From positions 1 through 64,000 of the IMG/VR virus record IMGVR_UViG_3300017917_002116: 64,000 nt of DNA. One strand, written 5' to 3'. The notes beneath the pieces were generated by a model, which was not told the origin of the DNA, ran no database searches, and was given only the letters and a program-made list of their open reading frames with translations. The position numbers and the translations under genes are program-made. This DNA comes from a virus. This document shows positions 1-64,000 of the stretch, piece by piece (position 1 is the first letter of the stretch; each line of letters starts with the position of its first letter).

Positions 1-210
1 ACTGGACAAGCCAACAGGTAATGTTGATGTTCCACCTGCAAAGGTGAATTCTGGTGTGAGTCCGGGAATTTGACTTGGATCGACGTTACTGACCGTGCTA
101 GATAATCCAATGGGCAAGATTGACACGTTGCCATTCAATGGTATTGCCGCTGCTGCGGCTGCTGCACTTATAGTTATGCCTCTACTGGAAAATTGAGATA
201 GTAGTGCCAT
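1..210 (-). CDS. Partial virion/appendage protein, N-terminus only
   Basis: This is the first 70 codons of a minus-strand gene whose remainder lies beyond the left edge. It starts at an ATG one base after the stop of the next gene upstream. The visible protein begins MALLSQFSSRG, has an alanine run, then a Pro/Gly/Ser/Thr-rich stretch (PGLTPEFTFAGGTSTLPVGL) that resembles the start of a putative Ig-like (He_PIG) module. It continues the tightly packed series of appendage genes to its right. Function unknown; a fibre or decoration role is inferred from context. Confidence 0.6.
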   Translation of the reverse strand, partial: MALLSQFSSRGITISAAAAAAAIPLNGNVSILPIGLSSTVSNVDPSQIPGLTPEFTFAGGTSTLPVGLSS

Positions 211-211
211 G

Positions 212-1057
212 TCAGTATGTAAATGTTGTAGGTATCTGAATTCTCAGATTATTGATGCCATAAGTTTTTCCTTGAACTATGTTAACGTCATCTAGTTCAA
301 GGTCTGCGCCAGATCCAGTTACGCCTACTGTTCCGATAAAATAACCACCGAAATTATAATTTACGGCATAAAACCAAGTTGCTTCTCCGTTTCTAATTGC
401 AGGGGCTGCATAAGTCATCAGCCATGCGGCAGGAATTGACGAATCAAGTTTTGCCTGTATTCTATTATTCTTCCAGTTTACTAAGATATTTTCATTAGTA
501 GGTAATACATCATCGAATGATGGTATGTATTCAATGACTCCTTGATATTCAATGGGGTCTCCCATACCAACAGGCTGATAAGTTACAGGTATTTCAAATG
601 GAAATTCGGTCCAGTTAAAAGTTGTAGTTATAGGACCATATTCAGCTTGACGGTATATGCCGGGGGCTACCGCAGGATTTCCGTATCTATTTAAAATTTG
701 AAAATTGCTTATTTCTGTTTCCGTCACATCAACTGAAGCAGTGATCGTTTGACCGTGTTGTTCTGTTGTTACTGTATATGTCCCCGGAACAGGAAAACCC
801 ATTACTATCGGTGCACCCTCGCCACCACCACCTATACCACTTTTCGGCCACTGCTCTCCTACCACTGGATATAAAATATTATTAAAATTCTTAGGAAAAA
901 ATCCATTTTCATCTATAGGAACCTCGCCTCTCATAAGATATAATTGACAAGTTCCAGATGCAGACAGTGTGTTATTATTTGTAAATTGCTTTAATACATT
1001 ATATACACGTTGAGAATTCAGTTCACTAGTGGTGCAAATTTCAATTTTTTTAACCAT
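212..1057 (-). CDS. Putative virion appendage protein (281 aa)
   Basis: ATG start preceded by GGGAG at good spacing; the stop is one base before the next gene. I do not recognise a named family. The N-terminal ~60 residues (VKKIEICTTSELNSQRVYNVLKQF) look globular. The middle (about 85-115) is beta-rich and Ig/carbohydrate-module-like (VPGTYTVTTEQHGQTITASVDV), and the C-terminal half is rich in Gly, Tyr, Asn and aromatics, as in receptor-binding or fibre-tip proteins. No signal peptide or membrane segment. It sits at the promoter-distal end of a minus-strand series that starts at the baseplate genes, so it is most likely a late structural protein. Confidence 0.55.
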   Translation of the reverse strand: MVKKIEICTTSELNSQRVYNVLKQFTNNNTLSASGTCQLYLMRGEVPIDENGFFPKNFNNILYPVVGEQWPKSGIGGGGEGAPIVMGFPVPGTYTVTTEQHGQTITASVDVTETEISNFQILNRYGNPAVAPGIYRQAEYGPITTTFNWTEFPFEIPVTYQPVGMGDPIEYQGVIEYIPSFDDVLPTNENILVNWKNNRIQAKLDSSIPAAWLMTYAAPAIRNGEATWFYAVNYNFGGYFIGTVGVTGSGADLELDDVNIVQGKTYGINNLRIQIPTTFTY

Positions 1058-1060
1058 ATA

Positions 1061-1879
1061 TTATTCTCCCGATCCAGATACTATGGATATAGTAAATTCT
1101 TTATCTTTAATATTATTAGCAGAGTCAGTTACTTTAATTGTGAATGTAGCCAGTTCTTCTGCCTCAGGGGCTCCGGTAATTTCACCTGTCAATACATTGC
1201 AGGTTAGGCCTACGGGAAGTGAACCAGAAATAATTTCATATGTATAAGGTTCAATACCACCTGATGCAGTTATAGTTTGATTATAGGGCGCACCTACTTC
1301 ACCGTTGGGTAAACTATCTCTGTCAAAAACCAATAAGATCTTATTGATAGATGCCCTTAAAACAAAATCAAGAGCACGATCTTCTGCTGCTTCGTCTGGG
1401 TGTGAAAAATTTACAGAGTCAAATTTCACAACTCCGTTGTCTGTTAAGTCACTAATAGGAACTATAATTACGCCGCTATTAGAATTCAAGGTAGATGGTA
1501 AAAAACTTATTGCTATTTCATACCATCCTTCTACAACATCGGTGGCAGGGCCGATGCCTGGAAACAAGGCAGCCCAGGTGCCTTCTCCTTCCCTAATAGA
1601 GCATAGTCCTTGAGTGTAGTCTAAGTTATCCGGATTGGTTTCGATATATTTTTCAACTCCTCCCCATGAACTAGAATTTTCCTGGACCCCTCTATATTTC
1701 AAGTTATTTGTAATAACTAATTGAAGTAAATCAGGACTTTGGCGACCATACATCTCACTATAATTCTGAATATATTCTTCTGCCGTAGGTTGGTTACCTT
1801 TGTATATTGCTATTAAAAATGAATTACCATTTAAAATTTCGCCAGCGGCCCATTGAACTAATGTATATGAAAATATCAT
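1061..1879 (-). CDS. Appendage protein with C-terminal putative Ig (He_PIG) domain (272 aa)
   Basis: ATG with AGGA about 9 nt upstream. The last ~85 residues form a recognisable bacterial putative-Ig (He_PIG-type) domain: G-x-P-Y-N-Q-T-I near residue 200, then GGIEPYTYEIISGSLPVGL, LTGEITGAP, and FTIKVTDSANN. Such domains are common on surfaces of tailed-phage virions and are thought to give weak carbohydrate binding. The N-terminal 190 residues are unrecognised. A second protein of this kind is encoded near the other end of the window (58254-59399), so Ig modules are reused on both strands. Function as a virion appendage is inferred. Confidence 0.65.
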   Translation of the reverse strand: MIFSYTLVQWAAGEILNGNSFLIAIYKGNQPTAEEYIQNYSEMYGRQSPDLLQLVITNNLKYRGVQENSSSWGGVEKYIETNPDNLDYTQGLCSIREGEGTWAALFPGIGPATDVVEGWYEIAISFLPSTLNSNSGVIIVPISDLTDNGVVKFDSVNFSHPDEAAEDRALDFVLRASINKILLVFDRDSLPNGEVGAPYNQTITASGGIEPYTYEIISGSLPVGLTCNVLTGEITGAPEAEELATFTIKVTDSANNIKDKEFTISIVSGSGE

Positions 1880-1889
1880 GATCGTATCC

Positions 1890-2516
1890 TTAACCGTATG
1901 TGCTTAATAATCCAAGTACAGTGACCACTCCGGTGGTATATATTAGACTTAAACTGACTACATCTGTCTTGGATGCAGATCCTGCAGGTACAATACCATT
2001 TAACCAAGTTATTGTTTGAGTAACCCCACCTAATTGCAAACCAGTTATCATATATGGCGTTGCGCCCTGTTTTAAAATTAATGTTATATTAGTGCTATTG
2101 TTTAATGGTAGCCCCAAGTTGGTAACATTACAAGTGAAATCACCAGCGATAGCAGAGTGAATAAAAATATTTGCCGTGCTTGCGTCGTGTTGTACCACAC
2201 CAGTTGCGCCTGTTTTTACTGCAACAGGCTCCCTGATACCTATGCTGAACAATGTAGGTTTGTTTATTAAATCATTATAATTGTTAGTCCCACCAGATCC
2301 GGCTGGTCCTTGTGGTCCTGCTGGGCCTGCCGGCCCCTGTGGTCCTGTCGCACCCGTTGCGCCTTGAGCTCCGGCTGGGCCTGCCGGCCCCCGTGGTCCT
2401 GTGGGTCCTTGGACGCCTCCGCCTGCTTGTATCTGTTGTTCTAAATACTGGAAGTTACCGTCTACCTCATTAGGTGTCAGGTTCCTAGATAAATTTTGTC
2501 TGTATATAATTGGCAT
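1890..2516 (-). CDS. Collagen-like fibre protein (208 aa)
   Basis: ATG with AAGGAA upstream. Residues ~33-76 are an almost perfect run of Gly-X-Y triplets (GPTGPRGPAGPAGAQGATG and so on), the signature of a collagen triple helix. The N-terminus (IIYRQNLSRNLTPNEVDGNFQYLEQQIQ) resembles the short attachment segment shared by many aquatic myovirus fibre genes. The C-terminal ~110 residues are a beta-rich globular domain, probably the trimeric tip. The product is expected to be a trimeric fibre. High GC in the triplet region reflects Gly/Pro codons, not necessarily transfer. Confidence 0.75.
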   Translation of the reverse strand: MPIIYRQNLSRNLTPNEVDGNFQYLEQQIQAGGGVQGPTGPRGPAGPAGAQGATGATGPQGPAGPAGPQGPAGSGGTNNYNDLINKPTLFSIGIREPVAVKTGATGVVQHDASTANIFIHSAIAGDFTCNVTNLGLPLNNSTNITLILKQGATPYMITGLQLGGVTQTITWLNGIVPAGSASKTDVVSLSLIYTTGVVTVLGLLSTYG

Positions 2517-2528
2517 CTGCTATTCCTT

Positions 2529-3653
2529 TTAAGATACATATCCCGGGTCCACCCACCCATTGGCATAACCGTTCACTGTTGGTTCTATTGGTTCCGTCGG
2601 GGATGTAGAAACATTACTAGAAAGAATTGGATTAACGATAGCGAATGTTGCTTCTCCAGATGTTTTGGTTATTGCCTTGTTGCTTTGAACATGCAGAACA
2701 TGTGAGCCAGATGTCACATCGCCGTTCATTCCAGTTAGAATTACTTTTAGAACTAGGTCAACCGGACCTGATTGATAGTTGCTGCCGGAGACTGGTATGA
2801 TTTGTCCCTTGATTTGGATTCTTCTATAACAATGGCTGTTGCCATATCCATAGCCGTATCCATAGCCGTATCCATAGCCGTATCCATAGCCGTAGCCATA
2901 TCCGCAGCCGTATCCATATCCGTAGCCATAGCCGTAACCGTAATCACCATATCCGTGGCCGCCACGTGTTTTAGTATAGGCGGAGAGCAACAATTGTTCT
3001 GTGCTATCAAGATGCACGAACCCTTTATTTTCGCTTATGACGTTGGCTGTGGTACTGATAGTGTTGATCAACCCAAGAGTAACTGTGCCCAGTCTATCAT
3101 AGGCCTCTTGCCACATACCGTCGACGGTGTTGCCGCCAGATCTAGTTAACCATAACTTTAGTTCACTTGCACTATTGAAAAAGTATCTTGCATGGTCATA
3201 GTCTGCAAAACGAAACTGTAGGGTAAAAGTAAGAGTATTACCAAAAGACTGTGTTCTTGTAACGTTGCCCAATTGAGTCATAGAGCGTTGTCCTGGTGCG
3301 GCCGCGTTCTTGTTGGGAGTTATTTCTTCGATCAGATACTCTATGTCGTTCCAGATACCTGCGGTTATTTTTTGACCCTTAATAACACGATCAAGTTCAT
3401 ATTCTGCACCAGTTTGTTCCGCGCTTAAATTGACTCTGTCTACAACTTGATTTATTGTGTCTGCTGATATAGTTTGTTTGGGCACAACGTTATTGGCTGG
3501 TGTATTGCCCCAGCCAAATTTTTGATTTTCTCTAGTTGTGTTATTGGTCGTAGGCTGAGCATCAGGGTATTTGTCAGCAAATACCTTGTTGATCTTATCG
3601 ACTAGCTCATTATAGCCAGACGCTGTTACTCGTTGACCCTTAACAACTGACAA
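2529..3653 (-). CDS. Virion protein with Gly-Tyr repeat tract (374 aa)
   Basis: The start appears to be TTG at 3653, preceded by GGAG; no nearby in-frame ATG is seen. Residues 1-110 contain two copies of a KGQ(R/K)(V/I)TA...N/D motif (residues ~5-35 and ~90-110), a repeated helical unit. The central ~150 residues look like a globular beta domain. A tract of alternating Gly and Tyr (about residues 234-272, with one Cys) interrupts the protein before a C-terminal beta domain ending in NGYANGWVDPGYVS. The tract is likely surface-exposed and flexible or adhesive. It lies between other appendage genes; precise role unknown. Confidence 0.6.
   Translation of the reverse strand: MSVVKGQRVTASGYNELVDKINKVFADKYPDAQPTTNNTTRENQKFGWGNTPANNVVPKQTISADTINQVVDRVNLSAEQTGAEYELDRVIKGQKITAGIWNDIEYLIEEITPNKNAAAPGQRSMTQLGNVTRTQSFGNTLTFTLQFRFADYDHARYFFNSASELKLWLTRSGGNTVDGMWQEAYDRLGTVTLGLINTISTTANVISENKGFVHLDSTEQLLLSAYTKTRGGHGYGDYGYGYGYGYGYGCGYGYGYGYGYGYGYGYGYGYGNSHCYRRIQIKGQIIPVSGSNYQSGPVDLVLKVILTGMNGDVTSGSHVLHVQSNKAITKTSGEATFAIVNPILSSNVSTSPTEPIEPTVNGYANGWVDPGYVS
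2842..2945. repeat. 12-bp/6-bp minisatellite encoding Gly-Tyr repeats
   Basis: The plus strand shows back-to-back units of TATCCATAGCCG (perfect copies around 2848-2888) followed by degenerated copies with TCCGTAGCCATA. It is in-frame and codes for (Gly-Tyr)n in the 2529-3653 gene. Copy number is likely to vary by slippage. Confidence 0.85.
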
Positions 3654-3654
3654 T

Positions 3655-4575
3655 TTATCTTACTCCAACGGCTACTTCTACGAGACCTGTCTCAGAACTT
3701 TCTTTATTAACCAGTGAACGACCGACAGTGGCTGCTGGATCATAATGATCTACAGCCATGCCAACTCCAGGTATATCACTAGCTACAATGCGTTGGCCTT
3801 TGCGTACAGCGCCTTTGACTAGGCAAGGCACTCGACCCTTAAGAGCAACAGGGTAAGCATACTGATCAAACTTTTGTCTAGAGTTCAACAAGAATCCTGG
3901 TGCTGTACTTACAATACCAAACACTTGATCATCAAACTCTTTTGTTGTTTTTGTGATTTCCTTTTCGCCACCCAGCTTAACGATGTTACCTGAAAGCAAG
4001 AAATTATCAGCTAGGTAGATTTCCGCCATGTCAGCGAATTCTGCTTCCATAGAACGTCCACGTAGTTTAAAGTTTCCTGGTTCACCGTCATCGTCTGTGC
4101 CGCTGTAGTTCAAGTTAATACCCTGACCTATTGTGGGAAATGATGCTGTTAACCCTTGATCTGCATGTGGCGTATACGTACCTACATCTGCGCTGATGAT
4201 AGCTATGTTTGTGTTAAAAACACGAATCTTCATAGCAGCATGCCATTGACCATTGGTATCTTTGATATATGTTGTGTCAAAGCCAGTATCCCTGCCACCA
4301 ATTGTATTCAAACCACCGATAGGTGACCAGTCGTTTGGTGAACGCACGTAGATGATGTTTTCTACGCTATTAAACCAAAGCTGTCCTATGATAGGGTTTG
4401 TTGGGGGTGTCGGATTAGAAAAATGTTCCAACAGAGCCACTAGGTTTTCTGCCATTATTTCGCCATAGGCAGGATAATTTTTACCTAGTAGACGTATAGG
4501 GGTAGTGATATCTACCTGTCTATCTGGGACCAGTGTTAATCTTTCACCGTTTGTTTTAGTTACGTCATATGCCAT
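3655..4575 (-). CDS. Structural protein of the T4-like cyanophage/pelagiphage type (306 aa)
   Basis: ATG with AAGGAA upstream; stop overlaps the ribosome site of the next gene. The N-terminal ~90 residues (MAYDVTKTNGERLTLV, then IIGQLWFNSVENIIYV) are of a kind I associate with structural proteins of marine T4-like phages. The C-terminal ~90 residues (FGIVSTAPGFLLNSRQKFDQ, RVPCLVKGAVRKGQRIVAS, ending GLVEVAVGVR) look like a beta-barrel fibre-head domain. A late-promoter variant sits in the 35-bp gap upstream, so it may start its own late transcript. Function: virion appendage, inferred. Confidence 0.6.
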   Translation of the reverse strand: MAYDVTKTNGERLTLVPDRQVDITTPIRLLGKNYPAYGEIMAENLVALLEHFSNPTPPTNPIIGQLWFNSVENIIYVRSPNDWSPIGGLNTIGGRDTGFDTTYIKDTNGQWHAAMKIRVFNTNIAIISADVGTYTPHADQGLTASFPTIGQGINLNYSGTDDDGEPGNFKLRGRSMEAEFADMAEIYLADNFLLSGNIVKLGGEKEITKTTKEFDDQVFGIVSTAPGFLLNSRQKFDQYAYPVALKGRVPCLVKGAVRKGQRIVASDIPGVGMAVDHYDPAATVGRSLVNKESSETGLVEVAVGVR

Positions 4576-4598
4576 CGCGCTTGGGTTCCTTTAACATA

Positions 4599-4606
4599 TA
4601 TTTACC
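4599..4606 (-). promoter_or_regulatory. Late promoter-like octamer GGTAAATA
   Basis: Lies in the short gap upstream of the 3655-4575 gene, reading on the minus strand. It differs from the phage late octamer (NATAAATA) at one position, and the same GGTAAATA variant recurs at 5271-5278 and 59414-59421, each time in a gap before a gene. Confidence 0.4.
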
Positions 4607-4610
4607 ATTT

Positions 4611-5252
4611 TTAGGTGACACGGATACGTAAAGTATACACTACTTGTATCACGCGGTTCGCACTCTTTTGTACGGGGTGGAAAACAATATGACTGAGCAA
4701 ATAATTATTTGTGTTAGGTGCCGATCCCTTGCTCTTAAGTCCCAGTTCATTAAAGACAAACTCGCCCGTAAAGTCCGGTGCATTGTCCATGGCCAGCTGT
4801 TCCTTACTGTAGATGTTTCCCAAACTTGTTAAATTTGGTTCTGATTCCTCCAGGGTACAGGTTATAACTAGATCGGAATAATTTAAACCCTGTGTATGCA
4901 CCACTTCCATTTTGTTTCTACTTGTGTCGGGATTTAACACGGGGTCAATAAAGGGATCATTATCAACGATTTTAAAATAAGTTGGATTATACAATGCTGC
5001 CACTGTACCATTATTCATATTTGTGGTAACATCTTTATAGGTTATATTACCCGTTTCGTCAATAACTACGCCGCCGTTACCGAAATGCATCTCATAGATA
5101 TACATGTTTTTGTTACCAGATAACATATTTGCGGTAACTATACTCATGGTTTCTGGGTTGATAGCATTGTGCTTGTCCACAAAAACCTCTTTGGTCAGTG
5201 GATCCCAAATTTTAACATGTCCATCTATGTGAAAATTTACTGGTTCAATCAT
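4611..5252 (-). CDS. Virion structural protein (213 aa)
   Basis: ATG with AGGAAA upstream. The protein begins MIEPVNFHIDGHVKIWDP, followed by TKEVFVDKHNAINPETMSIV, and has a beta-rich body without membrane segments. The lead-in (XGHVxIWDPxTxEVxVDKxNAIN) is of a kind I associate with small virion proteins of T4-like marine phages located next to baseplate genes. It lies directly downstream of the giant baseplate gene, separated by a 33-bp gap that carries a late-promoter variant. Function inferred as baseplate or fibre attachment; not established. Confidence 0.55.
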   Translation of the reverse strand: MIEPVNFHIDGHVKIWDPLTKEVFVDKHNAINPETMSIVTANMLSGNKNMYIYEMHFGNGGVVIDETGNITYKDVTTNMNNGTVAALYNPTYFKIVDNDPFIDPVLNPDTSRNKMEVVHTQGLNYSDLVITCTLEESEPNLTSLGNIYSKEQLAMDNAPDFTGEFVFNELGLKSKGSAPNTNNYLLSHIVFHPVQKSANRVIQVVYTLRIRVT

Positions 5253-5270
5253 TTTGATTTCCTAATATAC

Positions 5271-5278
5271 TATTTACC
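5271..5278 (-). promoter_or_regulatory. Late promoter-like octamer GGTAAATA
   Basis: Minus-strand octamer in the gap between the 3037-residue baseplate gene and the 4611-5252 gene, about 18 nt upstream of the latter's ATG. Same variant as at 4599-4606. Confidence 0.4.
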
Positions 5279-5285
5279 ATTTATT

Positions 5286-8200
5286 TTAACTACCCATATA
5301 ATTTACTATCTTATTAGCAATTGGGTTTTTGCTATTTTCCAACGTTTCGCCTACATCATTGTAGAATGGTACCTGATTATTCAATGATTGCAGCGGTGTA
5401 TAATCGTGCAGTATAGTCTGAGCATTGACAATATAAACTGGCTGTGACATGGAGTAGAAATCTCTAAATGTTGTTCCCAATGTGCCTCTGATTAACCCGC
5501 TTATACCGGTGGCTGTTTTGATAGTATAGGTTATTCTTTCATTGCCTATCCATAAAACGCCTGGGTTTTCTGTTGTGGCATCTGGTACATTTTCCATGTT
5601 TGTCAGAGCAATATGCGTATCTGTCAGTGCAACTGGCGCTGCCAGCTGAACGACGTTACTCAATATAAATGCACTCATGGTATTATTTACATAATGTTCG
5701 CGAATTGTATGTAAACTTCCCTGCGTAACCTCGATGATCATATTATCGCTGATTCGAGCATCCATGGCTTCTTCATCATTGGCAGTTCTATAATATTTGC
5801 TCTTTGTGCTTCCTTGTAATATCAACTGTACATCACCGGCAGGAAGACCAGAATAACCTTGATATATTTTTTGTAGGTATTTGTCAAAATCTGCCTGTGT
5901 GGCTTCCCATGTTATGTCGGCATAAGAGTCGGCAATGTCTGCATTTTCGTTGACGAAGGGAGAGCTTCCATCCCAGCCCGGATCATCCCAGCCCACGGGA
6001 ACAAAATTTGTACCAGTAACTGTTGTGCCTATAACCTCAGGAGTACCATAATTATGCCTATCATATCTTAATCTAATATTGAAATTGCGTATTTCTTCAA
6101 AATTAAATTCCGCAGGTTCCAGAGTGGATTTATTAATATTTCCACTTCTATTTTTATCTCTGTATGATTTGACACTGTTATAGAATGTTTTTAGTACTTC
6201 AATATTGTCGCGCTCCAGATCTTTTGGATCTTCAAAATTTTGTCCTATTAGATTATATGGCTGTATGGTACTTGCCTTAATAACCCAATTAACATTAATT
6301 TGATCGCTCATTACATAGCGCAACATAGTACACATCATGTTATTGTAATTTACCTCATAGCCTTTTACAAATATATCATGACGCAATGCTTCAACTATTA
6401 TTGCGAGCTGTGAATTCAAATCATAATCCCATGGTATATTGTCCCAGGGTCTTATATCCCAACCACCGAGGCTAATTTTGTCATAGAGATCCTTGACAAA
6501 TTGTATTGTTCCATTTTTTCTATATACAACATCAAAACCGCCGTCCACTGTTTTCTCGTAGATAACACCAAGCTCTAAAACTTTTATGTATTCACCGGTG
6601 GCCACTTCTGCATGATATATTTCTGCTTGTTTTTCTACTAGTAGAACTATTGGTTTAGTTTTGTCATATTTTGTACTTACAAAATCTGCATAGTACCACA
6701 TTTTTGTCATATCCAGAGTGTCATTATTAAAGACATAATTTGCACTACCTATTCTTCTATCCCATGTATCTATAGTATTAACCAGATCCATATTGATTAG
6801 AAGTTCATTAACACGTTTAATGAATGTTCTTCTTGCTTCTAGCACATTTACAAACCAGCTTTGTAGATATGGTCGTATTTCATTACCGTATCTATTGAAT
6901 GGATGTAAATTTTTATCATCTGGAACACGCTTACTATTAACGTAGGCAAATTTCTCATTATCTAATATAGTTACGTTGGCTATGAGTTGCCATGCAGAAC
7001 TATTCCATGTGCCTGTTGTTTTTCTTTTTGCAACATATATCTTGTCATTGTATCTTACAAATGCAGATTGGTTATAAGTCTTAGATGAATTATAAGATTC
7101 ATAATCTATTGTTGCTCTATAGCTTGCAAAAGTTGCAAGGCTATCCCTAAACCTAATATGCATCCATTCTGGTATTACGCAAACTGGATTGTTTTCAGAT
7201 ATAAACATCCATTGTTGATGTTTATCCTCACCCTTGTCCTTCATCTTTATTTGAATAACAGTACTGTCGTTATTCAAATAATTTTCAACGCCTCTGATAA
7301 CAATAGCGTCCTTACTGATAGGAGCCCACCAAGCAAGGCCGGCTGCATCTGGATTTAATAATATTTTGCTTAGTTGTGATGTTGAATAAATTCTTTTTTG
7401 TTTGCTTTCTTCAGGAATTTTGTTTTTATTTTTTACCCAGAAATAATAAACAGTTGTTATAGTACCATTATCAAATTCTTGTTCTTCTACCCAACTGTAT
7501 TGTGCTTTTCCAGTAGATGTGTCTGCATATGCTTCGCCACCTGAATCAGTCTGGTCAGCCCATTTGCTTGGGTGTACATTGCTTCGTGTCCACTCGTAGA
7601 TGTCTGGCAGTTTGCTATCTACTGTAGAGCCCCAATTCTTAACTCTATCGGCAAGCTCGCCACTTTCATAGTCGGTAAATTTAATAGAGCTTGTATCCCA
7701 CCAACGTTTTCCAACTTGTTCTTCGTACCAGCCCGTGCTAGTATAAACACTCTTAAAACTGTCAGTGGTTCTGTTGTATTTTGCAGGATCAACTCTGCTG
7801 ATTATATCTATATCCTTGACCAATGCATCGTGCAGCTTTAGTTTCTTTGGATCATATAAATCAATTTTTAATAATGTTCTGTTATTGAAATAATCATATA
7901 CGATCAAATGCTCTATGTTGTCAGGATTTACCGCCAGAGCTTCTGATTTAACCGTCAGCTTGTCAGTATCTCGTACTGAAACCACGCTGTAATTTCCAAA
8001 GTCATAACTTGTACTATCAAGTTTTTGCCCGGTCGTATCATCTACAATAGCAATAGGATGCACTGATGAATAGCCGCTGGCTGTTAATGGTGGCTCTATG
8101 TACCCTGCACCAGTAGCGTTTGTCAAAGGATTAAATTTTTTCTTCCATGCGTAGCCTGTGTCATCGTTGGCCTTGTCCAGATCATCCAGTGATTTGAATC

Positions 8201-11200
8201 GAACAGGTTTTAATGTAAACAATTTACCAGCACGTATGGTCTCTGAAACATATGCATTGATATAGAATTTTCTGTCTGGATCATCTGCGTCCAATGATTC
8301 TACTGTCCAGATGCCATTCAAACTTGCAGTCTTTGTTTCAACGTTAACCAATACAATCTTATCACCAACTGCTAGTTTGTGTGGCTTGTTTGTATAAATT
8401 CTTGCTTTGCTTGTATCTACCACACCAGGACATGCTTCCACAACGCCAACTTCTCTGTCAACAGTCTGCAATACTTGCCATGTTCCAGGCGTAAATCTGC
8501 TAAAACCCTCATCACTTAGATCTGGGTTTTTAGCACCATAATTTTCAACCAAGATATTAGGTAGATATGGCTCTTCTATATTATTGAACTTATCACTGTT
8601 ATTAGTCCATGTATTAGGTGATACTGTGGTTAATGAATAATATAATTTGCCATCTCGTCTAACAAGATCGTTAGGCTTATAGGTTGCTGTTTCATCATAA
8701 TGTTTAATAGACCACAACGGTTCATACTCTGGGTATAACTTGTCTATGTCTTCTAAATTTTTAATGATGTAATCTGTGTCACCTTGTATTACAGGACCAA
8801 CAGTAGGCAATTTACTATGGTTATTATTGTATGTATTGAATCTTAGTGTCTTACCATATGGTCTATATACCCAACGGCTACTATCATCTTTTATGTAGAT
8901 GAATTTGTCATTGGGCATTACGTCACGCTCAAACTTAATTACCTGCGGCTCTAATATCATGTCCGCAGTTCTAAGTTGGAACTCATAGTATTCAATGTTT
9001 TTTGTATTTCCGAACTCACCTGTACGCACCATGTATTCTTCGTAGGGTATTGTTCTAGAACCATCTTTGTGCGTCAGTGGCTCTAGGCTATTGAATACTT
9101 GTTTTGTTCCCTTGTTGTAAGTGATGGCATTTTTAAATAATACTTCGTTGCTTTCTTGTAAGAATAGCTGTCTTAGCTCTGGGTTTCTATTTAGACCAAA
9201 CTGCGCCCGGCTGGCTTCTAGCAACTTGTTATCATTTAGCACATTTTCAATATCAAGCAAGTTTCGGCCTGCTTCTGCCAACGTGTCGTAGTTTGGTATT
9301 AAATCAAGATTTACAAAAGCGTAACCTGGAACATAATATTTTCCTGTCCATTCTTGACTCTTCTTGCCTCCCAATATGAAGCTTCGTTTCGTTGTCCCCT
9401 GTTCTGGCAGGAAGTATGTGTCATTGAATATACTTCTAGAATCCAGGTACACCATACTTTCATAGGTAACAAACACTAGCTTAATTCCATATATAGGGTT
9501 GTTTGTATTTTTAGTTCTGACTCTAAATGGTTCATCTCTAGAAACCAACAAGTCTTTGCTGAATATTGGTTTACTAAATCTATCTACGACCTGTCCAACG
9601 TTTACATCTGTACCGGTTAAATTGTACAATTGATTATTATATGTCTTGATGACGATTCCGTCGGCGGCAGGATTTAGGTCAATATAATTGCCAGGTTCTA
9701 GAGGATCATTACTCCAGAATATAAACTGCTTGCCACTTAGCTGCCAGTTTCTTAGATCACCAAGCTCAACGTCATCAAAAACAAACCCAGTGTCTTCTAG
9801 ATATTTTCCATAACCTATGATAAAGTCATAGAGTTTTTGTCTATCTGTAAATTCCGTGCCATATCGCAATATTAATGGAGTTTTTATATAGGAATTCTTT
9901 TCTTTGATAACAAAGTCGCCCACTTTAATTGCAGATATTGTTGTTATAGGATTAGGTGCATAGTAGGTAAAATGTGTCTGCTCGTTGGTGAAGCCATAAA
10001 CATTCCAGCCACGGCCATTCCAAACTATACGCATGGCGGAATAAAATTCCTCTCGTTCTGGATAATGGTTTAGGGTCCTAACCTGATAGTTTTCTTCAGG
10101 AATAAACAATGAAACGCTTTGAGAGTTAGCACTTGTGCTTTGAATTCTTACGCTGTTTTTATTTGTAAAACCACTTAGCAAGAATTCCTTGTTAATAATT
10201 GTATTGTTTAACACATCGTAGACTTCTGTCTTAAAGTCTTTATTAATCAACACACAGAACTCAGAGTATAAACTTTCAATGCCGGCTGTAAAATTTAATG
10301 TGCCGTCTGTTTTTTCACTTCTATGATAATCATGTTCTATTTTTGGTGTCAACCAGAATTCTGTTGTTTTATCCAGCACCTGACCCCATTCATCGACATA
10401 GGTTTTTCCCGGAACCCAATGCGTGTTAACATATTCGGTTGGATTAACTAGGTATACGGTTTTAATTAGCGATGCAAGGCCGCGCTGTGTGCTCAAAAAT
10501 ACCTGCTCATATGGGCTGTAATATCCAGGTGCCCAATCTACGTCTAGTTGTTCAATAAACGGTGTCAGCCAGGTTAAATCAGTAGGTGGTAATAAATTGC
10601 CATCAGCATCTACAGGAAACTCTTCAGGTGCGGCCAGGTTGCGTGTTCTTGCGAACCATGGCTTGCAATCAATAGTTGGCGGTTCTGCAACATTGCCCAT
10701 TCTTAGTGCCGTCTCCAAGGCAGCTCGCTTAACAGGATCTGTCCAACTATAATATGTGTCCCACCATTCTGGCTTCAAGGTATAACCTAACATTTCCCAG
10801 GGATGTGTATGTGGTCTATCGGTGTCGTAATAATAATTATAGATCGCTCTCCAGCTTCCGATCACAGTGTTGCCATCATCACCAGTACCAATTTGATATA
10901 TGAATGTGAATGGATCTAAAGCATCATAGGTTGTATTTGCCAGCGTGTATAACTGTATATCCTGCATCCAAGAATACATTTCATTATTAGAAATTTCTTT
11001 AACTTCATTTCTATTCAAACGTGTAGCTCTAAAGCCACCTGGCATGTTTTTATATAAATTAGTTCTATCTAAGAATTTAACGTCTCTGGCAATACTGCTC
11101 CAAACAGCCTTTTCATATTCGTACAGTAATCGTTCAACATGGTTAAACGGATTACCATCTGCATCCACACCGTCTACTAGACAATGTCTTGTACCATCAT

Positions 11201-14200
11201 GCCTTATTAAGAAGTAAGTTTCTTTTAAATAACTGGTATCCCTATATATTTCCGGCTGGTAGGAGGAAGCCAAACCTATCTTTGCTAGACTTGCAGGAAC
11301 CCTACTGTTGAACTCTGTGGGCCATTGTCTAATTATAATTTTAGAATTGGCTGCTGTTACAAGATTTGCAAGTACAGTATCTATCTCTATGCTTGTGTAA
11401 TAACCTTCAATATCACTGATTAACTTGTAGTCTTTATTTCTAGTTAGAATTTTATTATTCCATTCTAGATGTAGTAATGTTTCTTTACCTGCTTCAAAAC
11501 TTATGGGCTCTAATGGACTACTCAATGAGCAGACATTTGTGCCCACACAATCAAATTCAATGCCATATGATTCTGTCCCCCAACCCAGCATGTTACTGTG
11601 GTACCAGAATGTTCTATTGTCTGTCTGATTTAGATATATTTCTTGTAACGCAAAATCTATTAGGCTAAGTGCATTAATTTCGTTTACATCATATTTTTTA
11701 ACAACTTTATCGAATTCAGACATAAGTCTGTTCATAAATTGGTCGTAGTGTTTGGCCTGTTTTATTAGTAGCTCACCGAAATCAAAAGGCAAACTTGTGG
11801 CTACTAGTGCGGTTTTTGCTAATGGATTGTTATGTTTTAATAATGTTCCGCCATTAAATTGTTGGAGAACAAAAAATTTATCCTGTATAGGGTCTATAAT
11901 TTCTCTTGCATTTGGAGCGGCACTGTTAACATACATACCGTGTTGATACAAAGAGTAATAATTTATATCACTCAATGTCTGATTTAATGGATTAAGAGTC
12001 AGCGTGAACGGTGCTGTTTTATTCTTGACACCATCGTAGTCATCTTTATAATAAATGTATGACTCTAGGCCTAATTTATCACCCGTTTTAACCTTTTTAG
12101 CCAAATTAGCAGACCCTGTTAATTTCTGCATGTAGCTAACATCGCCCGTATAGTCTGTTGTGTCTGTGATAATAAAATCATAATCCTGATACACCGGACT
12201 TGTTTTATCTAGATAGTATGCACTTGTGATAAAACGCCATTTTTCTATTGGCTTGACTAACGCTGATCTGAATCTATTTCCATAGAACCATGCCAGCCTT
12301 GTATTATCTCTGGCATATGGATTTTCTACGTATTCTGCGCCTATATCATATGTATAATTTAGATTTAATGTTATTACACCATTTGTGATGCCATTGTTTG
12401 TCACAAAGGGCGAACCTAATACATTATATCTTGATATATTATTATCAACATCTATAGAAAATAATGTTAGTGGGCGTTCTAGGTTGTGACAGACGATCTT
12501 AAATTCACCATTAGAAATCAGAGGTAATAAAGATTCTGTCAAATAGGCTGCTTTTCTAGTGGTAAACGGTACTAGGCCATAACCCTCTAACTCAAAATAA
12601 AATTTTAATTCTTTATTTGTGCTAGGGTAAACATGTATAGTATCAAATCCATTGGTAGGTGGCATGATATCTGTTGACCAGGCCTCATCCTCATATAATT
12701 CTATTTGCAAATCTTGCAGTTGTGGTGTTGCGTCCAAGCCCTGTCTTGCTGTATAGAAAGGTACCAGCCTGTTTCCTATCTTATAACCGTAGGGACCTTT
12801 TATTTCCTCCAGGGTTAGACCGTCGTTTGTGTATCTTGTAAACGTTGAATCTATATCTGTACGAAATTTAATTTGGTTGGAACCAACTGTCATAGGGTTG
12901 GTTTCATCCACAACATCAAAATCTATATTACTAACTGATATATTTTTTTGCAGAATTGGATCATGCGTACTACCTGGCTTAAAGCCAAGTATTGCACCAC
13001 CGCGGAAATTTATATTAGATATACTCTCTATGGCTGTGCCGTCACTCTTGAAAAATTCAAACAAAGGAGTTTGATTGGCCTCTGTTTTGTTTTGCGCCAA
13101 TTGCCATTGATTATTTTTAAAAATGACCCTGTGATACAAATGATCACCGAGTGATGTTATTAGTGCACCATCATCTGTAACAGAATTTGCCACATTAGTA
13201 GCTGTTAAAGCAACGTCTGTATTTCCAAGAACATAAATTCCAGGGGTTCTAGCAAAAACAACTCTGTCACCACTGTTAACATAATAACCTACAGTGTCGC
13301 GTACATTCTTTTTACCTATGTAGTCATTAATACTTCCTGGTAATATACTTTTAATATCACCAAGGTCTCTTGTTGGCCAGTTCCATAATTTAATTCTTCT
13401 AAAAATACTAATAATAGGGCGCCTTGCCTGATTATCTGGTCTGGCCAGTTTGTCTACATCTACGTCAAGAAATTTTGCTACTCGTCTAATTATGGCAATG
13501 TGATACCAGCGATCAAACACGCTCCAGGGATTTAGATCTGGGCAGTATCTTTCCATTACCACATACTCTGGCATTTTTAATCTTAATGCGCTGCCATCCC
13601 ATACTTCGCTGTCCCATTTGATAGCAGGAGGATCATCGTATGCATCTACTTTATCCCATGGACGTTTCTTCAAATAACTGGTTGGGATTCTTTCGTCGTA
13701 ATCTGCTACCTTGAATAATTTAATTTGATCACCAACACCATAGACATAGAATGCAACCGGTTGATCAGGATCTTCAGATCTATACGCTTCTTCTTGATGA
13801 CCAGTGAAGCATATTTTCATACCATTAAATAATTCTAATTCTTTACCTGTGGTATCATCAACTATTGTTGCATATGGTTTGTTGATAATATCATTATTGA
13901 TGGAATATTTCATGGTTCCATCGGGATTGGGATTTGCGTGCAAACACAAGACTGGTAGATCAGAATCCATCCAGTAATAAAGCTGATAATCTGTTAATTT
14001 TCTATAATTGATTGGCAGATCTAATGTAAGGATGCCGTCATCTAATTGAGTACCGTCCTTTAATTCAAGGCCTTTTATTTTGAAGTAGTTTTCAATATCA
14101 ACGTATGATGTTTTAGAAATAAATTCACTATCACTATTTTTAGAAATTATGGCCATGCCCGCCATGGCCTCTCTTCTTACCTGATCTGTTTCTTCTTTAA

Positions 14201-14399
14201 AAAATGTATCTGATTGCGCTGGTGCTGTTCTCGTACCATACATTTCTTTAAATGGCAACAATTGACCCTTAGATGTCATGACATCCAAAGTGGAATCCAA
14301 CATCTTTTGATTGGGTTCTGTCTGTAATACGTTAGGCAATAACTTGTGGTTTTTTACCTTGCGTGGTTTAAGTTGTGCTGGCTTTTTACTAATGCTCAT
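5286..14399 (-). CDS. Giant baseplate wedge protein, gp7-like by position (3037 aa)
   Basis: A single 9.1-kb reading frame starting at an ATG that overlaps the gp6 stop (ATGA). T4 gene 7 follows gene 6 in the same way and codes for the large wedge protein (about 1030 residues), so this is the positional equivalent but about three times larger. The N-terminal ~100 residues (pro-protein-like, charged, with LLPNVLQTEPNQKMLDSTLDVM) and repeated small beta modules of the type VDDTTGxxLxSTSYDFGNYSVVSV (near residues 180 and 2090) are visible. The last ~60 residues end in YTPLQSLNNQVPFYNDVGETLENS, a pattern I associate with gp7-like proteins of marine T4-like phages. Size suggests extra domains on the wedge periphery, perhaps fibre docking. 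Function by position; high confidence that it is a structural virion gene. Confidence 0.7.
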   Translation of the reverse strand: MSISKKPAQLKPRKVKNHKLLPNVLQTEPNQKMLDSTLDVMTSKGQLLPFKEMYGTRTAPAQSDTFFKEETDQVRREAMAGMAIISKNSDSEFISKTSYVDIENYFKIKGLELKDGTQLDDGILTLDLPINYRKLTDYQLYYWMDSDLPVLCLHANPNPDGTMKYSINNDIINKPYATIVDDTTGKELELFNGMKICFTGHQEEAYRSEDPDQPVAFYVYGVGDQIKLFKVADYDERIPTSYLKKRPWDKVDAYDDPPAIKWDSEVWDGSALRLKMPEYVVMERYCPDLNPWSVFDRWYHIAIIRRVAKFLDVDVDKLARPDNQARRPIISIFRRIKLWNWPTRDLGDIKSILPGSINDYIGKKNVRDTVGYYVNSGDRVVFARTPGIYVLGNTDVALTATNVANSVTDDGALITSLGDHLYHRVIFKNNQWQLAQNKTEANQTPLFEFFKSDGTAIESISNINFRGGAILGFKPGSTHDPILQKNISVSNIDFDVVDETNPMTVGSNQIKFRTDIDSTFTRYTNDGLTLEEIKGPYGYKIGNRLVPFYTARQGLDATPQLQDLQIELYEDEAWSTDIMPPTNGFDTIHVYPSTNKELKFYFELEGYGLVPFTTRKAAYLTESLLPLISNGEFKIVCHNLERPLTLFSIDVDNNISRYNVLGSPFVTNNGITNGVITLNLNYTYDIGAEYVENPYARDNTRLAWFYGNRFRSALVKPIEKWRFITSAYYLDKTSPVYQDYDFIITDTTDYTGDVSYMQKLTGSANLAKKVKTGDKLGLESYIYYKDDYDGVKNKTAPFTLTLNPLNQTLSDINYYSLYQHGMYVNSAAPNAREIIDPIQDKFFVLQQFNGGTLLKHNNPLAKTALVATSLPFDFGELLIKQAKHYDQFMNRLMSEFDKVVKKYDVNEINALSLIDFALQEIYLNQTDNRTFWYHSNMLGWGTESYGIEFDCVGTNVCSLSSPLEPISFEAGKETLLHLEWNNKILTRNKDYKLISDIEGYYTSIEIDTVLANLVTAANSKIIIRQWPTEFNSRVPASLAKIGLASSYQPEIYRDTSYLKETYFLIRHDGTRHCLVDGVDADGNPFNHVERLLYEYEKAVWSSIARDVKFLDRTNLYKNMPGGFRATRLNRNEVKEISNNEMYSWMQDIQLYTLANTTYDALDPFTFIYQIGTGDDGNTVIGSWRAIYNYYYDTDRPHTHPWEMLGYTLKPEWWDTYYSWTDPVKRAALETALRMGNVAEPPTIDCKPWFARTRNLAAPEEFPVDADGNLLPPTDLTWLTPFIEQLDVDWAPGYYSPYEQVFLSTQRGLASLIKTVYLVNPTEYVNTHWVPGKTYVDEWGQVLDKTTEFWLTPKIEHDYHRSEKTDGTLNFTAGIESLYSEFCVLINKDFKTEVYDVLNNTIINKEFLLSGFTNKNSVRIQSTSANSQSVSLFIPEENYQVRTLNHYPEREEFYSAMRIVWNGRGWNVYGFTNEQTHFTYYAPNPITTISAIKVGDFVIKEKNSYIKTPLILRYGTEFTDRQKLYDFIIGYGKYLEDTGFVFDDVELGDLRNWQLSGKQFIFWSNDPLEPGNYIDLNPAADGIVIKTYNNQLYNLTGTDVNVGQVVDRFSKPIFSKDLLVSRDEPFRVRTKNTNNPIYGIKLVFVTYESMVYLDSRSIFNDTYFLPEQGTTKRSFILGGKKSQEWTGKYYVPGYAFVNLDLIPNYDTLAEAGRNLLDIENVLNDNKLLEASRAQFGLNRNPELRQLFLQESNEVLFKNAITYNKGTKQVFNSLEPLTHKDGSRTIPYEEYMVRTGEFGNTKNIEYYEFQLRTADMILEPQVIKFERDVMPNDKFIYIKDDSSRWVYRPYGKTLRFNTYNNNHSKLPTVGPVIQGDTDYIIKNLEDIDKLYPEYEPLWSIKHYDETATYKPNDLVRRDGKLYYSLTTVSPNTWTNNSDKFNNIEEPYLPNILVENYGAKNPDLSDEGFSRFTPGTWQVLQTVDREVGVVEACPGVVDTSKARIYTNKPHKLAVGDKIVLVNVETKTASLNGIWTVESLDADDPDRKFYINAYVSETIRAGKLFTLKPVRFKSLDDLDKANDDTGYAWKKKFNPLTNATGAGYIEPPLTASGYSSVHPIAIVDDTTGQKLDSTSYDFGNYSVVSVRDTDKLTVKSEALAVNPDNIEHLIVYDYFNNRTLLKIDLYDPKKLKLHDALVKDIDIISRVDPAKYNRTTDSFKSVYTSTGWYEEQVGKRWWDTSSIKFTDYESGELADRVKNWGSTVDSKLPDIYEWTRSNVHPSKWADQTDSGGEAYADTSTGKAQYSWVEEQEFDNGTITTVYYFWVKNKNKIPEESKQKRIYSTSQLSKILLNPDAAGLAWWAPISKDAIVIRGVENYLNNDSTVIQIKMKDKGEDKHQQWMFISENNPVCVIPEWMHIRFRDSLATFASYRATIDYESYNSSKTYNQSAFVRYNDKIYVAKRKTTGTWNSSAWQLIANVTILDNEKFAYVNSKRVPDDKNLHPFNRYGNEIRPYLQSWFVNVLEARRTFIKRVNELLINMDLVNTIDTWDRRIGSANYVFNNDTLDMTKMWYYADFVSTKYDKTKPIVLLVEKQAEIYHAEVATGEYIKVLELGVIYEKTVDGGFDVVYRKNGTIQFVKDLYDKISLGGWDIRPWDNIPWDYDLNSQLAIIVEALRHDIFVKGYEVNYNNMMCTMLRYVMSDQINVNWVIKASTIQPYNLIGQNFEDPKDLERDNIEVLKTFYNSVKSYRDKNRSGNINKSTLEPAEFNFEEIRNFNIRLRYDRHNYGTPEVIGTTVTGTNFVPVGWDDPGWDGSSPFVNENADIADSYADITWEATQADFDKYLQKIYQGYSGLPAGDVQLILQGSTKSKYYRTANDEEAMDARISDNMIIEVTQGSLHTIREHYVNNTMSAFILSNVVQLAAPVALTDTHIALTNMENVPDATTENPGVLWIGNERITYTIKTATGISGLIRGTLGTTFRDFYSMSQPVYIVNAQTILHDYTPLQSLNNQVPFYNDVGETLENSKNPIANKIVNYMGS

Positions 14400-17300
14400 T
14401 TTCCAATCCTGATATTGCTATCTGTGATTTCATTAATAACGATAACGTCGTTTATAGTGGCTACACTTGTTACTACTTCGTCCCTGTCTGGTTGAATCTG
14501 GAATAGAGTACCAAACTTTTCATCTACACTAATGGGCACTATAACCACGCTGTTTATATCTGTTTTAAGTTGATTATGTATGTAGGCTGCAAGTTCAGTA
14601 AAGTAGAAGGTTTCGCCAAAATCAAAGTTGCCAGGTTCAAAGAATTCGTCTATGGCATTTATTACTCTGCTTTTTACTTCATTGTCGGTTAGCTTGCTCT
14701 TTGGATGTTTTACTACTTTGAATTGTGCCTGAAACTCTGGCTCTGCAAGTAGACCAAACAAGGGCATAAATTTTGCAGGATGGAATATTACCTCATCTGT
14801 TAGCATTTTAAAATCACCCAGACGCCTAAAACTTGCTCTAAGTTCTTCTGTAGTCTGAGGCAGTGGAATATCCAATAACGGATTATTCTTTTTCTTCCAA
14901 CTTACAAAATCATTATTATAAGATTTAGTTAACACATATGTATCGATAATGTTTGTAAGGCTAGGATTTAATGTTTGACCGACTGGAGTTTTATGTTGCC
15001 ATTTAAATGGTAATGTCATTTTACCCGACACTGTCTTAACCGCACTCTCTGGCGTAGACAGCTCTGCAGGAACAAGATAGCTAAAATCACCTTCATCGAA
15101 TTCAACTAGATTAATCATTGAATCTTGAACAAAATCTGCAAATACTTCAGGATCATCTGGAATCAGGTCGCCGTCCAGATCAAGTAATGTAACTTTGACC
15201 TTAGAAGGATCAGTGTAGCCATCATTATAAACATAGTACCCTGTTATCTTAGCAGTCAAGGTAGTTGCAAATTTATTGTTGCTTAATGTAAGAACATTGA
15301 TTGTGTCTAGACTTCTTGTTTTGATAGATGTATTAAATGATGGAAGGAAATTAATGTTATAAAATCTAATTAAATTTTCACTACCAAACACATATTCTAA
15401 TTGTCTTGTTGTAATAGTCCAACCATCGCTTTCTCTTTCCACAACCATGAGCCATGCAGAGCTATCTGATGCTGTATCGTAATCTGCTGTTAAATCGACA
15501 TCTGCTATATCGATTATAGACCAGGCTGGAATTAGATTATTAAATTTTAACCCAAAAGATTGTTTTAGCTTGAGTTTTTCAAGTATAAGGTTTCTTACTG
15601 CGTCATCGAATGTTCTAGGAAAGGCCGGTAATATTTCTGTAATTAAATCTGTGGTTAAGATTGGTTTACTTAATTCCACAACACCGTTGCCGTTCAATAA
15701 ACGGCCAGTGTAATTACTATCAGCATCCTCTATTCCTAAACCATCCCCCTTGATGTCTATAATAGTAGTCCATTCGTATGTGTTATCTTCTTTGACTAAT
15801 TTTAGTAGTGCACCAGGTCTAACATTTCTAAGAGGGCCGGCGGTCGTAAATCCTAATTTTTGTGGTGTGGGATCGCCATTAGATAAAGAAATATATCCGT
15901 TACTACCATTAAGGTCATTGTATGCAACACGCCAACGGAAGTCTATTAACTTATAGATATAAGAATCTACAGGATGAAACTGTCTGCCTGTGCCGTACTT
16001 AGTTCTAACTACACCAACAAATTTATTATTAATGACGTTTGTATAACTAAAAACTTCTCCATTTATACTCAATAGTCCGCCATCTATATCAAAACTATCA
16101 TAAGGGTCTGTAGTATTAATAGACGTTGCTTGTATCTCTGCAGGCGTTACGTTTTGATTAATTGCCTCTGCTAATTTTGTTTTATAGATTGTGTCGCCAA
16201 TTTTTACTGTAGGTATGGTTGTTGTAGACAACGTACCCTTAAGGTCTAATTTACCATAATAAAAATCTAATAGGCCGACATCACTTAATCTGCGTTCTAT
16301 GTGTTCGTTTAATAGGTCAATAATTCTAACATTAGAGTTGTCTGCTATATAGGTACTGTTGATTCCTTCTTCTCTATAGATATAACCATCATCTGCAAAT
16401 TCTATTAGCGGCCTACTTTTGCCAGTTGGATCCTTAAGATCAACATAGCGTGTGTGGCCACTAAATGTTCTGTTCTCAGATTTTAACAACAAGATGTCAT
16501 TATTAAGTGATCGCATAAAACCATTGTAGTCGTCGCCGGTGACCATGCGATTTTTACTGTAAAATGCCTGTGGTGCATTTTGCTTGATTTCATCTAGAGA
16601 TTCCGCAGGTAGGCCTGTTACCATGTTTTCCTGCAACTCTAAGGTCATGTATAAGGTCTGTCTTGTGTTATTGTCATCAATGTAAGAAATTTCAAATGTA
16701 GTACCTGATATTTCCCCTGCCTTAACACGTACATAGGCGTTCTCTGCCTGTCTGTACCAATAGCGCAGAGTGCCAGTTGGTGCATTGGTAAAGTCACCAT
16801 CACCAAATTTAATGCTTGTTGTATCAGTGTCGCTGTAGATTATTTCATATAGATTTTTGTCTGTATTGCCGTATGAATTTGCAACAAGGTTGGTGTAGTC
16901 TAGAGTGTTAGCACGTTTCCAGGATGTTAAAATGTTTCCATTGGAATCTATAGTTTGAACATAATAATCTTCTTCGCTGATATCAGAAGTTGCAAAGATA
17001 TCAATAACAAGGTTAGCCACTGGTGTTGTTAGATCAACAGTATTTTGTTGTATAAAACCTTGTTTTGCAAAAATAAAGAATCCAGTTTTAGCACTGCCCA
17101 CGCCTTTGCCATCGTTTCTATACAAGGTAGAGAATGCAGCATTGTTGTCAGGTTCCTTTTGCACAATAGCACCATTTTGATCTAGTTGCAGAGGCAATAG
17201 GTCAAAATTTAAATTAAATCCGTCTGCGGTTGCAGATATAGGATAACTGATCAAAGGCTCAGAATTGTCAAAGTCGTATATTTCATATAACACACCTGTG

Positions 17301-17842
17301 TCTGAGTTAGACAGGCGTTGTACTGGTGTGCCAAATTGTGTGAGCTTGTTAAATGCAGAATTAATTACCTTGATAAAACGCTCGTATTCTATTTCGCTAG
17401 GATCTGAGCCCCAGAATATTGTTTGATTGGCAAGGTTGTTGCCTGTACTGTCTAATATCTGTTCTGTTGTTTGAACGGCAATAACCTTAATAAGACCCTG
17501 TGCAGGGCGAACACGCTTGGGCTTATAGCTCAACATGCGAGCTATACGCAACACACTTTCACGTTTTTCTGCTGTATCTAAAACGTTCTCCCTTGCGTTC
17601 AAGTCCATTCTAAACGCAAGGTTTTGTCCCACATATGCTACAAGATCAAGCAGTGCGACAAACTCACTGTTCTGAATATAGTCGTTGAATTCTTCAGGGT
17701 AGTTGGCCTGCATGTATGCCACCATGGCCTGTCGTAAGGTGTCGAAATCATAGCTGGCGAACTCTGCGTTCTTAAAGGTGGTGTATACCAAGGACCAGTC
17801 TTCTGCTCCGTATAAATTTTCTTGACGTATTGCTTTAGACAT
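14396..17842 (-). CDS. 6: Baseplate wedge protein gp6 (baseplate J-like), 1148 aa
   Basis: Starts at an ATG sharing its A with the gp25 stop. The N-terminus (IRQENLYGAEDWSLVYTTF, then YPEEFNDYIQNSEFVALLDLVAYVGQNLAFRMDLNARENVLDTA) is the conserved opening of T4 gp6/GpJ family wedge proteins. The segment APQAFYSKNRMVTGDDYN and LRNV repeats around residues 430-480 match the J domain, and the C-terminus (FFEPGNFDFGETFYFTELAAYIH) is also typical. gp6 forms the inner iris of the baseplate together with gp7, gp25 and gp53. It is nearly twice the T4 length (660), consistent with marine relatives carrying an inserted beta domain in the middle. Encoded between gp25 and the gp7-like gene. Confidence 0.9.
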   Translation of the reverse strand: MSKAIRQENLYGAEDWSLVYTTFKNAEFASYDFDTLRQAMVAYMQANYPEEFNDYIQNSEFVALLDLVAYVGQNLAFRMDLNARENVLDTAEKRESVLRIARMLSYKPKRVRPAQGLIKVIAVQTTEQILDSTGNNLANQTIFWGSDPSEIEYERFIKVINSAFNKLTQFGTPVQRLSNSDTGVLYEIYDFDNSEPLISYPISATADGFNLNFDLLPLQLDQNGAIVQKEPDNNAAFSTLYRNDGKGVGSAKTGFFIFAKQGFIQQNTVDLTTPVANLVIDIFATSDISEEDYYVQTIDSNGNILTSWKRANTLDYTNLVANSYGNTDKNLYEIIYSDTDTTSIKFGDGDFTNAPTGTLRYWYRQAENAYVRVKAGEISGTTFEISYIDDNNTRQTLYMTLELQENMVTGLPAESLDEIKQNAPQAFYSKNRMVTGDDYNGFMRSLNNDILLLKSENRTFSGHTRYVDLKDPTGKSRPLIEFADDGYIYREEGINSTYIADNSNVRIIDLLNEHIERRLSDVGLLDFYYGKLDLKGTLSTTTIPTVKIGDTIYKTKLAEAINQNVTPAEIQATSINTTDPYDSFDIDGGLLSINGEVFSYTNVINNKFVGVVRTKYGTGRQFHPVDSYIYKLIDFRWRVAYNDLNGSNGYISLSNGDPTPQKLGFTTAGPLRNVRPGALLKLVKEDNTYEWTTIIDIKGDGLGIEDADSNYTGRLLNGNGVVELSKPILTTDLITEILPAFPRTFDDAVRNLILEKLKLKQSFGLKFNNLIPAWSIIDIADVDLTADYDTASDSSAWLMVVERESDGWTITTRQLEYVFGSENLIRFYNINFLPSFNTSIKTRSLDTINVLTLSNNKFATTLTAKITGYYVYNDGYTDPSKVKVTLLDLDGDLIPDDPEVFADFVQDSMINLVEFDEGDFSYLVPAELSTPESAVKTVSGKMTLPFKWQHKTPVGQTLNPSLTNIIDTYVLTKSYNNDFVSWKKKNNPLLDIPLPQTTEELRASFRRLGDFKMLTDEVIFHPAKFMPLFGLLAEPEFQAQFKVVKHPKSKLTDNEVKSRVINAIDEFFEPGNFDFGETFYFTELAAYIHNQLKTDINSVVIVPISVDEKFGTLFQIQPDRDEVVTSVATINDVIVINEITDSNIRIGK

Positions 17843-18219
17843 TATGCTTCAACCTCGGTGGCGATATCTCTCTGGTATACTGCCAGTAATTCGGTAATAG
17901 TGGAAGTAGGTATAAATTTTAATTGTATTGCTACTATAATAGTTTTTTCTGACTCTGAAACATCTGTTCTTAGAAGTTCAAGTCTAGGATCACGCTTGCA
18001 GATTCTTTCTGAATCTGATTTAATCATTTCAACAACATCAGGGGTCATAGGGTCAAATAGTAGGTCCCAGACTATGCTACCAAATTCAGGAGCCATGAGT
18101 CTTTCACCTTTTCTAGTATAAAATTCATTGAGTAAACCGCGCTTGACAAGCTCTATATCATATAGTTTAAAATTGCCATGCGTTTTATCAACGGTGCTAT
18201 AACCTCTAAATGTTCTCAT
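17842..18219 (-). CDS. 25: Baseplate wedge subunit gp25 (125 aa)
   Basis: The protein is the length of T4 gp25 (132) and keeps its hallmark: LYDIELVKRGLLNEFYTRKGERLMAPEFGSIVWDLLFDP, followed by a helix and a beta hairpin. This family (gp25/GpW, Phage_GPW) is the small conserved wedge protein that nucleates sheath assembly; no lysozyme active site is expected. It heads the minus-strand baseplate operon. There is no Shine-Dalgarno; a late octamer AATAAATA ends six bases before the ATG, so the mRNA should have essentially no 5' leader. Confidence 0.93.
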   Translation of the reverse strand: MRTFRGYSTVDKTHGNFKLYDIELVKRGLLNEFYTRKGERLMAPEFGSIVWDLLFDPMTPDVVEMIKSDSERICKRDPRLELLRTDVSESEKTIIVAIQLKFIPTSTITELLAVYQRDIATEVEA

Positions 18220-18225
18220 AACAAT

Positions 18226-18233
18226 TATTTATT
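18226..18233 (-). promoter_or_regulatory. Late promoter AATAAATA for gp25-gp6-gp7-like operon
   Basis: Minus-strand octamer close to T4 late consensus TATAAATA. Six bases separate it from the gp25 ATG; since late transcription starts about 6 nt after the octamer, the transcript should begin at or next to the start codon. Confidence 0.65.
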
Positions 18234-18242
18234 TGGAAATAA

Positions 18243-18250
18243 TATAAGTA
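18243..18250 (+). promoter_or_regulatory. Weak late promoter-like TATAAGTA
   Basis: Plus-strand octamer one mismatch from TATAAATA, 20 nt before the start of the 18271-18486 gene and back-to-back with the gp25 late promoter. Confidence 0.35.
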
Positions 18251-18270
18251 TTTAATGAACAGGAACTACT

Positions 18271-18486
18271 ATGAACAAAAATGATTGGACTACAAAAGGC
18301 CTACCTAGTCAGGTAATGGTCCTGTGTGAAAACAATAACAAAGCCATGCCGGCAGACGTAATCAGCATGAACGAAAAAGTCCTTGTCGCTGCCATACAGG
18401 GCGTCAAAATCACCCTAACCAATCGAAATAAAACTGGCGTATATGTGGGTAAAATGGGTGGTCTTGATTTAGTTTACAAGTCATAA
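18271..18486 (+). CDS. Small protein of unknown function (71 aa)
   Basis: ATG with AGGA ~10 nt upstream. The sequence (NDWTTKGLPSQVMVLCENN, then MNEKVLVAAIQGVKITLTNR, ending VYVGKMGGLDLVYKS) suggests a compact beta fold of the SH3-like type, with no signal or membrane segment. It is divergent from gp25 and upstream of a lipoprotein gene; the late octamers on both sides suggest late expression. I do not recognise a family. Confidence 0.55.
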   Translation: MNKNDWTTKGLPSQVMVLCENNNKAMPADVISMNEKVLVAAIQGVKITLTNRNKTGVYVGKMGGLDLVYKS

Positions 18487-18489
18487 ATA
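18482..18489 (+). promoter_or_regulatory. Late promoter CATAAATA for the lipoprotein gene
   Basis: Overlaps the stop of the preceding small gene. Seven of eight bases match TATAAATA; the transcript would have a leader of about 50 nt that contains the AGGAGA ribosome site of the lipoprotein gene. Confidence 0.55.
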
Positions 18490-18546
18490 GCCTTGCGGTC
18501 GTGCCAGAAAAGAACTTTCGCTAACAGCATGGCCAGGAGAATTACT

Positions 18547-19401
18547 ATGAAAAAATCGGTTCTCGGTGTTTTAATTGGTGCTGCCGTATTAACAGGTTGC
18601 GCCAGTACTGACTATAGGTTGTATGCTGAAACTCAACAGCGCATTGCCACTGCACAGGCCCAGGCGCATGCCGCGGCTGAAACAGCACGATACGCTGCCC
18701 TGGCAGAAATCGCTAAAAATGGCGATGCCACAGCAAGAGTCGCAGCGGCTATGAGTCTAAGTTTAGGCGGCGGCGCAGGTGGTGCCCATACTGCTCAGCA
18801 GGCAGTTAACGTTAACCCACCAAAGAGTTGGGGTGATACTGCATTGCAATGGACTAGTGTATTGTTACCTAGCACCGTGCAGGCCTTGGGCATCGCAGCC
18901 AACCAGAGGGTTGCTATTACCCAGAGTAACAATCAGGCTGCTATTGCACAAAGTACAAATTCTACATTTGCTACTATGAGTACAAACATGGCTAAGTCAA
19001 ATACAGACATTGCTAATGCAGGTTTGACTGCTACAACAACCACAGCGGCCAATGGCTTGACTGCTGCCACTGCTATTGCGAACAGCGGTTTAACTGCCGT
19101 TACTACTACTGCGGCCAATGGTTTAACTGCAACTTCTGCTACTGCGGCTGCTGGTATCACTGGTATTGTCACAACTAGCGCAAATGGTTTGACTGCTGCC
19201 ACCAATATTAGTAAGGATGCGAATACTGCAATTACCAATGTAAGTAACGCTGCCAATACTAGCATACAGACTCTGACAAATCAGATGAAAGAGTTGCAAC
19301 CTAATATTACGACTACAACTACAACTACTAATAACACTACCAATAATAATAATCTAACCTGTCCTGCAGGTAAGACATTAACTAACGGTAGTTGCGTTTA
19401 A
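18547..19401 (+). CDS. Phage-encoded lipoprotein with Ala/Thr-rich repeats (284 aa)
   Basis: The chosen ATG (18547) has AGGAGA at 18535 and opens directly into a lipoprotein signal peptide: MKKS, hydrophobic core, then lipobox LTGC with Cys18 followed by Ala-Ser. An in-frame start at 18493 would add an 18-residue charged extension that breaks this and is rejected. After acylation the protein should be anchored in the outer membrane. Residues ~140-235 are imperfect ~12-residue repeats with GLTA(A/V)TTTAAN, likely a helical or coiled-coil rod; a Thr/Asn tract precedes a C-terminal CPAG...GSC pair. Late-type promoter upstream, strong terminator downstream. A role in superinfection exclusion or lysis is possible but not shown. 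Confidence 0.75.
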   Translation: MKKSVLGVLIGAAVLTGCASTDYRLYAETQQRIATAQAQAHAAAETARYAALAEIAKNGDATARVAAAMSLSLGGGAGGAHTAQQAVNVNPPKSWGDTALQWTSVLLPSTVQALGIAANQRVAITQSNNQAAIAQSTNSTFATMSTNMAKSNTDIANAGLTATTTTAANGLTAATAIANSGLTAVTTTAANGLTATSATAAAGITGIVTTSANGLTAATNISKDANTAITNVSNAANTSIQTLTNQMKELQPNITTTTTTTNNTTNNNNLTCPAGKTLTNGSCV

Positions 19402-19403
19402 TG

Positions 19404-19434
19404 AAAAAAAGGAGCCTAGGCTCCTTTTATTTTT
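19404..19434. terminator. Bidirectional intrinsic terminator
   Basis: Hairpin with arms AAAAGGAGCC and GGCTCCTTTT, two-base apex TA, A-run on the left and T-run on the right. It lies between the convergent lipoprotein and HNH genes and serves both directions. Confidence 0.9.
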
Positions 19435-19972
19435 AGGCTACTGCTTGGCGTCTGTCTGGCATACCCAAGTATTCTGCCCATGCTGGGTCCCTATATACAT
19501 AGGGGCTCATTTCTTTGACGGCCTTGACCATTTGCCAATAATTGGGTTCGTGTGGTTTGGTCAGTGGTTCCATGACCCTGGCGCCTTTAAGCCAGTTGCA
19601 GGTTGCACAACAGGTAACCATGTTACTCCAACCACTGCCTCCACCTAGGCTTTTTGGTTTTACGTGGTCAAGGGTTAGATCCTTTGCTGTGAATCTGTCA
19701 CCACAATATTGGCAAGTATAGTTATCCCTAAGGTATACCATTTTACGATTGAACAGTACCCTGTGCTTGGGTCTGACGTATTTTTTAGTCATAACTATGC
19801 TAGGCACTGGCATTTCTAACTTCTGACTGCGTACTAACCAGTCGTCGTGATTTTTGATAACCTGCACCTTATTTAGAAAAACCAATTTGATTGCTGTCTG
19901 CCAGTCAATTACACTGGGAGGCAACAAACAGAGTGGTTGTCCGTCATAGTTTAATAGTAATGTATCGCTCAT
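19433..19972 (-). CDS. HNH endonuclease (179 aa)
   Basis: The core lies at residues ~78-130: YTCQYCG (first Cys pair), LTLDHVKPKSLGG (catalytic His of the HNH motif), then MVTCCATCNWLKG (second Cys pair and Asn). This is the zinc-finger HNH fold typical of stand-alone nucleases in phages and bacteria. The N-terminal ~70 residues (LLNYDGQPLCLLPPSVIDWQ) match the common lead-in of this subfamily. Transcribed from a perfect consensus sigma70 promoter, so probably early. No ribosome site is evident. Could act on host or competitor DNA or as a mobile nuclease; substrate unknown. No interrupted gene or intron is visible beside it. Confidence 0.88.
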   Translation of the reverse strand: MSDTLLLNYDGQPLCLLPPSVIDWQTAIKLVFLNKVQVIKNHDDWLVRSQKLEMPVPSIVMTKKYVRPKHRVLFNRKMVYLRDNYTCQYCGDRFTAKDLTLDHVKPKSLGGGSGWSNMVTCCATCNWLKGARVMEPLTKPHEPNYWQMVKAVKEMSPYVYRDPAWAEYLGMPDRRQAVA

Positions 19973-19992
19973 GTTATATGATTATTTAAGCC

Positions 19993-20021
19993 TTGACAAA
20001 AAGTCAAAACCATTATATAGT
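19993..20021 (+). promoter_or_regulatory. Early sigma70 promoter for the FNR-desaturase-ACP operon
   Basis: TTGACA at 19993-19998, 17-bp spacer, TATAGT at 20016-20021. An inverted repeat TTGAC-AAAAA-GTCAA (19993-20007) overlaps the -35 box and could be an operator. The -10 overlaps that of the divergent HNH promoter. Confidence 0.85.
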
Positions 20022-20040
20022 GTTAAATATTATATGTCAA
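20012..20040 (-). promoter_or_regulatory. Perfect consensus sigma70 promoter for the HNH gene
   Basis: On the minus strand TTGACA (20035-20040), exactly 17 bp, TATAAT (20012-20017). Its -10 overlaps the plus-strand -10 at 20016-20021, so the two promoters cannot be occupied at once. Confidence 0.88.
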
Positions 20041-20062
20041 TAACAACTTAGGAGTTCACAAC

Positions 20063-20272
20063 ATGGACATCGACTCAATTGACCATCACATCAGAACACT
20101 GACGAATCAGCACACTAAACTAGAGCGCGATTTGGATCAAATGCTTAAACAGAAAAGCTGGAACGAATACGATGCAGAAAACATCAAAAAGCAGAAATTA
20201 AAAGTCAAGGACGAATTGAGTAGAATGTATAGGTTGAGGCATGAAAAAATGAACGAAATAGAGTGGGATTAA
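20063..20272 (+). CDS. Small coiled-coil protein (69 aa)
   Basis: ATG with AGGAG 8 nt upstream. The protein is almost entirely charged helix with heptad-like spacing (IDSIDHHIRTLTNQHTKLERD, then QKLKVKDELSRMYRLRHEKMNEIEWD). It resembles short DUF465-like helical-hairpin proteins of phages and proteobacteria, but I cannot assign it firmly. First gene of the early operon; the next gene starts two bases after its stop. Confidence 0.6.
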   Translation: MDIDSIDHHIRTLTNQHTKLERDLDQMLKQKSWNEYDAENIKKQKLKVKDELSRMYRLRHEKMNEIEWD

Positions 20273-20273
20273 T

Positions 20274-20687
20274 GTGACTAGTATTGTGGACTTGGAACAG
20301 GCGGTAAGCCATCTTGAAATTATCAGCAAACAACTACATACTCAGGCTCTGGAATTTTACCCAGGGGAAGAATTTGCCACGTTAGACCGAGAAAACGTTG
20401 AAGTTCTCGAGGCAATCAGTGATATCAAACGATCATTAGATTTGATAAGGATAAACAACGGGCTAACCGATTTAGAGCACCAGAAACACAGGTTAGAAAC
20501 TAGGCAACAACAATTAGAGGATTTCTTTATGGAGACCTCAGATGATTTTCTCAACAACAGCCTAATGAGTCTGCACTCAGATATTATGCAGACAAAAAAA
20601 GAATTGCATATCAAAAGGCATCAAGAAGTAAATATAGTTTTGAACGAAACAACAAATAAACTTCTTGAACGATACCAATTGATATGA
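20274..20687 (+). CDS. Coiled-coil protein (137 aa)
   Basis: The start appears to be GTG at 20274, two bases after the previous stop; the nearby ATG at 20272 is followed at once by TGA. Predicted all-helical: VDLEQAVSHLEIISKQLHTQ, then a long Leu/Gln/Glu helix with heptads. No enzyme motif, signal or membrane segment. The ATGA overlap with the FNR gene couples the two translationally. Unknown function; its fixed position ahead of FNR is the only clue. Confidence 0.6.
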   Translation: MTSIVDLEQAVSHLEIISKQLHTQALEFYPGEEFATLDRENVEVLEAISDIKRSLDLIRINNGLTDLEHQKHRLETRQQQLEDFFMETSDDFLNNSLMSLHSDIMQTKKELHIKRHQEVNIVLNETTNKLLERYQLI

Positions 20688-21460
20688 GTTATACCACAGA
20701 AAAAGTTTTATCAGTTACGCACTGGAACGAGCGTCTTTTTAGCTTTACCTGCACTAGACCGCAGAGTTTTAGGTTTGTCAGTGGCATGTTTGTCATGATC
20801 GGTCTAATGGTAGACGGCAAACCTTTGCTACGTGCTTATAGCGTTGCGAGTCCTAGCTGGGACGAAACTCTGGAATTTTATAGCATCCATGTTGAAAATG
20901 GACCGCTGACCAGCCGACTAAACAAAATACAAGTGGGCGATGAGGTGCTGTTGGGCACCAAGCCCGTGGGCACCTTGTTAATGAACAACCTACTACCAGG
21001 AAAGAATTTATGGTGTCTGGCAACCGGCACTGGACTGGCACCATTTATGAGTGTTATGCGCGATCCAGAAATTCTGGAGGCCTATGACAAAATTATAGTA
21101 ACACACACCAATCGATATCACTCGGAATTTGCCTATCAGGATTATATTAAAAACGAGTTGCCAAATCATGAATATCTAGGCGAACTTATACGCGACAAAC
21201 TAGTCTACATCCCCACAGTTACTAGGGAATCACAACCAAAATTTGTCAGCGGCCGCATAACAGATCTGCTAAAACAGCCCGACTTCTATAGACTATATGG
21301 ACTGGAACAAATTAACATACACAAAGATCGTGTAATGATCTGTGGTAACCCTGATATGGTACACGAACTAGCAGATTGGTTCGAAGAGAAAAGCTGGAAG
21401 ATGGGCAGCGCCAGCAGTCCAGGGCACTTTGTCATTGAAAACGCTTTTGTTGACAGATGA
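20684..21460 (+). CDS. fpr: Ferredoxin-NADP+ reductase, bacterial FPR type (258 aa)
   Basis: This is a full-length flavoenzyme. The FAD-binding motif RAYS is at residues 50-53, GDEVLLGTKPVGTL follows at 85-98, and the NADP-binding loop ATGTGLAPF at 113-121 with MICGNPDMV near 221. The C-terminus FVIENAFVDR resembles the Azotobacter/Rhodobacter subclass of FPR. It moves electrons between NADPH and ferredoxin or flavodoxin in the cytosol. It overlaps the upstream gene (ATGA) and is followed directly by a membrane fatty-acid desaturase, whose reaction needs reduced ferredoxin, so it plausibly powers it. No ferredoxin gene is in the window. All key motifs are intact. Confidence 0.92.
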   Translation: MSYTTEKVLSVTHWNERLFSFTCTRPQSFRFVSGMFVMIGLMVDGKPLLRAYSVASPSWDETLEFYSIHVENGPLTSRLNKIQVGDEVLLGTKPVGTLLMNNLLPGKNLWCLATGTGLAPFMSVMRDPEILEAYDKIIVTHTNRYHSEFAYQDYIKNELPNHEYLGELIRDKLVYIPTVTRESQPKFVSGRITDLLKQPDFYRLYGLEQINIHKDRVMICGNPDMVHELADWFEEKSWKMGSASSPGHFVIENAFVDR

Positions 21461-21474
21461 GGACAGGCTGGCAC

Positions 21475-22287
21475 ATGAAAAAAATACTCGGCTTATGGAC
21501 CAACCTAGGTGAAAACTTTAGACGCATATATGTGCCGGCGCACATACTTGCCTTTATTGCTATCGCAACGTTGTTCACTGGCCAGACCTCATTAACATGG
21601 CTACTGCTCATTTACCCAGCATGGTTTATTCTTGGTCACATTGGTTTTGGTATTTTTATTCACAAGTATTGGTGCCACAAAAGTTTTAAACCAAAGCAAT
21701 GGGTGGCTAGACTAGGAGCATTTCTGGGTCTGTTTGCCGGTACGGGGAGTCCTGTAATGGTCAAAGCCATACATATAGGAGAACATCATCCGCACACTGA
21801 CACCCAAGATGACCCACATACGCCACTAAAAGGTTTTTGGTGGAGCTATTTCATGTGGTTGAATCATAGGTGGGATTTAAAAAAGATATGGATCGTCAAA
21901 GATCTAATGAAAGACCCGTTTATAAAATTCTACCACGTACACTACTATAAAATTTATTGGGGTATGTGGTTCTTATTAGCCTTGATTGATTGGAGATTGG
22001 CGGTATTTACAATAAGTTTTACCACCGTTATAGAATTCCACCTGTCAGGTATCGTTAATAGCTTCGGTCATATTGCACACAAAGGAAGCTATCAAAACTA
22101 TCCAGACTGTGGCGACAACAGCCAAAACATTCCATGGGTTAGTTGGCTAACATTGGGTCTGGGATTACACAACAATCATCACGGAGAACCATGGAATTAT
22201 AATTATGCAAGAAAGCCAGGAGAATTTGATTTTGCTGGCTGGTTCGTACCGCTAATTTCTATAGATAAAGAGAAAAAGAATGGATAA
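21475..22287 (+). CDS. Membrane fatty-acid desaturase, delta-9-like (270 aa)
   Basis: The chosen ATG (21475) has AGGA about 12 nt upstream; an in-frame ATG at 21457 overlapping the FNR stop is an alternative. The family's histidine boxes are all present: HKYWCH (63-68), H100-x3-HH (104-105) followed by TDTQDDPH, and HNNHH (232-236), plus GHIAH (199). Three to four hydrophobic segments (about 20-50, 85-95, 160-190) place it in the inner membrane. It is expected to insert a cis double bond in a saturated acyl chain using O2 and reduced ferredoxin through a di-iron centre. Flanked by FNR and ACP, it suggests acyl-ACP or membrane-lipid desaturation. Substrate not determinable here. Confidence 0.9.
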   Translation: MKKILGLWTNLGENFRRIYVPAHILAFIAIATLFTGQTSLTWLLLIYPAWFILGHIGFGIFIHKYWCHKSFKPKQWVARLGAFLGLFAGTGSPVMVKAIHIGEHHPHTDTQDDPHTPLKGFWWSYFMWLNHRWDLKKIWIVKDLMKDPFIKFYHVHYYKIYWGMWFLLALIDWRLAVFTISFTTVIEFHLSGIVNSFGHIAHKGSYQNYPDCGDNSQNIPWVSWLTLGLGLHNNHHGEPWNYNYARKPGEFDFAGWFVPLISIDKEKKNG

Positions 22288-22516
22288 CTTAAATCAAAAG
22301 GTCATTGACCTAGTAGCAGAGCACTTTAACGTTAAACCTAGTATTATTAATAACGATACTAAATTTATCTCCGACTTGAACGGTGATAGTCTAGATGTCG
22401 TAGAACTTATACTTTTAGTCGAGGACAAGTTTAATGTTATTATTGACGAAGACATAGCAGAAACTATGATCACTGTTGGCTCGTTGATTGATTTCTTAGA
22501 GAAATCTACAGCATAA
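22280..22516 (+). CDS. acpP: Acyl carrier protein (78 aa)
   Basis: Standard ACP length and fold. The phosphopantetheine site is DSLD at 36-39 with Ser37, followed by VVELILLVEDKFNVIIDEDIAE, the canonical helix II/III region. It needs host holo-ACP synthase for activation; no such gene is in the window. The start overlaps the desaturase stop by 8 nt, indicating coupled translation. As the third gene of the operon it may present acyl chains to the desaturase or redirect host fatty-acid synthesis. The 3' end overlaps the converging oxygenase gene by 11 nt. Confidence 0.93.
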   Translation: MDNLNQKVIDLVAEHFNVKPSIINNDTKFISDLNGDSLDVVELILLVEDKFNVIIDEDIAETMITVGSLIDFLEKSTA

Positions 22517-23243
22517 ATTTTTCAGCCAGTCGCCTTGGGTCATCATTAATGCCCGATAGGTTAACGTTAATGGTCAGCCTGTCTAGTGGCCCGTGATTCC
22601 ATATGCTATGGAATTTTCCAGTATCAATAAAATACCAATGACCATCAGCAGGAATTTGGAAACGAGTTCCTGCTATTTCATACCAAGCATTATCTCCGCC
22701 AAATAGTGTGGCATGTAGCCGTATTCCTCGATAATAAGGGAAATCAACATGGCTGCTTAAATAGCCTTTATTTTTTAATTCCAACAAGCTGGCCTTGGTT
22801 ATGTTTGACTTAAATTTTGAAAATACGGTTTGAAAATAACTTGTATAAATTTCTGTTGGTTCGACAAAGTCGTTTTCGATTAGTTCAGGAAGTTTTTTGT
22901 TCATGTATAAATCTTCTGGGAACACTTCGCCTAATTCAGCGTCCCTTCTGACAAAATGATCTTCCAGTGGCGCTGCTGAATTATTTCTAGACAAAAATCC
23001 CAGGCCTTTATATCTATCGTATTTTTTACCTGAACTATTTCTATTAATACTCTTGGTACTATGTTTTTCTAGTAGAGTCCGGACTTCTTCTCGCATCTTT
23101 ATCAAGTCAAAACTATAATAAGATGGTAGCCTAAAAAATACATAATCTAATTCTTTTTGATCCTTGTACCATTCGTCTAAGGACTTGCTATACTTCACAG
23201 TATCAATACTATCCCCCCAGGGTTCATTAATATTGATTTTCAT
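22506..23243 (-). CDS. Asp/Asn beta-hydroxylase-like 2OG-Fe(II) oxygenase (245 aa)
   Basis: ATG 23243 is chosen; a longer frame would need TTG at 23261. The C-terminal double-stranded beta-helix carries the metal triad: His165-x-Asp167 in SSHVDFPYYRG, a distal His (212, in GKFHSIWNHG) and Arg222 in PLDRLTINVNL that would bind 2-oxoglutarate. The pattern fits the aspartyl/asparaginyl hydroxylase (cupin) family. The N-terminal ~150 residues are unrecognised and may bind the substrate. It overlaps the 3' end of the radical SAM gene, so the two are co-expressed and may modify the same target. The target may be peptide, nucleotide or small molecule. Confidence 0.75.
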   Translation of the reverse strand: MKININEPWGDSIDTVKYSKSLDEWYKDQKELDYVFFRLPSYYSFDLIKMREEVRTLLEKHSTKSINRNSSGKKYDRYKGLGFLSRNNSAAPLEDHFVRRDAELGEVFPEDLYMNKKLPELIENDFVEPTEIYTSYFQTVFSKFKSNITKASLLELKNKGYLSSHVDFPYYRGIRLHATLFGGDNAWYEIAGTRFQIPADGHWYFIDTGKFHSIWNHGPLDRLTINVNLSGINDDPRRLAEKFML

Positions 23244-24114
23244 ATTTTTTAATATGCTCAAAGAAAGGCGCCAGTTTGAAGTCAGGTGTTAGTCTGCCTC
23301 GTCTATTGTTGCCTGGATCGGGCAGATCTGAACCCGCAGGGCTCCAGTCTGTAATTTTGACCCAGGATGTAGTATACTTTTTATCTGCTTCAACGGGAAA
23401 AAATATTACATTCTTTTCATCATAGCCATTGATCTTATTCTGATTCTGCGCCCAAGAGGCATCAACTCCCAATTGATCACAGACTAGGCTAACCATTTCG
23501 TCCCAGGTCCAATTTTCGTGTTTCTCAAGGCTATATCTTCCTACTTGTCCTACGTTGCGGAATCTTAAAATAGCCTTATTATTAAACCCATTTACCAATT
23601 CTAATAGGCGTTTTGGTACGTTGTTGTTGACACCTTTTTGCAGTATGGCGCCCACGTTAACATTCATCTTTACTGCTAGACATTCTTCCAGGGCTTTTAC
23701 TTTGCGTTCGGCCCAGGCGCCGCCACCATCCATAACTTTGTAGATTTCATTGTCATCTGCACCGTTCATGCTTAGGTAGATACTACGCATGCCGGCGTCT
23801 GCTAATTCTCTCGCATAACCTGGTCTCGCAACCATGAGTCCATTGGTCATCATTGTTGGTCGGTGGCCACGTATTTTGATGTTGTGTACAATGTCCACCA
23901 AATCGATTCGAACGGTTGGTTCTCCACCAATCAATCTGATTTCTGCTTTGTTGGGAATTTGATCCAAAACTTCATAAAATCGAGCCACATCCAGATCCGG
24001 ACCGATTCTATTAGGTGTATAACAATTGGCACATTCCATGTTGCATTTGTGCGTTACGTCCACAAATATACTATAGAAATGGTTGTCTTTTGGTTCAAGT
24101 TCGTAGTAGTTCAT
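23227..24114 (-). CDS. Radical SAM enzyme (295 aa)
   Basis: The [4Fe-4S] motif C24-x3-C28-x2-C31 (CNMECANC) and the SAM-binding GGEP (63-66) are intact, with the typical TNGLM strand near 95 and SMNGADDN near 126. No second cysteine cluster is seen (only two other Cys), so it lacks a SPASM/Twitch domain. The overall shape is close to MoaA/NifB-like and peptide-modifying radical SAM proteins. Paired with the overlapping 2OG oxygenase downstream. Divergent from the ligase operon; a weak minus promoter (TTGTCA, 15 bp, TAAAAT) lies just upstream. Substrate unknown. Confidence 0.85.
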   Translation of the reverse strand: MNYYELEPKDNHFYSIFVDVTHKCNMECANCYTPNRIGPDLDVARFYEVLDQIPNKAEIRLIGGEPTVRIDLVDIVHNIKIRGHRPTMMTNGLMVARPGYARELADAGMRSIYLSMNGADDNEIYKVMDGGGAWAERKVKALEECLAVKMNVNVGAILQKGVNNNVPKRLLELVNGFNNKAILRFRNVGQVGRYSLEKHENWTWDEMVSLVCDQLGVDASWAQNQNKINGYDEKNVIFFPVEADKKYTTSWVKITDWSPAGSDLPDPGNNRRGRLTPDFKLAPFFEHIKKYENQY

Positions 24115-24144
24115 ATCATTACTTATTTTAAAGAATTGTTTATC

Positions 24145-24173
24145 TTGACAAATATTTCTGATTATGCTACACT
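24145..24173 (+). promoter_or_regulatory. Early sigma70 promoter for the ligase operon
   Basis: TTGACA at 24145-24150, 17-bp spacer, TACACT at 24168-24173. The leader ends in GGAGTTCACA before the ATG, the same 10-mer as in front of the 20063 gene. Confidence 0.82.
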
Positions 24174-24204
24174 AGCGAAATAGCAACCAAACTCTGGAGT
24201 TCAC

Positions 24205-25518
24205 ATGGACAAACCCTGGCAAGTTATTAGCAGCCTAGAAGATCACAATCTCCGCACAAACAAAGAGCAAATTATCCTGGCGCAAGCAGAGGCTGGCAAT
24301 TCAGAATTTTTTGAAGGGTGCCGGCTGGCAATCGATCCCATGGTTACTTTTGGCATTAAACAAGTACCAGAACGCAAGGGTCCAGACGGTAAGGGACTAG
24401 ATTGGGATACTTTTAGTCTAGTCATTACCGGCTTTGTGACGCGAAATGTAACGGGTAATACTGCACGTGACATGATCAATGACATGATGTCTAATGCCAC
24501 AAATAAACAGTGGAACGATTGGTATCGTCGTATTCTTATTAAAGATCTGCGTTGCGGTGTCAGCGAAAAAACAATCAACAAGGTAGTTGAAAAGAAATAT
24601 TCGCAGTACGCCATTCCCCTATTTGGGTGCCAGCTGGCACACGACTCAACTAACCATGAGGAGAAGGTATGTGGCAGAAAACTAATCGAAGTCAAACTGG
24701 ATGGGGTGCGGGTTTTGACCATCGTCTATCCCGAGGGTCGAGTGGATCAGTTCAGTCGCAACGGCAAGGAATTGCTGAACTTTGGTCACATCAAGGAGCA
24801 GTTCGCAAAAATATCAGCTGGTTTGACGGAGCCCATGGTCTTCGACGGCGAGGTGATGTCAAGTAGTTTCCAGGACTTGATGAAACAGGTGCATCGCAAG
24901 GAAAACGTAGCGGCTGGTGATGCTGTATTGCACCTGTTTGATCTACTGCCACTGGCAAATTTTGAACAGGGTTTTTGGAAACTGTCACAGCGTGAACGCA
25001 GTGACATGTTGATCAATTGGTATGACACCAATCATGATCTATTGCCTAATGTTCGTGTTCTAGAACATGAAGATGTTGATCTAGACACAGATGCGGGCAG
25101 GAAAATTTTTAAAGAAATCAATCAGAGGGCTATTGACGGTGGCTATGAAGGCATCATGATCAAGGACCCAGGAGCATCATATGAGTGCAAGAGAACTGTA
25201 TCATGGCTCAAACTCAAACCGTTTATTGAGGTTTCGCTTGAAGTTACAAAACTTGAAGAGGGCACTGGAAGAAACGTCGGAAGACTTGGGGCGTTTGTTT
25301 GCGAAGGTGTCGATGACGGCCGTAAGATTTCAGTTAACGTTGGTAGCGGTTTTAGTGATTCTGATCGCGCTGAGTTTTGGCATTCAGCTGATCAAGTACG
25401 CGGCCAAATCGTGGAAGTGCGAGCAGATGCAATCACACAAAACCAAGACGGAAGCTATAGCCTGCGGTTTCCCAGGTTCCTCAGATTCCGTGGTTTTAAA
25501 GTAGGAGAAAAGCTGTGA
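24205..25518 (+). CDS. 30: ATP-dependent DNA ligase, T4 gp30 family (437 aa)
   Basis: The nucleotidyltransferase motif I is EVKLDGVR with the adenylated Lys at 164. Further motifs are visible: FSRNGKEL (III region), FDGEV (IIIa), GGYEGIMIKDP (IV) and SWLKLKP (V), followed by an OB-fold ending FPRFLRFRG. The ~160-residue N-terminal helical domain (ITGFVTRNVTGNTARDM) resembles that of T4-like gp30. It seals nicks during replication and recombination. Slightly shorter than T4 gp30 (487). First gene of a seven-gene early operon with start-stop overlaps. Confidence 0.93.
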   Translation: MDKPWQVISSLEDHNLRTNKEQIILAQAEAGNSEFFEGCRLAIDPMVTFGIKQVPERKGPDGKGLDWDTFSLVITGFVTRNVTGNTARDMINDMMSNATNKQWNDWYRRILIKDLRCGVSEKTINKVVEKKYSQYAIPLFGCQLAHDSTNHEEKVCGRKLIEVKLDGVRVLTIVYPEGRVDQFSRNGKELLNFGHIKEQFAKISAGLTEPMVFDGEVMSSSFQDLMKQVHRKENVAAGDAVLHLFDLLPLANFEQGFWKLSQRERSDMLINWYDTNHDLLPNVRVLEHEDVDLDTDAGRKIFKEINQRAIDGGYEGIMIKDPGASYECKRTVSWLKLKPFIEVSLEVTKLEEGTGRNVGRLGAFVCEGVDDGRKISVNVGSGFSDSDRAEFWHSADQVRGQIVEVRADAITQNQDGSYSLRFPRFLRFRGFKVGEKL

Positions 25519-25778
25519 GTTTTATTCAATATTTGTGGCAACGATCGGAATACTACACAAAGTTTTCCATGATCTATTTTATCTGTATTGCTGTACTGAC
25601 TACCATATCATTTACATACGAGTCTAAAAATTTATATTTGTTCACACAGGCCATGATATGGTTTTATGTAGCGTACATGTTTGGCTATGAGATCGCCTAC
25701 AAGTCTCTCAGGGAAAAATATGAAAGATTCCAAAAGGAACAAAACGAACTTTTTGACAATATCAAGGATCCAAAATGA
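25515..25778 (+). CDS. Small membrane protein (87 aa)
   Basis: GTG start overlapping the ligase stop (GTGA), with TAGGAG upstream. Two hydrophobic segments, residues ~18-34 (FSMIYFICIAVLTTISF) and ~43-60, separated by a short loop, then a charged helix (SLREKYERFQKEQNELFDNI). Probably an inner-membrane hairpin with a cytosolic tail. It does not look like a holin by position (early operon), but this cannot be excluded. Family not recognised. Confidence 0.6.
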   Translation: MSFIQYLWQRSEYYTKFSMIYFICIAVLTTISFTYESKNLYLFTQAMIWFYVAYMFGYEIAYKSLREKYERFQKEQNELFDNIKDPK

Positions 25779-26020
25779 ACAACACAGTGGATAAGAGTTT
25801 TGAGCTGGAACAACAATTTCTAGATTGCTGGACTATTACCAGTAACATTGACACTCTACTAGAAGGTGTGTTAGAATATGACATGACGCCCGATCAGATT
25901 GCTAATGCTCTGCTAGGCATCAAGGAACTATACGAAATTAAATTTGACAAAGCATTCCGTACATTTGAAAGTGTACATGGTGATCTTTGTCGCTTAACTA
26001 AGGAACATAATAATGCGTGA
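25775..26020 (+). CDS. Small acidic helical protein (81 aa)
   Basis: ATGA overlap with the preceding gene. Sequence (FLDCWTITSNIDTLLEGVLE, then DMTPDQIANALLGIKELYEIKFDKAF) suggests three helices and no known motif. I recall similar short acidic proteins between early genes of marine T4-like phages; function unknown. Coupled to the next gene by an 8-nt overlap. Confidence 0.6.
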   Translation: MNNTVDKSFELEQQFLDCWTITSNIDTLLEGVLEYDMTPDQIANALLGIKELYEIKFDKAFRTFESVHGDLCRLTKEHNNA

Positions 26021-26450
26021 AGAACTGGACAAGCAACTTTGCGAAAAATACCCAAAGATTTTTGTTAACCGTTACAAGCCCATGACAGAAACAGCAATGT
26101 GCTGGGGATTCGACCACGGCGATGGATGGTATCAGATCATTGATAGTCTTTGCGGTCAGATTCAACATCACATTGATTGGAAGAATCGTGACGGAGAAAA
26201 AGTAGCACAAGTTGTAGCAGATCAAATCAAAGAAAAGTTTGGCGGACTACGTTTTTATTATCACGGTGGTGATGACTATATCAGTGGTTTGGTTAGCATG
26301 GCTGAATCTTGGGCGGCTAATACTTGTGAAACATGTGGTGCTACCGGACGAATGAGAACTGGTGGCTGGATAAGGACTCTTTGTGATAAGCATGCTGAAG
26401 AAATGGGCTACGCCCTTGATGACGACACTGAGGAATCAGTGGAGGCTTAA
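26013..26450 (+). CDS. Conserved phage protein with C-terminal Cys/His zinc motif (145 aa)
   Basis: Residues 1-95 contain CWGFDHGDGWYQIID and KFGGLRFYYHGG, a pattern found in a phage protein family of unknown role. Residues ~105-130 hold CETCG, GRMRTGGWIRTLCDKH, which should bind one zinc ion (C-x2-C, C-x2-H). It is early-expressed in the ligase operon. Nucleic-acid binding or a regulatory role is a guess. Confidence 0.65.
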   Translation: MREELDKQLCEKYPKIFVNRYKPMTETAMCWGFDHGDGWYQIIDSLCGQIQHHIDWKNRDGEKVAQVVADQIKEKFGGLRFYYHGGDDYISGLVSMAESWAANTCETCGATGRMRTGGWIRTLCDKHAEEMGYALDDDTEESVEA

Positions 26451-26454
26451 ATTT

Positions 26455-26688
26455 ATGAACAGGCATGATCTTGGTGTTGTATTGGCAGCACAACTAATAG
26501 AATGTGTTAATCAAAGAAAGTACAGCCACAATAGCAATATTGATCATAAGTACAGCCATCTTACTGATGACGGCAAGGCCTTGATGTCTGATCTTATAGA
26601 AGCCATGGTGCCAGTGGCCTGTGCTATCAGTAATAGAGAAATCAAGGAAAAGGCCAGTGATCTCATGGTGGATAGTCTTAAAAAATGA
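26455..26688 (+). CDS. Small protein of unknown function (77 aa)
   Basis: ATG 26455 follows GGAGG by 9 nt. A longer in-frame start at 26383 would run deep into the preceding gene and is not favoured. The protein is helical (LGVVLAAQLIECVNQRK, then LTDDGKALMSDLIEAMVPVAC). No family recognised. Overlaps the next gene by ATGA. Confidence 0.55.
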   Translation: MNRHDLGVVLAAQLIECVNQRKYSHNSNIDHKYSHLTDDGKALMSDLIEAMVPVACAISNREIKEKASDLMVDSLKK

Positions 26689-26912
26689 AAATTACTGCAC
26701 ACAAATCCAATATTAAAACTATTAGGCAGAGTGATCCTGATTTCATTCTCAACGACGGGCCCGTGATTGCGCCCAGAGCAGGATTTGAATTTAGTAAGCA
26801 TTGTCCTACAGAATACAAACTTGTTGTTTCAGAATGTATTAATCGAGGATGGTTAAAACCTGTAGCGCATATTACCCAACAAGAATATTTCATGGAGAAA
26901 TTATCAAAATGA
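26685..26912 (+). CDS. Small protein of unknown function (75 aa)
   Basis: ATGA overlaps at both ends place it firmly in the operon. The sequence (KITAHKSNIKTIRQSDPDFI, APRAGFEFSKHCPTEYKLVV, ending WLKPVAHITQQEYFMEKLSK) has one Cys pair and no recognisable motif. Confidence 0.55.
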   Translation: MKITAHKSNIKTIRQSDPDFILNDGPVIAPRAGFEFSKHCPTEYKLVVSECINRGWLKPVAHITQQEYFMEKLSK

Positions 26913-27277
26913 CCAATCCATTTAAAGATCAAGAACGTTTCATGCTAGCCTGCGATCAAACTGTCGGCGAACATGATTACAAACAATATGAATTGTACTA
27001 TGGTCTAATCAAAGAAGAAGTGGCAGAACTATTGGCCGCGCATCAAAAAGGAGATCCAGTAGAACAACTAGATGCATTAATTGACATTCTGGTTGTCACT
27101 GTAGGTGCTATACATAGTATGGGCGCAGACGGCGAGGGAGCATGGAATGAAGTTATGCGTACTAACTTTGCTAAGATTGATGCTGATACTGGCAAGGTTC
27201 GTAAACGTGCAGACGGTAAAGTTCTAAAGCCTGAAGGCTGGCAACCGCCTAATTTAAAACCTTATCTTAAAGATTAA
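26909..27277 (+). CDS. mazG: MazG-like nucleotide pyrophosphohydrolase (122 aa)
   Basis: ATG 26909 overlaps the preceding stop (ATGA); the longer frame to 26849 is rejected. The metal-binding pattern of all-alpha NTP pyrophosphohydrolases is present: EEVAE at residues ~34-38, then EQLDALIDILVVTVGA (~50-65), i.e. EExxE followed by ExxD. The enzyme hydrolyses (d)NTPs to monophosphates and PPi; phage copies have been proposed to influence (p)ppGpp or to remove aberrant nucleotides. Last gene of the early operon, converging with a minus-strand gene by 4 nt. Confidence 0.8.
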   Translation: MTNPFKDQERFMLACDQTVGEHDYKQYELYYGLIKEEVAELLAAHQKGDPVEQLDALIDILVVTVGAIHSMGADGEGAWNEVMRTNFAKIDADTGKVRKRADGKVLKPEGWQPPNLKPYLKD

Positions 27278-28020
27278 TAGGGCCAGGGTCCCTTTCTAGT
27301 TGCCAGTTGTTGCTCACTAGATGTGTCTTCTACCTGTGTCTTTTGAGTATCATCTAGTCCTTTAGGTAGATATCCATAGTGATTGTAGTAGGCACGCATG
27401 AGTGCTGCCTTCTTGTCCGCAGGATAATTAGGATCTTTCTTTACCTGACCAATGGCTTTTCTAAATCCCTTGTCTACCACCTGACTCTCTGAGGGATTTT
27501 TGCCGTAGTCTAGGTATAGTATAACTGCCGCTTCTCTGGCTCTTCTATCTCTATCTCTTTCGTCGGCTGCAAGATAGTCAGCTATTCTATCCCATCTGCG
27601 CTTTTTAAGCCAGGGCAACATGCTAAGTTTTCTGCCTTCATACCAAATATAACTGGCATCGCCCACTTGGTTTTGAAAACTTACTAGCGCATCAAATACG
27701 GGAATGGGTACAGTATCTAAACCTGCAGAGCGTAGTAGGTCTTTTACCGCCTCTTCGTCTTTCTTAATTTGATCTCTAAACATCTTATCTGCAAGGGCGG
27801 GGCTTACGCCATTGGTTGCTACGTCCTCGTCTAATCCTTCTATCTTGTAGACATTAGAATATGCCACGTGATCATCATAATCAGGGGTATACTCGCTGGC
27901 GTCTTTCTGATATAACTTTTGATCGTACGCCGTAGCTTCAGTGTTAGTATCTTTGTCTTTAGTTTGATCAGCATACTGATCTAACAATTCTTTATTTTTG
28001 CTTGTGCGAATTATTGTCAT
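27274..28020 (-). CDS. Lysozyme-like (GH24 helical lobe) baseplate-associated protein (248 aa)
   Basis: Residues ~58-172 resemble the C-terminal lobe of T4-type lysozyme: TNGVSPALADKMFRDQI, LLRSAG, FDALVSFQNQVGDA, then KRRWDRIADYL and a RDRRAREAAV segment like the family's RR-x-AE motif. Just before TNGV stands KIEGL, similar to the T4 lysozyme catalytic Glu context, but only 5 residues separate it from TNGV instead of about 38, so the lobe with the catalytic Asp and Thr is missing. The N-terminal ~55 residues are charged and disordered. It follows gp5 by one base, whereas T4 gp5 contains its lysozyme internally. Catalysis doubtful; a structural role is possible. Confidence 0.6.
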   Translation of the reverse strand: MTIIRTSKNKELLDQYADQTKDKDTNTEATAYDQKLYQKDASEYTPDYDDHVAYSNVYKIEGLDEDVATNGVSPALADKMFRDQIKKDEEAVKDLLRSAGLDTVPIPVFDALVSFQNQVGDASYIWYEGRKLSMLPWLKKRRWDRIADYLAADERDRDRRAREAAVILYLDYGKNPSESQVVDKGFRKAIGQVKKDPNYPADKKAALMRAYYNHYGYLPKGLDDTQKTQVEDTSSEQQLATRKGPWPY

Positions 28021-28021
28021 G

Positions 28022-30244
28022 TTAGGTTACCCTCACATTTTTACGTATTACTTCCATCTGCTGTGCCACGGTTCTTGTGGTTTCAGTCTTATTACCACCA
28101 AACTGTCTCATGTCAGGATATGCCCATTGCGGGTTGCTCTTGTAGAAATCGCTAACTGTTTGATTAGGATTGGTTCTAGATGCTTCAACCAGTGCGGGAT
28201 ATGCCGCTTGACCATGCCACCATGTTCCACGTGCGTCTGCCATGTCATATCTATGGTTGGGATTACCCCATGCATTGGCAACTTTTTCTTGATTGGAGTT
28301 AACAAGATTTTTTGTTGATTGTCTAAACAAGGCCTCATCAGCCTTTTGTGCCTGCTCGCTTGTGTGTGATTTACCATCAGCAGATACAAGGTCATCCAAT
28401 TTTGGCGGTCTATTGGGGTAACCTATAGCGTCGCGTTCTGTTGGTGTCATTGAATTCCAGGCTTGCTCTCTTGCTCGATCGCTCATGCCATAATAACCGC
28501 CTATGGTAGACGCATTGTCCAATGACGTGCGTAGCATTCTACCGTTGCCGCTTTCTTTTTCTCTTGTTATTCTTTCAAATTCATTAGCATTAAATGCACC
28601 CACATTACTACCACTGTATGGATTTAGATCTACAGGTCTGTTTAATATTAGCGAATTAGTATTTGATACACTGCCTGCACCTGCATTGCCAGACGGAGCT
28701 GTTGTTGGTGCTGTTGCGCCGCCAACAGGATTGCCCATGGCATCAACTGCGGGTTGTTCTGTACCATAGCCAACTGTGCCTTCATTGTTTGGCACAGGAT
28801 TGTATGATTGTTTCATGGTCTGAACCATTTCTTCTGTCATACGTGCTTCTTCGATCTTAAATTCTTCTTCGCTAATTTCACCTCTCTTGTAACGCTTGAG
28901 GTTTTCCTGCATGCGCTTGCGCCACTTCATGTACCATTCATATTTTTCTTTACTTGTTGGTCTATTTGCACCGCAGCTTGGTGGATAACTTTCGTCTTCT
29001 TCCTCTTCGGGTTTTTTCTCCTTGTCAGGATCCTTCTTCATGTCGGCAGCACTTTGTTTTTGTATTTTACCTGAATGTGCTCTCCACTTTTCATGCTCAG
29101 GTACCACAGTACAAATACTTTCAGTTACTTCATCATTATTAACCAACTGATTAATATAAATTTGATCTGTCAACTCTGCAGGAGGCCCGTTCATGTCAAT
29201 TCTACCAGCTTCTTCCACGTGGGATACTTCACTGTAGATATAACTTGACTCCATGCTTGTTATGGTGGTGTCTACGCCTGCATAGGTTGCTATATTGGTT
29301 CCGGCTTCTAGTGTGACATCATCTTCTTCTGCTTTAATGTTTACGCCTATACCAGCTTCTATGTTGACATACTCGTCTGCACGTAGGTTGATATTTTTTT
29401 CAGAATGTATGCTCACAGAGTTACTTGCGTATATGCACACTTGACCATCAACGTTCATTTCAAGCCAATTTTCTCCATCTCTACTGATCATGTAGATGTG
29501 GCCCTGCGTGTCATCTAACAACAACTGTGTTCCGTTACGTGTTCTAATTCTTATTTGCCTGTTATTGCCGTCTTTGTCTCCATCGTCAATATAAAACTGC
29601 TGTTGCTGAGGACTCAGTATACCCATGACCTTGCTAGGGCTTTCTCGTTCTACACTGGTGCTGGTCAATCCACGCAGGCCATCTTCATCTAAGCCCTGTT
29701 TTACCAAGGCATTATACAAAGGCTTGTGTAAGACGTATAATTGTAAATCTGGATTTCTATCCTTTTTGTTCTTAGGTGCTGCTGGTTTTGGTGCACCATC
29801 ATATGTGCGTTTTGCTGGAATTCCAGGTATACTAATCTGTGTTCCCCGCTGATACAAGCAGGCGAACCAATAACCTAATTCTATTCTACCACCCGCAAAC
29901 GCAACAAGAACTCTAGTGTCTATGTCTGGAGGCACGCCCCACCAACCGTAGCTTTTAATGGTGTCTTCGTATTCTGTGACATTTAACCCCTGATCAAATA
30001 AACTTGTGCTGCCTGCAAATGGGCTTGCATAGCTTACTGTAATCCAGTTTACTTTGTCTCTAGGATCTCCACCAAACTCGGGAATAAAAACTTCTAGTCT
30101 ACCAAAATAAAGAGGGTCATAGTTATCCTTGACTATGCCCACATGAACGCCAACCACGCTGCTTATGCCGCGTTTGTCTGTGGAATTTTTATTAAATTCT
30201 TGCGGTGTGTAATTTTGGCCAGAAGGGTTTACTATCTTACTCAT
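28022..30244 (-). CDS. 5: Baseplate central spike gp5-like protein (740 aa)
   Basis: The N-terminal OB-fold of gp5/VgrG proteins is evident at ~35-150: GIVKDNYDPLYFGRLEVFIPEFGG, YASPFAGS, GWWGVPPDIDTRVLVAFAGG, and GYWFACLY. A beta-helix-like segment follows (~230-350: RTRNGTQLLLDDTQGHIYMIS, then repeats as in VNIEAGIGVNIKAEE). After a charged linker, residues ~560-740 form another helical domain (FERITREKESGNGRML, GYYGMSDRAREQAWNSM) that looks like a lysozyme/transglycosylase-type fold. The protein forms the cell-puncturing needle. Unlike T4 gp5 no lysozyme sits between OB and needle. Overlaps the upstream hub gene by ATGA. Confidence 0.8.
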   Translation of the reverse strand: MSKIVNPSGQNYTPQEFNKNSTDKRGISSVVGVHVGIVKDNYDPLYFGRLEVFIPEFGGDPRDKVNWITVSYASPFAGSTSLFDQGLNVTEYEDTIKSYGWWGVPPDIDTRVLVAFAGGRIELGYWFACLYQRGTQISIPGIPAKRTYDGAPKPAAPKNKKDRNPDLQLYVLHKPLYNALVKQGLDEDGLRGLTSTSVERESPSKVMGILSPQQQQFYIDDGDKDGNNRQIRIRTRNGTQLLLDDTQGHIYMISRDGENWLEMNVDGQVCIYASNSVSIHSEKNINLRADEYVNIEAGIGVNIKAEEDDVTLEAGTNIATYAGVDTTITSMESSYIYSEVSHVEEAGRIDMNGPPAELTDQIYINQLVNNDEVTESICTVVPEHEKWRAHSGKIQKQSAADMKKDPDKEKKPEEEEDESYPPSCGANRPTSKEKYEWYMKWRKRMQENLKRYKRGEISEEEFKIEEARMTEEMVQTMKQSYNPVPNNEGTVGYGTEQPAVDAMGNPVGGATAPTTAPSGNAGAGSVSNTNSLILNRPVDLNPYSGSNVGAFNANEFERITREKESGNGRMLRTSLDNASTIGGYYGMSDRAREQAWNSMTPTERDAIGYPNRPPKLDDLVSADGKSHTSEQAQKADEALFRQSTKNLVNSNQEKVANAWGNPNHRYDMADARGTWWHGQAAYPALVEASRTNPNQTVSDFYKSNPQWAYPDMRQFGGNKTETTRTVAQQMEVIRKNVRVT

Positions 30245-33027
30245 CCGCCCGTCCTTCCTTTACTGGCATTATCTATATAACGCAATTCTGTATTGCCTGT
30301 TTTGTTTGGGGCCGCGGTGCCGGTAAAGCCGCTGGGCAACAAATATTTGTCTGGGCCTTTTCGACTGGCGGGCACACCCACGCCGTAATTATAATAGTCA
30401 TTGATCGCTGTCACGCCTTGATCAAAGTTTTCATATTTGTTATATCTACCTGTTCTTACATCGTGACCAAGGCCACCTGGGTTATTAAGCGTTGCGGGGC
30501 CTTTCCATTCTGTATTCTTTTTCCAATCTTCCAGGCCGCCGTTATTGCTCTTTTCCAGGGCAAGTGCGGTCATCGTTTCAGGGCTATAGGATTTATATTT
30601 TTGTACCCCTGCATCTGCAAATGCTTGTTTGTTTATTCCATCCAGATGCTCAAATTTAGAATTCAATTGGTTTATGTATTCTTTCTTGGCCTGGGAATAT
30701 GCTTGTTCTTTGCTGATACCCTGTTTTACAAGCTCATTGGCTCTATCTACTGGATTGTTAACTGTTGGTGCAGGGAATTTTGATTCCAATTCTTTTCTTC
30801 TATCCAGAGCACGTTGCACACTGGGATCGGAGCTTACTGTGTTCTGTGTTACTCGATCTTCTGCACCAAAATTAGGATTCTGACTGGAAAGGTTTGCATT
30901 TTCTAATTCTTTTGTGCGCTCCTCGCTAATTTTATTAATGGGCAACTGACCTTGGTCATTTACATTCTGGCCGCCCTGTTGTTGCTTTTCAGGTTCACCA
31001 CCGCCAGATTGTGATAGGACTTGGCTTATATAATTTTCAAATGTGGTATATTGACCATTGACAAATCTAGGAATTATTTTACTTGGTATTGTATTATTTC
31101 TTTTACACTCTAGAGTCTGCGTCCATTTGCCATCTCTAAATGTGTTTATTATACTGCCCACCTGATATATTCCAGATATAGTATCTGCCATATCAAAGAT
31201 CATTAAATCGTCTACAGTATCGTTACTAGGCAATTGTGCACAATAATATATTTGTGCAGGACCTGCATAGAAATTTTGTCCTTTCTTGCCGTAATTTGGC
31301 CAGGCCACAGTTCTAGAATTAAAATCAGGATCGGGCCCTTTTAATTTGTCCTTTACTTCTGTCTTTACTCTGTCTGGCAGATCTATCTTGTCTATGCCTG
31401 CTAGACCGGCATTCATAAAGTTGGGCTCACCTATCCACCAGGGATCTCCTATGATCTCCAAGGTAATCTGCATTAGATCAAAGGGGCTGGCCAACACGTC
31501 ATATATTTTTTGCACCAGGAATGTATTTTCTATATGCTCGTCGCCTCTATGCTTGATAATTTCTGTAGGTTCTATTCTTGGTCTAAGCTGTGGGTAACCC
31601 TGTAACAAATATCTTGAAACTTGACTAAATGGAATATCCTCTAGGTACGGTGCTTGTTGTGGATGATCTGGAAACACGGGGTCAGCAGGGCCAGAGTCAC
31701 CATAGGTGTAGGGTGTTTTCTTTCTATCCCAGTTATATTTTTGTGCGTCCTCTAGTCTACCATCAGTGGTTTCACCATAGTCTGTCCAATACTGTGGTAT
31801 ACCTGGTAAGAAATATTGGCTATTAAGACCCAGTGTCATTTTAATAACATCTGTATTCATACCAGTGTACCAATGATAGTATGATTTTCTTAGATAACCT
31901 TTTCTAATCATCTCATCCAGTCTACCCAACAAGGTCTTGGCAAACTTATCTTCATTGATTAGGTCGATCTCATCAGGAAACTGATACATATTAGGCTGAT
32001 CTACTAGATATACTACATAGAAATTTTTAACGGCATATCGTCCTCGCACATGGTCATATTTTTTATATACAGTATGTGTGGCCACCCTATAGAATTGGTG
32101 TATCTTCTGCAACATACTCTCATTATTTTTCTTGTTGGCCTTACTAGCACCCTGGGCGTCTGGTGTCTGTGGTCTTTCTTTTCCAGGCATGAGATCTTCT
32201 GTGCCCTTGGACAAGGACAGCACATCAAAAATCTGCGCCATGATCGTGGTGCCTTTTTTAGCGGTTACGTCTATCTTTTTATTTGTTTCCCTGTTCTGCC
32301 TGCTTTTATTTTCATAAGAAGTGTCTTTACCAGGATCATGTATCTCTTTGGTTTTTAATTCGTAACTTTTTATCTTAGGATCTAAAATAAAATAAAATTC
32401 ATCATGGTAAGGATCGCCAGCAGCAGGGTGATCGCCACCGCCGCCTTTTTTGCTACCTGCTTTTTGTCTAGCTTCAGCTAACTTAAATTGTTGTAATTCT
32501 AATTCTCTTGCGTACTTTTGGAAATATTCACCAACTGTGCTAACGTCCTTGACCGTGATGGTGTCCACCATCTGCTGCAATATATCTGACTGTACATAGT
32601 CATATTCCATGGCAAACGTTGCATTATATTCTGTGCCTTTTTCGCTGATGTTTCTTATTTCCCACTTGTTTATTAGTATTGGAAATATATAGTGGAATTC
32701 ATCTTTGTCGTAATTTTCTGCACGTAAGTCTACTTCTAAGAAATATCTTGCATCTAACCAGTTGATAATTCCCAACTTGGCGGCGGCCAGTCTTAGATAA
32801 TCTAATAGCCTACAGCCCAATGGTTCTGCAATTTTTAAGTTGCCCATTTGGTGATAGGCCATGGAACTTTGCACATTAACGTCCGTTAATGATTTCCACT
32901 CCAATTCTTGAAAGAAAAATTTACCCGTGGTCGCAGTTTCGGCTATCACTAATCCCAATTGAGGGTTCATCTTGGTTACCAATTTAGGATGAACCATGGT
33001 TAATTTTAAGTAATAGGTATCAAACAT
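30241..33027 (-). CDS. 27: Baseplate hub protein, gp27-like, with C-terminal lysozyme-like domain (928 aa)
   Basis: Directly upstream of gp5, as gp27 is its binding partner in T4. The N-terminal ~190 residues (MFDTYYLKLTMVHP, FFFQELEWKSLTDVNVQSSMAYHQM) and ~450-650 look like hub-ring domains. A charged linker (~650-780) is followed by a C-terminal domain with SPETMTALALEKSNNGGLED, LNNPGGLG, and GRYNKYENFDQGVTAINDYY, which matches the lysozyme-like/muramidase domains on virion proteins (catalytic Glu in ALEKSN). So the hub carries an extra peptidoglycan-cleavage candidate. Assignment to gp27 is by order and partial resemblance. Confidence 0.65.
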   Translation of the reverse strand: MFDTYYLKLTMVHPKLVTKMNPQLGLVIAETATTGKFFFQELEWKSLTDVNVQSSMAYHQMGNLKIAEPLGCRLLDYLRLAAAKLGIINWLDARYFLEVDLRAENYDKDEFHYIFPILINKWEIRNISEKGTEYNATFAMEYDYVQSDILQQMVDTITVKDVSTVGEYFQKYARELELQQFKLAEARQKAGSKKGGGGDHPAAGDPYHDEFYFILDPKIKSYELKTKEIHDPGKDTSYENKSRQNRETNKKIDVTAKKGTTIMAQIFDVLSLSKGTEDLMPGKERPQTPDAQGASKANKKNNESMLQKIHQFYRVATHTVYKKYDHVRGRYAVKNFYVVYLVDQPNMYQFPDEIDLINEDKFAKTLLGRLDEMIRKGYLRKSYYHWYTGMNTDVIKMTLGLNSQYFLPGIPQYWTDYGETTDGRLEDAQKYNWDRKKTPYTYGDSGPADPVFPDHPQQAPYLEDIPFSQVSRYLLQGYPQLRPRIEPTEIIKHRGDEHIENTFLVQKIYDVLASPFDLMQITLEIIGDPWWIGEPNFMNAGLAGIDKIDLPDRVKTEVKDKLKGPDPDFNSRTVAWPNYGKKGQNFYAGPAQIYYCAQLPSNDTVDDLMIFDMADTISGIYQVGSIINTFRDGKWTQTLECKRNNTIPSKIIPRFVNGQYTTFENYISQVLSQSGGGEPEKQQQGGQNVNDQGQLPINKISEERTKELENANLSSQNPNFGAEDRVTQNTVSSDPSVQRALDRRKELESKFPAPTVNNPVDRANELVKQGISKEQAYSQAKKEYINQLNSKFEHLDGINKQAFADAGVQKYKSYSPETMTALALEKSNNGGLEDWKKNTEWKGPATLNNPGGLGHDVRTGRYNKYENFDQGVTAINDYYNYGVGVPASRKGPDKYLLPSGFTGTAAPNKTGNTELRYIDNASKGRTGG

Positions 33028-33037
33028 AGTTAATTAT

Positions 33038-33703
33038 TTAACGAGGTACTCTTGTATCTCGGAGGTCGCCGGCACCAAGCCTGGGGTTCATCACATAACC
33101 AAAACCACCGAAGAATTTATTAATTGCGGGCGTTGTCTGTCCAATTATGCTGCCCTGATCTGGTGGTGGGGGCTGGCCAGGAGGCTGGCCAGGCACTGGG
33201 GGTGCGGGCACAGGTTGTGGTATAGGCGGCTTAGGTTGTCCTGTTTCTGGTTTATAATTTGGTTCTTTAGTTGCATTGGATCCGTTTAGGTCTTTGCCCT
33301 TTTCAAATCCTGCGGCGGCCTGATAGGGTTTTCCTGTATTAGGGTCTGTTTTTTGAGGATCTACGGACTTTCCATCTGGCGTGCGAACTTCATAATGAAG
33401 ATGTGCACCTGTAGATTTTCCTGTATTTCCTGTATTTGCTATCTTGTCTCCGGGATTAACGGTGTCACCAACTTTTACATTTGCGCTATCAAGATGTCCA
33501 TATCTATATTCGGTTCCATTAGCATCCTTGGCATATACGTAGTTACCATAGCCAGGCTCATAGCCAACTCTAGTCACTGTCATTGGCTGATTAGCGTAGA
33601 TTGGGGTACCTACTGGCACAGCGTAATCTACTCCATGATGGAAAGAAGGCTTACCAGTAACTGGATCAATTCTTGGTCCGTATGGGTCTGATATTCTTGG
33701 CAT
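33038..33703 (-). CDS. M23 metallopeptidase (LytM/endopeptidase) of the baseplate hub (221 aa)
   Basis: The zinc site of M23 peptidases is complete: H22-x3-D26 (in FHHGVDYA), H70 (YRYGHLDS) and H101-x-H103 (AHLHYEV), with GNYVYAKDANG between. These enzymes cleave peptide cross-links of peptidoglycan. Residues ~140-200 are a proline-rich linker (PKPPIPQPVPAPPVPGQPPG) and the last ~35 residues (GGFGYVMNPRLGAG) may dock to the hub. No signal peptide, so it acts from the virion. Overlaps the upstream gp53-like gene by TAATG. Confidence 0.9.
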   Translation of the reverse strand: MPRISDPYGPRIDPVTGKPSFHHGVDYAVPVGTPIYANQPMTVTRVGYEPGYGNYVYAKDANGTEYRYGHLDSANVKVGDTVNPGDKIANTGNTGKSTGAHLHYEVRTPDGKSVDPQKTDPNTGKPYQAAAGFEKGKDLNGSNATKEPNYKPETGQPKPPIPQPVPAPPVPGQPPGQPPPPDQGSIIGQTTPAINKFFGGFGYVMNPRLGAGDLRDTRVPR

Positions 33704-34011
33704 TATACACCTGCACCTCGTTCATACAATATGGACTTGCTAGGTATAAACAACCTCATGCCTGATTTTAAATCCCACAGTGGATCTTTTATAAGATCAG
33801 CATTAGCTAGTGCTATAACCCACCACAATCTACTGGTGCCATACTGCTGATAACTTAAAAGATCTGGTCTGTTTTCGCACTCAGGGGGTACTGTAATATA
33901 TGTGCCGCCAACATCTGTTAAGTCCGGCAATTTAGCAACATCAAGATAAAATTTGTTGAACTCTGTATTGTGTAGATAACTCTTAGGATGATATGATATC
34001 TGATTTGCCAT
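33703..34011 (-). CDS. 53: gp53-like baseplate wedge protein (102 aa)
   Basis: The ATG at 34011 lies two bases after the preceding stop; the 34065 start would extend 54 nt into the upstream gene. The segment RPDLLSYQQYGTSRLWWVIALANAD followed by LWDLKSGMRLFIPS is the LysM-like core of gp53-type wedge proteins, which in T4 clamp neighbouring wedges. It is shorter than T4 gp53 (196) but comparable with small baseplate LysM proteins of other myoviruses. Sits between the tube-cap-like gene and the M23 peptidase. Confidence 0.65.
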   Translation of the reverse strand: MANQISYHPKSYLHNTEFNKFYLDVAKLPDLTDVGGTYITVPPECENRPDLLSYQQYGTSRLWWVIALANADLIKDPLWDLKSGMRLFIPSKSILYERGAGV

Positions 34012-34012
34012 G

Positions 34013-34699
34013 TTAGATATATCCTTGTGCGTATAAGGCACCCTTACTAAACTTGTCAAGATCAAATGTGGTTACAGTCTGATAGGAATTCTGCTGCACC
34101 ATCAACGATATGTTTATAGTAAAAATAGAGGGCAACCACAGCGGCATCTCTACAAGTGTTGTATTAGCTGACGTACTGTATTGTTCGTTCTGTGTTTCAG
34201 TTTCATTGGTAGGATTTTCCACTTTGCGTGGTCCTGTCCTTGATCCCCCGTTGAAAGTTGATGTAACTCTGCCTTTTGAGTCATATACGCCCATGATGTA
34301 ATCCACATCTTCAGGGAAAGTAGTTGAAAATTTACTGATAACTACTGGCACATTGTTAAATATGAATGCACCATAGGCAAAGAATCTTAGTATCCTTGGC
34401 GGCTGACCTTTTTGTGCATCCTGTCTACCATAATTCATTTTGCTGTATGTTCTTAAAAATCTCAGTGCATATTCGCTACTCTTGAAATGCTCGGTTGTGT
34501 GTGCACTGAATCTGGCTGTTAAGTTTATGGTAGGGTTTTCGCTTTTAGAATAAGCGTTTGGTTGGTAATTTGTATGGGTCAATTGATATGCATCATATTT
34601 GACATCGTGACTGTATTCCAATGTCGGTGTATATTGAAACATCAATGGCTGCATTACACCGCTTATGGGGTTGTTTGCCTTTAAATATACTGTGCTCAT
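34013..34699 (-). CDS. Tail-tube initiator/cap-like baseplate protein, gp48/gp54-like (228 aa)
   Basis: The start is set at the ATG 34699: a late octamer AATAAATA ends 5 nt upstream, and a longer frame (to 34855) would overlap the gp55 start region. The protein has a tube-type beta organisation: LTARFSAHTTEHFKSSEYALRFLRTYSKM, PPRILRFFAYGAFIFNNVPVV, PEDVDYIMGV and LWLPSIFTINISL. This fits T4 gp48/gp54, which cap the hub and start tube polymerisation; the neighbour gp53-like gene supports it. Either identity is possible. No ribosome site; the mRNA should be leaderless. Confidence 0.5.
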   Translation of the reverse strand: MSTVYLKANNPISGVMQPLMFQYTPTLEYSHDVKYDAYQLTHTNYQPNAYSKSENPTINLTARFSAHTTEHFKSSEYALRFLRTYSKMNYGRQDAQKGQPPRILRFFAYGAFIFNNVPVVISKFSTTFPEDVDYIMGVYDSKGRVTSTFNGGSRTGPRKVENPTNETETQNEQYSTSANTTLVEMPLWLPSIFTINISLMVQQNSYQTVTTFDLDKFSKGALYAQGYI

Positions 34700-34704
34700 A
34701 ACTA

Positions 34705-34712
34705 TATTTATT
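34705..34712 (-). promoter_or_regulatory. Late promoter AATAAATA, 5 nt before a start codon
   Basis: Minus-strand octamer heading the hub operon (34699 down to 27274). With 5 nt to the ATG, initiation about 6 nt after the octamer would place +1 on the A of ATG. Confidence 0.68.
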
Positions 34713-34744
34713 GTGAAATTATGTATAGTTTTAACCGCAAAGGC

Positions 34745-34774
34745 TTGACATTGCCATTTACTTTCTGTTAATAT
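34745..34774 (+). promoter_or_regulatory. Early sigma70 promoter for gp55-gp47-gp46 operon
   Basis: TTGACA at 34745-34750, 18-bp spacer, TAATAT at 34769-34774; a TATACT also overlaps at 34772. The gp55 ATG is at 34782, only 7 nt past the -10, so this transcript would also be nearly leaderless. Confidence 0.65.
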
Positions 34775-34781
34775 ACTACTC

Positions 34782-35630
34782 ATGACAACCGCAAATCCAC
34801 AAGCAAAACAATACCTAACGAACAGGGAATTACTAAAAGAAATACATCTGAGCAAGAATCTGTATAGCAGTTATTCCAAACCAGAATACTGTGATTATGA
34901 TCTAATTTTGCCAGATATTTCCAAAATCAACATACGAACAACGGCTGAGGCCAAGCGTAATCGTGCTCTACGGCTTAGTCAACAAGCTCTGGCAGAAGCA
35001 CAAAAAACTAACCCGAAAACCAAGTTGGCAGACGTCGAAATAGACTATAAAAAAGTAGCTAAGACAGACGTTGTATTCAGGATTATGACACATGATCATA
35101 TTCCCCTAGAACCCGGACGCAAAAAGACTCCCAAGAGTCGAGGCGACCATCATACCAAAGTAAATTTTCCACCATATCAACATTTTAAATTTGACGATAA
35201 CGATCAACTAATATGTGTGGGCAAAAGTCATTGGAAGGGTGATATAGACACTGGCGTGTTCTCTATGGAACACGGCACAATGACCAATAAACTAGCAAAG
35301 AGTTTTATGCTACTGGTTGAAAAATACAGTATGCGTTTTAACTGGCGCGGTTATACCTACGTAGACGAAATGCGTAGTCAAGCCTTGCTACAATTATCAC
35401 AGATAGGACTACAATTCGATGAATCAAAATCGCAGAACCCTTTTGCGTATTATACTGCCGCCATTGATAACAGTTTCACTCGTATCCTTAATATTGAGAA
35501 GAAAAACCAAATGATACGAGACGATCTCTTGATTGAGATCGGCAGTAACCCCAGCTTTACTCGTCAGTTCGAACATGAGTCCATGATCAAAGACGAGCGC
35601 GAGCGCATGGCTAACTTGAAAGATGAATAA
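34782..35630 (+). CDS. 55: Late-transcription sigma factor gp55, enlarged (282 aa)
   Basis: The T4 gp55 core is recognisable in two parts. YLTNRELLKEIHLSKN (11-26) corresponds to the opening segment. Then MTNKLAKSFMLLVEKYSMRFNWRGYTYVDEMRSQALLQL (~165-205), LQFDESKSQNPFAYYTAAIDNSFTRILNIEKKNQ (~208-242) corresponds to the sigma region 2-like core that recognises TATAAATA. About 130 residues, including a basic stretch (PGRKKTPKSRGDHHTK), are inserted between them, making it much longer than T4 gp55 (185). It directs late transcription together with clamp and co-activator (not in the window). First gene of its operon. Confidence 0.9.
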   Translation: MTTANPQAKQYLTNRELLKEIHLSKNLYSSYSKPEYCDYDLILPDISKINIRTTAEAKRNRALRLSQQALAEAQKTNPKTKLADVEIDYKKVAKTDVVFRIMTHDHIPLEPGRKKTPKSRGDHHTKVNFPPYQHFKFDDNDQLICVGKSHWKGDIDTGVFSMEHGTMTNKLAKSFMLLVEKYSMRFNWRGYTYVDEMRSQALLQLSQIGLQFDESKSQNPFAYYTAAIDNSFTRILNIEKKNQMIRDDLLIEIGSNPSFTRQFEHESMIKDERERMANLKDE

Positions 35631-36649
35631 TGTCTGACCTCTTTAAACGTGCTGCCGTATTCACGGACATACATTTTGGTATGCGTCAAAACAGCAAGGC
35701 GCATAACGATGATTGTACAGATTTTGTAAAATGGTTCTGTGCCACTGCCAGAGAACATGATTGTGATGTAGCAATCTTCATGGGCGACTGGCATCACCAT
35801 CGTGCCACAGTTAATGTCAGTACCTTAAACTATACCGTGGATGCTATTGATTATATCAGCCGGCACTTTGAACGTTTCTTTTTTATTCCTGGCAATCACG
35901 ACCTCTATTATAGAGAGAAGCGTGACCTGAACAGTGTACCATTTATTCGAAATCAAAAGAACATTGTTTTGGTAAATGATATACACACCGAAGGTAGCGT
36001 TAGCCTTGTACCTTGGTTAGTGGGCGATGAGTGGACTAAGATGAAGCGACTGGACAGTCGCTATGTGTTTGGTCACTTTGAACTGCCCAGCTTTAAAATG
36101 AATGCCATGGTTGAAATGCCTGATCACGGCGGACTCAACAGTGAACATTTTCCCAATCAGGAATATGTGTTTAGTGGACACTTCCACTTGCGTCAGCAGC
36201 GCGGCAATGTTCACTATACTGGCAATGCCTTTCCGCATAACTATGCCGATGCTTGGGATGACAATCGTGGTATGATGATATTTGAGTGGGGCAGTGAACC
36301 CAAATACATTGCCTGGCCCGATGCACCAAAATTCAGAACTATAGATCTAACAAAATTGATCGAAGATCCAGCCAAGTATATGGATAAGAATACATTTATT
36401 CGTATTACTTGTGATGCAGATGTCAGCTATGAAGAAGCCACATTTTTAAAAGAGAACTGGCAAGAAGAATACAACCTGCGTGAAATTACACTAATACCCA
36501 GCAAGCGTGAAGAACACGCACAAGACTGGAGTGGTGATGTTCACTTCGAAAGTGTAGATCAGATTGTACTAACACAATTGGCAGCAATTGATAGTGATGT
36601 AGTTGATAAGCAAGTTCTTATTGACATTTATAATAGTTTAACTGTATAA
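35630..36649 (+). CDS. 47: Recombination nuclease subunit gp47 (Mre11/SbcD-like), 339 aa
   Basis: All calcineurin-type phosphoesterase motifs are visible: FTDIHFG (11-17), GDWHHH (52-57), GNHD (88-91), FGHFE (147-151) and SGHFH (182-186). With gp46 it forms the SbcCD/Mre11-Rad50-like complex that processes DNA ends for recombination-dependent replication and host DNA breakdown. Length equals T4 gp47. The ATG shares a base with the gp55 stop; gp46 begins 8 nt downstream. Confidence 0.95.
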   Translation: MSDLFKRAAVFTDIHFGMRQNSKAHNDDCTDFVKWFCATAREHDCDVAIFMGDWHHHRATVNVSTLNYTVDAIDYISRHFERFFFIPGNHDLYYREKRDLNSVPFIRNQKNIVLVNDIHTEGSVSLVPWLVGDEWTKMKRLDSRYVFGHFELPSFKMNAMVEMPDHGGLNSEHFPNQEYVFSGHFHLRQQRGNVHYTGNAFPHNYADAWDDNRGMMIFEWGSEPKYIAWPDAPKFRTIDLTKLIEDPAKYMDKNTFIRITCDADVSYEEATFLKENWQEEYNLREITLIPSKREEHAQDWSGDVHFESVDQIVLTQLAAIDSDVVDKQVLIDIYNSLTV

Positions 36650-36657
36650 TAACCTAG

Positions 36658-38433
36658 ATGATTAAGATTAAAAATCTTACCATTCGCAACTTTCTCTCTG
36701 TAGGCAATGTTACCCAAGCACTAAGGTTTGATCAACATGGTTTAACTTTGGTCTTGGGTAATAACCTTGATCTTGGCGGAGATGGCAGCAGAAATGGTAC
36801 TGGCAAAACAACCATTGTTAATGCACTAAGCTATGCACTCTATGGCGGCGCTTTAACAAATATTCGCAAAGACAACCTCATCAATAAGACCAACAACAAA
36901 GGCATGTTGGTAACTGTTGAGTTTGACAGTAATGGTCATAGCTATCGCATTGAGCGCGGCCGCAAACCAAACGTTCTGCGGTTTATTGTAGACGATCAAG
37001 AACGTGATCAAGGGTCTACAGAAGAACAACAAGGCGAAAACAAAGAAACCCAAACAGAGATAGAAAAACTCTTGGGAATGAGTCACGACATGTTCAAACA
37101 CATTGTGGCGTTAAATACTTTTACTGAACCGTTCCTTAGCCTTAAGGCCAACGACCAGCGTAATATTATTGAACAACTATTAGGTATCACACAACTAAGC
37201 GAAAAGGCAGATCTGCTCAAAGACTTGATTAAGAACACCAAGGATCAGATCAAAGAAGAAGAATATCGTATAAAGGCTGTAACTGATGCAAACAATAAAA
37301 TTAAAACATCTATTGAAGATCTCGAGCGTCGTAGTCGTCTTTGGCAGGCCAAGCAGAGAGAAGATCTTGAGAAACTTGGGGCTACGATAAACGAACTACT
37401 GAACATAGACATTGAGCAAGAACTTGCCAATCACAAGGCTCTAGCAAAGTGGCGTGAGAACGAAAAGGAACTAAAGCGCCTTAACAAAGATCTTGCCACA
37501 CATCAGAGTGCAGTAAAGCGTGTAACACAACAATTAAGCGAGCTGGCTGGTGCACAGAGTAAGGCACTAGAACATAAATGTCATGCCTGTGGCCAAGATC
37601 TACATGATGAAACACAGGCCAGTATGATGTCTGAGTTAAACGAAGCCATCAGTCTACTGACTGCCGAACTTGAAAACGAGCAATCAAATATCAAACAAAT
37701 TGAAAAAAATATCAAGGAATTTGGTAAGATTGGCGTAACACCAAAAGTCAAATACGACAACATTGACGATGCTGTGAATCATAAGAGCACACTGGAAACC
37801 ATACAGGATCAGTTTGAACGTAGGCATCTTGATGTTGACCCCTATGTCGAACAAATAGATCATTTGAAAACAACCGCCATAGAAGAAGTTAATTTTGAAA
37901 CAATAAATCGTCTTACCAAGCTCAATGAGCACCAGGAATTCTTGTTGAAGTTGCTAACTAGTAAAGACAGTTTTGTTCGCAAGAGAATTATCGAACAAAA
38001 CCTGAGCTATCTAAATCACAGGCTAGCTTATTATTTGGAGAAATTGGCATTACCACATGAAGTTAAATTCCGCAGTGACCTAGAAGTTGATATTACTCAA
38101 CTGGGCCAAGAGTTTGACTTTGACAACCTGAGTCGTGGTGAGCGCAATAGATTGATCCTAGGTTTAAGCTGGGCATTCCGTGATGTGTTCGAAAGTCTAA
38201 ATCGACCACTCAATTTGCTGTTTATTGACGAAATGATTGACAGCGGCATGGACGCCAACGGTGTTGATAGCTCACTGGGCTTGTTGAAGAAAATGAGCAG
38301 AGAACAAAAGAAAAATATTTTCTTAATTAGTCACCGGGATGAACTGGTGGGCCGTGTAAATAACATACTACAAGTAGTTAAAGAAAACGGTTTTACTACA
38401 TTCAATACGGATGTAGAAATGGTAGAAGCATAA
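36658..38433 (+). CDS. 46: Recombination ATPase gp46 (Rad50/SbcC-like), 591 aa
   Basis: Walker A is GSRNGTGKT with Lys50; the zinc hook is CHAC (Cys308 and Cys311) between two coiled-coil arms (about 170-300 and 320-440); the ABC signature is LSRGER (491-496) and Walker B is LLFIDE (520-525). It is the ATP-driven SMC-like partner of gp47. The length matches T4 gp46 (560). No ribosome site is seen before the ATG; coupling with gp47 is likely. Confidence 0.95.
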   Translation: MIKIKNLTIRNFLSVGNVTQALRFDQHGLTLVLGNNLDLGGDGSRNGTGKTTIVNALSYALYGGALTNIRKDNLINKTNNKGMLVTVEFDSNGHSYRIERGRKPNVLRFIVDDQERDQGSTEEQQGENKETQTEIEKLLGMSHDMFKHIVALNTFTEPFLSLKANDQRNIIEQLLGITQLSEKADLLKDLIKNTKDQIKEEEYRIKAVTDANNKIKTSIEDLERRSRLWQAKQREDLEKLGATINELLNIDIEQELANHKALAKWRENEKELKRLNKDLATHQSAVKRVTQQLSELAGAQSKALEHKCHACGQDLHDETQASMMSELNEAISLLTAELENEQSNIKQIEKNIKEFGKIGVTPKVKYDNIDDAVNHKSTLETIQDQFERRHLDVDPYVEQIDHLKTTAIEEVNFETINRLTKLNEHQEFLLKLLTSKDSFVRKRIIEQNLSYLNHRLAYYLEKLALPHEVKFRSDLEVDITQLGQEFDFDNLSRGERNRLILGLSWAFRDVFESLNRPLNLLFIDEMIDSGMDANGVDSSLGLLKKMSREQKKNIFLISHRDELVGRVNNILQVVKENGFTTFNTDVEMVEA

Positions 38434-38442
38434 GGACAATAA

Positions 38443-38649
38443 ATGACAGAAGAAATTGGAATCCCAAACCCACACGAACACATTGTACAACAATATGAAA
38501 TCTATTTGGCAGAACATCAGAAGTTTACTGAGAAGGGTGTCAAGGCCGCTGCGGGTCGCGCACGCAAAGCCCTACAAGAAATGAGCAAGGCTATTAAACT
38601 GCGCCGTAAAGAAATCACAGATCAAAAGGCTGCATTAACTGCTAAATGA
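38443..38649 (+). CDS. Small basic helical protein (68 aa)
   Basis: ATG with AGGA upstream. An acidic N-terminus (MTEEIGIPNPHEHIVQQYEI) is followed by a Lys/Arg/Ala-rich helix (KGVKAAAGRARKALQEMSKA, IKLRRKEITDQKAALTAK). The basic repeat resembles short histone H1-like or nucleic-acid-coating phage proteins, but the resemblance is compositional. Coupled to the next gene by ATGA. Confidence 0.55.
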   Translation: MTEEIGIPNPHEHIVQQYEIYLAEHQKFTEKGVKAAAGRARKALQEMSKAIKLRRKEITDQKAALTAK

Positions 38650-39074
38650 CATGGCTCTATCAAGGCAACGTTATTGAAGAATTGCCTGAAGATTGTGTTG
38701 GTTTTGTCTACATCATTACTAACACAATCACAGGCCGCATGTATATTGGCAAAAAACTGGCAAAATTTAGTAAAACCACCTATAAAACTATAAAACTCAA
38801 AAACGGCAAAAAGAAACGTAAAAAAATTCGTGGCAAAATAGAATCAGACTGGCAAACCTACTACGGCTCCAACGACGAACTTAAACGTGACGTCGAACAA
38901 CTAGGCGCAGACAAATTTATCCGTGAAATACTACATTACTGCAATAGTAAGGCACTAGCATCATACTACGAGGCTAAAGAACAATTTGATAGGCGAGTAC
39001 TGGAATCAACAGACTACTATAATGGGCACATACAGGTTCGCGTTCACGGCTCCCACATTATAAACAAAATTTAA
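38646..39074 (+). CDS. GIY-YIG-type nuclease domain protein (142 aa)
   Basis: The GIY-YIG motif pair appears as GFVYIITNTITGRMYIGKK (~19-37). A basic insert (KTIKLKNGKKKRKKIRGKIE, ~54-73) follows, then WQTYYGSNDELKRDVEQLG and EILHYCNSKALASYYEAKEQ, the Glu of which would bind the metal. This resembles T4 Seg-type or putative phage endonucleases. It ends with the structured non-coding region and may be a stand-alone homing-type enzyme. The motif's Arg and Glu are present, so activity is plausible. Confidence 0.7.
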   Translation: MTWLYQGNVIEELPEDCVGFVYIITNTITGRMYIGKKLAKFSKTTYKTIKLKNGKKKRKKIRGKIESDWQTYYGSNDELKRDVEQLGADKFIREILHYCNSKALASYYEAKEQFDRRVLESTDYYNGHIQVRVHGSHIINKI

Positions 39075-39089
39075 GACACTACTGATAAT

Positions 39090-39445
39090 GCTCGCACCGG
39101 CAAGTTGATTAGGTGCCTGAATCCCTGGTGATGTCGCGGGGTAGGAATTTCCGAGCAGTAGCGGAGACATGATTGCCACTATCCTGGTGTTGCCAGGACG
39201 AAGCACTAGACTTGAAAGGTGCTGGCAAGTGTATGTATAGTCAAAAAGAGCAGGCAACGGTGAGCTATTACGACCTGCAAGAATTAGGGTGTTAATCTAT
39301 CAGCTAACTAATTCTGCGCCAAAGTGCTAGGTAAAAAGGTACAGCATGACCGCCTTTACCCTATTAGGGTTCTAGTGATAGATTGCGATAATGGGCCTCT
39401 GACAGGTATTTCATTATTTTTCATTTAGCCCTTAACAGGGCTAAG
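39090..39445 (+). ncRNA. Candidate structured non-coding RNA region
   Basis: No gene of credible size lies between 39075 and 39566 (about 490 bp). Many perfect stems occur in order: GCACC 39094-39098 with GGTGC 39112-39116; TCCG 39150 with CGGA 39162; TCCTGG 39182-39187 with CCAGGA 39193-39198; AGCAC 39202 with GTGCT 39219; GCAGG 39250 with CCTGC 39274; a long-range 9-bp pair AATCTATCA 39294-39302 with TGATAGATT 39376-39384 enclosing GGTAAA 39330 with TTTACC 39355; and TTAGCCC 39425 with GGGCTAA 39438. TGCT (39325) could also pair with AGCA (39343) in the inner loop, an H-type pseudoknot. Strand is assumed from read-through of the gp55-gp46 operon. It matches no RNA family I can name (not tmRNA, RNase P, tRNA or a group I intron). 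Confidence 0.4.
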
Positions 39446-39460
39446 TGCGACTGCAAAACC

Positions 39461-39489
39461 TTGACAAATATCTTTAATTAGAGTACCTT
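39461..39489 (+). promoter_or_regulatory. Possible sigma70 promoter for a short RNA
   Basis: TTGACA at 39461-39466, 17-bp spacer, TACCTT at 39484-39489. The -35 is perfect, the -10 weak. No plus-strand gene follows before 40713; instead two hairpins lie just downstream, then antisense to the gp51-like and gp26-like genes. Confidence 0.4.
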
Positions 39490-39515
39490 GTTGAAATATC
39501 AAAGAAGACTAAAAA

Positions 39516-39567
39516 GAATTGTGTTTTGCGTAAGCAAAATATAATTCTAGTTGTTCTCCGAACAACT
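39516..39567. other. Tandem hairpins between converging transcripts
   Basis: First hairpin: GAATT, GTG, TTTTGC, loop GTAA, GCAAAA, TAT, AATTC (39516-39547), with an interior loop and a GNRA apex. Second hairpin: AGTTGTTC, loop TCC, GAACAACT (39549-39567). They could end plus transcripts from 39461 or minus transcripts from the gp26/51-like operon, although no long T-run follows. Confidence 0.6.
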
Positions 39568-39809
39568 TATTCGAAACCCTGTGTTAGAACTTGTTTGGGC
39601 TTTACACCCCTATCTATATTAATCTTATCCTTAAGGATATTCGTGAATATTTTGCGCTCGTCATAGGTTAAATTCCAAAGATCATTATAACTTTGTCCCG
39701 AGTATATGGCCAGCGATGCAATATCTTCTATAATGGCTTTTGTATCTTGTTCTAGTGATTTAAGTAGTCCTAGAATCTCTGGGCCTGATTTCAGACTCAA
39801 AAGCCTCAT
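39567..39809 (-). CDS. Small protein next to tape measure, gp51-like by position (80 aa)
   Basis: ATG overlaps the gp26-like stop (ATGA). Predicted helical (ILGLLKSLEQDTKAIIEDIA, SYNDLWNLTYDERKIFTNIL). In T4-like phages a small gp51 protein is encoded beside gp26 and assists hub assembly; in other myoviruses paired chaperones flank the tape measure. This one is much shorter than T4 gp51 (249), so the match is by position only. Confidence 0.45.
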   Translation of the reverse strand: MRLLSLKSGPEILGLLKSLEQDTKAIIEDIASLAIYSGQSYNDLWNLTYDERKIFTNILKDKINIDRGVKPKQVLTQGFE

Positions 39810-40654
39810 GCGAAAAAAGTTGTAGGATTAAGATCTAGACTGGACTTGTAAATCTTGCCGCATTTTTGGCACTGTACATCAAAGTCTTTTTTCACACCAT
39901 AGTTATTGGTGGCCATGATGTTTTCTTCTAATTTTTTGTACTCGGGTCTGCTTAGATCACGTACCCATTCCTCAATCATCTTGCTGTCGGACACCACTGT
40001 ACCATCAGGCAACAGCACTGTTTCTATACTGTCAGCGACCACCTTAATACTTTGATCTGTCAAGGCCTGATAGCTTTTGCTTAGTATGTCTACTTTTTCT
40101 TTTTCACTGGCATTGCGTTGTTCTGCAATCTGTATGTTTCTGATTTGTTCGTACTGTACCCAGTTCAAATCCAGTAGATGCTTTACTGTAACTGGCTTGA
40201 CATATACCTTGACGCCACTGTCATGCTCAACAGGTGGCACATCATCCAGCGTTTTGATACTGGCTATCAAGGAATTTAAGTCTACACTTACATCGTTTTT
40301 TACAGCTTCTCCGCAATCACAGGTTGTACTAACGTCTAGCTTTTCACCATAGGTGCAACGTTTAACAGCGACAAGAATAGCATCCAGGTCTGCGCTGGGC
40401 ATGTTTTCTGGATCTTTGATGCAGGGCGCACAACTCTTTATTAACTCAGCAATGGCATTGCCGTTTAGTAATGCATCGGCATTTTTTAACATGAGTTCAT
40501 CTTTGGCAGTCAGAGGATAAACTGGAATTTCTCCCATGTCATTAAGCTCTGCAGGTTTTTGAGCATAACCCTTGCCCCTACTAGGTAATTTAATCCAAAG
40601 ACCGGGTTTTCTAAAATAGGCCTTTAAAGGATTAACTTGTTGTTGATTTTCCAC
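39806..40654 (-). CDS. 26: gp26-like baseplate hub/tail assembly protein (282 aa)
   Basis: Start GTG 40654 is preferred because GGAG lies 6 nt upstream; a TTG at 40666 would contain that site. The N-terminus (YFRKPGLWIKLPSRG, then IPVYPLTAKDELMLKNADAL) is the gp26 signature I know from T4-like phages. Two cysteine pairs (STTCDCGEAV near 110, VQCQKCGKIY near 265) should bind zinc. In T4 gp26 is required for hub assembly and is thought to be a chaperone-like factor. Divergent from the tape measure gene. Confidence 0.7.
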   Translation of the reverse strand: MENQQQVNPLKAYFRKPGLWIKLPSRGKGYAQKPAELNDMGEIPVYPLTAKDELMLKNADALLNGNAIAELIKSCAPCIKDPENMPSADLDAILVAVKRCTYGEKLDVSTTCDCGEAVKNDVSVDLNSLIASIKTLDDVPPVEHDSGVKVYVKPVTVKHLLDLNWVQYEQIRNIQIAEQRNASEKEKVDILSKSYQALTDQSIKVVADSIETVLLPDGTVVSDSKMIEEWVRDLSRPEYKKLEENIMATNNYGVKKDFDVQCQKCGKIYKSSLDLNPTTFFA

Positions 40655-40694
40655 GATTTTCTCCAACTAAATATTCGATAAGATTCTGTAATCT

Positions 40695-40702
40695 TATTTA
40701 TG
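40695..40702 (-). promoter_or_regulatory. Late promoter CATAAATA for gp26/51-like operon
   Basis: Minus-strand octamer ~40 nt upstream of the GTG start; the leader contains the GGAG ribosome site. Confidence 0.6.
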
Positions 40703-40712
40703 TATATATTTA

Positions 40713-43502
40713 ATGGCTGATAAAGTAACTATAGAGGGCAATTACCCCACCGGTGAAGTGTTCAAATTTACTCTGGACGGTGCATCTACCTATGATCAGA
40801 TGCAACGTTTGATCGATTTGACCGGCAGCATGGCCAGCAAAATCAGCAAGCGTGATCCAGAAGAACTCAAACGTATAGATGAACTCAAAGCCGGCACAGT
40901 TCAGTATCAGAAAAATAGATCGGCATTAAATGCGACGTCCAGTGGCTTATTTGACCTAGATAGTGCACTGACAGACGTAAAGGGTTCCAGCAGTCTTGTA
41001 CGTGGTGATTTTAAAGGACTGTCTGGCGCTCTAAGAGGATTAAACACTCCACTATCACTAGTAGGCACCGCCGCCTCCAGCTTGGTAGGCGCGCTCATGG
41101 GCTATGCAGAAAGCCTGAGACCTGCGCTACAGCGTGGTATTGGTGGTGCAGTCATGGACTTTGCAATCTATGCCAAATCTGCTGGCATGAGCATGGATTC
41201 ATTCACCAAGGCCTTGGCTTCCACAGAAGGCGCATTTGGCATGCTGGGTGCGACACAGAACGAAGCCGCCAAGAATTTTTCTGGATTGATTAACTCGGTT
41301 AGAACAGCCACTGCTGCCACTGGCAACCTAGGCATGAACAACGAAGAACTGGCCAAGTTCACAGCAGAGCAGTTGAAGATTGCAGTACAACAAGGCGCTA
41401 GAGGCAAGGTAGCACAGGATCGTGTGATCAATACCAGCAAAGAACTAGGAGAACAATTCCAGGAACTGGCACAACGAACTGGCAAGAGTATAACTGAGCT
41501 TGCACAGTATGCCAGCAAGCTGGTCATGGACCCAACTATCAACAACTACATTGCTACACTATCATCTGGTGGCAGTGAAGTCAGCAAGGCCATGCAGAAA
41601 TTTGGTAGCACCATGGGTGCCCTGTTTGGTAAACAAGGCGAAGAACTAGCCAACGTGGCTGCTAGAACAGCGGTATCTGGATTCCCAATGTTTACTGAAG
41701 AAATGGGTAAACAGCTATATGCAGCCATGCCAGCTGTGGCACGTGAAATTGAAACAATGTCCAGAAAGGCTGCACAAGGATATGAACCCACACCAGAAGA
41801 CCAAGCCAGATTAAAGAGGATATTAGAAGAGGAATACGAGAAAAGACAAAGATATATTAGACTAATGGGCATGTCCTCTAATGCAGAAGACAGAGCCGCT
41901 GCGGCACGCATCGAACAGATGTACCAGCAGAGTAGAATGTATGATGAGGCTCAGACTAAGAAGCGCAAAGAAGAAGCAGATGCGGCACAAAAATATAATG
42001 CTCAGGTCAATGAGCTAACAGCAAAAATGCATCAGCTCATGGTTCCATTACTACAGGTTTTAAATGCTGTAGATTGGAACTTTATGTTTGACATGCTCAA
42101 CGGTTTTGCCAAAACAGTTGAAACTGTAATGAAAACAGTATTTGAGCCTATAGCTCATGTTCTAGGCGATACGGGCGGCGGAAAGGTACTTGGTGCATTA
42201 TTAGGATTGGCAACAATAGCAGGTACCCTTGGTGTAGCATTTGTTACTGTGCGTAACGCTGCCATGGCTCTGGCCTCTGTCTTTAGATTCATGACAGGTC
42301 GTGGTGCAGCCGGTGCTGGAGGCAAAGGCGTACTAGATGACATATTGGGAGGTGGCGGCAAAGCGCCAGGCGGTGCACCAGGTGGCCCAGCTGGTCCTGG
42401 AAAAGGCCCCGGTGGAGCCCCAGGTAGTCTTGGCGACCTAGCTAGACGTGAACAAGAACTAGCAGCAGCCCGTGCAGCAGAACAGGAAAAATTAAAAGCA
42501 AGAAGTGCAGAACTCTATAAAAAATACAGGGACGAAGGACTAACTGCCACAGAAGCGAAACGTAGGGCGGATGCACATGCAGCATACCAACCTGACCGTA
42601 CTCTTGGCGAAAGACTTGAAGCAGCAAAGAATTCAGAAACAGCAGGTAGGGTAAAGAATTTCGTCAAAGATTGGGGTCCTACTATTGGTCTAATGATGGC
42701 TGGCTATGCAGGATCTAAATTAGAGCAAGCCGGTGAAGAAAGATTAAAAGAAGATCCCAATAGCGTATTAGGTCAAATGGAGAAATACGGCGGTAAGGTT
42801 TTAGATTTTGCCGGCACGTGGGGTAGTACAATAATGTTTACTACCCAAATAATGAAAGACTATTTCCCAGATGCATTGGAGAAAGTAAAAGGTTTTGGAT
42901 CAGGTGTCTGGGACATAGCTAAAAAGACACTACCAGGAACGGTTGAAAAACTTGAAACATTTGGTAAGAGCCTAGGCACCTGGTCTACAGGTTTAATGAA
43001 TTCGCCATTGTTAAGTGCACTTGGTAGTGCAGCGACCACCTATGCGATATCTGCTATTGGCGGTATGGCCATAGACGCAGCCTTAAACAAACTGTTTGGT
43101 GTTGGCAATGTTCAGATTACTGAGAAAGACAAAAAACAAGATGAAGCCAATTGGCAAAGAATGACTGGCCTGGAAAAAGCTGAATCTGGCTTTCTTAGAA
43201 CTATTGAAACAGTTGGTAAGTTTTTTGGTTTAAGTAACATGGTCAAAGAAGCAGAAGCCGCCAGAATTAAAAATGAGACAGAATATTTTGCCAAGAAAGA
43301 TCTGGAAACAACTGGTGCCACCGCTGCCCAGGCACAGACCAAAGCAGAAAAAGAGCAGCTGGATCAGTTAAAAATATTGAATCAGCACATGGAAGACATG
43401 AAGGATTCGTCCAAAGCAACCAGTTATATGAGCAGTCGTCAGGTGATGACTGCGGAAGAACACAGCAGGTTCTTGCGTCAACTAACCATGAAACCTAATT
43501 AA
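40713..43502 (+). CDS. Tape-measure-like tail length protein (929 aa)
   Basis: The N-terminal ~110 residues are polar, then hydrophobic/Gly-Ala segments (LGTAASSLVGALMGYAESL, ~110-135) and repeated Ala-rich helices (to ~470). A second hydrophobic stretch (VLGALLGLATIAGTLGVAFV, ~490-510) precedes a Gly/Pro-rich linker (~545-575), more helices with charged repeats and a third hydrophobic part (~750-790). This long alpha-helical design with membrane-like patches is typical of tape measure proteins. It is divergent from the gp26-like gene, and T4's equivalent is gp29. The tape measure lies next to the head genes here rather than within the hub cluster. No ribosome site is seen before ATG. Confidence 0.7.
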   Translation: MADKVTIEGNYPTGEVFKFTLDGASTYDQMQRLIDLTGSMASKISKRDPEELKRIDELKAGTVQYQKNRSALNATSSGLFDLDSALTDVKGSSSLVRGDFKGLSGALRGLNTPLSLVGTAASSLVGALMGYAESLRPALQRGIGGAVMDFAIYAKSAGMSMDSFTKALASTEGAFGMLGATQNEAAKNFSGLINSVRTATAATGNLGMNNEELAKFTAEQLKIAVQQGARGKVAQDRVINTSKELGEQFQELAQRTGKSITELAQYASKLVMDPTINNYIATLSSGGSEVSKAMQKFGSTMGALFGKQGEELANVAARTAVSGFPMFTEEMGKQLYAAMPAVAREIETMSRKAAQGYEPTPEDQARLKRILEEEYEKRQRYIRLMGMSSNAEDRAAAARIEQMYQQSRMYDEAQTKKRKEEADAAQKYNAQVNELTAKMHQLMVPLLQVLNAVDWNFMFDMLNGFAKTVETVMKTVFEPIAHVLGDTGGGKVLGALLGLATIAGTLGVAFVTVRNAAMALASVFRFMTGRGAAGAGGKGVLDDILGGGGKAPGGAPGGPAGPGKGPGGAPGSLGDLARREQELAAARAAEQEKLKARSAELYKKYRDEGLTATEAKRRADAHAAYQPDRTLGERLEAAKNSETAGRVKNFVKDWGPTIGLMMAGYAGSKLEQAGEERLKEDPNSVLGQMEKYGGKVLDFAGTWGSTIMFTTQIMKDYFPDALEKVKGFGSGVWDIAKKTLPGTVEKLETFGKSLGTWSTGLMNSPLLSALGSAATTYAISAIGGMAIDAALNKLFGVGNVQITEKDKKQDEANWQRMTGLEKAESGFLRTIETVGKFFGLSNMVKEAEAARIKNETEYFAKKDLETTGATAAQAQTKAEKEQLDQLKILNQHMEDMKDSSKATSYMSSRQVMTAEEHSRFLRQLTMKPN

Positions 43503-43506
43503 CAGC

Positions 43507-43514
43507 TATAAATA
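43507..43514 (+). promoter_or_regulatory. Late promoter TATAAATA for head module
   Basis: Exact T4 late consensus, 17 nt before the gp20 ATG; an AGGA ribosome site follows, giving a leader of about 10 nt. Confidence 0.85.
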
Positions 43515-43530
43515 TATAACAGGATAAAAT

Positions 43531-45249
43531 ATGAGTTGGCGTAAACACTTTCAGATACCACAAACAGCAAATGATCTAGCTAGTAAGGGCAAGCATTCCA
43601 GCATGGCCAGCAGTGCCAACAAATTTAGCAGCTGGCTCAAAGATGTATACAGTGGTGCGCCAAACAGAATAGATCGTTATGTTCAGTATGAAATGATGGA
43701 TGCTGACAACGAAGTTCATGCTGCCTTAGACACCATTGCAGAATTCTGCACTCAATTTGATTACGAAAGCAATCTACCATTTACAGTTGAACATTTCCAA
43801 GAACCCACAGACGCCGAAGTCACAGTGCTTAATCGCAGTCTACGTCAGTGGTGCATGATCAATGACTGGAACAAGCGTGTATGGCGCACAATTAGAAATG
43901 CATTAAAATACGGCGATCAGTTCTTTATACGTGATCCAGAAACATATGAGATGTACTATATTAATGCGTCTGACGTAAGCAAATTAATTATCAATGAAGC
44001 CAAAGGCAAAGAAATAGAACAATACATTGTTAAAAATATAAGCCTAGACGTTGTTAATAAGGTAGCCACTAACCCACTGATAACTGACAACAATTTTGGT
44101 CCTACGCAATTTAACAAGACAGCATTTACACAATTTGCCACACCAACTGCAAATCAGAACATGAGCAGCAACCAGACAGAAACTGCGGTTGCAGCCAGTC
44201 ACGTCGTACATCTAAGCCTAAGTGAGGGCATGGATCAAAACTATCCTTTTGGTACTAGTATACTTGAAAGCGTATTCAAGGTATATCAGCAAAAGAGTCT
44301 ACTAGAAGACAGTATCATTATCTATCGCGTACAACGTGCTCCTGAACGTCGTGTATTCTACATTGACGTGGGTAATATGCCTGCCAACATGGCCATGGCA
44401 TTCGTTGAGCGTGTTAAAAACGAAATACATCAGAAGCGTATTCCTAGTCGAACAGGCGGCGGCGCCAGCATTATGGATGCCAGTTATAACCCACTAAGCA
44501 TGTTGGAAGATTACTTCTTTGCACAAACAGCAGAAGGTCGTGGTAGTAAAGTTGAAGTGTTACCAGGTGGTGATAACTTGGGTCAAATTGATGACTTAAA
44601 GTATTTTACCAACAAGCTAATGCGAGCATTACGTATCCCTAGCAGTTATATGCCTACAGGTCCTGATGATGGCACAGCAGTATATAACGATGGTAGAGTT
44701 GGTACAGCGTTTATTCAGGAATATCGCTTTAACAAATACTGCCAGAGATTACAAAACCTATTGATCAATCCTCTGGATAAAGAATTTAAAATGTTCTTAA
44801 AGAACAAGGGCATTGAACTAGACACAAGCACATTTAGATTAAACTTCCTACCACCACAGAGCTTTAGTGAGTATCGTGAAATTGAAATTAATAATGCTCG
44901 TGCAGCAGTGTTTAGTCAATTGGCAGAAGTACAATACCTGAGCAGACGCTTTACATTGAAGAAATATCTGGGCCTAACTGACGAGGAAATCGTTGAAAAC
45001 GAAGAAATGTGGCAGGAAGAAAATCCAGACACAGGCGGTGGTGCTGCCGGTGGTGAAGCTGATACTTCTGGTCTAGGAAGCAGCGATCTGAATTCAGTGG
45101 GTATTGAACGCCCAACAGATCAAGACTTCGGACAGCTTGAACCCGGAGCAACGCCCGAACAGGGTGCTGAAGGCGCGGCCCCGGTAAATACTGGAGCAGC
45201 TAGTCCATTAGGATCAGCCCCAGCGCCAGGCGGAGGAGCACCAGCATAA
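43531..45249 (+). CDS. 20: Portal vertex protein gp20 (572 aa)
   Basis: Clear T4 gp20 family: YVQYEMMDADNEVHAALDTI (~50-70), NALKYGDQFFIRD (~115-130), the conserved RVQRAPERRVFYIDVGNMP (~265-285), LEDYFFAQTAEGRGSKVEVLPGG and the RIPSSYMP region (~370). Twelve copies form the DNA gateway of the head. Slightly longer than T4 gp20 (524), with a low-complexity Gly/Ala/Pro C-terminus (about 490-572). Driven by the TATAAATA at 43507, with AGGA 7 nt before ATG. Confidence 0.95.
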   Translation: MSWRKHFQIPQTANDLASKGKHSSMASSANKFSSWLKDVYSGAPNRIDRYVQYEMMDADNEVHAALDTIAEFCTQFDYESNLPFTVEHFQEPTDAEVTVLNRSLRQWCMINDWNKRVWRTIRNALKYGDQFFIRDPETYEMYYINASDVSKLIINEAKGKEIEQYIVKNISLDVVNKVATNPLITDNNFGPTQFNKTAFTQFATPTANQNMSSNQTETAVAASHVVHLSLSEGMDQNYPFGTSILESVFKVYQQKSLLEDSIIIYRVQRAPERRVFYIDVGNMPANMAMAFVERVKNEIHQKRIPSRTGGGASIMDASYNPLSMLEDYFFAQTAEGRGSKVEVLPGGDNLGQIDDLKYFTNKLMRALRIPSSYMPTGPDDGTAVYNDGRVGTAFIQEYRFNKYCQRLQNLLINPLDKEFKMFLKNKGIELDTSTFRLNFLPPQSFSEYREIEINNARAAVFSQLAEVQYLSRRFTLKKYLGLTDEEIVENEEMWQEENPDTGGGAAGGEADTSGLGSSDLNSVGIERPTDQDFGQLEPGATPEQGAEGAAPVNTGAASPLGSAPAPGGGAPA

Positions 45250-45455
45250 TGCGATTAATGGAAGTTAAACCCAGCTTTGTAGATCAACAATCTGACCAAT
45301 TTCACAAGCAGGAAAAGATGGATACTCGCCGTCCACGACTAACCTTAGAGCATTTGGGCAAGCTAAGAAAGATGCGAGAAATACGCAACATGGAGATAGA
45401 GGAACGCAAGAAATTGTACAGTAAAATCTATCAACGTCCCGTAGCGCAGATGTAA
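45249..45455 (+). CDS. Small basic head-module protein (68 aa)
   Basis: Shares a base with the gp20 stop (TAATG). Strongly basic and helical: MRLMEVKPSFVDQQ, DTRRPRLTLEHLGKLRKMRE, MEIEERKKLYSKIYQ. The position between gp20 and gp21 corresponds to T4 genes 67/68, and short basic genes of this type are found here in marine relatives. Possibly a prohead core or portal-associated protein; not established. Confidence 0.6.
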   Translation: MRLMEVKPSFVDQQSDQFHKQEKMDTRRPRLTLEHLGKLRKMREIRNMEIEERKKLYSKIYQRPVAQM

Positions 45456-45518
45456 GCTATACTTACACGACATTTCTGATAGAAAACTGCGTTTTTAACT
45501 CTATTTGACAATTATATT

Positions 45519-45543
45519 GTAAGAAATATGTAAATATTCTTAC
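45519..45543 (+). promoter_or_regulatory. Hairpin overlapping a late-promoter variant
   Basis: Arms GTAAGAAATAT and ATATTCTTAC (one bulged A) with GTAA loop. The sequence includes TGTAAATA (45529-45536), a variant of the late octamer, and is preceded by TTGACA (45505-45510). It sits in the 120-bp gap before the core-protein gene, so it may be a promoter, a processing site or both. Confidence 0.4.
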
Positions 45544-45575
45544 AGACAATACTTTTGGCCAAAAAGGAGAACAGA

Positions 45576-46421
45576 ATGTCTAAACATACACTTGAACAAG
45601 TGCTAGAAGCCCTTCTAAACAAGGAAGAAGATCGTGCCAGCGAACTGTTACATCAATTCTTTGTTAACAAGGGTAAAAGCATATATGAAGAACTAAGCAG
45701 CCTAGACCAACAATTGGAAGAGGCCGAGCTAGAAGAAGACGAGGACCTTGAAGAAGGTTTCGGCGACACACCTAAGCATGATTTCGAAGATGAAATTATC
45801 GCTGACGAAAACGAATTAGATGACGAGAGTCTATTCGCTGAAGCAGACGACGAACCAGAAGATCCAATGGCTGCTGATGAGCCTACAGAACCAGAAGCAA
45901 CTGCTGACCTAGCAATGGGTGACGAAGAAGGTGCTGAGGGTGCTGAAGGTGCTGAAGGCGAAGCTGAAGAAGCTCTAGACAAAGTAGAAGACGCATTAGC
46001 AGAACTAAAGGCTGCTTTTGCTGAAATCATGGGCGAGCCTGCTGCTGATGCAGGTGAAGAAGGTCCTGCTATGGACATGGGTGACGAAGAAGAAACAGAA
46101 GAAGCATTTGATCCGCTAGGCGAGAGTGCTAGCCTGGTTGCTGTTCCTGCTGCCCAAATGGGTGACGATGGCGACAAGAGTGCTAAGAGTCCAGTAAGCT
46201 CTGGTCCACGTGTTAGCGATAACGGCGCCAAGCCTGTTAGAACTAACTCTGGTACAGTAAGTGCTGGTACAGAAGGTGGTTTAGCAAAGCCTAGCGCAAA
46301 TGCTATCAACAGCGGTAACGTAAACGTTCCTGGTAACAAAAAGGCTCCTGCTCTTAAAGGTGTAGCAACACCAAAGAACAGTGATACAGCCAGCAACAAA
46401 ACTAGCCCAGTAGCGAAGTAA
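45576..46421 (+). CDS. Acidic prohead core-type protein (281 aa)
   Basis: ATG 45576 with AAGGAG; the frame from 45555 would need TTG and include the ribosome site. The N-terminal helix (TLEQVLEALLNKEEDRASELLHQ) is followed by long Glu/Asp/Ala-rich tracts (residues ~45-190) and a C-terminal tail with Ser/Asn/Lys. Composition and location between gp20 and gp21 fit the gp67/gp68 internal scaffold proteins, whose processed peptides fill the capsid. The helical start is shared with other T4-like core proteins. Assignment is by context and composition. Confidence 0.6.
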   Translation: MSKHTLEQVLEALLNKEEDRASELLHQFFVNKGKSIYEELSSLDQQLEEAELEEDEDLEEGFGDTPKHDFEDEIIADENELDDESLFAEADDEPEDPMAADEPTEPEATADLAMGDEEGAEGAEGAEGEAEEALDKVEDALAELKAAFAEIMGEPAADAGEEGPAMDMGDEEETEEAFDPLGESASLVAVPAAQMGDDGDKSAKSPVSSGPRVSDNGAKPVRTNSGTVSAGTEGGLAKPSANAINSGNVNVPGNKKAPALKGVATPKNSDTASNKTSPVAK

Positions 46422-46425
46422 TAAC

Positions 46426-47061
46426 ATGGCATACGTACCACTAGTAGAAAGTCTAACATATGATCAAGCGGGTATGCGTACCCACTTGATTGAGAACGCC
46501 ACTGGCGGCAAAGACCTCTACATGGAAGGTATTTTCATTCAGGGCGGGGTACGCAATCAAAATCAACGTGTGTACCCTGTTAATGAGATTGCCAGGGCTT
46601 GTAATGCTATTTCTCAAAAAATTAAAGAAGGTTTCAGTGTGCTAGGCGAAGCCGATCATCCTGACGACCTGCAAGTTAACCTGGACCGTGTATCTCATAT
46701 GATTACAAATATCTATATGAATGAGAATAACGGAATTGGTAAGTTAAAAATATTACCTACACCTATGGGTAACATCGTTAAAACTCTATTAGAGAGTGGT
46801 GTTAAACTGGGTGTATCTAGTAGAGGTTCTGGTAACGTCAATGAATCTGGTGGCGTTACAGATTTCGAAATTGTCACGGTAGATATCGTGGCGCAACCAA
46901 GTGCTCCGGATGCATATCCTAAGGCCATATATGAACGTGTGCAGGGCGCAAGACGTCGTGGCGTTCTAATGGACTTAGCCGAGGCGGTCAGATATGATCC
47001 AAAAGCACAAAAACACCTCAAGGAAGAGGTTCTCAGGTTCATCGATAACCTAAAGAAATAA
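46426..47061 (+). CDS. 21: Prohead protease gp21 (211 aa)
   Basis: T4 gp21 protease motifs are present: His78 in LGEADHPDD and Ser131/132 in GVSSRGSG, with DFEIVTVDIVAQPSAPDAYP after them. The enzyme cleaves scaffold and capsid proteins after (L/I)-x-Glu during maturation. It matches T4 gp21 (212) in length. Lies between core protein and gp22. Confidence 0.93.
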   Translation: MAYVPLVESLTYDQAGMRTHLIENATGGKDLYMEGIFIQGGVRNQNQRVYPVNEIARACNAISQKIKEGFSVLGEADHPDDLQVNLDRVSHMITNIYMNENNGIGKLKILPTPMGNIVKTLLESGVKLGVSSRGSGNVNESGGVTDFEIVTVDIVAQPSAPDAYPKAIYERVQGARRRGVLMDLAEAVRYDPKAQKHLKEEVLRFIDNLKK

Positions 47062-47068
47062 GGGGAAA

Positions 47069-48175
47069 ATGATGAGCAATATAAAAGAACTATTCGGCTC
47101 TGGGGTTTTATCTGAGGAAGTTCAAAGCCAATTACAAGAGGCTTGGGAATCCAAGGTCCAACAACTACACGAAGAAGTAGAAGCAAATCTGCGTGAAGAA
47201 TTCAGCCAGCGTTATGAGCATGACAAAGGCCTAATTATTGAAGCCGCAGACAAGATGATTACAGAAGCAATTCGTAAAGAAATCGAAGAGTTTGCCCAAG
47301 ACAAGCGTGATGTTGTAGAAGCCAAAGTTGCGTATAAAAAGCAAATGAAAGAGCATGCTCAATTGCTCAATAAGTTTGTTATGGAACGTATGGCTGCTGA
47401 GATCAAGGAACTCAGAGAAGACCGTTCTACACAGAAACAGAATTTCGCTAAATTAGAGGAATTCGCTCTGCGTAAACTATCCAGCGAGTTGAAAGAACTT
47501 AAAGAAGATGAGCAGAAACTTGTACAGGCTCGTGTACAAATGGTTTCCGAAGGCAAGAAATTGCTAGCAGAAGCCAAGAAGAAGTTCGTCAAAGAAGCCG
47601 CTGCTAAGGCAGAAAAACTATTGAGTGAAACTCTACGTACTGAAATTACTCAGTTGCGTGAAGACATTCAGACAAGCAGAGAAAATGCATTCGGTCGCAA
47701 GATCATGGAAGCATTTGCTGCTGAGTTTATGGCTAGTGGTTTTGCTGATGGCACACAAGTCAAGAAGCTGGGTGATCAAATGGCTAAACTAAAGAAACAG
47801 CTAGATGAAACAGCATCTCTTGTAGAGTCTAAGAATCAAGAATTGGCTCAAGCTCAATCTAAGATTCGCATTGCTGAAGATGCTGTTAAGCGTCAGGCAA
47901 TCATGCATGAATTGGTAGCTCCACTTGGAAAAGAGAAGCGCGACATTATGGAAGATCTGTTGAAGACAACTAAGACAGAGAATCTACGCGAAGCTTACAG
48001 CAAGTATCTACCTGCGGTACTTAACGAGAAAACAGTGACTACAAAGAGCAAGGCTGTTATCTCTGAAAGCGCAGTATCTCAGAAGACTGAGGTAACTGGT
48101 AATAAAACTTCTAGTGAGGACTCTGCCCCTGCAGATATTATATCACTTAGAAAATTAGCCGGAATAGGAAAGTAA
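47069..48175 (+). CDS. 22: Prohead core scaffold gp22 (368 aa)
   Basis: Start ATG 47069 (or 47072) after AAGGGG. The protein is almost all charged coiled-coil helix from ~20 to 330 (for example RYEHDKGLIIEAADKMITEA), as T4 gp22. The C-terminal ~25 residues (DIISLRKLAGIGK) are compact. It forms the internal scaffold of the prohead and is digested by gp21. Position between gp21 and gp23 is canonical. Confidence 0.9.
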   Translation: MMSNIKELFGSGVLSEEVQSQLQEAWESKVQQLHEEVEANLREEFSQRYEHDKGLIIEAADKMITEAIRKEIEEFAQDKRDVVEAKVAYKKQMKEHAQLLNKFVMERMAAEIKELREDRSTQKQNFAKLEEFALRKLSSELKELKEDEQKLVQARVQMVSEGKKLLAEAKKKFVKEAAAKAEKLLSETLRTEITQLREDIQTSRENAFGRKIMEAFAAEFMASGFADGTQVKKLGDQMAKLKKQLDETASLVESKNQELAQAQSKIRIAEDAVKRQAIMHELVAPLGKEKRDIMEDLLKTTKTENLREAYSKYLPAVLNEKTVTTKSKAVISESAVSQKTEVTGNKTSSEDSAPADIISLRKLAGIGK

Positions 48176-48191
48176 TTAAAAGGAGCCTATT

Positions 48192-49364
48192 ATGTCCGAA
48201 AAACTTTTCGAGTCCCAGAACTGGTCTGCAACAAAAGACGTTCTTCTAGAAGGACTCAATGGCAACCGTAAGGCTGTCATGGAAGCTGTGTTAGAAAACA
48301 CACGCAAAAACATTATGGAAAATGCGTCTGCTGGCGCCACACAAAGCGGTAACTTTGCTGTTCTAAACAAAGTTATTCTTCCAGTAATTCGACGTGTTAT
48401 GCCAACAGTTATCGCTAACGAAATCATCGGCGTTCAGCCAATGACAGGTCCTGTTGGTCAGATTCACACTCTACGTGTACGTTACGCTGAAACTGCTGCT
48501 GGTGTTACAGCCGGTACAGAAGCTCTAAGCCCATTCGATATCGCTAAGGCTTACAGCGGCAATGGTAACCAGAGTGATCCAGCTGGTGAAACAACAGCTA
48601 CAATGGAAGGTGCTATTGGTCGTAAACTAAGCATCCAGATTCTAAAGCAAACAGTTGAAGCTAAGACACGTAAGATGTCTGCTCGCTGGACTTTTGAAGC
48701 TGCTCAAGATGCTCAAGCTATGCACGGTCTTGATGTTGAAGCAGAAATCATGGCTGCTCTAGCACAAGAAATCACAGCTGAAATCGACCAAGAGATCCTA
48801 GGCAAGTTGATGACTCTAGCTGGTACAGCTACTCACACATTCGACCAGAACGGTAGCTTCACAGGTACACCTACATATGTTGGTGACCAGCACGCTGTTC
48901 TAGCAATCCAGATCAATGATGTTGCTAACAAGATCGCTCAGCGTACACGCCGTGGCGCTGGTAACTTCGTAGTTGTAAGCCCAACAGCTTTAACAGTACT
49001 ACAAAGTGCTACAACATCTGCATTCGCACGTACAACAGAAGGTACATTCGAAGCACCTACAAACACCAAGTTCGTTGGTACTCTAAACAGCAGCGTAAAA
49101 GTTTACGTAAACAGCTATGCTGACAGTACAGCTCCTGTACTAGTTGGTTACAAGGGTCCTAACGAGATGGATGCAGCAGCGTTCTACTGCCCATACATCC
49201 CTCTAATGAGCTCTGGTGTTGTTCTTGATCCTAACACAATGGAACCAGTTGTGTCCTTCATGACACGTTATGGTTACGTTGAGTTGACAAATACTGCTAG
49301 CTCTCTAGGTAACGCAGCTGACTACCTAGGCAAGATCGCTATCGGTACAATCAAGTACGCTTAA
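48192..49364 (+). CDS. 23: Major capsid protein gp23, short form (390 aa)
   Basis: Strong ribosome site AAGGAG. The conserved segment GVQPMTGPVGQIHTLRVRY (~77-95) follows VIRRVMPTVIANEI, as in T4 gp23. The C-terminus has YGYVELTNTASSLG, typical of the family. IME at 41-43 fits the (I/L)-x-E rule for gp21 cleavage, leaving a short delta domain (about 43 residues versus 65 in T4). At 390 aa it is much shorter than T4 gp23 (521), suggesting loss of the insertion domain. Ends at a terminator. Confidence 0.95.
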   Translation: MSEKLFESQNWSATKDVLLEGLNGNRKAVMEAVLENTRKNIMENASAGATQSGNFAVLNKVILPVIRRVMPTVIANEIIGVQPMTGPVGQIHTLRVRYAETAAGVTAGTEALSPFDIAKAYSGNGNQSDPAGETTATMEGAIGRKLSIQILKQTVEAKTRKMSARWTFEAAQDAQAMHGLDVEAEIMAALAQEITAEIDQEILGKLMTLAGTATHTFDQNGSFTGTPTYVGDQHAVLAIQINDVANKIAQRTRRGAGNFVVVSPTALTVLQSATTSAFARTTEGTFEAPTNTKFVGTLNSSVKVYVNSYADSTAPVLVGYKGPNEMDAAAFYCPYIPLMSSGVVLDPNTMEPVVSFMTRYGYVELTNTASSLGNAADYLGKIAIGTIKYA

Positions 49365-49370
49365 TTTTTT

Positions 49371-49420
49371 TATACTTCGGTATACGAAAGTGCAAAAAGG
49401 GACCGCAAGGTCCCTTTTGT
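49371..49420 (+). terminator. Terminator after gp23, with an extra TTCG hairpin
   Basis: Hairpin one: TATAC, loop TTCG, GTATA (49371-49384). Hairpin two: AAAA, GGGACC, loop GCAA, GGTCCC, TTTT (49395-49418), a classic intrinsic terminator with a stable GNRA loop. Confidence 0.88.
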
Positions 49421-49424
49421 CATC

Positions 49425-49432
49425 TATAAATA
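49425..49432 (+). promoter_or_regulatory. Late promoter TATAAATA, 5 nt before a start codon
   Basis: Exact consensus right after the gp23 terminator; five T residues separate it from the ATG at 49438, predicting a leaderless transcript for the next operon. Confidence 0.82.
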
Positions 49433-49437
49433 TTTTT

Positions 49438-49668
49438 ATGCTTAAAACAGTTAGTCAAGAAGTCAAAATACAAAGATTAAAAATCTGTCAGCAGTGTGAG
49501 TTTTTTACATCAAAGTATAATAGTTGTAATGTCTGTGGATGTTATATGCCAGCTAAAGCATTATTTGCAGCATTCAAATGCCCCAAAGACAAATGGTCAA
49601 CAGCAGAGCCAGGTCAAGATTTAATAAATAAGATAGAGGAAATGATTCTTGCCAGCTGGAAAAAATAA
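49438..49668 (+). CDS. Small zinc-motif protein (76 aa)
   Basis: ATG 49438 is chosen because the longer frame starts inside the terminator. Cysteines C-x2-C (residues ~17-20, ICQQCEFF), C-x2-C (CNVCGC) and FKCPKDKW suggest a rubredoxin- or zinc-ribbon-like knuckle. I recall comparable proteins in marine T4-like phages between capsid and fibre genes; role unknown. Overlaps the next gene by TAATG. Confidence 0.65.
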   Translation: MLKTVSQEVKIQRLKICQQCEFFTSKYNSCNVCGCYMPAKALFAAFKCPKDKWSTAEPGQDLINKIEEMILASWKK

Positions 49669-50069
49669 TGTCTGATTTTTATACCAAATTACACGGAACA
49701 ACCACAGATAGATTCAAAATCGGACTGAAAAACGAACGATTAACTCTAACTGGAACCAGTGTAGGTGCCACCAATGTAACACTTAAAGACAGGGACGGCA
49801 ATAATCATACAGCAAATTCCACAGTCTTTTTTACAGCCTACATTGTAGGTCGCGGTACATCAAATACAGCGGCATATGAAATTAAAGGTTGTTACCTAGA
49901 GGGGACAACCACAGTAAGTGGTTATGTTATTAACACCTATGTCGATTCTTCTGGATTTACAGAACCTAGCTTTAGTTTTAATAGTTCAGGAGAATTAACA
50001 GTGGAATGTGCCGGCGTCGTTGGTGATACCATTGACTGGACAGCAAGTATAGATTTTGTATCGGTATAA
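49668..50069 (+). CDS. Beta-rich virion protein (133 aa)
   Basis: The ATG shares a base with the preceding stop. Sequence is Thr/Gly/Asn-rich with alternating hydrophobics (RLTLTGTSVGATNVTLKDRD, TVFFTAYIVGRG, FNSSGELTVECAGVVGD), as in small appendage or head-decoration domains. No catalytic motif. Belongs to the fibre operon. Confidence 0.6.
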   Translation: MSDFYTKLHGTTTDRFKIGLKNERLTLTGTSVGATNVTLKDRDGNNHTANSTVFFTAYIVGRGTSNTAAYEIKGCYLEGTTTVSGYVINTYVDSSGFTEPSFSFNSSGELTVECAGVVGDTIDWTASIDFVSV

Positions 50070-50070
50070 T

Positions 50071-51207
50071 ATGGCAATTAAGATTAATCATCAAACAGAA
50101 AAAATTACTCCTGAAAGCAGTATATTAGAAATTGCCGGCGCAATAAAATTATCTGCTGGTACCACTTTGCAAAGACCGCCCGGCCATGAAGGTATTATCA
50201 GATACAACAGTGATTTGTTAAGCACAGAATTTCACGATGGTACAACGTGGCAAACTGTAACAAACAAAACCTATGTTGACAGTCAAATTAGTTCTGGTAA
50301 TTCCAGTGTTAATACAAGAATAGACAATTTATCATTAAATGATCTAACTGACGTTACTGTAACTAGCCCGTCAAATGGTGAGGTACTTGTCTACGATACA
50401 ACATTTGGACAGTTTAGAAGTCAAGTAAATGTAATTACCCCCATAACAAAATATTTTACTGGTGATGGTACCACATTAGAGTTTGACATGCAACTAAGTG
50501 TTAGCAGCCCAAACATGCTGGTGGTTACTATTAACGGTATAGCGCAAGAGCCATTTTACAGTTATACAGTTGTCAATGGTACCAAGGTGGCATTTGATGA
50601 GCCACCAGAAACTGGTGATAGGATTCAGGTAAGAATTTTACGTGGCAACACAACCAGTGATAGACCAAGACCAAAAATCATAAACATAAGCTACAGTACA
50701 ATAGGCAGTTATACAACTGTTTCAATTGTGGCCACAGATGTGTCTTATGGCACAGGCGTAAAGATAGGCGATAAAAATGTCACCAGGATAGACTATCCTA
50801 CAGACAGTATATTACAGGTCATGGTAGAAACTAGTCAAATTACAGGTTCTACATGGAACACACCACAAGATCTAACGCTAATAGATCTAAATGGCAATGA
50901 ATATGTTTATAAGAATTTGATTAACTACGGCGCAGCCAAGCCGCAATTTACAGATAGCACTCAGTATATTGGGCGTTTTAGGGGTGGAGACAGTATCAAT
51001 TTTGCACTTGCGGTAAATAATACTACGAGTATTACAATAGGCCCTGCATATGACGGGGAAAATATGCCTGGTTGGTTATCAATTTCAGGTACTGATATCG
51101 TAGGAACTGCTCCTAGTAATAGCAGCCCTAGTCGATATGAATTTAAAGTTACGGCCAGTAATGGTGTTGTTGATATAACAAAGAATTATTGGTTGTTGGT
51201 TGTTTAA
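50071..51207 (+). CDS. Fibre-type structural protein (378 aa)
   Basis: ATG 50071 is chosen; extending to 50056 would overlap the previous gene. N-terminal ~90 residues include the phage-fibre lead-in GHEGIIRYNSDLLSTEFHDG, and TYVDSQISSG. At ~125-185 is the domain YFTGDGTTLEFDMQLSVSSP to FDEPPETGDRIQVRIL, repeated at the end of the 1613-residue fibre. The C-terminus (GDSINFALAVNNTTSI, TASNGVVDITKN) is an Ig-like (He_PIG) module. Trimeric fibre or adaptor, inferred. Confidence 0.7.
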   Translation: MAIKINHQTEKITPESSILEIAGAIKLSAGTTLQRPPGHEGIIRYNSDLLSTEFHDGTTWQTVTNKTYVDSQISSGNSSVNTRIDNLSLNDLTDVTVTSPSNGEVLVYDTTFGQFRSQVNVITPITKYFTGDGTTLEFDMQLSVSSPNMLVVTINGIAQEPFYSYTVVNGTKVAFDEPPETGDRIQVRILRGNTTSDRPRPKIINISYSTIGSYTTVSIVATDVSYGTGVKIGDKNVTRIDYPTDSILQVMVETSQITGSTWNTPQDLTLIDLNGNEYVYKNLINYGAAKPQFTDSTQYIGRFRGGDSINFALAVNNTTSITIGPAYDGENMPGWLSISGTDIVGTAPSNSSPSRYEFKVTASNGVVDITKNYWLLVV

Positions 51208-51260
51208 TACTATTCTCATGATGGCTGGCACCATACTTAAAAATGCCAAGGGAGACAGGG

Positions 51261-51470
51261 ATGCCGATGATCAAACTAAAATCTAGCTCTGTTATCGACA
51301 GCGTGGATCTTAGAGGGATTCCAACGGTTCCTGATGCCTTTCCCGAAATTGCTACGACCCAAATGGTCCAACAAGAAATAAGCAATCTTGTCAATTCCGC
51401 TCCGGTGTTATTAAACACACTGGGTGAATTGGCAAAGTCTTTGGGAGAAGACAATACCAAAACCCAATAG
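51261..51470 (+). CDS. Miniature fibre protein, paralogue of a fibre N-terminus (69 aa)
   Basis: ATG 51261 with GGGAG. The whole protein matches the first ~65 residues of the following fibre: MPMIKLKSSSVIDSVDLRGIP versus MPLIKARSSSIQDDVALRGQP, and SAPVLLNTLGELAKSLG versus SPALLDTLNELAAALG. It ends where the other continues, so it is a truncated duplicate or a stand-alone attachment segment. A GGATTTC-GAAATCC hairpin (51470-51487) sits over its stop. Confidence 0.75.
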   Translation: MPMIKLKSSSVIDSVDLRGIPTVPDAFPEIATTQMVQQEISNLVNSAPVLLNTLGELAKSLGEDNTKTQ

Positions 51471-51505
51471 GATTTCAGTAGAAATCCCCTAATGAGGATA
51501 AAAAA

Positions 51506-54500
51506 ATGCCTTTAATTAAAGCCAGATCAAGTTCTATTCAAGACGACGTTGCACTGCGCGGCCAACCTACATCGCCAACAGCTATGCAAAACGTTAATAC
51601 AACTCAGATTGCCAGTACTGCGTATGTTCGTACTGCAATTGCAGATTTGATCGACTCTAGTCCAGCACTATTAGATACATTAAATGAATTAGCTGCTGCC
51701 CTAGGTAATGATGCAAATTTTGCCACCACCGTTGCTAATGATATCGCCACCAAGGTATCAAAAGCTGGTGACACAATGACAGGCCCACTAGTTTTAAGTG
51801 GTGCACCTATACAAAACTTACACGCTGCTACTAAAAAGTACGTTGATGATGCCATCAACGCACAGATGATTTATAGTACAGACGACGTTAACGAAGGTAG
51901 TTTAAATTTATACTACACAGACACTCGTGTGCGTGCAGCGGTAAGTTTATCTAGTGATAATACTAGCGTATTAGACTATGATTACACAACAGGCCAGTTC
52001 ACATATAGCCATCCAAACAGTGACGGTATTTTAGAAGGTTCAACAAACAAATATTATACAGACGCTCGTGTTAGAAACGCTGTTAGTTTAACAAGTGATG
52101 ATGGCCAAATTCTTTCTTATAGTAGTTCTACCGGTGTGTTTACATTTACAACACCCGATACAGACAAAATTGTTGAAGGTAGCACAAACTTATATTTTAC
52201 AACAGCCCGTGCCCGTAATAGCGTAAGCAATGGTTCAAACATTGATTATGATAGCTCAACTGGTATCATCAGTACACAGGCTGCTGTTTGGAGCGTTAAC
52301 GGTCAAAACCACACTGTTGTATTAGATACAGATGACATCAGCGAAGGCAGTGCTAATTTATATTTTACCAACGCACGCGGCCGCAGTTCCGTAAGTCTAA
52401 CAACTGACAACAGCAACATTCTAAGCTACAGCAGTGGTACTGGTGTATTCACATGGACAACACCTGATACAGATGCTATCAGTGAAGGTAGCACAAATCT
52501 ATATTTTACAAACGCTCGTGCTCGCTCAGCAATTAGTGTAAGTTCCAGCTGGAACAACATTAGCTATGATAATTCCTCTGGTGTCATCACAGTAAACGCA
52601 CCAAATACAGACGATGTTACTGAAGGTAGTACAAACAAGTATTACACAGATGCAAGAGCTCGTAATGCTGTAAGTCTATCATCTGATAATGCCAGCGTTT
52701 TAGACTATGACAATACAACTGGTGTATTCACATTTACACTGGGCAATCAGACAACTGATGACGTTGCTGAAGGTACTAATAACTTATATTTTACTACAGC
52801 CCGTGCACGTCAGAGCATTAGTACAAGTGGTTGGGGTAACCTAAGTTACAATAGTTCTACAGGTATTATTGATATCACAGCACCTAGCACAGATGATGTC
52901 AGTGAAGGTTCTAACCTATATTTCACAACTACAAGAGCACGTAACTCTGTAAGTGCTAATGATGCAGGTGGTGATGGTAGCTTCAGCTATGATAGCGCAA
53001 CTGGTACATTCACATATACTGGTCCTAGTGCATCAGAAGCTCGTGCACATTTTGGTGCCACACAATTAGGTGGTGATGGTAGCTTTAGTTATGACAGTAC
53101 AACTGGTGTATTCACTTATGATGGCCCAACTAATGCAGATTACCGTCAGGCTGTAAGTGCCAACGCTAACAGTGGCGACGGCAATTTACAATACGACAGT
53201 ACAACTGGTGTATTCACTTATGATGGTCCAACTAATGCAGACTATCGTGGTGCAATCAGTGCAACAAAAGTCAGCGGAGATGGCGACATTTCTTATAGCA
53301 CAGTTACTGGTGTAATCAGCTACACAGGACCAAGTGCTAGTGAAACTCGCGCTCACTTCAGTGCTACTACAAGTGGTACAGGTTTCGGTGGCCTAACATA
53401 TGATAGTGCAACCGGTGTTTTCACATATGCCAAAGTTACCGCCAGCGACGTTCGCGGTAACCTAAGTGCTACAACAGCAACTGGTGCTCAATATGACAGC
53501 TCAACTGGCGTATTCAGCTTATCAGGAATTCCTAACAGCAGCCTAACAAACAGCGACATCACTGTTAACGGTTATACTACTGCTTTAGGCTCTAGCGTAA
53601 CACTAGATACCGATGATGTATCAGAAGGTTCAAATAACCTATACTACACACAGGCTCGTTTTGACAGCGCATTAGCTGCCAAGACAACTGATGATGTATC
53701 AGAAGGTTCAAATAACCTATACTACACACAGGCTCGTTTTGACAGTGCATTTGCTGCCAAAGACACAGGTGATCTAGCTGAAGATCCAAACGCAACAGTA
53801 ACAAGCGGTACAATGTACTTTACACAAAGTCGCGCTCGTAACACACTAAGTGGTGGTACTGGTGTAACATATACAGCCGCAACTGGTGTTATTGAGATTG
53901 GTCAGGCAGTTGGTACAACTGACAACGTTACATTCAACGATGTAACAGTTGCAGGTGACTTAACAGTTCAAGGTACAATGACTGCTATCCAGTCAACTAC
54001 TGTTGAAATTAACGATTTGAACCTAACATTGGCTAAAGGTAGTGCTAATGCCGCTCAAGCTAACGGTGCAGGTTTAACAGTTGACGGTGCCGGTGCTACC
54101 ATCACTTATGCAAGTGGTACAGATAGCTGGGACTTCAATAAAGATGTAAATGTTAATGGTGACTTTGCAACAACAGGTAGCTTGACAGCCGCTAGCTTTA
54201 CTGGTCCTCTAACCGGTGATGTAACTGGTAACGTAACTGGTAACGTAACTGGTAACGTAACAGGCAACATAACAAGTTCAGGTACTAGCACATTTGCTAC
54301 GGTTGACATCAATGGTGGTAACATCGATGGTACAACAATTGGTGGTGCAACTCCTGCCGCTATAACAGGTACAACTGTAACAGCTACAACAGGCTTTACA
54401 GGCGACCTAACTGGTAATGTAACTGGTAATGTAACTGGTGACCTAACTGGTAATGTAACTGGTAATGTAACTGGTGACCTAACTGGTAATGTAACTGGTC

Positions 54501-56347
54501 AAGTTAGCGATCTAAGCAATCACGATACAGATGATGTTGCTGAAGGCGTTACAAACCTATACTTTACAGATGCCCGTGCAAGAGCAGCAGTAAGTGCCAA
54601 CGATGCAGGCGGTGATGGTAGCTTCAGTTATAATAGCACAACTGGTGTATTCACATATACTGGACCAAGCGCAAGCGAAACTCGCGCACATCTAAGTGCC
54701 ACAACAAGTGGTACTGGTCATGGTAACCTAACATACGATAACACAACTGGTGTATTCACATATGCTAAAGTTACAGCGTCTGACGTACGCGGTGACTTGG
54801 GTGCTAATAAATCAGGCGGTGACGGTAACTTCAGTTATGACAGTGCAACTGGTGTGTTCACATACACTGGTCCTGACTTCAATGACTATCGTCAGGCTGT
54901 AAGTGCTAATGATGCAGGTGGTGATGGTAGCTTCAGCTATGACAGTTCAACCGGTACATTCACATATACCGGACCAAGCGCAAGCGAAACTCGCGCTCAC
55001 TTCAGTGCAACAAGCAACACAGGTATCACATACGACAGCTCAACTGGCGTATTTGCTCTATCTAATATTCCTAATAGCAGTCTAAGCAATGATAGTATCA
55101 CCATTAACGGTGCAACTATTGCTCTTGGTGGTAGTGATACCCTAGATACCGATGACATCGGTGAAGGTACAACAAACCTATACTTCTTGAACAGTCGTGC
55201 TAGAAATGCAGTTAGTTTGACAACAAACAACTCTACAGTTCTAGACTATGACAATACAACTGGTGTGTTTACATTTGATCTAGGTAATTCCACTACAGAT
55301 GATATCGCTGAAGGTGCTACAAACCTATATTTTACAGATGCTCGTGCACGTAACAGTATCAGCGTAAGCGGTTGGGGCAATTTAAGCTACAACAGCACAT
55401 CTGGTGTTATTACTATTAGTGCACCAAGTACAGATGATGTGTCTGAAGGCACAAACTTATACTTTACACAGGCCCGCGCTCGTCAGAGTGTAAGTTTAAC
55501 CAGTGATAACCAAGGCGTATTGTCTTATGACAATTCTACTGGTACATTCACGTTCAGTCTATCAAGTAGTACAACTGATGATGTCGCTGAAGGTAGCACA
55601 AACTTATACTTCACTACCGCTCGCGCACGTAATAGTATAAGCAACGGCTCAAATATCAACTACGATAGTTCAACTGGTATTATTAGCACACAGGCAGCAG
55701 TCTGGAGTGTTAACGGTCAAAACCACACAGTTGTACTAGATACAGATGACATCAGCGAAGGCAGTACAAATCTATACTTCACTGATGCCCGTGCTCGTAG
55801 TGCTATCACTCTAAATACAGATAATAGCAATATTCTGGATTACGATACAGGTACTGGTGTATTTGATTTTGTAACGCCAACAACTGACGCAATCAGTGAA
55901 GGTTCAACTAACCTATACTACACAAATGCTCGTGCAGATGCCCGTATAGCAGCGGCAAGTATCCGTGATTTAAGTGATGTCAATAAGACAGAATCTTTAC
56001 AAGACGGTTATACACTAGTTTGGTCTAGTGCTTTAGGCGAATTCGTTCCACAGAACGTTGCTGTAACAGCTACTACATTGAACTTTACTGGTGACGGTAC
56101 AACAGATACTTTCAGTACTGGCGTTGAAGTTACTAGTATTGATAACACTCAAGTGTATATCAACGGTTTAATTCAGGCACCTACATACTCTTACACACTT
56201 AGCACAACTAATAATGTAACAAGTATCGTGTTTGACGTCGCTCCAGAAACCAACGACTACATTTTCGTTCGTGTAACTGCTACAAGTAGTTTAACTGCTG
56301 GTGGTATTCTAAACGAAAACAGTACTGTTGACGGTGGTACATTCTAA
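51506..56347 (+). CDS. Long tail fibre with tandem repeats (1613 aa)
   Basis: ATG with AGGA. After the N-terminal attachment segment (1-65) and a KAGDTMTGPLVLSG motif (~93), the body consists of about 20 imperfect ~45-residue units of the form DDVSEGSTNLYFTxARARxAVS...YDSSTGVFT, consistent with a trimeric beta shaft. Residues ~905-995 hold TGNVTGN repeats. The last ~90 residues (FTGDGTTDTFSTGVEVTSID, FDVAPETNDYIFVRV) form the domain shared with the 50071 gene. A terminator follows. No S74 chaperone domain is visible. Confidence 0.85.
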   Translation: MPLIKARSSSIQDDVALRGQPTSPTAMQNVNTTQIASTAYVRTAIADLIDSSPALLDTLNELAAALGNDANFATTVANDIATKVSKAGDTMTGPLVLSGAPIQNLHAATKKYVDDAINAQMIYSTDDVNEGSLNLYYTDTRVRAAVSLSSDNTSVLDYDYTTGQFTYSHPNSDGILEGSTNKYYTDARVRNAVSLTSDDGQILSYSSSTGVFTFTTPDTDKIVEGSTNLYFTTARARNSVSNGSNIDYDSSTGIISTQAAVWSVNGQNHTVVLDTDDISEGSANLYFTNARGRSSVSLTTDNSNILSYSSGTGVFTWTTPDTDAISEGSTNLYFTNARARSAISVSSSWNNISYDNSSGVITVNAPNTDDVTEGSTNKYYTDARARNAVSLSSDNASVLDYDNTTGVFTFTLGNQTTDDVAEGTNNLYFTTARARQSISTSGWGNLSYNSSTGIIDITAPSTDDVSEGSNLYFTTTRARNSVSANDAGGDGSFSYDSATGTFTYTGPSASEARAHFGATQLGGDGSFSYDSTTGVFTYDGPTNADYRQAVSANANSGDGNLQYDSTTGVFTYDGPTNADYRGAISATKVSGDGDISYSTVTGVISYTGPSASETRAHFSATTSGTGFGGLTYDSATGVFTYAKVTASDVRGNLSATTATGAQYDSSTGVFSLSGIPNSSLTNSDITVNGYTTALGSSVTLDTDDVSEGSNNLYYTQARFDSALAAKTTDDVSEGSNNLYYTQARFDSAFAAKDTGDLAEDPNATVTSGTMYFTQSRARNTLSGGTGVTYTAATGVIEIGQAVGTTDNVTFNDVTVAGDLTVQGTMTAIQSTTVEINDLNLTLAKGSANAAQANGAGLTVDGAGATITYASGTDSWDFNKDVNVNGDFATTGSLTAASFTGPLTGDVTGNVTGNVTGNVTGNITSSGTSTFATVDINGGNIDGTTIGGATPAAITGTTVTATTGFTGDLTGNVTGNVTGDLTGNVTGNVTGDLTGNVTGQVSDLSNHDTDDVAEGVTNLYFTDARARAAVSANDAGGDGSFSYNSTTGVFTYTGPSASETRAHLSATTSGTGHGNLTYDNTTGVFTYAKVTASDVRGDLGANKSGGDGNFSYDSATGVFTYTGPDFNDYRQAVSANDAGGDGSFSYDSSTGTFTYTGPSASETRAHFSATSNTGITYDSSTGVFALSNIPNSSLSNDSITINGATIALGGSDTLDTDDIGEGTTNLYFLNSRARNAVSLTTNNSTVLDYDNTTGVFTFDLGNSTTDDIAEGATNLYFTDARARNSISVSGWGNLSYNSTSGVITISAPSTDDVSEGTNLYFTQARARQSVSLTSDNQGVLSYDNSTGTFTFSLSSSTTDDVAEGSTNLYFTTARARNSISNGSNINYDSSTGIISTQAAVWSVNGQNHTVVLDTDDISEGSTNLYFTDARARSAITLNTDNSNILDYDTGTGVFDFVTPTTDAISEGSTNLYYTNARADARIAAASIRDLSDVNKTESLQDGYTLVWSSALGEFVPQNVAVTATTLNFTGDGTTDTFSTGVEVTSIDNTQVYINGLIQAPTYSYTLSTTNNVTSIVFDVAPETNDYIFVRVTATSSLTAGGILNENSTVDGGTF
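53612..53767 (+). repeat. 78-bp tandem duplication in the long fibre gene
   Basis: Two near-identical 78-bp copies (53612-53689 and 53690-53767), each coding for DDVSEGSNNLYYTQARFDSA plus six residues. The length is a multiple of three. Confidence 0.9.
54404..54499 (+). repeat. 36-bp tandem repeat (TGNVTGNVTGDL)
   Basis: Units starting GACCTAACTGGTAATGTAAC at 54404, 54440 and 54476 (the last incomplete); related TGGTAACGTAAC repeats lie at 54227-54265. Confidence 0.9.
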
Positions 56348-56373
56348 TTAAGAAATTGGTTAGAAAATACTAG

Positions 56374-56407
56374 GAAAAGGTGCAGAAATGCACCTTTTCT
56401 TATTTTT
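56374..56407 (+). terminator. Intrinsic terminator after the long fibre
   Basis: Eleven-bp stem GAAAAGGTGCA with TGCACCTTTTC, loop GAAA (GNRA), followed by TTATTTTT. Confidence 0.92.
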
Positions 56408-56414
56408 GATTTCG

Positions 56415-56422
56415 TATAAATA
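56415..56422 (+). promoter_or_regulatory. Late promoter TATAAATA for the second fibre operon
   Basis: Exact consensus between the terminator and the ATG at 56443; leader about 14 nt without a clear ribosome site. Confidence 0.82.
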
Positions 56423-56442
56423 TACGATAATGGATCTAAAAT

Positions 56443-58254
56443 ATGCCACTTTTTAGAGGTAAAAATTTCGTCAGTGCGGTATCTGATTATAAAGACAGCG
56501 TCAGAGTAGCAACGAGGTCAAATGTAAATTTGGCCGCGACCGTTACCACAGTTGATGGTGTGAATCTTGCCGATAAAGACAGGGTATTATTGGTTGGTCA
56601 AACAAATCTAACACAAAATGGCATCTACGCATGGTCAATATCAGACAGCAGATTAGCAAGAGCCACTGATTCCGACAGTATTTTTGAATTAAGTCCCGGT
56701 AACAAGGTCTATGTAGAAGAAGGCAATAGCCACGCCAAAACCACCTGGACATTGATCACTCAGGGTGTAATCACACCTGGCATCAGTAATTTGGTTTTCG
56801 CCAAGGAAACCAGAATTAGTACTTCAGAAATTAGTGGTACCTATGGTAGTGCAACAAAAACACTTCAAATTACAGTTGATGAAACCGGCCAAATCAATGC
56901 AGTAACGGAATACACAATCGATGGATTGCCCAGTCAAACTGGCAATACTGGAAAGTATTTAAAAACAAACGGATCAACGGCTAGCTGGGATACAATATCA
57001 ACTACATTGGCAGGATTATCAGATGTAGATGTAACTGGCGTCGCCGACAATTATATTTTAATTTATAACGATGCTACAGATACTTGGGTAGCAGGCCAAG
57101 GTGTGGCAGATGGTACGGTTGTTGATGGCGGTAATTTGGATGGTCCTAGTGGCAATTCCGGTGTTACTGCGGTAACTGAAACGCATAGTATCGATGACCT
57201 AAGTGATGTTGACACTACCACAACAGCACCAACCAATGGTCAGGCCCTTGTTTGGAATAGCACAAGTAGTAAATGGTTACCAGGTACCATATCTGCAGGC
57301 GGCGGAGGTGGAATTAGCCTGACTGATTTAAGTGTCACTGTAAATTCTGCAGGGTCTTCCACACTAAGTTATAATAATTCAACTGGCGTGTTCACGTTTA
57401 CTCCGCCGGATTTGTCTTGGTCAAATATTACAAGCAAACCTACATTTGCCACAGTGGCAACTAGTGGCAGTTATACTGATTTAACTAACAAGCCAACTAT
57501 ACCAACAGTTCCAACCACAGTAAGTTCATTTACAAATGATGCTGGATATTTGACCAGTGTTGGTTCAATTAGCTATAACGACCTAACAAATAAGCCAACA
57601 TTGTTCTCGGGTGCGTATGCAGATTTAACCGGCAAGCCAACATTGTTCAGTGGTAGTTATACTGATCTAACAAGTAAACCAACTATACCAACAAAAGTAA
57701 GCGATTTAACAAATGATAGTGGTTTTATTACCGGAGTAAGTTGGACGCAAGTAACCAGTAAACCCACATTTGCCACAGTGGCAACTAGTGGCAGTTATAA
57801 TGACTTAACAAGTAAACCAACAATACCAACAAATGTCAGTGATTTAACAAATGATTCAGGATTTGTTACTACGTCAGGAGCAAGAAGTGCAATTAGTGTT
57901 AGTGGTAGTCTAAGTTATAATAATTCTACCGGTGTTATTAGTTATACTCAACCAAATCCTTACTTGACTTGGGAAATAGTTACATCGAATACTACCTGTG
58001 TAGCAGGTAAAGGGTATTTTGTTGATACCTCATCCAGTGCAGTAACAATGACATTACCTGTGTCAGCGACATTGGGTGACACTATAAGATTTAATGATTT
58101 AGCAGGAACATTTGCTACAAACAATTTAACTGTATCTAGAAATGGACATAAAATACAAGGACAAACAGACAATTTAGTAGTAACAACAAATCAATCGAGT
58201 TTTGGTTTGGTATACAGTAATGCCACATACGGCTGGAAGATAATGGAGTTATAA
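56443..58254 (+). CDS. Tail fibre protein with SKPT/LTNDSGF repeats (603 aa)
   Basis: N-terminal domain (1-130: VRVATRSNVNLAATVTTVDG, DRVLLVGQTNLTQNGIYAWS) is the common phage fibre attachment module that often precedes the shaft. Residues ~330-490 hold repeats of YTDLTNKPTIPT and VSDLTNDSGFIT, a coiled or beta-prism shaft motif seen in many fibres. The C-terminal ~90 residues (NTTCVAGKGYFVDTSSSAVT, TIRFNDLAGTFATN) form a small beta tip similar to that of tail-fibre knobs. Overlaps the next gene by TAATG. Confidence 0.82.
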   Translation: MPLFRGKNFVSAVSDYKDSVRVATRSNVNLAATVTTVDGVNLADKDRVLLVGQTNLTQNGIYAWSISDSRLARATDSDSIFELSPGNKVYVEEGNSHAKTTWTLITQGVITPGISNLVFAKETRISTSEISGTYGSATKTLQITVDETGQINAVTEYTIDGLPSQTGNTGKYLKTNGSTASWDTISTTLAGLSDVDVTGVADNYILIYNDATDTWVAGQGVADGTVVDGGNLDGPSGNSGVTAVTETHSIDDLSDVDTTTTAPTNGQALVWNSTSSKWLPGTISAGGGGGISLTDLSVTVNSAGSSTLSYNNSTGVFTFTPPDLSWSNITSKPTFATVATSGSYTDLTNKPTIPTVPTTVSSFTNDAGYLTSVGSISYNDLTNKPTLFSGAYADLTGKPTLFSGSYTDLTSKPTIPTKVSDLTNDSGFITGVSWTQVTSKPTFATVATSGSYNDLTSKPTIPTNVSDLTNDSGFVTTSGARSAISVSGSLSYNNSTGVISYTQPNPYLTWEIVTSNTTCVAGKGYFVDTSSSAVTMTLPVSATLGDTIRFNDLAGTFATNNLTVSRNGHKIQGQTDNLVVTTNQSSFGLVYSNATYGWKIMEL

Positions 58255-59399
58255 TGCCATTAGATTTAGGAAATATAAAAAGCGCCAATACAATACCCGC
58301 AGACAGTTCAGTATCATCTAATAAACTAGCCTCTGGTGCAGTAACCTTGGATAAATTAGGAACCGACGCGGTAATTCCAAGAATTTCTACAATAGAAGTA
58401 ACAGATAGTAGTTGGACAGTTTTAGATGATACCGCAGTAGACACCTCCGGTGGATATATCAAAATTACGGGTTCGGGATTTTTAACTGGTTGCAATGTTG
58501 TTATTGGCACTACAACAGCAACTTCGGTTACTGTGGTTAACAGCACTACTTTGAGAGTTCAAGTGCCTGCGCTGTCAGCAGCCACTTATAATGTTTATGC
58601 TGTTAACACCGACGGAGGTACAGGAACAAAAATTAACGGATTAACTTATAGTGCATTACCTTCTTGGGTAACATCTAGCAGTCTTTCAGCAACATCCGGA
58701 GTTGCATTTAGTACACAATTAAGTGCTACAGAAGCAACTAGTTATGCGTTAGTTAGTGGTTCTTCCTTACCCACCGGGGCAACATTAACATCGGGTGGAT
58801 TACTAAGTGGTACTATTACGGTGGCTAATCCAACCACATATAATTTTACTATCAATGCTGTTGATGCTCAAAATCAAGATAGTCAGCGAGCATTTTCCTT
58901 AGCAGTTAGTACATTGGCTGGAATACGTTGTAGATATATGCGTATTGTTCAGACTAGCACTGCTTATGGAAACCATACGGTATGGCAACTTATAGTTAAA
59001 GGTAATACAGATGCTAATGGTACACAACGTTTCTTATTTAATGATAGTGCAATCCGTTCAGCAATTACTGCACCTGCTGCTAGTTGGGGCAACGGCTTTG
59101 CACAAATAGACGGAAGCACAGGCGCTTTCCAAACTTATTTCAGAAATACTGCTGGCCTTGCTTCTGGGGGATACTATTACTATATTTCAGATGCCAACGC
59201 TAATATAAGTTATACATTTGATTTTACTACAGCCTTTCCTACTATTTGTGAAGTGTGGATTTCTGGGGTCGCGACCAACGGATATACTTATTATAATAAC
59301 GGATACGTTCAATTTAGTTTAAATGGTACTACTTGGTCTAATAATTACGCTCTTACCGGTGCTAATGCGTATAACGATATTCCGCCAGTGGTGCTTTGA
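58254..59399 (+). CDS. Fibre-tip protein with IPT/TIG and Ig domains (381 aa)
   Basis: The opening ~50 residues (DLGNIKSANTIPADSSVSSN) look like an attachment segment. Residues ~65-130 are an IPT/TIG-type domain (GGYIKITGSGFLTGCNVVIG, VPALSAATYNVYAVNTDGG). Residues ~133-220 are a He_PIG-type Ig domain (SLPTGATLTSGGLLSGTITV). The last 160 residues (RYMRIVQTSTAYGNHTVWQL, ISDANANISYTFDF) resemble galactose-binding-like folds. It probably forms the distal receptor- or glycan-binding part. Translationally coupled to the previous fibre gene. Confidence 0.75.
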   Translation: MPLDLGNIKSANTIPADSSVSSNKLASGAVTLDKLGTDAVIPRISTIEVTDSSWTVLDDTAVDTSGGYIKITGSGFLTGCNVVIGTTTATSVTVVNSTTLRVQVPALSAATYNVYAVNTDGGTGTKINGLTYSALPSWVTSSSLSATSGVAFSTQLSATEATSYALVSGSSLPTGATLTSGGLLSGTITVANPTTYNFTINAVDAQNQDSQRAFSLAVSTLAGIRCRYMRIVQTSTAYGNHTVWQLIVKGNTDANGTQRFLFNDSAIRSAITAPAASWGNGFAQIDGSTGAFQTYFRNTAGLASGGYYYYISDANANISYTFDFTTAFPTICEVWISGVATNGYTYYNNGYVQFSLNGTTWSNNYALTGANAYNDIPPVVL

Positions 59400-59413
59400 T
59401 CATATAACCAATA

Positions 59414-59421
59414 GGTAAATA
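59414..59421 (+). promoter_or_regulatory. Late promoter-like GGTAAATA
   Basis: Same variant as at 4599 and 5271 (minus), 50 nt before the broken fibre gene at 59471. Confidence 0.4.
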
Positions 59422-59470
59422 TTCAATTATGATAAAAAGATTAAATTGTAAATAAGGAATAGAAAAAATA

Positions 59471-59717
59471 ATGTCGTTCCCATCAAGTCCTAGTAACGGT
59501 GATCAAGCAACAGTCGGTGGTATACTCTATCAGTATAGCAGCACTACAATATAGTATCAACACTAATTTACTTGGTACATTGACAACAAGTGCCCTGATA
59601 ACTACATTTGTGCTGACAGTGGATAAAAGACTAACTATTTCAACATCTGACGCACTAATTGACCCGGCAGTTGTTAACCCCGAGCAGGCCTACCTGACAG
59701 ACTCAACTTCTGGTTAA
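59471..59717 (+). pseudogene. Broken small fibre gene (frameshift)
   Basis: The reading frame opens at ATG 59471 (MSFPSSPSNGDQATVGGILY), a typical start of marine-phage fibre and neck proteins. It stops at TAG 59552-59554 after 27 residues. The frame 59499-59717 (phase +1) continues with SINTNLLGTLTTSALITTF to DSTSG, a plausible C-terminal tail. The two halves look like one gene interrupted by an indel near 59545. It could also be a truncated remnant or a read error. Flanked by late octamers at 59414 and 59761. Confidence 0.5.
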
Positions 59718-59760
59718 AACACAGAACCTGGGTTATTTTAAAACAATAAAACCAAAGTTT

Positions 59761-59768
59761 GATAAATA
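59761..59768 (+). promoter_or_regulatory. Late promoter GATAAATA for the last fibre gene
   Basis: Seven of eight bases match TATAAATA; 58 nt before the ATG at 59827, with AGGAG in the leader. Confidence 0.6.
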
Positions 59769-59826
59769 CTCTACAGAATAGTAGGAAACGATTGACCTAT
59801 GACTTCAATAGGAGTATATACTCAAA

Positions 59827-62800
59827 ATGGCCAATACAATCATTTTAAAGCGCAGTGCGACCCCTGGTAAGGTACCTACCACGGCTCAACTAGCACTGGG
59901 CGAAATTGCTATTAACACACATGACGGTTTAATCTACATCAAGAAAGACAATGGAACACCCAGCGTAGTTCAAATTGGTGGTGTAACCAGTGTTAACGGC
60001 GAAACCGGTGCAGTAACAATAGACACCGGCGATATTACAGAAAACGGCAATTTGTTCTTTACAAATGCCAGAGCACGTAGCGCACTAAGCGCAGGAACAG
60101 GTATTAGCTACAATAGTGGCACAGGTGCGATCAGTACATCACAAAACCTAAGCACAGCAGGTAGTCCAACATTTGCTGGCTTGACACTAACAGGTGGTAT
60201 CAGTAGTATTGCAGGTAGCATCATTCCTAGTGCTGACGTTACTTATGACCTAGGTAGCTCATCTAAGCAGTGGAAAGATATCTACGTTGGTCCAGGTTCT
60301 TTATACGTTAACGGTAGTAAAGTTCTTCAAGACGATACAGGCACAATTTCTTTCAGTGCTGACACAGACCAAAATATCCGTATTAAGACACTGGGTACAG
60401 GTATTCTACAGTTAGGTTCTAGCTCAACAATATTACAAGTTGACAGTACATTGCAAATTACCAGCGGTAAGAACATTACTGACAGTTCTGGTATCAAAGT
60501 TAATTTCGGTGATAACATCGAAATGAACGGTAACAAAGTTATCGGTCTTGGTGCCCCAAGTTCTGCTAACGATGCCGCCACAAAGACCTATGTGGACACA
60601 CAAGTCGCTGCAATTAGCACAAGCAGTATCAGTCAAGGTAACAGTAACGTTACAGTAACAGACACAGGTACTGGCACAGTAACAGTTACAGTTGACGGTA
60701 GCACAGCTCTTACAGTTGATGCAACCGGTGTAACAGTTGCAGGTAACTTTACAGTTAGCGGTACTCAGACCGTTGTTAACTCAAACACAATTAACTTAGC
60801 TGACAACATTATTACATTGAACAGCGACCATACTGGTGCCCCAAGTCAGAACGCTGGTATTTTAGTTGAGCGTGGCGATGAAGCAGACGTACAACTACGT
60901 TGGAACGAGGGTTCTGACAAGTGGACATTTACCAATGATGGAGCAGTATATTACCCAATGGCGGTAAGCACTACCGATCTAGCTGAAGGTACAAACTTAT
61001 ATTATACAGACACTCGCGCTCGTGGCGCAGTAAGTGCTACAAGTGCTACTGGTATTAGCTATAACAGCGCAACTGGCACATTCAGTTTAGGAAGTATTCC
61101 AAATAGTAGTTTGTCCAACAACAGTATTACTATTAACGGCACATCTGTTGCTCTAGGTGGTACACGTACATTAGATACTGATGCAGTTAGTGAAGGTTCT
61201 ACTAACTTATATCACACAACAACTCGCGCACGTAGCGCAGTGAGTGCAGGCACAGGTATTAGTTATAACAGCACAACTGGTGTAATTAGTACAAGTGCTA
61301 TTCCAAACGCAAGTTTGTCTAACAGCTCAGTGACTGTTGGTTCTACATCAATCAGCTTGGGTGCTAGCTCTACAACATTGGCTGGTTTAACGAGCGTTAC
61401 ATCTACCAGCTTTATTGGTGCACTAACTGGTAATGCTGATACAGCAACTAGCGCAGGTAAGTGGACAACTGGTCGCACAATCACTTTAGGTGGTGACTTA
61501 ACAGGTAGCGTAAGTATTGACGGTAGTGCAAACGTAACCCTAACAGCCACAGTGGCCGCCAACAGCGTTGCACTTGGTACAGATACAACTGGTAACTACA
61601 TGAGCGATGTTACTGCTGGTACAGGTATTAGCGTAAGCCACACAGCAGGTGAAGGCTCTACTGCTACAATCAGCATTGATACAGGTACAACAGTTGATAA
61701 GACAACTGCTCAAACATTGACTAATAAGTCATTGAGCGACAGTACAACTTATTTTATTGATGAAACTGATGGTACTAAGAAACTACAGTTCCAGTTAAGT
61801 GGTATTACTACTGCAACAACTCGTACATTAACAGTACCTGACGTAAGTGGTACAATTATCACAACTGGCGACACTGGTACAGTCACCAATGCAATGTTGG
61901 CAGGTTCTATTGCTAACGCAAAACTAGCTAACAGCACAATCAGCGGCAAGGCACTAGGTACAAACCTAGACGCATTGACAATTGGCACAGGCCTAAGCGG
62001 TACAAGCTATAACGGCAGTAGCGCAGTTACTATTGCTATTGACAGCACTGTTGCTACATTAACAGGTACACAGACACTAACCAATAAGACATTAGGTGCA
62101 ACAACTATTTCAGGTCACTTGACTCCTTCTGTTGACGTGACTTACGACTTGGGTGATGCTACACATAGATTCCGTGATTTATACCTAAGTGGTTCTACAA
62201 TTAAGTTGGGTTCTGCTACAATCTCTGCAAGTGGTTCTGGTGTTGCGATGTCTAGCGTTGTATTGTCCGGTTCTACAAGTGGTACAGTAACATTGTCTGC
62301 ACCTGCGGTTGCTGGAACAACAGCAATTACAGTACCAGCAACAGCTGGCACATTGGTAACAACAGGTGACACTGGTACTGTTACCAACACAATGTTGGCA
62401 GGTAGCATTGCTAACGCAAAATTAGCAAACTCAAGTGTAACAGTTGGTACAACTGCAATTTCATTAGGTTCTAGTTCAACTACACTAGCTGGTATGACTG
62501 GTATTACCTTCAGCGGTAGCACTAGTGGTACAGCACAAATTGTTCCAGCCGCAGTAGCAGGTTCTGGCACAGTATTAACATTACCAGCCGCAACAGGTAC
62601 ATTGGCAACATTGGCCGGTACTGAAACATTGACTAATAAGACAATTGCCGCAGGTAGCAATACAATTAGTGGTTTGACTAACAGTAACTTGAGTGGTACT
62701 GCTGGTATTACTAATGCTAACTTAGCAAACAGCAGTGTAACAGTCACAGCTGGCACTGGCCTAAGCGGCGGTGGTTCAGTAGCACTAGGTAGTAGCGTAA

Positions 62801-64000
62801 CATTAACTAACGCAGGTGTAACAAGCATTGCTGGCACAGCAAACCAAATTACTGCAAGTGCTAGCACAGGTAGCGTAACACTAAGCCTACCAAGTAGCGT
62901 TACAATGCCTGGTGATCTAACAGTTACAGGTAACTTAACAGTTAGCGGTACAACTACAACAGTAAGTTCTACAACATTAAGTGTTGCAGATAAGAACATT
63001 GAACTTGCTAAAGGTAGTTCAACAGACGCGGCAGCAGATGGTGGCGGTATCACATTAATTGGTACCACAAACAAGACCTTCAACTGGGTTAACAGTACAG
63101 GTGCTTGGACAAGCAGTGAACATATTGCTACAGCAGCCGGCAAGTATCATATTTTTGCTGGTTCTACAAGCGGAACAACTAATGTCCAAGCCAGTGCAAC
63201 TGCTAGCGGTACATTAACATTACCAGCTGCTACAGATACGCTAGTTGGTAAGGCCACAACAGATACACTAACCAACAAGACAATTGCTGCTGGTTCAAAC
63301 ACAATTACTGGTTTGACAAACAGCAACTTGAGTGGTACTGCTGGTATTACTAATGCTAACCTAGCCAACAGCACAATTTCTGGCGTAGCACTAGGTAGCA
63401 ACTTGAACACATTGACACTAGCTACATCTGGTACAGGTCTAAGTGGTTCTGCTACTTACAACGGTTCCGGTGCAACTACATTCACTGTAACAAGTAACGC
63501 AACCAGTGCTAACACAGCAAGCACAGTAGTTGCTCGTGATGCTAGCGGTAACTTCAGTGCTGGTACTATTACTGCTACCCTAACAGGTACAGCAACAGGT
63601 CTAGCAGGCACACCAAACATCACAGTTGGTACAATTACATCTGGCGCTATTGCAGCCACTGGTGCAATTACTGCTACTGGTGATATTACAGCTTACTTCT
63701 CTGACTTGAGACTGAAGACAAACATTGTTCCAATCGCTGATGCACTTGCAAAAGTCGAAGCATTGAATGGTGTTGAATTCGATCCTAACGAGACAGCTCT
63801 TGGTCTTGGTGTTGACAACAAACACCAGATCGGTGTTATCGCTCAAGAAGTTGAAGCAGTTGCACCAGAATTGGTTGTTGATAGTGCGATCGCTGGCTAT
63901 AAGACAGTTAAGTATGACAAGCTAACAGCATTGTTGATCGAAGCTGTCAAAGAGTTGAGTGCTAAAGTGAAGACACTAGAAGCACAGTTGGGTGGTACTA
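59827..64000 (+). CDS. Tail fibre with C-terminal S74-type self-cleaving chaperone, partial at 3' end
   Basis: The frame is open from ATG 59827 (AGGAG upstream) to the window end, 1391 codons, and lacks its stop. The start (MANTIILKRSATPGKVPTTA, then ALGEIAINTHDGLIYIKKDNG) is the conserved N-terminus of many marine T4-like fibres. The shaft has SEGSTNLYHTTTRARSAVS units related to those of the 1613-residue fibre, and TLTNKTxxxxT repeats. From Ser1292 (SDLRLKTN, nt 63700) the intramolecular chaperone/peptidase S74 domain follows (NKHQIGVIAQEVEAVAPELV, TVKYDKLTALLIEAVKEL). Such domains trimerise the shaft and are cleaved off before the Ser. Only a few residues should be missing. Confidence 0.88.
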   Translation, partial: MANTIILKRSATPGKVPTTAQLALGEIAINTHDGLIYIKKDNGTPSVVQIGGVTSVNGETGAVTIDTGDITENGNLFFTNARARSALSAGTGISYNSGTGAISTSQNLSTAGSPTFAGLTLTGGISSIAGSIIPSADVTYDLGSSSKQWKDIYVGPGSLYVNGSKVLQDDTGTISFSADTDQNIRIKTLGTGILQLGSSSTILQVDSTLQITSGKNITDSSGIKVNFGDNIEMNGNKVIGLGAPSSANDAATKTYVDTQVAAISTSSISQGNSNVTVTDTGTGTVTVTVDGSTALTVDATGVTVAGNFTVSGTQTVVNSNTINLADNIITLNSDHTGAPSQNAGILVERGDEADVQLRWNEGSDKWTFTNDGAVYYPMAVSTTDLAEGTNLYYTDTRARGAVSATSATGISYNSATGTFSLGSIPNSSLSNNSITINGTSVALGGTRTLDTDAVSEGSTNLYHTTTRARSAVSAGTGISYNSTTGVISTSAIPNASLSNSSVTVGSTSISLGASSTTLAGLTSVTSTSFIGALTGNADTATSAGKWTTGRTITLGGDLTGSVSIDGSANVTLTATVAANSVALGTDTTGNYMSDVTAGTGISVSHTAGEGSTATISIDTGTTVDKTTAQTLTNKSLSDSTTYFIDETDGTKKLQFQLSGITTATTRTLTVPDVSGTIITTGDTGTVTNAMLAGSIANAKLANSTISGKALGTNLDALTIGTGLSGTSYNGSSAVTIAIDSTVATLTGTQTLTNKTLGATTISGHLTPSVDVTYDLGDATHRFRDLYLSGSTIKLGSATISASGSGVAMSSVVLSGSTSGTVTLSAPAVAGTTAITVPATAGTLVTTGDTGTVTNTMLAGSIANAKLANSSVTVGTTAISLGSSSTTLAGMTGITFSGSTSGTAQIVPAAVAGSGTVLTLPAATGTLATLAGTETLTNKTIAAGSNTISGLTNSNLSGTAGITNANLANSSVTVTAGTGLSGGGSVALGSSVTLTNAGVTSIAGTANQITASASTGSVTLSLPSSVTMPGDLTVTGNLTVSGTTTTVSSTTLSVADKNIELAKGSSTDAAADGGGITLIGTTNKTFNWVNSTGAWTSSEHIATAAGKYHIFAGSTSGTTNVQASATASGTLTLPAATDTLVGKATTDTLTNKTIAAGSNTITGLTNSNLSGTAGITNANLANSTISGVALGSNLNTLTLATSGTGLSGSATYNGSGATTFTVTSNATSANTASTVVARDASGNFSAGTITATLTGTATGLAGTPNITVGTITSGAIAATGAITATGDITAYFSDLRLKTNIVPIADALAKVEALNGVEFDPNETALGLGVDNKHQIGVIAQEVEAVAPELVVDSAIAGYKTVKYDKLTALLIEAVKELSAKVKTLEAQLGGT

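Follow-up and report, generated by a model that had tools for sequence, protein, structure and literature searches.

Cyanophage desaturases were reportedly described by Roitman et al. in 2018. Phage fatty acid desaturases have also been documented as Arctic vFADs (PMC7300359), in freshwater pelagimyophages (PMC7029224), and in Baikal phages (PMC7678222). These resemble the protein analyzed here in being membrane desaturases carried by aquatic phages; however, the desaturase of the window (the whole stretch of 64,000 nucleotides analyzed) differs from them in its HX3HH histidine box II and in its constant coupling to genes for an acyl carrier protein (ACP), a radical SAM enzyme, an oxygenase, and a GNAT-fold protein. 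Among phages with ACPs, P-HM1 and P-HM2 carry ACP and ACP synthase genes (PMC3037559), and a roseophage carries a fabG-acpP-fabF set for chain elongation (PMC8224337). These phage ACPs are of the FAS type, as here, and sometimes come with the phage's own phosphopantetheinyl transferase; however, within the 100 kb of P-HM2 examined, the ACP lies apart from any desaturase and from the transferase, unlike in the cassette described below, and this isolate did not carry the cassette over the same 100 kb. A desaturase with a dedicated ACP, as in the phage cassette, is found in the JamABC alkyne cassette and polyyne clusters (PMC8406139), although no fatty acyl-AMP ligase or rubredoxin was found in nine phage records, and the phage cassette has radical SAM, 2-oxoglutarate (2OG) oxygenase, and GNAT genes instead. 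FeeM-type N-acyl amino acid synthases (PMC4897644) are GNAT-superfamily enzymes that work with an ACP; here, a GNAT-fold protein occurs in relatives of the window but not in the window itself, and its fold matches generic N-acetyltransferases. Pelagibacter phage Mosig EXVC030M has a looser island in which FA_desaturase, Asp_Arg_Hydrox, MoaA-like, and N-acetyltransferase genes lie close together; unlike in the window, no ACP is annotated there, and only weak matches to the window proteins were obtained. Desaturases and ACPs have each been recorded in phages on their own, and phage metabolic genes are usually interpreted as single borrowed enzymes. A desaturase-ACP-radical SAM-oxygenase-GNAT cassette was found neither in the papers searched, all of them open-licence full texts, nor in isolate phages.

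The window belongs to a 115-kb virus record, the portal protein of which is ~50% identical to jumbo-phage portals such as those of Atu_ph07 and PA5oct. An earlier note on this DNA had described genes for a ferredoxin-NADP reductase (FNR), a desaturase, and an ACP as one early operon, and all three genes were intact at the positions it gave and bore the motifs it named (table 1). The three genes belong to a run of five plus-strand genes, and the description as an early operon has only a sigma-70-like promoter match behind it, which is a consensus match in a sequence where promoter-like sites overall were not much above shuffles. The DUF465-like protein that opens the run has a 65% identical counterpart in the sister contig L002, and the 137-aa protein has a 24% identical relative there. 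The oxygenase and radical SAM genes, which overlap each other and are convergent with the ACP gene, lie just outside the region that the note had covered, on the opposite strand.

Table 1. Features of the probable acyl-modification locus in the window
Feature	Coordinates	Strand	Remarks
Sigma-70-like promoter match, TTGACA-17-TATAGT	19993..20021	+	11/12 consensus positions; ahead of five + strand genes
Small DUF465-like protein, first gene of run	20063..20272	+	PF04325 27.5 bits, cut-off 25
137-aa protein, function unassigned	20274..20687	+	GTG start; overlaps FNR by 4 bp
FPR-type ferredoxin-NADP reductase (FNR)	20684..21460	+	FAD_binding_6 and NAD_binding_1 above cut-off
Membrane di-iron desaturase, HX3HH box II	21457..22287	+	PF00487; probable true start 21475
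FAS-type acyl carrier protein (ACP), Ser37	22280..22516	+	overlaps desaturase gene by 8 bp
2OG oxygenase, Asp/Arg-hydroxylase type	22506..23261	-	probable Met start 23243
MoaA/Tes-like radical SAM enzyme	23227..24114	-	PF04055 68.4 bits

We addressed the identity of each protein by profile and structure-based comparison. The FNR (about 258 aa) was 56% identical to the solved ferredoxin-NADP reductase 4F7D and scored 290-316 bits against solved FNRs; both RAYS and ATGTGLAPF were present, RAYS and GTGLAPF being invariant with respect to bacterial FNRs, and the C-terminus reads AFVDR where bacterial FNRs have AFVEK. The gene is that of a typical bacterial FPR, with predicted NADPH-ferredoxin/flavodoxin reductase activity. 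The ACP (PF00550, 5e-10; TIGR00517, 72.0 bits where 70.45 are required), with Ser37 within GDSLD, is an FAS-type carrier for which phosphopantetheinylation is predicted. The desaturase matched PF00487 with 54.9 bits (cut-off 29.7) and has the histidine boxes HKYWCH, HIGEHH (HX3HH), and HNNHH; the eight box histidines, together with H205 and N201, were invariant across five desaturase sequences, and no close relative was found among 50,697 phage records. A weak profile match to the SCD1 structure 4YMK was obtained, and the structure model (pLDDT 42) was too poor to use for an SCD-like membrane fold. Box II departs from the HX2HH of SCD1, the alignment to 4YMK displacing its first histidine by one; HX3HH was present in every ACP-linked desaturase, whereas most other phage desaturases examined had HX2HH. 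Because of this difference from SCD1, hydroxylation or acetylene formation might be catalyzed instead, a point against the desaturation step proposed below. The homologues of the desaturase begin at the internal Met at position 21475; if the window gene does so too, a gap of 14 bp replaces the 4-bp overlap with the FNR gene, whereas the desaturase-ACP overlap of 8 bp is independent of the choice of start.

Scans of viral contigs with the desaturase and the radical SAM enzyme yielded 12 other contigs encoding both, no search having selected on the ACP, and in all 12 an ACP gene followed the desaturase gene on the same strand. The two genes overlap by 4-11 bp in nine of these relatives, and by 4, 8, or 11 bp in 10 of the 13 contigs including the window; in the remaining three (L003, L004, and L005), the two are separated by a further desaturase gene, an AcpS-like gene, or both, the AcpS-like genes being those of L003 and L005, which match ACPS weakly. 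The contigs are fragments and include near copies (L030, L031, L032, and L035), leaving 10 non-redundant contigs with the window. Across these 10, desaturase distances correlated with ACP distances (r=0.78, permutation p=0.0005) and more weakly with radical SAM distances (r=0.36, p=0.01). A desaturase-ACP pair was present in each of the six close relatives that were retrieved with only the desaturase as query, so that the adjacency of the two genes is more than chance. Such a conserved and tight coupling fits an ACP-bound acyl substrate.

The company of the pair was conserved as well: all 12 relatives encode a MoaA-like radical SAM enzyme together with a GNAT-fold protein, and six encode a 2OG oxygenase. 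In L002-L005, L010, and L013, the desaturase-ACP pair is convergent with the oxygenase and radical SAM genes, as opposed to L029-L033 and L035, where radical SAM, desaturase, ACP, and GNAT genes form one run without an oxygenase; genes that were neighbours by chance would be unlikely to stay together through such reordering. The radical SAM enzyme has its nearest solved structures in MoaA, Tes, and PqqE, and the CxxxCxxC cysteines (C24, C28, and C31) were invariant in 18 relatives; it scored below every curated family (at best 92 bits where 490 are needed; MoaA 75/325; Tes 62/450). The oxygenase scored 19.6 bits against PF05118, under the cut-off of 22.6, and matched the solved "beta-hydroxylase" 7V4F by profile (2e-7), with H165, D167, H212, and R222 invariant and HxD...H conserved. 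The GNAT-fold protein (about 210 residues) was not recognized by Pfam; the GNAT fold was predicted with good confidence (pLDDT 88.8), the PDB matches, with values to 1e-8, were to generic N-acetyltransferases, and the protein was missing from the genome record of the window. More distant phage relatives of the radical SAM enzyme (39-41% identical) are immediately followed by a gene for an ACP bearing a DSLDSIE motif, a further hint that the substrate is bound to a carrier. These distant pairs were seen in large aquatic phage contigs (L083-L087, L090, L094-L096, L098, and L102). A radical SAM protein of Stenotrophomonas phage TS-12 was rejected as a cassette member (24% identity, no cassette annotated). 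The contigs L025/L026 (228 and 164 kb) and L004 (193 kb) encode 4-5 different desaturases each, beside B12-type radical SAM, Rieske, Asn-synthase-like, GNAT, and 2OG oxygenase genes, and resemble a biosynthetic island.

Taken together, the gene content suggests that a conserved cassette for acyl-ACP tailoring exists, of which the locus is, on balance, probably the copy of a single phage. The unit of interest is the desaturase and ACP with the radical SAM enzyme, the oxygenase, and the GNAT-fold protein, and the FNR-desaturase-ACP trio is not a natural unit. The earlier note had regarded electron supply, catalyst, and acyl carrier as belonging together, and this held for the conserved pair of catalyst and carrier but not for the FNR: none of the 12 contigs with a desaturase-ACP pair had an FNR, so that the trio does not recur as a module, and the FNR was absent from all 21 other cassette-related records, these 12 included. 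Its membership in the conserved unit was rejected, and the FNR is an accessory, local add-on known only from the window copy of the cassette.

In L002, which has HNH, DUF465, and ligase neighbours in common with the window, a GNAT gene occupies the place of the FNR. In a profile scan, a close FNR turned up in a single additional phage-like contig, L151 (53% identical), in which the FNR gene directly follows a radical SAM gene, 3 bp apart, and in which no desaturase was found over the 71-kb record. The FNR of the window seems to be an optional source of electrons, serving either the desaturase or the radical SAM enzyme or both of them, since it is missing from the relatives and since that of L151 stands beside a radical SAM gene without a desaturase. 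At L151 3719-10466, the FNR is accompanied by radical SAM, carbamoyltransferase, and second radical SAM genes. The other FNR-bearing viral contigs (L150 and L152-L155) contained no cassette gene. Two further candidates were discounted as phage evidence: the Acinetobacter MD-2021a contigs, on which the genes are ordinary chromosomal ones, and a match in Pseudomonas phage Y12, which comes from an unverified, unannotated record. The record CAKLQH020000004.1 (L147), named Acinetobacter phage MD-2021a, carries such chromosomal genes and misleads phage searches.

Bacterial flavodoxin/ferredoxin reductases feed radical SAM enzymes, and the client of the FNR could likewise be the radical SAM enzyme instead of the desaturase, a host flavodoxin or ferredoxin being held in the reduced state that SAM cleavage needs. 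The arrangement in L151 speaks for this reading; however, there are two cases only, and in the window the FNR gene is part of the desaturase-ACP run, while the radical SAM gene is on the other strand. We consider this a serious possibility, a little short of even, and it is compatible with the rest of the acyl-ACP tailoring explanation. A reading of the FNR as a passenger of a mosaic region, functionally unconnected with the cassette, is rather unlikely. The FNR is found in one copy only, where L002 has its GNAT gene, and the gene content around the core differs between contigs, as such a passenger would have it; however, its frame is intact, its catalytic motifs are retained, its junctions are tight on both sides, and the desaturase and radical SAM enzyme both require electrons.

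FNR-type reductases and desaturases can work together. On this ground, the FNR, desaturase, and ACP might raise the unsaturation of bulk membrane lipids and so tune fluidity during infection, as published phage desaturases have been interpreted (PMC7300359), and the Baikal phage study suggests that phage ferredoxin-type genes and a desaturase cooperate (PMC7678222). However, the FNR is not conserved with the desaturase-ACP pair, some relatives have three to five different desaturases, and the constant radical SAM, GNAT-fold, and oxygenase partners are not needed for fluidity; given this company, membrane-fluidity tuning is less favoured and, in our view, unlikely. The least probable reading, and a very unlikely one, is a JamABC-like cassette in which ACP-bound chains are desaturated or turned into acetylenes by the desaturase to make a natural product: the pairing of desaturase and ACP is the core of JamABC (PMC8406139) and several phages have extra desaturases, but neither a rubredoxin nor, in nine records (fragments) with responding controls, the fatty acyl-AMP ligase (PF00501) that membership also involves was found.

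For the preferred acyl-ACP tailoring pathway, we infer an ACP-bound substrate, an order of steps, an electron route, and a product as follows. The phage-made ACP would be converted to its holo form by the host phosphopantetheinyl transferase, or by a phage AcpS-like enzyme in some relatives, and would then probably be loaded by host fatty-acid synthesis. The same nine phage records yielded no loading enzyme besides the ligase, which suggests that ACP loading depends on the host and counts against the pathway. Desaturation would take place in the membrane: using O2 and two electrons, the desaturase, whose gene lies immediately before that of the ACP and in most copies is translationally coupled to it, would insert a double bond into the chain carried by the ACP. 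Further changes to the chain may come from the radical SAM enzyme and the 2OG oxygenase, and in most relatives the GNAT-fold enzyme would hand it to an acceptor that is probably an amine. With electrons drawn from NADPH, the FNR, a putative local acquisition from bacteria, would supply the radical SAM enzyme, the desaturase, or both by way of a host ferredoxin or flavodoxin. We assume a carrier of host origin because ferredoxin was not found in 23 phage records, nor flavodoxin or rubredoxin in nine (fragments in both cases, with controls responding).

More broadly, and tentatively, with slightly less than even confidence, we proposed that large aquatic phages share a multi-enzyme pathway with its own carrier, and sometimes its own carrier-activating enzyme, that would, in the course of infection, yield a new kind of modified acyl compound, such as an N-acyl product that is desaturated, hydroxylated, and radical-modified, with rare bacterial chromosomal counterparts of the pathway. 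If so, a conserved cassette combining its own acyl carrier with oxygen, radical, and transfer chemistry would amount to a whole acyl-modification pathway run by some phages. The gene set is small and named, and it can be expressed and tracked by mass spectrometry, which makes the role of phage desaturases and ACPs directly testable.

The bacterial counterparts came from a radical SAM profile scan of bacterial genomes, in which an oxygenase-desaturase-radical SAM tandem was observed in the Bdellovibrionota L109 and L110, and a third such operon (L169) came from a later genome search. In L110, a clear holo-ACP synthase (AcpS) gene follows the radical SAM gene, and L114 has the oxygenase, desaturase, and radical SAM families in a different order. 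The operon agrees with the phage cassette in having three homologous enzymes in tandem, once with AcpS; however, it has no ACP gene, and its desaturase is a distant relative (60-74 bits). The oxygenase was present in 3 of 291 sampled Bdellovibrionota genomes and is faintly like the lipid A hydroxylase LpxO (19.5 bits, 500 required). The gene that precedes the Bdellovibrionota operon shows a pattern similar to that of the phage GNAT-fold protein, but the similarity was not significant and homology was rejected. In alphaproteobacteria, the radical SAM family, accompanied by GNAT and oxygenase-like genes, has a giant protein as a non-lipid neighbour, which counts against the acyl-ACP reading, as the family may have another substrate.

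Several minor observations were made alongside. At L113 4877-13903 and L118 5800-14872, the alphaproteobacterial radical SAM gene lies behind the GNAT/oxygenase-like genes and beside an open frame of >2,000 aa. A second Bdellovibrionota locus, L170 2397-7126, has oxygenase, radical SAM, and desaturase genes with a gene that is crotonase-like by eye, which suggests acyl chemistry. L122 and L125 are filed under bacterial MAGs but appear phage-like by eye; both have the radical SAM island and are probably mis-binned. Elsewhere in the source phage, a 688-aa protein (L007 8720-10786; record 92720-94786) shows, by eye, a signal-like start and a subtilisin-like stretch.
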